This document shows positions 1 through 40,078 of a stretch of 40,078 nucleotides of DNA, one piece after another. Within the stretch, counting starts at the first letter, position 1. Each line of letters begins with the position of its first letter. Source of the DNA: Candidatus Altimarinota bacterium (lineage in GTDB: Bacteria > Patescibacteriota > Gracilibacteria > BD1-5 > UBA6164); the NCBI GenBank assembly GCA_022565555.1, contig JAIUMN010000005.1:1-40078 (forward strand), in the 5' to 3' direction. A program made the translations under genes and the position numbers. The notes beneath the pieces were generated by a model that worked only from the letters and a program-made list of their open reading frames with translations, made no database searches and was not told the DNA's origin.

Positions 1-960
1 ATCTCGATACATTAAGCTATTGAGCTTTAATAATATATTGAGTGATTCTTCATATGCTTCCATATTAAGTTCACGTAAGAGAGAAAGATACTTCGACACT
101 TCTCAAGTTTTTTTCCTATCTACACTTTGGGATACTATAATATCCTTATAAGCTTCAAGCACTCTATTTTGATAGTAAAATTGCTTCTTTTCAGGATTAA
201 GAAGTAACATAAAATATCTCTCAAGTCTCTGAAATCAAGTGATATTTGATATTTCTAAAGATCTAAGCTCTTGTATTTTTTGTGCATAATACTTTCGTTT
301 TTTTGCAATACTATCTTGATATACTATATAGCTTGTATCATTTCATACATAAACCCCTAAACTCTCAGGTATATCTCAAAAATTACTTATATGTCATATA
401 TTTGTAAGTATTTGCATTCTTGCAATATCAGCATTTCTATAAAAGCTGCTACGTGCAGGATCAAAAATGATATACTGGCCAGGAAATAAATAAATAGAAT
501 TATAAACTTCATCTCAATCTTCCGACATAAATGAAAGCCTAAGTGATGTAGTAAGAGGCTGAATAAAATACCTATTACTACGAGTCAGCATATCAATATA
601 AATTTCCCCTATCCCCTGTTGTTCTACCTTGATTCATGGAGCGCTGAGGGTATAATTCTTTAGTGGGTCGTAAAAAGATGTAAGAATTCGATCCTTTTTT
701 GAAAGTGTTAATGAAAAATCATTTCCTTCGGTAATAATTTGTCCTACATCATCTCAGGATAACTCACTGTAATATGATTCTCTTTGAGAAATATAATAAT
801 AACTATAATCACCATCGGTATCTAAAGAGTAGTCTTCAAAAAAAAGTATATCTAAACTATCCTCTTGAGATATTTGAGAAGAAAAAAATACTGAAAAAAG
901 CATCGCAAGACTTGCAATACAGAATATAAATACTGAAAAAGTTCTCAAAAGAAAAGCCAT
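1..960 (-). CDS. Unknown membrane-anchored envelope protein (C-terminus outside window)
   Basis: The frame is open from an ATG at 960 down to the left edge, so at least 320 residues are present and the end is missing. It needs TGA=Gly at several places (for example at 751-753). Residues about 5-27 form a hydrophobic segment (FLLRTFSVFIFCIASLAMLF) that can be a signal anchor; the rest looks soluble and extracytoplasmic, with many Tyr, Ser and acidic residues. The last visible part is rich in Leu, Glu and Lys and is probably helical. I do not recognise a family. A 60-base gap separates it from the phospholipase D-like gene upstream on the same strand; a possible TTGTAA/TATAGT promoter lies in that gap. 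Confidence 0.7.
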
Positions 961-1020
961 AGTGATGATATTTTGATAAAATACACTATAAGACTATCAT
1001 AACTTACAAAATAAGTAAAA

Positions 1021-2091
1021 TTATTTCAAGAGAGAAATATCTTTTTTAAAGAGTTTTTGAAATTCCGTGATAATCCCTGTATCCTTTAAGAGTAATCATA
1101 CTTCTCTATTAGAGTTCATACTATGAAATGAAAAATTAATACTTCATATATATAGAATTTTATCATCCATAAGTATAGTCTTCGCGTGAAGCTTTGGTCT
1201 TCGCATAAAATATATATTAACTCAGGCATTAATGAGTCGAATTATTTCATTATGGGAATTTTCTCTTGCATCTTCTCAAAGTATAAAATGTATTTCAACT
1301 CCTCTTTCTGCAGTATCTATCACAAGATCTAAAAGAGCTTCATCTGACATATAAGGAAAATACATATCTATTTTCTCATTTGCGCCTAAAAAAAGTGATT
1401 CAATCTTTTGACGACTATTATCAGGAGAAAGAACTATATTAGGATGTAATACTCAAAAAGGTTCATGACGGTAATCATGTAAGAATAATCTCCCAAGTTC
1501 TCAAACGATTTCCTGATGAAATACCTCTAAAAATATATCCCTATTGGAATTAAAACTTGAATAGGAATAATTTCAAGTACTTACAAAAACCCTCTCATCA
1601 ACAATCATAAATTTACTATGATTGAGTGCATAATTTAGAGGATCAGACCATTTTACTGAAACGCCTGTATCTTTGAGAGCTGTATAATGCTTATTATTAA
1701 GGTAAGGTGCCATATAAGGATTATTTTCGAGTAAAACTTTTACGTCTACCCCTCTATTACTTGCACGAATAAGTGCCTCAAGTATTCGTTTTTCGGTAAA
1801 TATATATACTTCAAGCCATACTCTCTCCTCAGCACTATCTATATAATTTACAAGTTTTTCTAGAAATACTAAATCGGGAGTACTGTGAAGTATTACATCA
1901 TCTCATAGTTCTACAATATCCTTGTGCTGAAAAATATTTTTTGACTCTGTAAGAGTCTTCTGATATTCTTGTTTTTCAGCTTGAGTTTTTTGAAATTCAG
2001 TAAACTCTTCTCAGAACAGATATGTTATGACTCAGAAAAATACTATAATAAATAATATTCAATACACATATGTTCGTAAAAATTGCTTCAT
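1021..2091 (-). CDS. Phospholipase D-like / cardiolipin synthase-type protein
   Basis: A 356-residue protein with one N-terminal membrane segment (about residues 5-26) followed by two PLD domains. Each has the HxKxxxxD catalytic motif: HSKFMIVD near residue 160, followed by GNYSYSSFNSNRD, and HAKTILMD near residue 310, followed by GSINFSFHSMNSNRE. Two HKD motifs in one chain are the hallmark of cardiolipin synthases and bacterial PLDs, which form or cleave phosphodiester bonds of phospholipids through a phosphohistidine intermediate. Bacterial nucleases with a single HKD motif are shorter. Its stop lies 60 bases before the next minus-strand gene, and its start is 9 bases after the ABC exporter stop, so it is probably co-transcribed with that exporter. 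Substrate (cardiolipin or another lipid) cannot be read from sequence. Confidence 0.88.
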
Positions 2092-2100
2092 AAAAAATAT

Positions 2101-3855
2101 TTAAAACCCACTTTGTAATTCTAGCATCTCAGCATAGTATCCGTTTTTTTCTATGAGCTCGGCGTGCGTTCCTCGCTCAATAACACTTCAAGAATCAATA
2201 ACAATGATATCATCAGCATGTTTTACCGTTTGAAGCCTATGAGCAATAACAAGTACGGTTCTATTTTTAAAAAGGTTATGCATTGCTTCAGTGATTTTTT
2301 TCTCCGAGAGAGAGTCAAGGGCTGAAGTTGGTTCATCGAGGATGATTATTTTCGGATTTTTAAGAAATATCTTTGCAATAGCAAGTCGTTGCTTTTGTCC
2401 ACCTGAGAGCTTCACTCCTCTTTCTCAGATTTCGGTATCAAGTCAGTTTGGGAGATTATAGATAAACTCGCAGTGAGCAAGCCGTATCACTTCATCAAGT
2501 TTTTGTTCTTGCTTCGTATCATTCTCAACTGCATAAAGTAGATTTTCTCTCACTGTTCCATCAAAGACACTTGGTTCTTGAGTCAGATATCCTACAGAAC
2601 TGTAATAACTTTTAAGACTTGTTTCTGAAAGTTTTTGTCTGTCTATCATTATCTCTCAACTATCAGCCCTAATATATCAGGCGATAAGTTTTACAAGCGT
2701 AGACTTCCCTCCTCCGCTTGGTCATACAAAAGCAGTTACTTTTCCTCATGCAAGACTGAGAGAAAAGTCTTTGAGTACCGGAGTGTTTTCAGTGTAAGAA
2801 TATGAGATATTTTTCAGATCTATATCTCAAGTTTTGTACTTAAAAATATTTCCTTCTTCATAACCAATTATCTGAGGAGTTGAATCAAAGAAGAACCAGA
2901 GATTTTCGATTTCAGCAAATTCTTTTGAGAAATTTTTTATAAAATCAAGTGTGGTAAGAAATACTTTTTGCATCATTAGGATTGTTCCTGCGAGTGCTGC
3001 TATCATACCAAGTGAAACTTCTCCTGTAAAATACGCACTTCAGAAATACATAAAGACAACATATAAGAGTGATGTTGTAATTACAAAACCAAGTGCAAAA
3101 AATGGCACGAGATATGGGGACATTTTTTTATTATAGTATATCTGTCACTCATGTAATTTATGAAGTTCCTCTATTTCAGTATGTATCTTTTTTGTTTGAA
3201 GTATTTCCATTTTTGACATCAGTATTCACACCATTCGTTTCGACCATTGATTATCAAGTTCTATACGCTTTTTTCTATGAAGCAGTACTTTGGAATTGAG
3301 AAATAATCATATAAAAGTAGTTACAAAAAGTAATCATATAAAAACTCCTACAAGAACGTAACTCACTTCTCAAAGTAAGTAAATAGCAAGTATAAAAGTA
3401 ATCCCAAAATATGAGATATTTTGGATAATAAGATCCAAAAGTCTTCACCATAATTGTACTCATTTTGAAATAATTGCGATAGACTTTCAGGTTCAGACTT
3501 TTTCAAAAGCATTGGTATCAAAAGTTACAAACTGTGGGAGATATTTTTCTTCTATAGTTTCACGAAAACGATTAAAAGTATATGTCCAAGCATCATGAAG
3601 TATTGCAATAAATACAAATAATACAATAAATACTCATCAATATATAATAAGTATATTATAGAACATTTCAATGTTTTGATTTTCAAGCGCCTCTATAATA
3701 TGTCGTATAAAAAATACAAATGCAACTCAAAATAGAGCTTCAGATGAATAATAGAGAAATTGCCTCAAGGCTACTATTTTATGATACTTCATCGGTTCAA
3801 AAAACCTTTTGGTTTTTTGCCAGAATGTTTGAGTATCAGTGTAAGATTGAGACAT
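2101..3855 (-). CDS. ABC exporter, fused membrane and ATPase domains
   Basis: A 584-residue half-transporter. The first roughly 330 residues carry about six membrane helices (ABC type-1 exporter fold); the ATPase follows. The Walker A is GPSGGGKST, with its first Gly encoded by TGA (2722-2724). It has the Q-loop [16 protein letters not shown], the signature LSGGQKQR, the Walker [14 protein letters not shown] and the switch HRL. This order is that of MsbA/LmrA-like exporters of lipids, peptides or drugs; one gene suggests a homodimer or a distant partner. The ATG at 3855 directly follows the T-tract of the dnaJ terminator, leaving no room for a ribosome binding site; an in-frame ATG at 3792 is an alternative start. 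Substrate is unknown. Confidence 0.92.
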
Positions 3856-3896
3856 AAAAAAAGCTATGAAATATGGGTATATCATAGCTTTTTTTT
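3856..3896 (-). terminator. Rho-independent terminator after dnaJ
   Basis: The arms AAGCTATGA and TCATAGCTT, extended by A and T runs on both sides, fold into a hairpin of about 14 pairs with a 12-base loop. It lies 22 bases beyond the dnaJ stop. Its T-tract on the minus strand runs straight into the ATG of the ABC exporter gene at 3855. Confidence 0.8.
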
Positions 3897-3918
3897 GGGA
3901 TTTTGAAAGTATATTTTT

Positions 3919-5019
3919 CTAAAAAATATCAAGAAGTCATTTTTTTCAAACCGAGAGTTTCTTGTCTTTTGCGAGCGTCTCATAATGTTCCCTCTCAAGC
4001 TTTGAGAGTTTTTTTGGAATAGGTATTTGAATATGTATGAGGAGATCTCATTTTCTATCTGACTGCACATGCTTTACTCCATCTCATTTTAGCTTGATGA
4101 CCGTTCAAAACTGCGTTCCTGCATCTACTGTAATAGTTCTCTTTCCGACAATAGGAATATTTACTTCTTTTTTTGCACCAAGTATCGCTTCAAGCATATC
4201 TATCTCAAGAGTGTAGTGGAGATCTTCTGCGTCACGACTGAGTCATTTTTCCTCCTGAGCTGTGATAAATCGTACATATAAATCTCACTTTGCCTCAGTT
4301 CCGATTCCATGATTTCCTTCTCCACTCAACTTTATAACCATATCACTATCGATTCCAGCTGGAACATCTATCTCAAGCTCTACTTTTTTTACAACTCGCT
4401 TTTGCCCATTACATACCCTACATACTTCTTCAAATACTTCTCAAGTCCCCTCACAATCAGGACAGGTTCGAGTCTGTTGTACTACTCAAAACATAGTGTT
4501 TGAGGTGTAAGTCACTTGTCCTCGCCCCCCACAAGTTGGACAGGTTTTTTTTCACTTTCATCCTTCTCCACTGCAAGCTTCACACTTTACTCGCTTATTA
4601 AAACTCAGTGTCTGCTTTCCTCCATATATACTTGTTTTCATGTCGATATGAATCTCAGTTTCTATATCCTCACCTCGAAACTCTGTTTGTCTTTTTCTTG
4701 AAGTCCCTCCAGAAAATCCTCCGCCAAAAAATGATGAAAATATATCTGAGAGATCATCAGCAGCAAAGCCTCTACCTCAAGATCAAAATCATCACATCCC
4801 CCCAGTACTTCCAAAGGTATCATATTGTTGCTTTTTTGCAGGATCAGAAAGGATTCCGTATGCTTCTGCAACTTCTTTAAACTTTGCTTCAGCTTCACTA
4901 TTTCCAGGATTACGATCTGGATGATACTGCATTGCAAGCTTTCTATAAGCCTTTTTTATTTCCTCATCACTTGCTCATTTTTGAAGCCCAAGTATGTTAT
5001 AATATTCTTTTGGTGACAT
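3919..5019 (-). CDS. dnaJ: Chaperone protein DnaJ
   Basis: A 366-residue type I J-protein that stimulates DnaK ATPase activity and delivers unfolded clients. The J domain is residues 1-70 with HPD in QYHPDRN; a Gly/Phe-rich linker follows (GGFGSGGRGF region, several Gly as TGA). The zinc-binding region holds four CxxCxGxG-type repeats: [24 protein letters not shown] and CRVCNGQK, the last being degenerate at its final Gly. C-terminal substrate-binding domains I and II complete it. Length is normal for the family (about 370-380). No dnaK or grpE is in the window, so the gene stands apart from the usual hrcA-grpE-dnaK-dnaJ operon. It is bounded by terminators on both sides. Confidence 0.97.
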
Positions 5020-5042
5020 ATATATTTCATTTAATTACAAAA

Positions 5043-5066
5043 TAATCCAGCGTTGCTGGATTATAA
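5043..5066 (-). terminator. Terminator downstream of the 99-residue gene
   Basis: TAATCCAGC and GCTGGATTA form a perfect 9-pair stem with a GTT loop, followed on the minus strand by ATTTTG. It lies between the stop at 5090 and the dnaJ start. Confidence 0.75.
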
Positions 5067-5089
5067 AAAAAGTTTTTGATTTTGCAAGT

Positions 5090-5389
5090 TTAACAGACTG
5101 GTAATACTTTATCTAAATTTCAAGCTGAAAAGGCTTTTTGTAATACTTTCTCTAGTAATACTAATGTAGTTTCTGATAATCATAATTCACGGAAATTGGA
5201 TACATTTAAAATAACTGCAATGTTATGTGGGACTTCATCGGGAATTCTATCTTGAATTTCAAGTGCTTGCATTACAGCCTCTATATTTCATTTTGTTACT
5301 AAGTCCCAATTCACGGGACGTCAAGATTCAATCATTTCCGCTAATATTATAGAATCTCCATCAAATTGTTCCAATCAATCACTTGCCAT
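5090..5389 (-). CDS. Small protein of unknown function (99 aa)
   Basis: ATG at 5389 to TAA at 5090-5092, with five internal TGA codons that make good sense as Gly. It is soluble, with no signal peptide. The middle (AVMQALEIQDRIPDEVPHNI) and the C-terminal part look helical. I do not recognise a family. Codon choice uses more TTA and fewer CTC/CTT leucines than neighbours, which could mean a recent arrival. It sits between dnaJ and the truncated PriA, exactly where the missing N-terminal half of PriA would be expected, but it is on the opposite strand. Confidence 0.6.
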
Positions 5390-5445
5390 AATGTTTTATT
5401 AGAATATACTTCATACTAATCTAATTTTTCTCATACATTTGTCAA

Positions 5446-6438
5446 ATGTTTTCCATCATAAACCTATCCCAAGATGCAAGCAGAGAGTCGAAATATCTAT
5501 CATCGACACTTTTAAGACAGATAGAAGTAACGCTGAGTCAAGGGGAAAAGGTGCTTCTTTATCTCAATAAGCGCTGAAGTCACGTCGCAAGTGTATGTAG
5601 GGATTGTGGCCATATATGGATGTGTCCAAACTGTGATGTAAGCATGTATGTACATAAGACGGAAAAAAAACTTCTCTGTCATATATGTTCTGAAAGCTCT
5701 CCTCTCCCACATAAATGTTCAAATTGTGAAAGTACTCGTATAGAATTTACGGGAGTAGGAACACAGCATATAGAGGAGGTGCTTAAAAATATTTTTCCAG
5801 AAAAACGTATATATCGCTTTGACTCTGATGCACTTTCAAGAGTAAGTGGAAAAAAAGAAGCGCTCGATTTACTAGAAGAAGCAGATATCATTATAGGAAC
5901 AAAAATGCTTACTACGTGATTTAATTTTCAGAAAGTTTGATGTATCGCTGTAGTACTTGTTGAATGAGAGTTGCAAACTCCATGATACGATGCTGAGGAA
6001 AAAGCTTTTCAAAATATTCGTCAACTTATAGGTCGATGAAATAGACTTAGGCAAAAAACTGAGATACTCTTACAAACCTTTAGTCCAAATCAAAGACTCA
6101 TCACACGCCTCACAGAAAAAGGAATGAAAGAAATACTACAAGAAAGTCTTATGGAGAGAAAACAGTTTAATTATACCCCATATACTGATATAGCTATACT
6201 ACATATTCGAGATGAATCAAAAGAAGTATCAGTAAAGTCTATGAATACACTTCTTAAAAAGCTCAAACAACAAGAAAGAGATGGTATACAAGTACTTTAT
6301 GGAGAAAACACTTTTAAAAAAAATAAAGAATATCATACGAATGCTATAATAAAATGAAAATGAGTACGGAATTATCTTGAATACATACGAAATGATATAC
6401 TAAAAAATTCTAGACTCTCAGTACAGTTTTCTGACTAG
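5446..6438 (+). CDS. priA: PriA-like protein, C-terminal helicase and zinc part only
   Basis: The 330-residue product matches the C-terminal half of the replication-restart helicase PriA. The eight zinc-binding cysteines are present (CRDC, CPNC, CHIC, CSNC), followed by GVGTQHIEE, IIIGTKMLTTGFNFQK and QLIGRGNR, which align with the GT(Q/K)ML and QVAGRAGR motifs. Full PriA is about 700 residues; the DNA-binding N-terminus and the Walker A/DEAH lobe are absent, and the frame upstream closes at TAA 5422-5424. ATG 5446 is the only good start and has no clear ribosome binding site. Without lobe 1 it cannot be an active ATPase on its own. It is either a decayed gene or a split/minimal form acting with a partner. 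Confidence 0.8.
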
Positions 6439-6509
6439 ATTTTTCAGCAAGTTTTTAACAGAGAAAAATACTCTTGCTTGCAATATAGAAAAAAATAGTA
6501 AAAATACCT

Positions 6510-6515
6510 TATAAT
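6510..6515 (+). promoter_or_regulatory. Possible -10 element for dnaN
   Basis: A perfect TATAAT lies 38 bases before the dnaN start, in the gap after the PriA fragment. I see no convincing -35 at 16-18 bases; TTGCAA at 6478-6483 is too far. Confidence 0.35.
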
Positions 6516-6552
6516 TCTACGCTGTAAAAATTTATTATTAGTTTAAAATGTT

Positions 6553-7683
6553 ATGAAGTTTGAAATCTCAACAAAAGCTCTGCAAAAATGACTTGCAATA
6601 GTCTCCCATGCTACCGCTTCTGTATCAACTACACCCATACTTGAAAATATTCTCTTTAAAGTAAATTTTAAGAATATTGTTCTCACCGCAAATAATCTTG
6701 AAATGGCAATTGAGTATATCATCGATGAAGATGTAAAAATCCTTTCTGAAGGAACGTTTTCAGTACCAAGTAAACTTTTTTGATGATATGTAAATCTCCT
6801 TGATGATGATACAGTAATGGTTGAGCTTACTTCAAGTTGAGATGCTCTTGAACTCAAGACTGAATGAGGAAAAACTAAAATAAAAGGTATAAGCGCTGAG
6901 GACTTTCCTCTTATACCAAATATCAAAGAAGAAGTGAGCTTTGAACTCGATGGAGGTGTAATGAAGCGTTCTATAGAAAAAACTATCTTCTCTAGTGCAG
7001 AATGAAATATTCGTCCTACGCTTGCGTGAATATTTGTGAGAGTGCAATGATCTGATGCTATATTTGCTTCTACTGATAGTTTTCGGCTTTCTGAATATAA
7101 AAATATTCTTAACGCTCCCAGTAAGATAGAATTTGAGCAAATTATACCAAGTAAGACCTGTTATGAACTCAAGAGTCTTATATGAGAAGAGAAGGTGAAA
7201 ATAATTTGTGGGGAAAATCAGATAGTATTTTCTTTTTGAAATATACATATCTTTTCTCGTCTCCTTAATGGGAACTTCCCAGACTATACCAACTTTTTTC
7301 CTAGTTCATATAACACCAAATGAGTGATAAACAGAGTTGATCTCATGCGTGCACTTAAAAAGATAAATCTCATATCACGAGAAAACAACTACTCTATCAA
7401 AATGAGTTTTAGCTCTGAGACATGAATACTTCTTGAGACTTCTGAAACTCAAATAGGTGAAGAAGAAGAGCGACTCGTAGGAAGCGTTGAGGGAGAAGAT
7501 GCAATCATCGGGATAAACTCTATCTATTTTCTTGAAGCGCTCTCTGCCATTGAGACTACACATATATCACTTCAATTTGAAAGCTCACTTGCTCCTGTTC
7601 TTATACTTCCGGTACCTGATGAAGGCAATAAAAAAGCACTTCCAGGTCAATTTCGACATATTATTATGCCGCTCAAGATATAA
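6553..7683 (+). CDS. dnaN: DNA polymerase III beta subunit (sliding clamp)
   Basis: A 376-residue clamp that encircles DNA and tethers the replicative polymerase. It shows the family pattern throughout: an N-terminal MKFEISTKALQKGLAIVSHA, the TPILENILFKV segment, the GISAEDFPLIP motif typical of beta clamps, FPDYTNFFP in domain 3, and the C-terminal PVLILPVP followed by HIIMPLKI, equivalent to the usual YLIMPMRL end. The length is close to that of other clamps (about 366-380). Many Gly are TGA. dnaA and recF, its usual neighbours, are not in the window. A second ATG at 6548 is in another frame. Confidence 0.97.
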
Positions 7684-7706
7684 TTTATATTTCTCATTCA
7701 CATGGT

Positions 7707-8714
7707 ATGAATTTTCTCAAAAAAGTCTCTCACTATCTTAACAAGAGTGTTGAAGAAAATATAATCACAGAGCAACAAAAAAAAGAGATTATAACACTTA
7801 TAGAGTGAGAAAGTTGAAATATATGAACACTTAAGATACTTTCTACAATAGGTGCAATATGTATATGAATCTGATTTATTCTTCTTATTTCGAGTAATTG
7901 GTCATCATATGGAAGATTGCTTCAGCTTATTTTCTGAATACTTCTCCCTCTTATTCCCCTCATCATCTGATATTATCTCTACTATTTTCATAAGGAATTC
8001 AAAATTATTTGATATCCTTTTATTCTCATGTGATCTATACTCATATGAGCTACTATCGCTATTATCTCCCAAATATATCAAATAGACGCACATATTGGAT
8101 ATCTATTTTGAGTATGGTTTCTTTTCAGTATTCCACTCATATATATATTTCGTTTTTTAAGTCTCGCTACACTCTCTACTTTTCTTATGTACTGAGCTAT
8201 ATATAGCTTTCTTGTAGAGACATTTTTTACATCTTGGCAGAATCAAGATAATCTTCTTTTTACACTCATTATCATTTCTACACTCATATCAGTAGTGAGT
8301 TTTTGAGTCAATAAAATTACTCATAGTGCATACAAAGGTATATTTTATCCTCCTTTTATCATATCTTTAAAAGTATTATTTCTTACTCTCTATATTGGGA
8401 CCCTTGATAGAAGTTTTATAATTCTTGGTGATAGCTTTATTATTGAACTTATATATAACATACTATTTCTTGGTGCAGTTTGATTTGTGATGTTTTGGGC
8501 AAATAAAAATCATGAAGTAGTATTGCGTCATTCTACATTTTTCTGGATTGGTCTCTATATACTCACAAAGTATGTCTTACTTTTTTCTTGATATTTTCAT
8601 GCTTGAGTATTTTTCATCACTACTTGAACATTTATTATAGCTCTTGTATACGGACTTATTAAACTCAATCGTTATATAAGCTTAGCTCAAATATCAAAAA
8701 ATGAATCAAATTAA
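7707..8714 (+). CDS. DUF2157-type polytopic membrane protein
   Basis: A 335-residue protein with a short cytoplasmic N-terminus (LNKSVEENIITEQQKKEI) followed by about ten hydrophobic helices. The first membrane part, STIGAICIGIGFILLISSNW, matches the DUF2157 pattern, where an invariant (N)W ends the first helix. The function of DUF2157 proteins is unknown. Its last 14 bases overlap the start of the next gene, which encodes a GDYXXLXY-domain protein; DUF2157/DUF4401 genes commonly pair with GDYXXLXY genes, so the two probably work together in the membrane. It follows dnaN by 23 bases and may share its transcript. Confidence 0.8.
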
Positions 8715-9255
8715 GAAACCAACTCAATTTAAGTTATTTATATGATTCATACTTATATTTCTTACGGCTCTGTGAATATTTATATGAATACAGGAGAGTA
8801 TACTCCAGAAGTGAGAAATACTCTTTCTTGAATCAGCTCCAGTTGATCCACGAGATTTACTTCGCTGAGACTATGTGATATTACGTTATGTATTTGAAAA
8901 TGATAGTATGATCCAAAACTATATAGAAGAAAATGATATAGATAAGGGGACTGATCTCTATGTCAGCTTTAATACAATAAACTGAGATCTATGAGTTATA
9001 AAAAGTGTATCTCGGTCTTTCCCGAATGAGGGAATATTTTTACGTGTCACAACAACATGAGAAAAATGATGGCAAAGTCCTATCGAAACTCATATATGAA
9101 AATATTTTGTTCCTGAGGGGACGTGAGGAGAAATAGAGCGTATTCGCTCAGATATGACTATAAAACTCCGAGTAAATACTAAATGAGTTGCAAGAATTGT
9201 TGACTTATATTACAGAGGTGAAAGGATTATTCCAGGTGAATTCAGACTTAACTAA
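8701..9255 (+). CDS. GDYXXLXY domain membrane-anchored protein
   Basis: A 184-residue protein: one N-terminal membrane helix (residues about 10-31) and an extracytoplasmic domain with SAPVDPRDLLRGDYVILRY. This contains the namesake GDYxxLxY motif preceded by the conserved PvDPRdllrGdY run. The family has no established biochemical role but is nearly always encoded next to a DUF2157 or DUF4401 protein, as here, with a 14-base translational overlap. Its TAA stop (9253-9255) interlocks with the TAG stop of the convergent acetolactate synthase-like gene. Confidence 0.85.
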
Positions 9256-10877
9256 CATATCCTTCCATCCTCAGGATATTCAAAATCAACATCAAGTATA
9301 ACAAGTCATTTACCTGAAAGTGCTGTTTGAAATATGGACTTAAAATCATTTTTATCTTCAATCTTGTATCACTTTGCTCAAAAACTTTCTGCAAGTTGTA
9401 CAAAATCAGGATTTCAAAAATCAAGACCATAGTCTCAAAAATGTTGTGCCTGCTGCTTCCACTTAATCATCCCGTATGAATGATTATTAAGAACTACTAT
9501 CACGATATCAAGCTTCAGTCGTACAATTGTCTCTAGGTCTCATAAGTTCATCATAAGTCCTCCATCTCAAGTCACACAAACTACTTTTTTATCAGGGTTG
9601 AGTCTTTTCGCTTCCATTGCACTTGCGTATCATGCTCACATAGTTGCAAGAGCATTATCAAGAAGGAGTGTGTTAGGTTTACGTGCAGGATAGTTTCTCG
9701 CTATCCATACTTTATAGAGTCCATTATCAAGCGTGAGAATATCATCATCAGCAAGCACTTCTCGCAAATCTTTTGTAAGTTTTCGAGGCATAAGATATGA
9801 AAAATCATCTTCAAGTGAGAGATTTTCTTCTATTTTTTTCTTATTTTCCTTATTGATACTATATATCTCGGAAAAATCCCAAGCTGAAGCATCTATATTT
9901 TTTTCGCTTAGATGCCAAAAAATATTTCCAATATCCCCAATTACATCAAGATATGGACTATACACATAATCAAAATGTGACTTCATAAAATTGATGTTTA
10001 TAACAGGTTTACCATGTATCCCAAGTATGTCTGTTGGCTTTTCAGAATTATCATACCCTACTGAGATAATGAGATCTGATTTTTTTATTGCTTCATGGAT
10101 ATAATCCCCACTCGTAAGCGCTGCGGTTCCAAGATAATTTTCCTGTCTTCCATGTACAACTCACTTCCCCATCTGGCTCGTAAAGTATGGTATGTTATAT
10201 TTCTGAATAAATTGCGTAAGATATTTTGTTACACGTTTTCTATTTGCTCCACTTCATACCAGTATTACTGGATGCTTATATTTCTCAAGTTCTCAAATCA
10301 AGATTTGTATTGATTTTTTATCTGGAACGGGGCGACGTTGTGGAAGCGTACCAAGTTCTATGATAGAGTATTCTTCAGATACTTCTTCACCAGCTATATC
10401 CTCTGGTAATTCGAGATGGACCGATCCAGGTTTTTCCTCTTCAGCGATTCGAAAAGCATTTTCGAGGATATATGGGATACGCGTCCCGCTTACGATACTC
10501 GTTGCAAATTTTGTCACTGGCTTCATCATTGCCACTACATCGATAATCTGAAAAGCACCTTGTTTTGATTTATTTTGTGGTTTTTGACCTGTTATGACGA
10601 TGAGTGGCATACCTCCAAGTTGTGCGTAAGCTACGCCAGTCATCATATTTGTCGCTCAAGGACCAAGGGTTGCAAGTGCGACTCCAGCTTTTCCAGTAAA
10701 TCTTCCATAGGTAGCAGCCATAAAAACTGCTGTCTGCTCATTACGAGTCAGTATCAGTTCGATACTTGATTTTCAAATACTCTCAAGCAAATCAAGATTT
10801 TCTTCTCATGGAACTCCATAGATAGTTTTTACTCCTTTGTTTTCCAGTATTTTTATAAAAAGGTCTGATGCTTTCAT
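9252..10877 (-). CDS. Acetolactate synthase-type thiamine diphosphate enzyme
   Basis: A 541-residue ThDP-dependent enzyme with the three-domain layout of acetolactate synthase. The N-terminal Pyr domain has [14 protein letters not shown], whose Glu is the conserved activator of ThDP, then [19 protein letters not shown] and [11 protein letters not shown]. The ThDP/Mg site is VTGDGGLMMN with a downstream NNHSYG (GDG...NN motif; first Gly is TGA). GxPGEENL is typical of catabolic AlsS and related enzymes, which condense two pyruvates to acetolactate; oxalyl-CoA decarboxylase or related activities cannot be excluded. No small regulatory subunit and no ilvC/ilvD or budA follow, so a branched-chain pathway is unlikely locally; a pyruvate-overflow role is possible. 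Confidence 0.85.
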
Positions 10878-10890
10878 AGAGATAGTATAT

Positions 10891-10926
10891 AAAAAATAAG
10901 CTTACTCTCATAGTATAGAAAGTAAG
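10891..10926 (-). terminator. Terminator after the CcdA-thioredoxin gene
   Basis: CTTACTCTC (10901-10909) and GAAAGTAAG (10918-10926) form a 9-pair stem including one G-U, with an 8-base loop; on the minus strand TTATTTTTT follows. It separates this gene from the acetolactate synthase-like gene. Confidence 0.65.
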
Positions 10927-10947
10927 TCTAAAGTGAAACTAAAGTTT

Positions 10948-12264
10948 TTAAAAAATATTATCAAGAAGTAAGTCCTCTATTTTTTCTTCTATCTTAGTAT
11001 TATTTTTGTCTCCAAAAAATTCATAACGTACTATCCCCTCTCTATCTATCAAATAGTACGCAGGCCAATAGCGATTTTTATAGGCTCGGAACATCGTGAA
11101 ATCATTATCTTGAATAACAGGATATATGATATCATAGCTTGTTATTGATTTTTCTACTTCCTCTATATTTTTTTCATAGGAAAATTCTGGACTATGAAAA
11201 CTCAGTATCTTAAAATCTTCATCTGAAAATTTTTCAAAAAGTTCATTTGTTCCTTCATGTGATCGTATACAATTAATGCATCCAGATGTCCAAAACTTTA
11301 CGAGTACTACACTTCACAAATGTTCTTCCATAGTTAGTTCCTGTGAGTTTCTCCACTCTCATACTCCTGATATTTCTGGCGCTTTTTGTCAAACAATACT
11401 TCAAGATACTTCTATATCCGTGTTGATACAATGTCAAGAATCAGTACATCCATATCATTCTTGTCATATATCAAGTCATTCTATCTTATATACATCATTT
11501 TTACTCTCCAATACTCAAGCGCTCTGAGTTTCAAATTGCTCAAGATCAAGTTGGTTGGTAAGGTTGTACTCAAACTCTACAAGATTCAGAAAATTTTTCT
11601 CTAAAATCCATGCTTCTACTTTTTTATCATATCCCAATATAATAGCAAGTCAGATGAGAAGAAATAAAACTCAGAGTATTTTTGAAATATTTTTCCTACT
11701 GAACACCTTAAGTTTTTGGGAAAATTTTTGCCCAAAAAAAGCTATAAGACTGAGAACTACTGCAAGTCAAAGAATATATGCAAGAAGTGCTGAGAGTCAT
11801 GTAACAAGTGAAACAGGGAGAATAATTGCAAGAATAATGAGATATGTAGGGCTGCATGAACTAAAAACTGGTCAAAGGGCAGCTCCAAGTAATAGGTATT
11901 TTGTAATTCCTTTTTTACTCCCTGCTTTTTGTAAAAGTTGTGAACTTGTAGAGTTTATTTTGAAAAATGAACTCATGCTTTTCCAGAGATTCGGAAAAAT
12001 ATATACAAGTCCAAGGAATATTAAAATTCATCATGAAAGATATTTCCAAGTATAGGGGTGAATATCGATAAGAAGTGTGGAAGCTTTGAGGGCTATCGAA
12101 AAAATAAATATAGAAATACTGAGTCCAAGAATCACTAAAAATGGGGCGTAACGTTTTTCATGTCATTCAAGAGAAGTTCCAAAAACTATCGGAAGAAGTG
12201 GAAGGACACAAGGAGTAAGCACCGTCAGAACTCAGGCAAAAAATGCTAAGATCAGTAAAGTCAT
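10948..12264 (-). CDS. CcdA membrane thiol transporter fused to thioredoxin (DipZ-like)
   Basis: A 438-residue fusion. The N-terminal ~215 residues contain six membrane helices of the CcdA/DsbD-beta family, with the redox cysteines in TPCVLPLLP (helix 1) and SSCSPTY (helix 4). These proteins carry electrons from cytoplasmic thioredoxin across the membrane. A linker of about 70 residues has a GYGCTDSGHC pair of cysteines. The C-terminal ~150 residues form a TlpA/AhpC-like thioredoxin domain with KFWTSGCINCIRSH (CxxC) and RYWPAYYLIDREG with the cis-Pro. The architecture resembles mycobacterial DipZ. It likely keeps envelope proteins reduced or isomerised. The neighbouring gene encodes a thioredoxin lipoprotein, a natural redox partner, though a terminator lies between. 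Confidence 0.9.
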
Positions 12265-12323
12265 CTATTATTTTTTAGTAAATTACCTTAAAATTATAAC
12301 ACATATATCCTAAGTAAAACTTA

Positions 12324-12355
12324 AAAGCTATTCTTTATATATAAAGAATAGCTTT
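12324..12355 (-). terminator. Terminator after the thioredoxin lipoprotein gene
   Basis: A perfect 15-pair inverted repeat (AAAGCTATTCTTTAT / ATAAAGAATAGCTTT) with a 2-base centre, 21 bases past the stop. The following T-tract on the minus strand is short (TAAGTTTTA). Confidence 0.6.
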
Positions 12356-12375
12356 ACAGAATACATATATATCTT

Positions 12376-12918
12376 CTAGAGTTTTTCGATAATATCATCT
12401 ATATTCGTACCTCCCACCCATTTTCTGAGTTGATCTCCATCAGCGTCAACAGAAACAAAAGTATGTTGTACTACTACTCCATACTCTTGGCGTAATACTA
12501 CCTCACTGTCAAAATCAGCCTTAAGAATCGTGAGCCCCTCAGGAATATCTGAACTCATGAGATTTCTATCAGCTACCTGACAACTTGGACACCAAGATGC
12601 TGCGAAAAATATAACAGTGTTTTCTGTATTTCCGATTTTATCCATACTATAGCTTTCATATGTTCCGGTTTGAATTATGGTTTCTTCGAGCATGACATTT
12701 CCACTTCTATCTTCTGTAATTGTAGCTTCCTGCTGAATAACAACCTCCTCTGGCTCATTCATTATAACAGTCTCGGTAGTTATATCTCATTGCAATGTAG
12801 AACTATCCTGAGATATGGCATTATCCTCTACCTGAGGAGTTATAGACTCTTCTATCTGAGAAAAACAACTTGTAAGTACAAATAAACTTATCAGAGAAGT
12901 AATTCATAGTAATTTCAT
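12376..12918 (-). CDS. Thioredoxin-like lipoprotein
   Basis: A 180-residue protein. The N-terminus MKLLGITSLISLFVLTSCFS has a lipoprotein signal with lipobox LTSC (Cys about residue 18), so it should be anchored to a membrane and face the envelope. A Ser/Thr/Glu-rich linker follows, then a thioredoxin fold with FFAASWCPSCQ (active-site CPSC), ILKADFDSE and a C-terminal WVGGTNIDDIIEKL. The cis-Pro position seems replaced (VVVQHTFVSVD), where TPT is usual, which may change substrate specificity. It probably exchanges electrons with the CcdA-thioredoxin fusion encoded next on the same strand, and lies downstream of a kinase/regulator pair. Confidence 0.88.
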
Positions 12919-12946
12919 AAACAATATTTTTAGTTAAAATAAAACA

Positions 12947-12976
12947 ATTATAATATAAAGCGGGCGACTTAAACAA
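12947..12976 (-). promoter_or_regulatory. Probable promoter of the thioredoxin lipoprotein gene
   Basis: On the minus strand TTGTTT (12971-12976) and a perfect TATAAT (12947-12952) are 18 bases apart, 29 bases upstream of the start codon. Confidence 0.4.
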
Positions 12977-12979
12977 AAC

Positions 12980-13657
12980 TTAAGCACCAAGAGTATAACC
13001 AACACTTTTTACCGTTTTAATCACGGTTTTTCCGAGCTTGGAACGGATATTAGAAATATAGACGTCGAGCTTATTATCTCCGCTTTTTTCAAATATCTCA
13101 TCCTCTCACCAAAGTGTCTCGATAATTTCCCCTCTTGGTATCACTTGATCTTTTTTCTCTATAAGATACTTGATGATTAAAAATTCTTTTTGTGTCAGAT
13201 GTATCATTTCCCCATCACGTATAAACTGGTGTTTAGCAAGATTCACCTCTATATCTCAAAGAGAAAATACTTCACTCTCAGATACTCGATCCTCACAGTT
13301 ACGTCAAAGATGCACTTTCATACGTGCAAGAAGTTCTGAAAGCTCAAAAGGTTTCACAAGATAGTCTACTGCTCAAACGTCAAAACCAAGAAGTCTATCA
13401 CTGAGACTTTCTCTTGCTGTTATCATAATAACAGGAGTATCTTTTTTAAGAGCAACTCTTCTTGCGATAGATATACCGTCTACCTCAGGAAGCATGAGAT
13501 CAAGCAGTATGAGATCATAATCCTCCCGAGTTGCTCGCTCAATTCCTCGTTCTCCATCAAAAGCTTGCACAACTTCAAAGTCCTCAAGTTCTAGGTATTC
13601 TCTGATATTTTCTGAGATTTCTGTATTATCCTCTACGAGAAGTATACGTTTTTTCAT
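12980..13657 (-). CDS. OmpR/PhoB-family response regulator
   Basis: A 225-residue two-domain regulator. The receiver domain (1-120) has the acidic pocket VEDN, the phosphoacceptor Asp in LILLDLMLPEVDG, the Thr in MITARES and the Lys in VDYLVKPFE. The C-terminal winged helix (about 130-225) has HLTQKEFLIIKYLIE and the recognition region KLDVYISNIRSKLG ending GYTLGA, as in OmpR/PhoB DNA-binding domains. It starts 12 bases after the stop of the kinase gene and so forms one operon with it. Target genes are unknown; the adjacent thiol-redox genes are candidates by position only. Confidence 0.95.
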
Positions 13658-13669
13658 TTTTGAGTGTTT

Positions 13670-15004
13670 TTAAAAGATAAATCGAAACTCTGTCCCTTCT
13701 CACTGCTTACTCTCAAGCTCTATCTTCCACTGATACATCAGGGCTATACGTTTTACAAGTGAAAGCCCAACTCAAAATCATTCTTTATTAGTATCTTTTC
13801 GATAAAATTTTTCAAATATTTTTTCTCGCTCAAGCTCAGAAATTCATACTCCATTATCAGAGATACTGAAAAAATCTTTTTTTGCTGTGAGGGTAATAAA
13901 TATATCTCAGTCAGAAAATTTTATCGCATTTTCCATTACGTTACTCAGAAGTATAGAAAAACTCACTCGCTCGATGTGATAGATAAGATTATCCTCTATA
14001 TTGAGAAGTATCTTTATATTTTTTTCAGAAAACTGAGCGAGTATCTCTTCTTTTTTTTCTTCAAAAAATCACTTCATATCAACATTTTCTCGCTGGAGAC
14101 AACTCCCATCTGAGGATTCACAACGTGAGAGAAAGAAAAGTGTTTCAATAAGAGTATTCATCCTCATAATACTTTTTCGCGCTATATTAAAAAATACTTC
14201 TTGATCACTTCATGAAAGCATTCACTTTTCATGTTTTTTCTGTAAAACATCAAGCCTTGATTGCATCACCATCAGTGGAGTCTTAAACTCATGACTCACA
14301 TCAGTCTGAAACTGCTTGAGTTTTTGAGTTTCTTCTTCAAGTGCTCTATAGGAGCTATTAAGAGCTTCTACGAGGATAGATATCTCATCATTTTTTGGAA
14401 GATTACAATGTATATATTTCTCTGTAGAGCTCAGCGAAAGCTGAGAGACTTTTTGAGCAATACACTGTAAGTCACGTAAATGGTATCTCGTAAGTATTTT
14501 TCAAAAAAAGAAGTGTAGGAAAAATATAAGTATCATAAAGATAAGGCTTATCTGTATGATACTTATCTGTCCTTTAAGGTATGAAGTAATATCAAAAAAT
14601 ACTTTCACTTCCCCTATGCCTTCATAATACTCAGAATATATAAAATAAATGGTTGTATCGTCCTTATAAAGAAATCTATTTTGAATCTCTTCTGGTTCTT
14701 CTCGTATTTTTTTTGCAACTCAAGGTGAACATATCAAATCTCAATCATCAGAAATTATAAGTGTATCTTTTGTGAGGAGATATGCTTGAAATATTTCAAT
14801 TTGTTCAGGATTATCACTCTCTAAAATATAATCTGAATAACTTTTATTCATCTCTGAAAAACTCATCTCTTTTTGCTCAGAGTACCATATAAAAAAATAT
14901 GTAATATTAATAAGTATTAAAAAAAATAACAAAGAAAAAAAACCAATAAACGAGAAGCTTAAAGAGAGTTTTTCAGAAGTTTTTAGGTTTTTAAAAAGTT
15001 TCAT
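13670..15004 (-). CDS. Membrane sensor histidine kinase
   Basis: A 444-residue sensor. An N-terminal membrane helix (about 15-40) and a second one near 140-160 bracket a sensor domain of about 100 residues; a HAMP-like linker leads to the dimerisation/phosphoacceptor helix with the H-box DVSHEFKTPL. The catalytic domain has the N-box NVMENAIKFS, the G1 box ISDNGVGIS and the G2 box GFGVGLSLVKRI. It phosphorylates the regulator encoded immediately downstream. The sensor domain shows no motif that I recognise, so the signal is unknown. A G-rich leader stretch (15046-15051 on the minus strand as C6) lies upstream. Confidence 0.93.
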
Positions 15005-15069
15005 ATATTATTCCTGTTCTGAATCCTTTCTTTTTTATAAAAAAAGGGGGGCTTCAAAAAATTACAAAA

Positions 15070-15098
15070 ATACTGCCTTAGTATATAGAAAGCAGTAT
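15070..15098 (-). terminator. Terminator after glutamate dehydrogenase
   Basis: ATACTGC and GCAGTAT form a 7-pair stem with a 15-base loop, followed on the minus strand by TTTTTG. It separates gdhA from the kinase operon. Confidence 0.55.
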
Positions 15099-15128
15099 AA
15101 AAAGAAAGCTTAAGGGAAGGTTAAGATA

Positions 15129-16388
<1,260 letters not shown>

Positions 16389-16448
16389 TGAAAAAACTTT
16401 AAAAAAGTAATATACAATTAGTAGTATATCCTATCTGCTTAAAATAAG

Positions 16449-17135
16449 CTAAAGTTTATGTAGCTTACGAACAATGCGTGAAAAAATAAAAGTAAGAAGT
16501 AGGAGAAATAGAGCAATAAAGAGGTATGCGGGAGAGATTTCGGATTGTATATCAGAGAAGCTCCTAATATTCTCTCCATAAAATGCTGCTCCAGTAGTAA
16601 GAAATGCAATATTGTACGGGAGTACTCATAGCATTGTTCCAAAAAAGTATGGCTTAAATGGTATTCTTAGTATTCAAGAAATGTAATTGAGAAGATCAAA
16701 AGGAAATCATATAAGTCTTAAGCGAAGCATGTAAAGAAAGGTGCTATTTTTAAGATTATCCTCCATGTGTTTTATGCGAGTAAAGTTATCTCCAATATTA
16801 ATAATCCTTCATCAAGTAAGCTTTCAAAAGAAGTAAGAGAAAGAAATACTACACACTTCTGCTATAAAAAATATTGCAAATGCAAGAGGAAGTCCGTATA
16901 TAAAACCACATAAAACAACAAAAGGACTTGCAATAATAAAAAGGAGTGGTCTAATAACATAAAGAAGGATAAAAAATAACATCCCATAAAATCACTCAGA
17001 CTTAAGAAAACTATAAGCTATAAAAAATCACTCTTCGATAGTAATATCAAACTTTTGTACGATAATATAAAAACATACGAGCAGTATAATCCAAAGGAGA
17101 AGAAGGATAAAAGGGAGAATATTTTTATACCTCAT
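16449..17135 (-). CDS. TVP38/TMEM64 (DedA-like) membrane protein, copy 1
   Basis: A 228-residue protein with about six hydrophobic segments. The core VIRPLLFIIASPFVVLCGFI and the later RLRLIGFPFDLLNYISGIL match the family pattern (RP...P..p...G and R..P..PfdllNy..G). TVP38/VTT-domain proteins are thought to act as lipid scramblases or in envelope homeostasis. It follows its paralogue 49 bases downstream on the same strand. A weak hairpin (16410-16429) with a T-rich tail could end the transcript. Confidence 0.85.
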
Positions 17136-17184
17136 AATAGGGGTTTTTTATAAAATATAAATTTAGAAATAATGCAAATAGAGT

Positions 17185-17928
17185 TTAATCTCTCTCACTG
17201 AATACAAACTTTTTTAAGGAAAATATTAAGATATATAGAAGTACAAATCAAATACCTGCATACATTAAAAGTCTAGAATCAACATTTTTTAACATCCCTT
17301 CAAAACTTGTAAGTTCTTCTTGATGAAATGCAAGCCCTGCGGTAAATACTATAACACTTGATGGAATAGCTCAAAGGAGTGAAGCAAGGAGATAGGTGAA
17401 AAACTTAAGACGGAATACTCCACAAAGAAAACCTCCAATATCAAAAGGAAATGGCATAAGGCGGAGGAATAAGATATTAAGAAATGTATCTCACTTCATA
17501 TATTTACGGAAACGAGAAAGCAAGGGGGAATCCTGAAGTCCGAGTTCTATATACTTTTTTGAGCGTCTCCCTATAAAATAATTAAGTATGATACTGAGAG
17601 TTAAAGAAATAATAATTACTCAAATAGACCAAAATCAATAAATAATTGCAGCGATAAACTCAAAAGGGGTTGCTGGTATAAACAGGAGTGGTCGAAGAAG
17701 ATATATTGTTATAAATACTAGAATTCACAGAAGTATATTATCCTGCAAAAAACTATAAATAAAAAATAGAAACTCTTCAAAATTCATTCAAGCAGACTGA
17801 TAAAACCACACACTTCATACAATAATAATAAGCCATAAAACGGATACTAAAAATACTTTTTGAAGCTTCTTTTTTCGTTTTTTTTCTTTCTTTCGGAGTT
17901 TTTTCAGAAATTTTTTTCAGAGTTTCAT
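17185..17928 (-). CDS. TVP38/TMEM64 (DedA-like) membrane protein, copy 2
   Basis: A 247-residue paralogue of the previous protein. It begins with a strongly basic tail (KKFLKKLRKKEKKRKKKLQK), then hydrophobic helices with LRPLLFIPATPFEFIAAIIY and FLRLMPFPFDIGGFLCGVF, the same two conserved blocks as copy 1. The Lys/Arg tail should face the cytoplasm and could bind acidic lipids. The two genes are adjacent but clearly diverged, so the duplication is old. Position between RNase R and gdhA suggests no specific pathway. Confidence 0.85.
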
Positions 17929-17967
17929 TTCTTATTCTTTATTTAAAATTAAAAAGGATTGCGATGA

Positions 17968-19965
17968 TTACTTAAGCGTAAACTCTATACGCATTTTTTC
18001 CATGTCTACTGATATAAGTTCTACTAAAATAGCATCTCCAAACTGGAGTCCTACTCAAGTTTGTTCATTTACTATGCGGTATTCATCTCTCATAGGAGTA
18101 TAGAAAGTTCGAGCGGTATCAATAAATCCTTCAATAGTATTTTCAAGCTCTACAAAAAATCACTTATCGATAATTCATGATATTTTTCCTTTATATACCT
18201 TTCCTATCTTATCAGACATATACTTACACGCTAGCATATCACGAACCTTATATTCCATTTTCTCTGCTTTATCTGTTTTCTCCGAACATATACGCGCTAC
18301 TTTTGGAAGTACTTCTTTATAGTATAACTTACGTTCATGTGAATATTTTTTATCAAGAGATTCCTTAATTATACGATGTATTTGTAAATCAGCGTAACGT
18401 CGTATAGGTGAAGTAAAGTGGCTATAATGAGTGAGAGCAAGTCAGAAATGTCCAAAGTTTTTTTCAGAGTACCGAGCTTTTGCCATCGAACGAAGAACTA
18501 TTTTTTGAAATCAACTCAGCTTTGGATCAAACTGTAGATAACTTAAAGTACTCTGTATATCAAGAGGGGTAATATGTATTCAGGAGAGTTGTTTTCAAAT
18601 ATTAACTCAAAGACGCTCAAGGAGTTTCAAGAATTTTTCTATATCCTCCTCGTCAGGTTCTTCATGAACTCGATATAGAAAAGGAATTTTTGAGAAAAGC
18701 TTTGCAATAGTTTCATTTGCAAGCACCATACAGACTTCTATAAGTTTATATGAATCATAACGCTCATATTGTCTATACTCTATAGGCTTTCATGTATCAT
18801 CAAGGATTATTTTTGTTTCTGGAAAGTCAAAATCAAGACTTCCTCGTGAAATTGCTTTTTTTTCTAAGAAACCTGAGAATTCTTTTAAAAGAAAAATATT
18901 TTTCTGAAGTTCTCAAGAGAGCTCGTTTCAAAACTGAAGGGAATCTCAAAGAGAGATGCTTCAGCTTACTATCTCATCAATTTCTTTATATGTCAGTCTA
19001 TAATCACTCTCTATCACACTTTCATACACTTTTGAGCTTTGGATATTTCACTTCATATCAAGCTCCATCTCACAAGTCATCGTGAGTTTAGACTCTCCAG
19101 GGTGGAGACTACAAAGCCCATTAGATATCTCGGGAGGAAGCATAGGGATAACCTGATCGATAAGATATATGCTCGTTGCACGCTTTCGTGCCTCCCTATC
19201 AAGCGCTGAATTTTCCTTAACATAGTGAGCAACATCTGCAATATGCACATAGAGTCGATATCCATTATCAGTTTTCTCTATACTCAAAGCATCGTCAAGA
19301 TCTTTACTCTCTGCTCCATCTATAGTGTAAGTGAGGCAGTGCTTCAGGTCAGTTCGTATCTTGAGTCTAGACCCTCAAGAGTCTGGACTCTGTAGTACGG
19401 ATACTTCTTGCATAAGCTTCTCTGAGAAAGTCTTTCTTGCTCACATCTCAAAAGCTACAGTATAAATATCTTCCCTCCCCTTTGGGAGCCCTGATAGTGA
19501 CTCCATAATACGTCCTTCAGGATTTTTTCCTTCCCACTTTATAACCTGTACTGCTACTCTTGAACCATCAGTATATCCTCCAATAAACTTTCCTGGGATA
19601 AATATATCTTTTGATATCTTTCTATTATCAGCAATAAGAAAGCCAAACCCTCTTGTAATACGTAATGTTCCAACAATCAAATGTTCACTACGTGATACTA
19701 CACGAGTAATGTGCGCCTCTGATTTTCCTTTAAATATATTTACTACAAAAGCTACTTCATCACCCTCAAGTGCATCAAGTTTCTTGGTCTCATGCACATA
19801 GTATCCTTCTTTTTTTCATGTCGTTTTATCAACTACGTCAACAAAACCAAATCCCCCTTCCATCTGTTTATATACTCAAACAAGTTCATCCTTGTTTAGA
19901 ATGTTTTTTGTTTCCACTTTTGGACTTACAATACTCTTATTATAAAAACCTCTTTTTTTCTGCAT
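17968..19965 (-). CDS. rnr: Ribonuclease R (RNB-family 3'-5' exoribonuclease)
   Basis: A 665-residue RNase II/R enzyme that degrades structured RNA from the 3' end. An N-terminal cold-shock region ([17 protein letters not shown]) is followed by a second OB domain ([15 protein letters not shown]). The RNB catalytic core has [17 protein letters not shown], whose clustered Asp residues bind Mg, then [10 protein letters not shown] and [19 protein letters not shown]. The C-terminus is an S1 domain ([15 protein letters not shown]). It lacks the long basic tail and helix-turn-helix of E. coli RNase R (about 810 residues), so it is a short form. Its ATG sits immediately after the T-tract of a terminator-like hairpin. 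Confidence 0.93.
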
Positions 19966-19997
19966 AAAAAATACTCTGAATTATTACTTCAGAGTAT
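19966..19997 (-). terminator. Terminator or attenuator hairpin touching the rnr start codon
   Basis: ATACTCTGAA (19971-19980) and TTCAGAGTAT (19988-19997) form a perfect 10-pair stem with a 7-base loop. On the minus strand five to six T follow and then, within two bases, the ATG of rnr (via GC). It could end transcripts from the small gene upstream, which already has its own terminator, or act as an attenuator in the rnr leader. Confidence 0.65.
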
Positions 19998-20045
19998 ACA
20001 GAAAATGTAGGAAAATGGAAAGGAAAGTTATTTTGAATATAGAAA

Positions 20046-20069
20046 GACCCCCGCACATGTGCGGGGGTC
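20046..20069 (-). terminator. Strong GC-rich terminator of the small GC-rich gene
   Basis: A perfect 24-base palindrome (GACCCCCGCACA / TGTGCGGGGGTC), followed on the minus strand by TTTCTATATT. It is the most GC-rich hairpin in the window. Confidence 0.75.
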
Positions 20070-20077
20070 GAAACGCT

Positions 20078-20260
20078 CTAGCGAGCTCAGCGAGACGGTG
20101 AAGCCTCGGACTCAGCTGGAGCTTCAGAGAATTTGGCCTGCTCGGCTTCATCTGGGGGTTCTATCCCCCTATATCCCCCATGAGGGTTTGGGTCGAATGG
20201 GGCTGTTGGCCCCGTTTCGAGTAGTTCATCCGTGTACAGATCTCTTAGCATAGTTGCCAT
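20078..20260 (-). CDS. Small GC-rich ORF (60 aa) with strong ribosome binding site
   Basis: ATG at 20260 to TAG at 20078-20080 encodes 60 residues; a TGA at 20087-20089 would end it at 57 in the standard code. The product is acidic, Pro/Glu/Ala-rich and probably disordered (for example TGPTAPFDPNPHGGYRG and PPDEAEQAKFSEAPAESE). It has AAGGAG 8 bases before the ATG, a folded leader and its own terminator. Codons such as GCC, GGG, CCC and GAG are unlike the neighbours. The same DNA contains several strong hairpins (for example CGAAACGGGGC with GCCCCATTCG, and GGGGG/CCCCC), so a structured noncoding RNA is a serious alternative. I recognise no family. Confidence 0.5.
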
Positions 20261-20268
20261 TTGGCATT

Positions 20269-20274
20269 CTCCTT
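20269..20274 (-). promoter_or_regulatory. Shine-Dalgarno AAGGAG fixing the start at 20260
   Basis: AAGGAG on the minus strand with 8 bases to the ATG at 20260. The other ATG nearby (20267) is only two bases away, too close to use. Few genes in this window have so clear a ribosome binding site. Confidence 0.6.
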
Positions 20275-20285
20275 GTTTTGCCCCT

Positions 20286-20363
20286 CATACTAGGGAACTT
20301 TCTTGTTAGTCTCCTTCTGGAGACAGCCACTCGGATTATTCCGAGGGATACCTAGTAAGGTAT
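20286..20363 (-). promoter_or_regulatory. Structured RNA leader, possible riboswitch or three-way junction
   Basis: On the minus strand a closing stem ACTAGG/CCTAGT (20351-20356 with 20289-20294) encloses two perfect 6-pair tetraloop hairpins: CTCGGA-ATAA-TCCGAG (20330-20345) and GTCTCC-AGAA-GGAGAC (20309-20324). An alternative hairpin ATACC/GGTAT (20348-20363) uses part of the closing stem, so the two folds exclude each other. The ribosome binding site lies 12 bases downstream. A TTGACT (20379-20384) may be a -35. The fold matches no riboswitch class that I know. Confidence 0.45.
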
Positions 20364-20398
20364 GGTTTTTGTAAGAAAAGTCAAGGAAAATTGTGGAA

Positions 20399-20499
20399 AA
20401 TCTCACTCTTGGTTAGTCTCATTAGACAGAATATGATAATACATAGACTGTAGAGTATTAAAAATCAAAAAATTTTTCTGTCTTTAGTAAGGTGAGATT
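20399..20499. repeat. Nested inverted repeats (about 100 bases)
   Basis: Outer arms AATCTCAC (20399-20406) and GTGAGATT (20492-20499), inner arms AGACAGAA (20424-20431) and TTCTGTCT (20476-20483). Both are perfect 8-mers and nest, so the stretch could form a long interrupted hairpin or be a small RNA. There is no open reading frame of note. Confidence 0.45.
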
Positions 20500-20501
20500 A
20501 A

Positions 20502-20525
20502 ATAAGCCCCCAATTGGGGGCTTAT
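20502..20525 (-). terminator. Terminator after the 46-residue gene
   Basis: A perfect 24-base palindrome (ATAAGCCCCCAA / TTGGGGGCTTAT) followed by TTAATC on the minus strand, 8 bases past the stop codon. Confidence 0.75.
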
Positions 20526-20532
20526 ATGAATT

Positions 20533-20673
20533 TTAATATTTTGTATTTTGTCCGAGTTTTACTGCTTCCTTATACAATTTTCTCGTAATCCAGCTTTCAG
20601 CAAAATAACTTGCTTGAGCTCGTATACTTCAACGCATTCATGTATCAACTAATCTTTTTTCTTTTTTTGTCAT
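20533..20673 (-). CDS. Small basic protein of unknown function (46 aa)
   Basis: ATG at 20673 to TAA at 20533-20535, with two TGA codons read as Gly (VDTGMRGSIRAQ). The product is basic and likely helical (RAQASYFAESWITRKLYKEA). It has a dedicated terminator immediately downstream, which supports a real gene despite its size. I recognise no family. Promoter region would lie between 20674 and 20834, where I see no other convincing gene; a 32-codon plus-strand frame at 20729-20827 there lacks a ribosome binding site. Confidence 0.5.
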
Positions 20674-20834
20674 AATTTCTTTATTATATACGTTCTATAC
20701 TTTTTCTTAACAAGTTTTTCACAGATAAAAATGTTTTTTATTGCCCAAAAATGTATTCTACTTGCTACGAAAGAATTACTAAACTACATAGTCCGCTCAA
20801 CTACAGCAACAAAACACATTTTATAAAAAATCTT

Positions 20835-20862
20835 TTGACATCCATTTATATCTTCATATATT
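20835..20862 (+). promoter_or_regulatory. Sigma70-type promoter upstream of the NAD cluster
   Basis: TTGACA (20835-20840) and TATATT (20857-20862) with a 16-base spacer. An NrtR-like box begins 7 bases downstream, over the expected transcription start, as for a repressor. From here to 21055 there is no gene; the stretch holds the two boxes and a hairpin ACTCTTAT/ATAAGAGT (20929-20965) followed by CCTTTCTT, which could end a short transcript. Confidence 0.55.
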
Positions 20863-20868
20863 AGTAAG

Positions 20869-20881
20869 TGTAAATATAACA
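20869..20881. promoter_or_regulatory. NrtR-like operator box 1
   Basis: TGTAAATATAACA fits TGT-N7-ACA, that is the GT-N7-AC core of NrtR sites as I recall it. It is preceded by AGTAAG like boxes 2 and 3 and overlaps the predicted start of the 20835-20862 promoter. Confidence 0.5.
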
Positions 20882-21017
20882 CTATAAAAGTTCTTTAAAT
20901 AATAGATATAAAACAAGCATCTCCGAATACTCTTATTCAACAAGTCGTAATAGTACTATAAGAGTCCTTTCTTGAGATATGTTTTATTATCTTCTTTTTT
21001 ATTTCGCTTTTAGTAAG

Positions 21018-21030
21018 TGTATATTTTACA
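21018..21030. promoter_or_regulatory. NrtR-like operator box 2
   Basis: TGTATATTTTACA, a TGT-N7-ACA palindrome 126 bases before pncA. It shares with box 3 about 34 bases of near-identity, from TTTATTTC through AGTAAGTGTATAT to TTACA. Confidence 0.6.
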
Positions 21031-21055
21031 TTATATTATTTCTTCATCCTCTTCT

Positions 21056-21145
21056 ATGCAAGAAGCGTACAACACAAAGTCTCATACACATGCACAAGAG
21101 GGAAGAAATACTTCTTCCCTACAACTCTCAGATACTATTTTTTAA
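21056..21145 (+). CDS. Possible leader peptide ORF (29 aa) before pncA
   Basis: ATG 21056 to TAA 21143-21145, ending 11 bases before pncA and starting 25 bases after NrtR-like box 2. The product (MQEAYNTKSHTHAQEGRNTS...) is polar. No clear ribosome binding site and no TGA codon to test the code. Its middle contains a perfect hairpin AGGGAAGAA-ATAC-TTCTTCCCT (21099-21120), so the stretch may instead be a structured leader of pncA. Confidence 0.25.
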   Translation: MQEAYNTKSHTHAQEGRNTSSLQLSDTIF

Positions 21146-21156
21146 TTTTTAGAACT

Positions 21157-21894
21157 ATGACAACAAACGAAGCACTGATAGTCGTTGACTATCAAAATGG
21201 GTTTATTCCAGAACATGCAAGCGGAGTGAATGAGCTCCCAGTTGAGTGAGGAGAACTTCTTGCTCCTGTAATTAACCAACTCATGCGTGAAACACGCACA
21301 AGATGATGACTCGTTATCGCAACTCGTGATTGGCATCCGAGAGGACATATGTCACTTGCTCGTAACTATATATGAAAAAATCCTTTTGATACGATTACAT
21401 ATAATGAAGTTACCAACGCAAAAAAACATACTCCAAGACTCTGAGAAGAAGCAGAGTTTAGCTTAGAAGACTTACAAGTTGAGCTTTGAGCAGGTATGTG
21501 ACCACAGGTACTTTGGCCAGACCACTGTATCGCAGATACTCCTTGAGCAGAGTACTTTAGATGACTTGATACAGACCTTATAGATCATCATATTATCAAG
21601 TGAGATGATCCAAAAACTGAGATGTATAGTGGATTTTTCTGAAGAGAAATGCGCCAAGATGATACAGTAGTTCGAGTCACTGATATACTCAGAGATGCTT
21701 GAGTTGAAGTCGTAAAAATTGTATGACTCGCAACTGATTTTTGCGTACAGTCTACCGCAGTAGATGCAGTTAAAAATGGGTTTAAAACTATGATAGATAA
21801 GAGAGCTATCGCCTGAGTTATGGTAAAGAGTCCAGAGGACACAGTAGCATATCTCCAAAAACTGAGAGATGAAAAAGGAGTAGAGTATATCTAA
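21157..21894 (+). CDS. pncA: Nicotinamidase
   Basis: A 245-residue isochorismatase-fold amidase that hydrolyses nicotinamide to nicotinate and ammonia, the first step of Preiss-Handler salvage. The catalytic Asp is in VVDYQNGF (about residue 10), the metal site is TRDWHPRGHMSLA (Asp, His, His) and VLWPDHCIADTPGAEY, and the nucleophilic Cys with its cis-peptide is in VVKIVGLATDFCVQSTAVDA. Many of the glycines, including those in GGELL and TRGGL, are TGA. The gene starts the cluster and lies downstream of two NrtR-like boxes. Confidence 0.95.
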
Positions 21895-21915
21895 TTTTAT
21901 TTCACTTTCAGTAAG

Positions 21916-21928
21916 TGTATATATTACA
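21916..21928. promoter_or_regulatory. NrtR-like operator box 3
   Basis: TGTATATATTACA, a perfect TGTA-N5-TACA palindrome, between pncA and pncB and 15 bases before the pncB start. It is preceded by the same AGTAAG as boxes 1 and 2. Confidence 0.6.
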
Positions 21929-21943
21929 ATTAACTATACTATT

Positions 21944-23290
21944 ATGTGAATCATACAAAAACCCTTGGAGTATTTCCCGAGTCTCTCGGGTGCTCCAGAA
22001 GTCAATCATCTCCTTGATACGGATTTTTATAAATTTTCGATGCTCGACTTTATCCTCGCACATCCTGAGTATCGATGACTCAATGTTCGCTGGAGTATGA
22101 AAATACGAAATCCCGACATACAGACGACTCAAGTTATTCCCCGTGAAGTGCTTGAAGCTCAACTCGAGATGACACAAAAAAAAATAACCGGACTTTCGGA
22201 GTCTGAAATCTCCTACCTCAGAGGTATGGAACAAGGAAAATGAGTGAAGATGTTTCGAGAAGAAACCCTTGATTTTCTCAAAGATTTTTCACTTCCTGAT
22301 TATGAAATATGAGAAGAAGTAGGAAATTATACTCTTGATTTTACTGGACCTTGGGAAAGCTCGATGATGTGGGAAATTATTGCTCTGAAAATCATAAATG
22401 CTCTCTATATCTCACAGTATATCAAAAAATCAAATATCTCAGACGTGGAGTTTAGTGAGATGATGCATCAAGTGAGTGGGAGACTCTTTACAGATATCAA
22501 GACTCTTGAAAAAGCTCCTGAGGCAACATTTTCAGAATTTTGAACTCGTAGAGCGATGAGCTCTGTCTGGCAAAGAGAAGTAAATCAGATCCTCGCAGAA
22601 AGACTCCCAGATCAATATATCGGAACTTCAAATATCTTGATTGCAAAAGAGATGTGAGGAGCGAATCCTCGTGGAACCAATGCTCATGAACTCCGCATGA
22701 TACCTACAGCACTTCACGATAGTCCTGAAGCAATTATCTCTGAGATGTACAGTGTAGACAGTAAGTGGCAAAAACATTTTCCAGAACTTGCACTCCTCCT
22801 ACCAGACGCCTATGGAACAAGTTTTTATCTTGCACACACCCCAAGAGAAATTATAGAGGGTCATACAGGGATGCGATTTGACTCTAAAGACCCGATGCAA
22901 GCAATTCCTGAATATATAGATTGGCTTGTAAAACATGGGCAAGACCCTATGGCGAAAGTCTGAATCCCAAGTGATGGGCTCGATGCGCAAAAAGTAGTAC
23001 AAATATCTCAAGCATTTCAACAAAAGCTGGGAAAACTGAGCTTCTGAATCTGAACCAATCTCACCAATAATACCAAAGGAATATTTCCTAAAACTGAAAG
23101 CCTCTGACCATTTGGATCATTCTCAGTAGTAGTAAAACCATCTGCGGTTCAAAGACCAAGTTGAGAATGGGTTTCAACCGTTAAGCTCTCGGATAATCCC
23201 AACAAAGCTATGTGAGAAACAGCGCGGGTTGAGCACTTCAAAAACATCTTTGGGACTCAAGGTATGCAGGCTCTGCAAGTACAAGTATAA
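21944..23290 (+). CDS. pncB: Nicotinate phosphoribosyltransferase
   Basis: A 448-residue type II phosphoribosyltransferase that joins nicotinate and PRPP to nicotinate mononucleotide, with ATP use. Landmarks are LLDTDFYKFSMLDFIL near the N-terminus, the FSEFGTRRAMS motif with SSVW, the histidine-bearing GTNAHELRMIP (the His phosphorylated in the family), and IPSDGLD and GIGTNLTNNT near the phosphate-binding region. The second codon is TGA (21947-21949), so in the standard code the gene could not start here at all. It follows pncA by 49 bases, with an NrtR-like box between, so it may have its own regulated promoter. Confidence 0.96.
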
Positions 23291-23311
23291 TATTTTTTAA
23301 ACTCACAGATT

Positions 23312-24151
23312 ATGAAAACAATATTAGAAGCACCGATGAGGGATCTCAATTATCCTGAAATCGCGAAAGACATCTCAAGGTGGATTTGAGAAAAGTCTCT
23401 TGATAAATGACTCGTTGTATGAGTCTCAGGATGAATTGACTCTGCAGTCGTATCCACACTTTCTGCGATGAGCGGGAAAGCTCTCACCTGCCTTGAGCTG
23501 CCTATTCATCAAAAAACGGATGAAGTAAACAGGGCTCGTGAGCATATAGATTGGCTCCAACAAAAATACACTCAAGTCACAAGACAAATCATAGACCTGA
23601 CGCAAGTATATGATGCTATGCAAGCGCTTCAATATCCAGGAGATGATGAAGCAAGTGAATATCTCTCTGATGTAAATCTGAGATCACGACTCAGAGCTGC
23701 ACAACTCTACGCTACCGCAAATAGAAAAAATGCTCTCGTAGTAGGAACTGGAAACAAAGTAGAAGATTATGGTATAGGATTTTTCACAAAATACTGAGAT
23801 GGAGCAGTTGACCTGAGTCCTATCGGAGAACTCACTAAATCAGAAGTCTATAAACTCGGACGAGAACTCGGAATACACGAGGATATACTGAACGCGAGAC
23901 CAACTGATGGACTTCATCCCAGTGGAGCAACTGACGAAGATCAGATAGGAGCAAGTTATGATGAACTCGAGTGGGCAATGAACGCATATGATATATGAAA
24001 AAGAATCAGTGATTATTCAGGAAGAGCACAAGAAGTAATGAAAATCTACACTGAAAGACACGAAGGGAATGCTCACAAGATGCATATGCCGCCAGTGTAT
24101 CAAGTACTTGACCCTCAGAAGTGACCAGAACACTACGGAGTACATCAGTAA
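23312..24151 (+). CDS. nadE: NH3-dependent NAD+ synthetase
   Basis: A 279-residue enzyme that amidates nicotinate adenine dinucleotide to NAD using ATP. The PP-loop is GVSGGIDSAVVST, whose second Gly is TGA (23432-23434). Other marks are LRSRLRAAQLYATAN, LVVGTGNKVEDYGIGFFTKYGDG, DLSPIGELTKSEVYKLGREL and PTDGLHPSGATDEDQIGASY. There is no N-terminal nitrilase-type glutaminase domain, so ammonia is the amide donor, as in the short E. coli type. The gene starts 21 bases after pncB. Confidence 0.97.
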
Positions 24152-24203
24152 ACCTAGAAAGAAATAAACTTCTTCTCAAAAAATATTTTTTAATAAAGAA
24201 GCT

Positions 24204-24971
24204 ATGAAGCCGCATAACTCACTTGTATACTATGACAAATATAGCTTTGAGAGAAATGCAGGACTGCGTGAATTTATAGAAAATACTTTTATAGATGCCT
24301 TACTTGAGTCTATCAAAGAGCAATGCATCTTGGTACTTGGTGGAGATGGAACGATGCTTCGTGCAATCAGAGAACACTCTAAAAAAGATATACCATTTTT
24401 AGGTATTAATTTCTGACATAAAGGATTTCTTCTCAACCATACGCAGTGGGTATATCCTGATATACCAGAATTTGAAACAAGGCCATATCCACTTCTTGAA
24501 GTAAGAAATAACTGACACAATATCTGAAATGCTTTCAATGATATTAACATCTACTCTCCAGAGTGAAAAGCAATCTCTCTGCATATAGATATATGAAGTG
24601 GGCAAACGGAGTTTTGGGGAGATGGATTGATTCTCGCTACTCCAGCAGGATCTACAGGTCATTCACAATCATATGGATGACCGATACTTCCCCATAGTAA
24701 CAAAAGTCTCGTACTTACTCCTAAGGGAAATATCTCTCCTCAAAAACCAAAATCCCTCGATGATACACGTAAGATTACTATACGAAATATCGGAAGACAG
24801 TATCCACTCTGAGTCAATCTCGATGGTGAGCAAATACTCAAAACAGAACTTAAAGAATCGCTTAAACTAGAAATCAAAAAGTCCCAAAGAGAAGTAAGGC
24901 TTCTCATCGCAGGAACAAGGCGTAATGACTGGGATAATAAAGTCCTGGGCGAGCAAGGATTTAGTGTATAG
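24204..24971 (+). CDS. nadK: NAD kinase
   Basis: A 255-residue kinase that phosphorylates NAD to NADP. It has the signature LVLGGDGTMLRAIREH, then FLGINFGHKGFL, the conserved FNDINIY (NE/D motif) and the glycine-rich ATPAGSTGHSQSYGGPIL, where the family usually has TPTGSTAYS. The C-terminal half is the usual beta-sandwich. It starts 52 bases after nadE. The Thr-Ala in place of Thr-Thr/Pro-Thr and His in place of Ala-Tyr in the Gly-rich loop are mild departures; overall length is slightly short. Confidence 0.93.
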
Positions 24972-25001
24972 ATATTTCTAGCACCAGACACCTCTCTCCA
25001 A

Positions 25002-25068
25002 CTCTCTCCTGCTAGGAGAGAGAGCAAACTACATGTTTTGTAGCCTCTTTCCCTAGATTTAGGGAAAG
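25002..25068. repeat. Array of three hairpins between nadK and nadD
   Basis: Three perfect hairpins in 67 bases: CTCTCTCCT/AGGAGAGAG (25002-25022), CTACA/TGTAG (25029-25043) and CTTTCCCTA/TAGGGAAAG (25047-25068). None is followed by a clear T-tract on the plus strand. They may stabilise or process the mRNA or be a copy of a palindromic intergenic repeat. Confidence 0.5.
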
Positions 25069-25127
25069 AATTAAGATAGAGTGGAGTCTTGTGAGAAAAA
25101 TCAACTTATATTCTCATATTTTTTATC

Positions 25128-25730
25128 ATGCAAACACACGAAATAGCTATTTATTGAGGTGCTTTTAATCCTCCAACTCTCGCGCACGCTCAGGTAGTAG
25201 AGGAAGTCCTTAAGAAACAAGTTGCGAGTCATATCATCCTCTCCCCCAGTGGAGCACGTGAAGATAAAAACTTTGGGATACCTCAAACTGAGCGAAGAAG
25301 ACTTATAGAAATATTTTTTGAAGTACTACAAAGGGATGGGCTCAATGTCTCACTTGATACCTATTTTTTTGAAGGAAAAAATACAGGAATTACTACCACT
25401 GCCTGAGAAGAAAAATATTTCAGAGAACAGCTCTGAGTCTCGGCTGCATTTATCTTTGGATCAGATGTTGCACCAAATATGAGCTGGTGGAGTAATAATC
25501 CTGATAGATTTATCGAAGAGCGACTCAAAAAAATATTTATCCAAAGGCCTGGATTTGCCTTTGATTTTGAAGCAAATGGATTTCGTGAATATACACTTCT
25601 TGATATCCCAGATATGCTCGATATCTCAAGCTCACTTGCTCGGGAAATGCTGAGAAATAAACAGTCAGTAGAAGGGATCTTATTTCCTGAGCTTGCAGAA
25701 GAGATACAAAAACAAAAACTTTATCAATAA
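25128..25730 (+). CDS. nadD: Nicotinate-nucleotide adenylyltransferase
   Basis: A 200-residue nucleotidyltransferase that makes nicotinate adenine dinucleotide from NaMN and ATP. The N-terminal IAIYGGAFNPPTLAHAQVVE has the GxFxPxHxxH-type motif, in a GGAFNPPTLAH form; AAFIFGSDVAPNMSWW corresponds to the GxD substrate loop, and the C-terminal LDISSSLAREML is the ISS(T/S)xxR motif that binds ATP phosphates. The length is that of NadD (about 190-215). Membership in a complete NAD cluster supports NadD over NMN adenylyltransferase. 156 bases with hairpins separate it from nadK. Confidence 0.93.
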
Positions 25731-25741
25731 ATTAAAAATAT

Positions 25742-26293
25742 ATGAAAACCCAAATTATACATCCCTGAAAATGGCTCAATATGGTCGGGGTTGAACATCC
25801 AAATAATCCATGAAAACTCTGGGAATGAGTCTTTCGTGCATGAACTGGACAAGTTGTATGAGCCGTAGTTGAAAATATCTCTCACGAGACCTTCGTACTA
25901 GTAGAGCAATTTCGCCCTCTTGTAGATGCGAGGGTCATCGAGCTCGTTGCGGGACTCGTCGATCCTGAGATGACCCCCGAAGAAGCTATCCTCAAAGAAA
26001 TTCGTGAAGAAACTTGATATACTTGAGGTCAAGCTCATTTTCTGCTCACAGGACCAAAGTCAGCAGGACTCACCAATGAAATGACTCTTGATTACTACGT
26101 ACAAGTTTCTGGAAATCCGTGAGAACAAGAACTGGAAACTTCTGAGAGATGACTCATAGTGCTTGAGTGTCACAATTCCCTTGTAGACCTTAAGCGACTT
26201 CTTGCAAGCGAAGAAAAATCTGGAAAACTCATCTCCCCATGAGTTTGGGCAGGCTTTGGAAAAGCAATGATAGATGGGTATCTAAAAAATTAA
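25742..26293 (+). CDS. Nudix hydrolase, probable ADP-ribose pyrophosphatase
   Basis: A 183-residue Nudix protein. FVLVEQFRPLVDARVIELVAGLVDPE is not quoted in full because of its length; the parts VLVEQFRP and IELVAGLVDP are typical of ADP-ribose pyrophosphatases. The Nudix box runs GLVDPEMTPEEAILKEIREE plus TGY: it keeps the REExxEExG-type glutamates EIREE but has Met where the first Glu usually is and Lys for Arg. ADP-ribose is produced by NAD turnover and is the effector of NrtR, so the neighbourhood fits. It starts 11 bases after nadD. GGQAHFLLTGPKSAGLTNE resembles the ADPRase substrate loop. Confidence 0.85.
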
Positions 26294-26315
26294 TTTGTAA
26301 AATATTTTTTTAGAT

Positions 26316-26337
26316 TACAATAGGTGTATTATTCACA
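26316..26337 (+). promoter_or_regulatory. nrtR promoter -10 and NrtR-like operator box 4
   Basis: TACAAT (26316-26321) is a likely -10, with TTGTAA (26295-26300) 15 bases upstream. TGTATTATTCACA (26325-26337) fits TGT-N7-ACA and covers the transcription start, 11 bases before the nrtR ATG. This suggests autoregulation. Confidence 0.5.
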
Positions 26338-26348
26338 CATACTTCCCT

Positions 26349-27050
26349 ATGCTCATTCCTCAATCACAGCAGTTTGATATCTGGTCAGATAAACTCACAA
26401 TCCCAGTTCTTGCACTTGATATTGTCATATTTACGATTTATAAGTGAGAGCTTTGTATACTCGTTACCAAGCGAAATGAAGATAATATACATGGTTATTC
26501 TCTTCCTGGAAGTATCGTAGCGAAGTGATACTCACTCTCAGAAAACTTTGATGAAGTCCTCAAGCGCAAAACAGGTATCACCCACGGAGTATATAAGGAA
26601 CAACTCTATACATTCTGAGAAAATTCCGCAAGAGATCCAAGAGGTCATGTAATAGCACTTGCATACTACGCTCTTGTTAAGGCTGAAAGCCTTCTCTCAC
26701 AAGTTGATTTTACCTTAGTTGATATCGTGACCGTTGAGCAATTTATGAAACTTCATATATTCTACGAACATGATGAGATATTTCGCTACGCACTCAAGCG
26801 TCTCAAAGACAAGCTCTGATATACTGATATAGTAAAAAATATTCTCTCAGAAGAGTTTCGTATATCTGAAATGCAAAAAATGTATGAAATCATACTTGGA
26901 AGAAGTCTTGATAAACTTAATTTTCAGAAAAAAATATTTTCTCTCGGGATAGTTACAGAAACCTGAAAAAAAGATACAAGTACTAATCGTCCAGCAAAGC
27001 TCTATCGTTTTGTAGAGAAAAAGCAGCTCAAGTTTATCGATATGCTTTAA
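26349..27050 (+). CDS. nrtR: NrtR-type Nudix-related transcriptional regulator of NAD metabolism
   Basis: A 233-residue protein. The N-terminal ~145 residues form a Nudix-like domain (VLALDIVIFTIYKGELCILV, then HGYSLPGSIVAKGYSLSENF) whose catalytic box is lost: EVLKRKTGI replaces REExxEETG, so it should bind but not hydrolyse ADP-ribose. The C-terminal ~80 residues are a winged helix typical of NrtR, with FRISEMQKMYEIILGRSLDK, NFQKKIFSLGIVTETG and RPAKLYRF. NrtR proteins repress NAD genes and release DNA upon binding ADP-ribose. The gene closes the NAD cluster, preceded by its own box and followed by a strong terminator. Confidence 0.93.
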
Positions 27051-27090
27051 AATAATAATCCCAAGAATCATTCTTGGGATTATTATTTTT
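27051..27090. terminator. Bidirectional terminator after nrtR
   Basis: AATAATAATCCCAAGAAT (27051-27068) and its complement (27070-27087) form an 18-pair arm with T5 on the plus side and A-rich sequence for the minus gene. It ends the NAD cluster and can serve the convergent small gene, whose stop at 27089 touches it. Confidence 0.85.
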
Positions 27091-27256
27091 ATCTAAAAGT
27101 AGTTTCTAAAAACTCTATGCGCTTCTCAAGTTCTCAGATCTGTACCGATTGATAAAACGTGTGAGCAATTAGTAGTACATAGGAAACCGCAAATGCGAGC
27201 GCAGCAATCTTTGCAATCTTAATATATTTCTTGATGTTTTTTATTTTTTGAAACAT
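27089..27256 (-). CDS. Small single-pass membrane protein (55 aa)
   Basis: ATG at 27256, TAA at 27089-27091, one TGA codon (QIGELEKR). A basic N-terminus (FQKIKNIKKYIKIAK) is followed by a membrane helix (IAALAFAVSYVLLIAHTF) and a short C-terminal coiled-coil-like segment (ELEKRIEFLETTF). The layout resembles small septum or secretion accessory proteins, but I recognise no family. It lies 18 bases downstream of the tRNA-Leu gene on the same strand and probably shares its transcript. Confidence 0.65.
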
Positions 27257-27274
27257 AATATTTTTTTAAAAAAA

Positions 27275-27359
27275 TGGTGCCCAGAGAGGGACTCGAACCC
27301 TCACACCCGAAGATAAGGGATTTTGAGTCCCTCGTGTCTACCATTCCACCACCTGGGCA
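27275..27359 (-). tRNA. tRNA-Leu (anticodon CAA)
   Basis: An 85-base tRNA with encoded CCA end. The acceptor TGCCCAG pairs with CTGGGCA; the anticodon loop CTCAAAA in the stem GGGA/TCCC gives CAA, reading UUG. It has the long variable arm (CTTATCTTCGGGTG, with a TTCG tetraloop) of class II tRNAs and the T-loop GGTTCGAGTCC. The D-arm region GGTGGAATGGTAGAC is typical for leucine. Confidence 0.95.
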
Positions 27360-27368
27360 AGTGTCAGT

Positions 27369-27374
27369 ATTATA
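27369..27374 (-). promoter_or_regulatory. -10 element of the tRNA-Leu gene
   Basis: A perfect TATAAT on the minus strand ends 9 bases before the mature tRNA 5' end; no good -35 is visible at the usual distance. Confidence 0.45.
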
Positions 27375-27444
27375 AAGAAAAAATATTTTTTACAAATCAA
27401 AGTTTCTATATATACTGAGTATATAATTTAAATATTTATTTGGT

Positions 27445-27642
27445 ATGCAGCAACTTTTTTTCTCATCATCTAATTCAGTCTTAAAAGAAGTACCAAAAAG
27501 TTTTTCTGTTTGGGTGAAATGTATTGAAGAATCAAGTAATGAAGTTGCGAGAAGAATTATTGAACTTTTAGAGACTTGAGATATAGATGAGGCTTTAGAA
27601 ATATATATGTACCAGGAACATAAATGAATACTCCTTAATTAA
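27445..27642 (+). CDS. Small protein upstream of radA (65 aa)
   Basis: ATG 27445 to TAA 27640-27642, two TGA codons as Gly (LLETGDIDEA and HKGILLN). No signal or membrane helix; the middle is helical and acidic (KCIEESSNEVARRIIELLET). It ends 4 bases before radA and so is probably translated from the same message. A TATAAT (27422-27427) lies 17 bases upstream of the start. I do not recognise a family. Confidence 0.6.
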
Positions 27643-27646
27643 AAAA

Positions 27647-28972
27647 ATGTATATTTGTAGTAATTGTTGAAACGAATCTCTCATATGGAAGTGACAGTGT
27701 GACTTCTGTAAGTCTTGGAATACCCTCAAGGAATTTAAAGAAAGTAAAGAAAAAAAGTGAGTAAGAGTATGAGAAAAGAAATCTCTTGCTCTCATATCAA
27801 GTCCGCATGAGGAAGAGTCTCGTATCATCACAACTTCTATAGAACTTAATACAGTTCTTTGAGGAGGAATAGTTTTATGAAGTGTCATGCTTCTCTCTGG
27901 TGAGCCTGGAATTGGAAAATCAACCCTCAGCCTCCAGCTTGCAAACTGGATACACGAGGAGATTATTTATATAAGTGGGGAAGAAACCCTTGGACAACTC
28001 AGATCACGAGCAAAAAGACTTAATATAGAGTGAGGTAATATTGAGATTCTTACGGAAAATATACTCGAAGATATATTTACAAGCATAGAATGAAAAACTC
28101 CTAAAGTTGTCATATGGGACTCTATATCAGTACTTATGGGTTGAGAAATTTCAGGAACAGGAGGAAGTGTTTCACAAGTCAGATATATTGCTGAAAAGAT
28201 AGTTGAATACTCTAAAGCTCGTAATATCACGAGTATCATCATCGGTCATGTTACCAAAGATGGCTCTCTTGCTGGACCAAAGACACTCGAACATATGGTT
28301 GATACTGTTCTTTATTTCGAGGGAGAAAAATATGATGATATTCGTATGCTTCGTTGTCTGAAAAATAGATTTTGAGCAACGCATGAACTTGGACTCTATA
28401 AGATGACAGAAGAAGGATTACATGATCTTGATAATCCAGCACTTGAGCTTCTCTCTTGAAGTGAGTGAATTGGACTCGCTCTATGAATTACAATAGAATG
28501 ACGGAGAGCACTGATAGTCGAGACGGAAGCCCTTACAAATTATACAAAATTCTGATATCCAAAACGCTCAAGTCGCGGTATACCTCAGAGTAAACTTGAC
28601 CTTATTATTGCAGTGCTTTCAAAATACACGCCAGTGAAGCTTGAAAGTTATGATGTATATGCAAATATTTCTCGAGGAATTAAGGTTGAAGAACCAGGTC
28701 TTGATCTCGCACTTGCTATGAGCATTATATCTTCTAAGCTTGGAAAAACTCTCCCAAAAAGCTCAGTATTTATTGGTGAAATATCTCTCACTGGGCAGAT
28801 AAAATCAGTTATGCTTCTTGAAAAACGAATCAAAGAAGCACTTAAACTTGGTTTTACCGAAATATATATCCCTCATGGGAGTAAAGAAAAACTTACAGCA
28901 AGCATAGATCCAAAAGAGCTTACTGCTCTTAAGGATTTCTTACACATTAAAGATATTATTGCTATATTATAG
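27647..28972 (+). CDS. radA: DNA repair protein RadA
   Basis: A 441-residue RecA-like branch-migration protein active in recombinational repair. The N-terminal zinc finger is YICSNCGNESLIWKGQCDFC (two CxxC). The ATPase has Walker A LLSGEPGIGKST, Walker B VVIWDSISVL and the RadA-specific KNRFGATHELG motif. The C-terminal third is a Lon-protease-like domain (KVEEPGLDLALAMSIISSK, SVFIGEISLTGQIKSV) that lacks a catalytic role in this family. Length and order match bacterial RadA/Sms (about 450). It is the first large gene of a short plus-strand run with the HtrA protease 21 bases downstream. Confidence 0.97.
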
Positions 28973-28993
28973 TTTTTTATGTTTTTTTAATTT

Positions 28994-30145
28994 ATGAAAA
29001 TATTTTGACTTAGTTTTTTAATTATCTGCTTATGATTTTTGAGTGGGTGACTAGGAAGTTATATCTTCTTACAAGATATATATTCACCTCAAAATACAAT
29101 AAACTTATCAAACTCGCGAAGTAATATAGATTCCCTCTCTCCTACTTTTGATACACTTCAAAATATTGAGCAAGGTATAACAGGAATGGCGCAAGCACTA
29201 TGACCTAGTGTTGTAAGTATTATTATAAGTCGTGATATGGTGATGTATAGGAGTGATCCTTGGGGGTTTTTTCAAGAGCCAAATACTACTGTCAGAAGAC
29301 AAGTATGATGAGGAAGTGGATTTTTTATACGAGAAGATGGATTGATACTTACTAATAAACATGTTGTGCAAGATTCTCGCTCTGACTATACCGTTATTCT
29401 TGCTGATGGAAGAGAGTTTGAAACTGAGGTAATAGCCCTTGATCCACTTAATGATCTAGCAGTTATTCGAATACAGGGAGGAAACGAAAGTTTTCCTGTT
29501 CCTAAAATCATTCACCAATGAGATGATATATCTATATGATCATTTGCTATAGCAATAGGAAATGCTCTTGCAGAATTTCAAAATTCTGTCTCACTTGGTA
29601 TAGTAAGTGGGAAAGATAGAAGCATAGAAGCTGGATGAACTCTCTTAACAAATCTTATACAAACTGATGCTGCGATTAATCCATGAAACTCAGGATGACC
29701 CCTTCTCAACCTTAATGGAGAAGTAATCTGAATAAATACAGCTATTGCAGGAAGAACAAATGGAATATGATTTGCTATAGCACTTACAACATGACGCGTG
29801 GATTACATACTCAAAAGTATTGAAGAACACGGAGAAATAAAGAGACCTTTTATTGGGATAAATTATATAGCAAACTCCCCTTCAGTAGCAAGAGAATTTT
29901 GACTCGCATTAGATTATGGAGCATACATTATAGATGAGCCGTGAAGCATTATAAATTGAAGTAGTGCTGATAAAGCATGACTGAAACCCTGAGATCTTAT
30001 TACTCATATTAATAACGAGCAGATATGAGTAATACAAGATCTTGCGCGCATACTTCAAAATTCTCTCCCATGAGATTCACTCACCCTAAGAGTTATGAGA
30101 TGATGAGAAAATATAGATATTAATCTAGAACTGTGAGTATATTAA
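28994..30145 (+). CDS. HtrA/DegP-like serine protease with PDZ domain
   Basis: A 383-residue envelope protease for damaged proteins. An N-terminal signal anchor (residues about 3-25) is followed by a trypsin-like domain with catalytic His in LTNKHVV, Asp in DPLNDLAV and Ser in NPGNSGGPLLN. The first and last Gly of that box are TGA (29684-29686 and 29696-29698), which is strong evidence for the code. A single C-terminal PDZ domain follows (GLKPGDLITHINNEQI, then LPGDSLTLRVMR). One PDZ is the DegS/HtrA2-like form rather than two-PDZ DegP. The stop lies in the left arm of a 30-pair palindrome shared with the convergent gene. Confidence 0.95.
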
Positions 30146-30204
30146 AATCTTTATATAAAAAAATAGAAGCATAATGCTTCTATTTTTTTATATAAAGATT
30201 TTAA
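30142..30204. terminator. 30-pair perfect inverted repeat, bidirectional terminator
   Basis: The arms 30142-30171 and 30175-30204 are fully complementary with a 3-base loop (core AATAGAAGCA / TGCTTCTATT, with T7 on both strands). The stop codons of htrA (30143-30145) and of the convergent DUF212 gene (30201-30203) are both inside the arms. Confidence 0.8.
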
Positions 30205-30617
30205 ACGTAAAATAATATGAGAGCAATAACTATCCCGAGAACACTTCCAGCAAATGCTTCACTTGGAAGATGTCAAAGCGATTCTTTAAGCTCTTTCCTT
30301 CAAAGTTTTTTATTGATTGCTTTAGCGTGAAGTCATGCTTCAAAACGTACATTTATAGCATCATAAATGATAATCACCGTAAATCCCATCACAATTGCGA
30401 AAAGATCAGATTGAACTCAATATTTTAAAGCAAATGCTGTTGCAAGTGAAACTACTACAGAAGAGTGCACAGATGGCATTCATCAACTCCCAAGTGATCT
30501 TTCTACATCCCACCTTCCAGTATTAAACTTTATAGCTAAACCCTTTAAAATTACCGAGACAGCAAATGTGACGGCAGGAACAAGAATAATCATTTCATAA
30601 AATGGATTTTCTGGCAT
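30201..30617 (-). CDS. Divergent PAP2 family (DUF212) membrane protein
   Basis: A 138-residue membrane protein with about four helices. It has the DUF212 pattern: GRWDVERSLGSGGMPSVHSS (the GGMPSSHS motif), VIIIYDAINVRFEAGLHAKA (the YDAxGVRR-like region) and ESLGHLPSEAFAGSVLG (the GHtp.qv..G motif). The family resembles PAP2 phosphatases but its activity is uncertain; the Ser-His and His residues of the PAP2 site are visible. It lies 6 bases after greA on the same strand and ends the operon at the shared palindrome. Confidence 0.88.
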
Positions 30618-30623
30618 TCTCTT

Positions 30624-31109
30624 TTATTTAAAGTCAATAACTTTGTATTCTGATCACTCTCAAGCTTTGTTTTTTAATTCAAAACTTTCTCATTTCTTTT
30701 TTCATAGAAGCATCTTTCAGAGTGGTGACTCATTAGAAATTTTTGCAGGTTTTGCAAGTATATCAGCTTCAGTAGTACCTACTATCTTATACTCTTCTTG
30801 AAAATTCTCAGATACATCCTCAAGCATAACCACCATTCACATACTTACTTTTTTTACTAATCCTTTTTTATTTTCTTCCTTAATAATTTCTACTCGCTTA
30901 AGTTGATCTTCTATTTCAGTGATACGAAGCTCTACTTGCGCCTGTTCATTACGCGCCTCTTCATACTCAGAATTTTCTGAGAGGTCTCAGTAACTGATAG
31001 CTTCTTTTAACTTTTCTGCTATATCTTGACGCTTCTCAGTTTGAAGATATTTAAGCTCATCTTGAAGTTTTGCAAATCCTTCTTGCGTAAGATAAATTAT
31101 TTGACTCAT
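30624..31109 (-). CDS. greA: Transcription elongation factor GreA
   Basis: A 161-residue factor that rescues backtracked RNA polymerase by stimulating transcript cleavage. The N-terminal coiled coil has LTQEGFAKLQDELKYLQ and the acidic tip ISYGDLSENSEYEEARNEQA, whose DLSEN loop enters the secondary channel. The C-terminal domain has the usual VGTTEADI and ISNESPLGKMLLGKKKGE motifs. Length and motifs are standard. It belongs to the minus-strand run headed by secE-nusG, so transcription and secretion functions share a transcript. Confidence 0.96.
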
Positions 31110-31136
31110 AATATAATTGTTATTAGTGATAATGTA

Positions 31137-31832
31137 TTAACGGAGTACAGAAAGTATTTCTCTTACTTCATTATAGTAAATATTTTTTATTTTCAATCAA
31201 AAAACTTCATTTTGATATTCAAAGACGATTCTTATGAAATCATCTTCCCAATCTTGATCCATATTTATAAAAAAAGACTGTGATCAAAAGTTATTGATTT
31301 CATTAAGGCTTATAGGAAGATCAAAACTCAGCACATCAAATATGTCATATATATCTCGATATACCTTAGTTGGAAATGAGTAGAATATTATTCTATCTGA
31401 GAACCATTGTAAGAATGGATCGGGATACTCGGAAGTAACTCAAAAAAGATAATTTTCAGGATTAATACTTTCAAGGTCAAATTCCTCAAAATATAAGAGT
31501 AATTCAATATTTATCTCACTTGGGAGAAGCTCAAGCTTTCTTGTGTCAATCTGATTATTTTCTCTACGTGAAGTGATTGACTCAAGGAACTCAAGAGCAC
31601 TTAATGAAACTGATTCTTCTGAAAGGCTATTTCCAGAAGCTCAATTGAGTGTATTTCTTTCATTTTGGAGTAACACACTATCATCAATGACGATATTTCT
31701 ACTTTCTACTACTTCATTTTGATGCTTAATTTTTTCTACAAAAAATCTATATTCCTCATTTGTGAAATATAAAATTATATTTCACAGAAGAAGAAGTATT
31801 AAGATAAAGAGAAAAAAAATACTTGTCCTCAT
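31137..31832 (-). CDS. Unknown membrane-anchored protein (231 aa)
   Basis: One N-terminal membrane helix (about residues 4-24, SIFFLFILILLLLGNIILYF), then a charged coiled-coil-like stretch (EEYRFFVEKIKHQNEVVESR) and a globular extracytoplasmic part rich in aromatic and acidic residues. The code is supported by TGA in place of Gly at several sites (LLLGNII, NNFGSQSFF, EVFGLKI). It starts 4 bases after the nusG stop, implying coupled translation. I recognise no family; a lineage-specific envelope protein is likely. Confidence 0.6.
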
Positions 31833-31836
31833 GAAA

Positions 31837-32370
31837 TTACTTTACGGTAATTTGTGAAAAATCTAGTTCTATAGGAGTATCACGTCCTAGAAGATTTATA
31901 TTTATTTTTACAAGTCATTTTTCATCATTTATATCAATGATGAAACCCTCATTTCCCTCAAAAGGTCACTTAGTTACCTGAGCTCTATCTCAAAGTTTAA
32001 ATTTACTAGAAAATGTTTCTTTATTACTTTCTACTTTTCATTTAAGTTGCTCCAATTCCGATCCTGCAACAGGTACGGGTATATTTCATGCTCAAAGGAA
32101 ACCAGTAACGTTTGGAGTATTACGGACAATATACCAACTTTCGTTTGTTACTACCATCTGTACCAGTATATATCCTGGTATAATATTTTTCTGTTGCTTC
32201 ACTTTTGTTCCTCCAGCACGAACAGTAACCACATCATGTGTCGGAACAAATACATCAAGTATATAATCCTCGAGTCAAAAACTTTCTCTACGTTGATAAA
32301 GTGAGCTCTTTACATTTTGCTCTGTTCCTGATATCACTTGGATAACATACCATTCAGGTTTTTTTTGCAT
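31837..32370 (-). CDS. nusG: Transcription termination/antitermination factor NusG
   Basis: A 177-residue NusG. The NGN domain starts EWYVIQVISGTEQNVKSSL and contains the VPTHDVVTVRAGG and KNIIPGYILVQM segments and NTPNVTGFLGA; the C-terminal KOW domain has DRAQVTKGPFEGNEGFIIDI. It binds RNA polymerase and links it to Rho or ribosomal protein S10. The order secE-nusG is the classical bacterial arrangement, but the usual rplK-rplA do not follow; instead an unknown membrane gene and greA come next. Confidence 0.97.
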
Positions 32371-32396
32371 AACAAGATATTTTTAGTTAGATAAAA

Positions 32397-32750
32397 TTAT
32401 TCTGACATTTCTGTATCATCTCAATCTATTACAACATCCTCCTCAAAATCAATATCTATATCAAAAGACTCATCTTCAAACAAATTTTCTCACTCCTGTA
32501 AAGTATTATCTTCATCGATAAAAATACCTGAAGAATCAAAATCTACAGATTGAACTTGAGATTCACCCGTTCCAAACATATTTTTAAGAGAAAAGAGTGA
32601 TTCAGAAAATATATGAGAAAATATAAAGAGATATATCCCAAATACAATAATAAGCGCGAGTACGAGTCAAAAAAACTTTTGGGTTTCTTTTCTTGTTGGC
32701 CATACAACATGCTTCAACTCACGTATAGAATCTTTTATAAAACGAATCAT
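32397..32750 (-). CDS. secE: Preprotein translocase subunit SecE with acidic C-terminal extension
   Basis: A 117-residue protein. Residues 1-55 are a normal short SecE: the amphipathic IRFIKDSIRELKHVVWPTRK with the conserved V.WP.R.E, then one membrane helix (FFGLVLALIIVFGIYLFIF). SecE clamps the SecY channel. About 60 further residues follow that the family normally lacks; they are strongly acidic (FEDESFDIDIDFEEDVVIDG) and would be on the outer face. The gene heads the secE-nusG-unknown-greA-DUF212 operon. Confidence 0.92.
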
Positions 32751-32784
32751 AAACCGGAGATAAACAAATAAAAATAAATAAAAG

Positions 32785-32813
32785 GTATTACATATCCTTG
32801 CAATACCTGTCAA
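32785..32813 (-). promoter_or_regulatory. Probable promoter of the secE-nusG operon
   Basis: On the minus strand TTGACA (32808-32813) and TAATAC (32785-32790) are 17 bases apart, 34 bases before the secE start. The -35 is perfect, the -10 moderate. The arms AGGTATT/AATACCT overlap it. Confidence 0.4.
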
Positions 32814-32848
32814 AACAAGTATATATATTTTAAAAATAAGTCAATATT

Positions 32849-32877
32849 TTGACCTCATTATCTCTCTATGATATACT
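32849..32877 (+). promoter_or_regulatory. Promoter of the LemA-like gene
   Basis: TTGACC (32849-32854) and TATACT (32872-32877) with the optimal 17-base spacer, 24 bases upstream of the ATG at 32902. Confidence 0.6.
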
Positions 32878-32901
32878 TACATTATAGAATTTTATAAAAA
32901 T

Positions 32902-33417
32902 ATGATGTTATACGCTATAATTTTTTGAATTATTACTATTTTACTCTGTGGATGATGGATATATTTTTATACTTTTTCCTATAAGTTAAAAAGAAAAGAG
33001 CAAGATATACGGTCACTTTTCTTTTCTCGTACTGATAATATAGTAAGTATATATGAAATTACTCTCCCCTATCTCGAAAAACATAGTGAGATATTTAAAG
33101 AAATACTCTCCTTACGAAAAAAAGAATTCACTCTCAGTGAAATATCTGAAGATATAGAGGCATTTTTTGAGCTAGAAAGCAGGATACACCATGAGTTAAA
33201 TTTTATATTTCAGGTATGCAATACTCATCCGAGACTTTTAAAGGATAAAAAATTTCTCTATGTGCGAGACATACTCCTCGATAAAAGCTCTCTTATAGGA
33301 AAAAACATAGCAGAGTATAATGAATACATAAAGCTCTATAATACTATGGTGCGATACAAGCAATATAGCGTAATATGACTTCTTCTTCCTTTTAATAAAA
33401 AAAAGCTTCTTAGATAA
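32902..33417 (+). CDS. LemA-like membrane protein
   Basis: A 171-residue protein with one N-terminal membrane helix (about residues 3-25, IIFGIITILLCGGWIYFYTF) and a long helical remainder. The C-terminal IAEYNEYIKLYNTMVRYKQY followed by GLLLPF resembles the LemA pattern of YN..v..YN..i...P, but the middle is divergent, so the assignment is tentative. LemA proteins have an N-out helix and unknown function. Both ends are well defined: a good promoter upstream, and the convergent pilin gene ends 20 bases after its stop. Confidence 0.55.
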
Positions 33418-33436
33418 AGAAACTTTTTTTAAATAT

Positions 33437-34468
33437 TTATCTCACAAATATCATTCCTTGCTCCCCATTATATCCATCTCCAGAGCTTCCTCAAGTAATT
33501 CATCATTGATTGAGTGTATGACCGTCAACTGTATATATTACTGATGCGGTACTCGTTGTTTTAAAAGTATTAATATTTCTCGAATTCTGATAGCTTGCAA
33601 GCATTAACTGTGAAAAATCAATATCAGCAGCATCAAGATTATATACCCCTCATAGATCTGTAAGAGTTCAGATATCTGAACCTACTGTAAATGACCCACT
33701 TCCTCAGTTTACACTTCTAGCAACAAGTGTCCAACCTCATCCTTGCTCACTCATTTCACAATATACGTCTATTTCAGATCCATTTGGATTAATAGCATAA
33801 ATACCGTTTGTACTCACTCAAAATGATTCTCTCCTACGCTTACAGTTTGCGATTGAGCTTGCTGCAAGAAGATCACCTTCTGTAACTCATTCTATAGTTT
33901 CATTATCACTCAAATACGCAGTAAATCAAGTAGTTACTGCGAGATCAGAATTTGCCCCCGCAACTCTATGTAATGGATTATTTGTATTATTTTCAAGAAG
34001 TATTCCCATTTTTCTCCCATAGCTTTTTGGAAATCTATTTGAAATATTCGCTGTAGATTGAGGAAAAAAAGAAGTCAAAGCTTTTTGTTCTTCCATAAAA
34101 GCCATGAGCTGGAAATTTCTTCTATCGGTTCAAAGATAATAAATAAATGGAGAATTATCTCTCGGGTCTCGTGCAGAAGTAGAGTAGCTAATTGTTTGGA
34201 GAACTGTTTCTCAAATATCTCACTGATATCCAATTATAGTCGATCAAACCGTTATATCTGATCAGTTTTCTGGAAGAGGAAGATTATTTGTAGTTCCATG
34301 AGTTTGTAAGGCTTCAGAAATACGTACCATTTGTGAAGTACGATTAGCATCTCTCGCTCATGTAAGATAGTTACTATATGATACAAAACCAACTGTTCAT
34401 AATATTGCTATTATAGTTACAACAACTATAAGCTCCACGAGAGTAAATCCAGAAATACACTTTTTCAT
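33437..34468 (-). CDS. Type IV pilin-like protein with fibrinogen-like domain
   Basis: A 343-residue protein. It starts KKCISGFTLVELIVVVTIIA, a class III signal: prepilin peptidase cuts after the Gly and the following helix (residues about 8-30) packs in the pilus core, with Glu at +5. A central region of about 170 residues is of unknown type. The C-terminal ~120 residues begin SIANCKRRRESFGVSTNGIY, then INPNGSEIDVYCEMSEQGGG and WTLVARS. The spacing C...GxYxIxPxG...VYC(D/E)M...GGGWTL is the start of fibrinogen-like domains, which bind glycans or acetyl groups. The domain ends early, so it may be truncated or a short variant. A tip adhesin for host attachment is the likely role. Confidence 0.8.
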
Positions 34469-34544
34469 AAAAAAATATGCTTAATAAATACTATAGCCTC
34501 ATACAGTATAAAGATAAATAAAGAAATGAAAGAAAAAAATATTG

Positions 34545-34602
34545 ATTCATACATAAAAAATATCTTTCGGTAATTACCGAAAGATATTTTTTATGTATGA
34601 AT
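34545..34602. terminator. 58-base perfect palindrome, terminator-like
   Basis: Positions 34545-34573 and 34574-34602 are exact reverse complements without a spacer (centre TTTCGGTAATTACCGAAA, flanked by A6/T6). It lies 4 bases below the TAG of the LPDTG protein gene and 77 bases above the pilin start. The T6 within the arm can serve as the U-tract on either strand. Confidence 0.75.
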
Positions 34603-34605
34603 TTT

Positions 34606-35325
34606 CTATACTCTTATGCTTCTTGTATACATATATCATCCTGCTAGCAAGAAAGTTATAATAAGGAGAAGGATTATCTCAGGACCAGTATCAGGAAGAG
34701 TATCATTGTTTTCTGCATGTGTTAGAACTCAAGTTCCTACACATTCTCAATTTGTTGTAGTTCATGCAATTCAATTTTTTTCATTCATTTAAATTTCTGC
34801 AGCAGCATTAAGCTCAACATCTAACTCATCTTCTTCATTATTCATCAAGTCATCTTCTATTAATACGTCCTCCTCTTCCAACATATCATCCTCAAAAAGA
34901 GAGTCATCACTAGATTCTGGTTCTTGATTATTGTTCCCTATTGTCATTCGTCATGTATTGAAAGTAAATATAGAATCTATTCCTGCTTCTATAGTATTTC
35001 CACCTGAATCTTTGATATCAAGAACTGTAATAGTATAATCTGTTTCCTCCTCAAGAAATTCACCTAACATAAGTGTAAGTCTGGTAGCATTATCAGGATT
35101 TACTTCAGAGAGCAAGATTTCTATCTCGTTTAAACTCGATTGTTCTTCAAGAATAAATTCTTGGATAGCACCGAGACTTGCATCAAGTTCTCTTGTAAAT
35201 ACAAGTTCGATTATATCAAGTTCGATTATATCTACTTCATCGATTTTAAAAGTTTCAGCAGATACTGAGGAAAGGGATAGTAAGACAAGAAATACTCAAA
35301 GTAGAGCTGTGTATATTTTTCTCAT
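34606..35325 (-). CDS. Cell-surface protein with LPDTG sorting-type signal
   Basis: A 239-residue protein. The N-terminus is a signal peptide (MRKIYTALLGVFLVLLSLSS, cleavage near VSA-ET). Residues about 22-115 form a probable beta-sandwich/Ig-like domain (VDIIELVFTRELDASLGAI, EETDYTITVLDIKDSGG). A very acidic linker follows (EEDVLIEDDLMNNEEDELDV). The C-terminus is NDTLPDTGPEII, a hydrophobic stretch LLLIITFLLAGGYMY and a basic tail TRSIRV, exactly the order of LPxTG signals for sortase. No sortase is in the window. It may be fixed to the envelope beside the pilins. An alternative is a plain C-terminal membrane anchor. Confidence 0.75.
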
Positions 35326-35424
35326 TGCATAATATTTTAGAAATATAAATTTTGAATTCACGCAAGTTGTAGTAAGATACTAACATAAACAAGAAACTAA
35401 CGCAAATATTTTTAATATAAAAAT

Positions 35425-35967
35425 ATGAAAAAAACACTCGGAGCTTTTACACTTACCGAAATACTCGTAGTAATAGCGGTAATAGGAATACTTTGAGTAT
35501 GACTTACAAGACTCAACTTTAGTCGTATATCACAAACAGAGTTAGTAAGTATTGAATCTATAAAAATACTTACTTCTCTTGAGGAAATGAGAAATAATGC
35601 TCTTGTTTGAAAGGCAGAAGATATTGATGGTGAAATACCTATAAGCTGGGATATGACATTTGATCAGAGTTGAGGTGAGTATATAACTTCGATAACAGAT
35701 TCTTCTTGAATTCGTGATACTATACGAAATACTGAGCTCCGTAATCCGCTTGAAATAGTCACCCTAACATGTACAAATCTAGATGGGAGTAACCCATGAA
35801 CGTCATCTATTATTACTATTTCATTTCTCACATGATGAGATACTCAGCTAGACTGATGCCCTGCAGCAGTCACTCATCCTCGTATCCTTGATATAGAAGT
35901 TTGATTTTGAAGTATTATAAGAACTATTAGAATAAATACACTTACTGATGTTATCGAAGAACTCTAA
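35425..35967 (+). CDS. Type IV pilin/pseudopilin-like protein (GspH-like)
   Basis: A 180-residue protein with the class III signal MKKTLGAFTLTEILVVIAVI: cleavage after the Ala in GA-FTLTE is unusual, as prepilins mostly have Gly before Phe; Glu at +5 is kept. The hydrophobic helix extends to about residue 28. The rest is a soluble head with two Cys (TLTCTN and LDGCPAA) that may form a disulfide, in keeping with the envelope thiol enzymes encoded elsewhere in the window. It diverges from the LPDTG gene with 99 bases between them. Its TAA (35965-35967) interlocks with the TAG of the convergent flippase. Confidence 0.8.
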
Positions 35968-37442
35968 ATAAGGGATTTGATATATTTCTTGGATATCAGA
36001 TATTCTCATAATCCATAAATAAAGGCAAAAATAGTTCAATATATAAATACTTGCAAAAATACTCCCAATGGGAAGTTTGTTAATATACCTGTATAAAAGT
36101 AGAACAGAAATACTCAGAGTAGTATACTGTAAAAGCACTGCATAAGAAGTGGGATAGTAATCTTACAATGCCTTCCAACGATAAAAAGCAATATGATAAG
36201 TAAAAATACTTGACTTATCAGTGTTACTATGGCTGCCCCATAGAAAGAAAAGTAAGGTATCAAGATGATATTTCAAACGATATTGATCAGAGTTACAAAA
36301 AAATGCACCTTCAGAAGAAGTGATTGCTTCTCTGAAGCTATGAGTAAGTAACTATAGAGGAGTGCAAGAAAATGAAAAATTAGTATACCAAAAACCAATG
36401 GAAAAATATCAAGTGATGAGTAATTGTGAACTGTAGGACTCAGGTATTCACTATGAGCTAATATCTGTATAATATCAGAAGCAAAGAGTTGAGAAAGGAT
36501 ATAAAGTGCGAGAGAAAAACTAAAAAGTATCTTGAATGAAAGGCTAAAAATTTTCTGAACTCAAAGTATATCAGTTTTCTTATAAAGCTCTGTAAGTCTA
36601 GGAAGCAGGGAGTTTAAATAAAACACTCACAATACCATTAGTACTTCTACTATTTTCATAGGTAAGCTATAGAGTGCTATAGATATGTTTCAAAGAGAAT
36701 CTTCTTCTAGAAATCATAAAAGAAGTATATCAATACGGAAATATACTACCGATAAAAAAAGTGCGGCTCCGTATGGAAGGGAGGTATAAAAAAGTTCTTT
36801 TATATAGTTAAAATCTAAAAGGAACTTCACATTAACTATACGAGAAACATAACGGTAATTAAGATATGTCGTAAACATTACAGAAAGGAGTCCTGCAACA
36901 AATAAAGATATAAATCTCATATCAAGTAGTGGCTCAGGGGAAAATATCCAGAAACAAAAAAGAAGTATAAGAAGAAGATGGAGTATTTTTCATCAAACGA
37001 AGCTTATAAAGTGATATTCTATCTTCATATGAGCCTGCATAACAGCAAGAAAGCTTGAGTTTATAAGACTTAAAATAGTAAATACCGCAATAAAACTTGA
37101 AGCAACAAATATAATTCCCGAACTAAATCATGGAAGTATAAGTGTTAATAAGAGTGCAGCTATACTAACTATTACTCACAAAAATACTCTAAGACTCAAG
37201 CTATTTCATAAAACTTTTTCGGTAGATTTTCATGCTGATATCTCTCGTATCATGAGAGTATAAAGTCCAAGATCTGCGAGAAATGCAACTATAGCAAAAT
37301 AATTATATATCTTATTATACGCTCAAAAATACTCTATAGGTAGAGTGCGAGTAAGAACAGATATAAGTATAAGTGCTATAAGAGCAGTAACAACTTTTGA
37401 GAATATCTGAGCAAGAGTATTGCTTGCGAGTTTCTTATACAT
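35964..37442 (-). CDS. Polysaccharide/lipid-linked sugar flippase (Wzx/MurJ-like, MOP superfamily)
   Basis: A 492-residue polytopic protein with about 12-14 membrane helices. The start MYKKLASNTLAQIFSKVVTA with LTRTLPIEYFGAYNK matches the N-terminus of Wzx-type flippases (a.n.... q...k.......l..rll.....G.y). These proteins move undecaprenyl-linked sugars across the membrane, for capsule, O-chain or glycoprotein assembly. Typical MurJ motifs are not obvious, so Wzx-like is preferred. It lies in a surface-structure region with the pilin and LPDTG genes. Its ATG at 37442 is divergent from the TPR lipoprotein gene with 78 bases between. Confidence 0.85.
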
Positions 37443-37520
37443 AGTAAAAAAAATAATTGCAAGTGAGAAAGTTACGTATATAGTATCTACATATAGAGCA
37501 TATAAAAATTATTTTATAAA

Positions 37521-38996
37521 ATGAATAGTAAAAGTATAGTACTTCTTAGGATAATAATCCCTCTCTTCTGTGTACCCCTACTTACTTGATGTAACTCATG
37601 AGGTCAAAGCTGAGAAGATGATATTGAACAGGGAACAGGTTATGAAAATATAGAGATTTATAATGAAGATATTACGTGGGAATGAGAGGATGAGAGAGAA
37701 CTCAATGATTCTGATGATGTTAGAAAAAGAATAGAAAGTATTCGGAAGCGTCATGAATTGAGAGAGTTATTTGTAAATGCAGAAGCATATCTTGAGGGAT
37801 GACAGCAAGCAATGTGACTCAAAACACTCCTTGAAGTATATAGAGAAAATCCAGAAGATGGTCTTGTAGTGACAAAAATTGCAGAAACATATTACGATAT
37901 GAAACGTTTTGGGAGTTCAATTAATTATTACAAGAGACTCTCGAGTTTACAAGAGCACCAAAAGCAAAGAATAATACTACTACATTTTTACACTCAAGAT
38001 ATTAGCACTGCATCTTGAAGAGAAAATGTAATACAAGAACTCAGGAGAATGAGATTAAGTGAGGAAGAAATTAGATATTATACACTCTCTCTCCTATGTA
38101 TCGAAAGCCCTGAAAAGTGTAAAAACCGATTTGAAAATTATATATCTAGTCTAGAAAGTATCTCTTATCCAAAATTAAATGATATGAGAATTGCGCTTAG
38201 AAATTATACAAATTTTTGACTTGAGGACGACTATCTCCTTTATACCTACATCATTACAGAGTGGTATAAACAAGATCTTTATCCGCTTGTAGTGTATCTT
38301 TGAGAAAAAATAATAAAAGAAAAAGAAAACTATAAACCAGCTTTAAAGATTATTGGTCATTCTCTTTTTGAGCTATGAGAATATGAAGGTGCTAAAGAAA
38401 TACTTACAAGATTTCATAGGCTTGATGATAGTGATGCGTGAGTTAATTATATGCTTGGTATCATATATGCAAAAACACGTGATGCAGTACTTGCAAATAT
38501 CTTTCTTAAAAGAGCGCTTGATATCTGATACACCCCAACACTCAACCTCAGGAGACATATCGCGTATAACTTTGCACTTATAGAAAGTAGGCATAATGTT
38601 CTTACAGCTCTCGAAGATCTTATCGATAAAGAAGAACATTTTGAAAAGACTGATCTAAGTCTTGCAGTGTATTATCACATACTTTATGAATCACATGATA
38701 CTGCAATACGCTTTTCTCAACTTTGACAAGAACGATACAATGATGACGCCTATTTTTATGGATATGAATGATGGGCTCATAGAGAAAAATGAAACCCCGA
38801 TAAAGCTATAGAGATACTTCAGAAGTGACTTGAAGAAATACCTAATAATGCTTTTCTTTATTTACAGCTTGCTTTTGCACTCAAGGAAACAGAAAATATT
38901 GAAAGTATGAAACTCATTCTTGAGACTCTCTTGCATCTTGATACACTTCCGGAATATCAAGAAATTGCAAGAAGAGAATTAAATCTACTTAGATAA
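37521..38996 (+). CDS. TPR-repeat lipoprotein
   Basis: A 491-residue protein. The signal peptide (SIVLLRIIIPLFCVPLLTG then C) has the lipobox LTGC with Gly as TGA (37587-37589), so it is a membrane-anchored lipoprotein. After a low-complexity acidic region (residues 25-70) come many paired helices of tetratricopeptide type, for example GLKTLLEVYRENPEDGLVV, ISGYEGAKEIL-like and DKAIEILQKGLEEIPNNAF. TPR lipoproteins act as scaffolds, such as in outer-layer assembly or pilus biogenesis, but nothing here defines the partner. The gene downstream starts 9 bases after its stop. Confidence 0.85.
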
Positions 38997-39005
38997 CTCA
39001 GTTTT

Positions 39006-39596
39006 ATGTCACTTGAAAAACTTTACTCTGAAAATGAAAGAAAAGAAAAAAATAGAAAATCTCTTGATGATAGAGAAAGGTTTTTAGAGGAGCAACAAGT
39101 TCTCAGACAAAGCTCTGAACTCCTTCATACACTCGCGGGGAAAATCGCAGCAGAGTTTTGACTTGATATATGAGAAGTAAAAGAGTTTATAAAGTGAGAT
39201 ACACTTGAAGGTCTAGAATGACTTAAGAATACGCTTTGAAAAAATATCGATGTAAAAGAGTTTCAAAAAGCACTTAAGGAAGCAAGAAATACGATTTCAG
39301 AATTGAGTAAAAAATATAGAGAACATCTCAAAGAAAGCATACTTCAAAATGAAGATTCTCCAGAGAACTTTACATATCACGTTACGGAAAAATATTTTTC
39401 AGAATATAAAAGAAAAGCTCTTAATCCTGAAAATTTTTTAGATCATGTCTTATGAGTATGACTTGGTATTGTAGATACAACGGAAGCTGTTATACTTTTT
39501 ATATATTGACTTGGGAAATGAATACTCCTTACTCCTTATCATCTCTATCTTATACTTTCAGGGAAAGCAAATATTAAAGACTGGAAAAATATTTAG
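39006..39596 (+). CDS. Unknown coiled-coil protein with C-terminal hydrophobic segment (196 aa)
   Basis: The first ~60 residues are highly charged and predicted coiled coil (RKSLDDRERFLEEQQVLRQ). A middle region follows with GLDIGEVKEFIKGDTLEGLE and another helical stretch, then a hydrophobic part near residues 150-180 (GVGLGIVDTTEAVILFIYGL and ILLTPYHLYLIL) that may associate with the membrane. Seven or more TGA codons are read as Gly. It is probably co-transcribed with the TPR lipoprotein. Its TAG (39594-39596) interlocks with the TAA of the convergent YvcK-like gene. No family recognised. Confidence 0.65.
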
Positions 39597-40078
39597 AGAA
39601 TTTTTTCCAAAATATCAACAAGTGCTCTTTTGTTGTGTTTATAAAATGTTTTTTCGTCTATAAGTGAGGTTTCATATACCTTGATCTTCCTTCTTTCAAG
39701 CTCATCTCTTTCTCCTTTCGAAAGATAGAGATAATCTCCTCCTTTTACCGAAATATTGCCTTGGAAACTTTGTTTTTGCTCTATTGTAAGTTTAAGCTTT
39801 CTATTATTACAGATAAATATATTTATTTTTTTACCAAGAAATCTCTCGATTTTATAGATAATATCAAGATGAGTGAGCCCTTGAGTCTCACCTCACTTAT
39901 TAGTCGAATTTCAGATATAGATAATTTTTGCATCTGACTTATGTATTACTTCTTTTACACCTCCAATAACAAAGTTTGAGATAATTGATGTAAAAAGGTC
40001 ACCAGGTGTAATAATAATATAATCAGCTTTTCTTAGTGCCTTAAATACATTTTTATGCTGATATGCATGCTTTGAGTC
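39593..40078 (-). CDS. YvcK/CofD-like protein, C-terminal part (5' end outside window)
   Basis: The last 161 codons of a gene entering from the right edge. ADYIIITPGDLFTSIISNFV followed by IGGVKEVI and IYIGNSTNKGGETQGLTHLD match the CofD/YvcK family (the PGSLyTSi.PnLLv.G and NlmTqpGET motifs). YvcK (GlmR) binds UDP-sugars and tunes peptidoglycan precursor supply; the related CofD makes F420, which is unlikely here without partner genes. The tail has a basic helix (LERRKIKVYETSLID). Confidence 0.85.

Follow-up and report, generated by a model that had tools for sequence, protein, structure and literature searches.

A probable family of small-protein genes with structured mRNA ends in one genus of Gracilibacteria

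What kind of gene is a short GC-rich block in an otherwise AT-rich Gracilibacteria genome? Candidate-phyla bacteria have small genomes, and their small proteins and regulatory RNAs are very little known. The block lies in a window of 40,078 nt (the whole stretch of DNA analyzed, contig C5 of genome G000, an assembly of 1.02 Mb in 49 contigs), whose long reading frames are open only under genetic code 25, with TGA read as glycine. Comparison of all 305-nt segments confirms the GC-rich island proposed from the bare sequence: positions 20046-20350 have a GC content of 0.541 against a window mean of 0.337, the maximum of any segment (0.544) lies two bases away, and the best value elsewhere is 0.462. 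The enrichment extends over the three codon positions of the reading frame within the block (0.66, 0.54 and 0.46), compared with about 0.5, 0.35 and 0.26 in neighboring genes. The island is flanked on one side by rnr (RNB domain, 17968-19965), which is on the same strand, and on the other by a divergent NAD-salvage cluster. This cluster (21157-27050, plus strand) encodes isochorismatase-type, NAPRTase, NAD synthase, NAD kinase and cytidylyltransferase-like proteins, with a gene for an NrtR-like winged-helix regulator at its end. Upstream of the island lies a 46-codon ORF on the minus strand (MTKKEKRLVDTGMRGSIRAQASYFAESWITRKLYKEAVKLGQNTKY under code 25, 20533-20673), for which no Pfam match was found; a GC-rich hairpin (20502-20525) follows it.

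The sequence-only reading of the block described a complete minus-strand unit with a folded leader, AAGGAG, a 60-codon frame and a perfectly palindromic 24-nt terminator. All of these parts can be located, together with a promoter-like element and two further hairpins in the coding part (Table 1). The stop-codon stem is a suboptimal fold in G000, at -25.9 kcal/mol compared with -26.2 kcal/mol for the optimum.

Table 1. Features of the unit at 20046-20384 on the minus strand of the window
Feature	Position	Strand	Description
Promoter-like element	20357..20384	-	TTGACT (20384-20379), 16-nt spacer, TACCTT (20362-20357), then ACTAGGTATCCCT
Leader hairpin H1	20326..20349	-	CC-CUCGG-AAUAAU-CCGAG-U-GG
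Leader hairpin H2	20309..20324	-	GUCUCC-AGAA-GGAGAC; G003, G004 and G005 also have a hairpin here, differing in sequence
Leader hairpin H3	20281..20296	-	CCCU...AGGG, directly before the Shine-Dalgarno sequence; predicted fold, poorly conserved
Shine-Dalgarno sequence	20269..20274	-	AAGGAG, 8 nt before ATG; from sequence; Shine-Dalgarno sequence in 4/4 members
ORF	20078..20260	-	MATMLRDLYTDELLETGPTAPFDPNPHGGYRGIEPPDEAEQAKFSEAPAESEASPSRGAR; 60 codons under code 25 (57 under code 11); one TGA = Gly (20089-20087) under code 25; stop TAG (20080-20078)
C-terminal Ala-Glu-Gln (AEQ) motif	20136..20146	-	Codons GCC GAG CAG form hairpin GCC-GAGCA-GGC
Stop-codon stem	20075..20122	-	GCUC...GAGC with apical hairpin; the other three members also have a stem here, differing in sequence
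Intrinsic terminator	20046..20069	-	GACCCCCGCACATGTGCGGGGGTC, perfect 24-nt palindrome, 10-bp stem, 4-nt loop; short T tail, TTTCTATATT

The unit had also been called an orphan, which it is not, since three relatives in the genus carry it. DNA, pattern and covariance searches covering up to 289 relatives place it in four of the eight genomes of the genus, representing four species (G000, G003, G004 and G005). A DNA search with the unit yields a match of ~70 nt in G004, where the locus proves to be a complete unit, its parts arranged as in G000; the G004 unit used as query in turn picks up G003 and G005, each with a 5' match paired with a 3' one. For the 3' part, a covariance model (R1) recovers the four among 147 relatives with E-values from 6e-17 to 4e-28, plus weak matches; as the model was built from these four, its informative result is that it reveals no further members. 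A second model, of the 5' hairpin H1 (R2), was built from the same four genomes and finds them only, among 40 genomes (E 6e-13 to 4e-11). On reading, the weak R2 matches in other genera are chance matches to ordinary terminators or AT-rich sequence, and a weak R1 match, G004:C6, falls in a region that does not have the architecture of the gene. All four members contain TTGA-N18-TASCTTAMTAG, H1, a Shine-Dalgarno sequence, the in-frame AEQ hairpin, the stop-codon stem and the terminator. In its longer form, the promoter-like element reads TTGANN-N16-TASCTT-AMTAGRYATCCCT with identical spacing in every member. Its -10-like hexamer (20357-20362 on the minus strand, and the same place in G003, G004 and G005) is TASCTT rather than TATAAT, and being non-canonical it is missed by a generic sigma-70 scan, which gives no flag for the element. 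The fixed spacing of TASCTT in all four is possibly that of a special promoter or a regulator site.

Wider searches added no member. The pattern GAGCAGGC...CTCGCTAG occurs in G000 and G004 only, among 289 genomes, and a 5' pattern sought in GTDB contigs, IMG/VR and 194 relatives returned the known members plus isolated matches. The isolated matches that were opened (an IMG/VR contig and a Saprospiraceae contig) have no unit around them, the former lying inside a long phage ORF. R1 applied to 80 of the 86 IMG/VR contigs with a looser 3' pattern detected no member, the best unrelated match having an E-value of 0.03. In a protein search with the 60-residue product, three matches (L006, L007 and L008) fall in other, longer frames, and a weak fourth (L009, E 0.09) lies within a frame of 349 aa. 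Pfam, PHROGs and PADLOC contain no profile matching any of the four family proteins, and phage, plasmid and E. coli records contain no match to the unit. The absence of database matches, together with homologues in congeners, argues against a vector or contaminant. None of the adverse outcomes named beforehand—a known RNA family, a vector, a lack of homologues—was obtained: Rfam has no family matching the unit, and homologues exist in three relatives. The open papers searched do not describe such a unit in Gracilibacteria, and the family is most likely previously undescribed and specific to a lineage within one genus.

The four members occupy three unrelated genomic sites. The G000 copy lies upstream of rnr; the G003 and G005 copies share a site, oriented divergently to rplJ-rplL with tRNA genes and rpmE nearby; the G004 copy is found between a long frame with a HEFGH zinc-peptidase-like motif and a RecQ-like helicase gene (gene names at the latter two sites were assigned by eye). 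No copy is detectable in the remaining four genomes of the genus, of which two are clearly incomplete (68% and 77%). There is no island upstream of rnr in seven congeners, the one GC-rich spot found there being a tRNA-like gene, and no unit is visible by eye upstream of rplJ in six congeners (five besides G000) and four other genera, with the stretch from G007 starting inside rplJ. Recently acquired foreign or mobile DNA would account for this patchiness over three sites, for the fact that the other relatives inspected have no equivalent upstream of rnr or rplJ, and for a GC content of 54% against 34% that is raised at all codon positions. These features weakly suggest the foreign gene that the initial reading had entertained, but no donor was found: phages, plasmids, IMG/VR and other GTDB contigs are without a match, the G003 and G005 copies have only 41-43% GC, and no mobility gene was noticed adjoining the unit. 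We consider recent acquisition unlikely. Because the promoter is common to the congeners, any transfer probably occurred within the lineage. A foreign origin concerns the history of the unit, and is therefore compatible with its being a small-protein gene; it also overlaps with the explanation of the unit as a dual-function RNA, discussed below.

Each member has a Shine-Dalgarno sequence, an ATG and an in-frame AEQ motif in a frame of 60, 61, 52 or 50 codons (G000, G004, G003 and G005, respectively). Compared as protein, the bodies of the G000 and G003 frames reach a Smith-Waterman score of 51, whereas shuffled sequences average 21 and none out of 1000 scores as high; a BLASTP comparison of the pair sees just 9 residues (E 52). 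The best-matching stretch of 12 codons comprises 3 identical codons, 5 with synonymous and 4 with non-synonymous differences, a count that is illustrative because the stretch was selected for its match. The pattern is what a translated frame would give, and on the strength of these sequence comparisons the ORF is very probably translated. The proposal of a gene-like unit encoding a peptide is supported by this in-frame body common to two species.

G003 and G005 contain a second small gene of 53 codons within about 250 nt downstream of the unit (L049:1803-1961, minus strand, and L050:2667-2825, plus strand), with its own Shine-Dalgarno sequence and a terminator similar to that of the unit. Its protein reads MYxxGGxSLFK...EAEQKTT...SQF in G003, with EADHKTT in G005, and R1 matches the gene weakly (E 0.0046 and 0.0015). 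The frame is free of indels over 159 nt, and it diverges more between the two species (18%) than the non-coding DNA beside it (9%). The dN/dS ratio of 1.6 does not differ from 1 (p 0.45), and the substitutions would fit neutral or diversifying change. No other copy was detected in 99 genomes, and PHROGs gives one insignificant match (E 0.26) for a downstream protein. Kinship with the first gene is not established; it rests on position, the terminator and the AEQ residues. This dN/dS ratio, along with ORF bodies that are unrelated in most species pairs, is what a non-coding RNA with a spurious reading frame might display. Such an RNA is very unlikely, however, given a Shine-Dalgarno sequence, ATG, open frame and in-frame AEQ in every member and the synonymous third-position changes within the protein similarity of G000 and G003.

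The variability of the body is most apparent in the closest pair of species. G003 and G005 have RplJ proteins that are 89% identical, their 5' elements are 93% identical, and the sequence after the stop-codon hairpin is 91% identical (122 of 134 columns). The stretch from H2 to the AEQ codons does not align convincingly, and the two bodies score 14, under the 15.6 of shuffled sequences. The 3' scaffold pairs G000 with G004 (0.71) and G003 with G005 (0.79), whereas the only pair of bodies is G000 with G003. An exchange of bodies between scaffolds, or replacement followed by loss of intermediates, would explain this conflict. The unrelated bodies of G003 and G005, combined with the affinity of the G000 3' end to G004, suggest a modular, fast-diversifying small protein in a conserved and partly structured RNA frame; with four members in total, few comparisons underlie the hypervariability, the exchange of bodies and the covariation. 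Single-sequence AlphaFold2 predicts short helices at residues 4-7, 11-15 and 38-44 of the protein, the last corresponding to the AEQ segment, with a mean pLDDT of 65—a low confidence that would be consistent with disorder.

How much of the unit is conserved as RNA? The whole G000 transcript folds better than dinucleotide-shuffled sequences (z -5.4, none of 100 as good). By segment, z is -5.3 with the terminator, -3.2 without it and -2.6 for the leader alone; the terminator accounts for a large part of the folding excess. The long stems that had been pointed out in the coding part hold up insofar as CGAAACGGGGC/GCCCCATTCG is present in the minimum free energy structure, but the body is the least conserved part of the unit. 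Its fold has a z of -2.3 in G000, -1.9 in G003, 0.0 in G004 and -0.2 in G005; it is no better than shuffled sequence in the latter two, so the folding signal seen in the coding part is not common to all members. The ends differ in this respect. In the alignment of H1, 91% of cells are paired, compared with 27-46% when the alignment is slid, and two pairs are changed on both sides. The 3' alignment has 85% of its cells paired, a level reached in 0 of 500 shuffles, with three two-sided pair changes; two of these are in the terminator, whose helix is 100% paired. Covariation in H1 and the 3' part, across four sequences of which two are close, is suggestive, not proof. The motif GCYGAGCAGSC occurs in frame in all four members, and in all of them the AEQ codons and the stop codon are inside hairpins: the UAA stop of G003 and G005 sits in a GUAA apical loop, and in G000 and G004 the frame continues into the 3' strand of the stem. 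That the GAG and CAG codons are invariant although the genome is AT-rich suggests constraint at the RNA level in addition to the protein level. The idea of a highly constrained RNA therefore holds for the ends (H1, AEQ hairpin, stop-codon stem and terminator) and fails for the coding body.

These observations bring up a dual-function RNA, in which the structured ends would work as a regulatory RNA, by base pairing or by binding protein, with the variable peptide as a second product, in the manner of SgrS/SgrT or RNAIII. The RNA ends are the only part conserved across all members, they include the two-sided changes and the embedded AEQ and stop codons, and the transcript as a whole is strongly folded, with whole-transcript z values of -5.4 and -4.5. 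Yet H1, the leader hairpins and the terminator could belong to any stable mRNA, AEQ stays in frame, and the G000 and G003 bodies are alike at the protein level. We regard a regulatory function of the RNA as doubtful. A structured RNA with a short ORF and a stop inside a hairpin is also reminiscent of a divergent tmRNA, and G000 has no tmRNA above the Rfam cut-off. The unit has its own Shine-Dalgarno sequence, ATG and terminator, however, no tRNA-like ends are seen, and the tmRNA covariance model RF00023 does not match it at gathering or permissive thresholds. A stand-in tmRNA is refuted for G003, G004 and G005, each of which has a separate tmRNA besides the unit, and we give this explanation practically no weight. 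A tmRNA is found above the cut-off in six of the eight genomes of the genus, that of G003 being confirmed by ARAGORN; its absence from G000, which is 97.7% complete, may be an assembly gap.

We conclude that the unit is probably a stand-alone, monocistronic gene for a small protein, a member of a lineage-specific family with a stable, structured mRNA. The conserved promoter would give rise to a transcript of ~300 nt, with H1 closing its 5' end and the stop-codon stem and terminator closing its 3' end. The closed ends probably confer stability, and perhaps control translation. The sequence strongly indicates that AAGGAG would drive translation of an acidic, Pro-rich, mostly disordered cytosolic protein of ~60 residues. 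Its short conserved C-terminal AEQ module (AEQAK in G000) probably docks on a common partner, while the N-terminal body, unrelated between most species and seemingly exchanged between scaffolds, is probably under diversifying pressure, for example through conflict with phages, a host cell or a prey cell. A more speculative and rather improbable extension is modular recognition: a structured RNA cassette that swaps small-protein bodies between the fixed 5' element and the AEQ tail, with the conserved ends as the sites of exchange, and that spreads inside one genus of Gracilibacteria, serving in self-recognition or conflict. A gene that keeps its control regions and a short motif while the remainder of its protein is replaced is a sign of diversifying pressure acting in a reduced genome, and the family offers a short, easily tested handle on the nature of that pressure. 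It also indicates that looking for a GC island is a way to spot such a gene when the genome is AT-rich and uses code 25.

Among known systems, the unit resembles the dual-function small RNAs SgrS/SgrT, RNAIII and VcdRP (listed in PMC8672173): it would be a short stable transcript that brings its own promoter and terminator, is structured at the ends and contains a small ORF. In SgrS, too, RNA parts can reportedly be retained while the ORF varies. Unlike these RNAs, it has no known base-pairing target, its frame fills the middle of the transcript, and its ORF body has seemingly been exchanged while the C-terminal motif was retained. With tmRNA (RF00023) it has in common an internal short reading frame ending in a hairpin, but it lacks a tRNA-like domain and a resume codon, and has a Shine-Dalgarno sequence and ATG instead. 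A further comparison is offered by the hypervariable PTD-repeat gene of a BD1-5 gracilibacterium, which encodes a predicted surface protein with synonymous variation in the repeat (PMC6851277). The 60-residue protein of the unit has neither repeats nor an evident membrane segment, in contrast to the PTD-repeat gene, but both appear to be Gracilibacteria genes under diversifying pressure, and the PTD-repeat gene, too, is flanked by long stem-loops.
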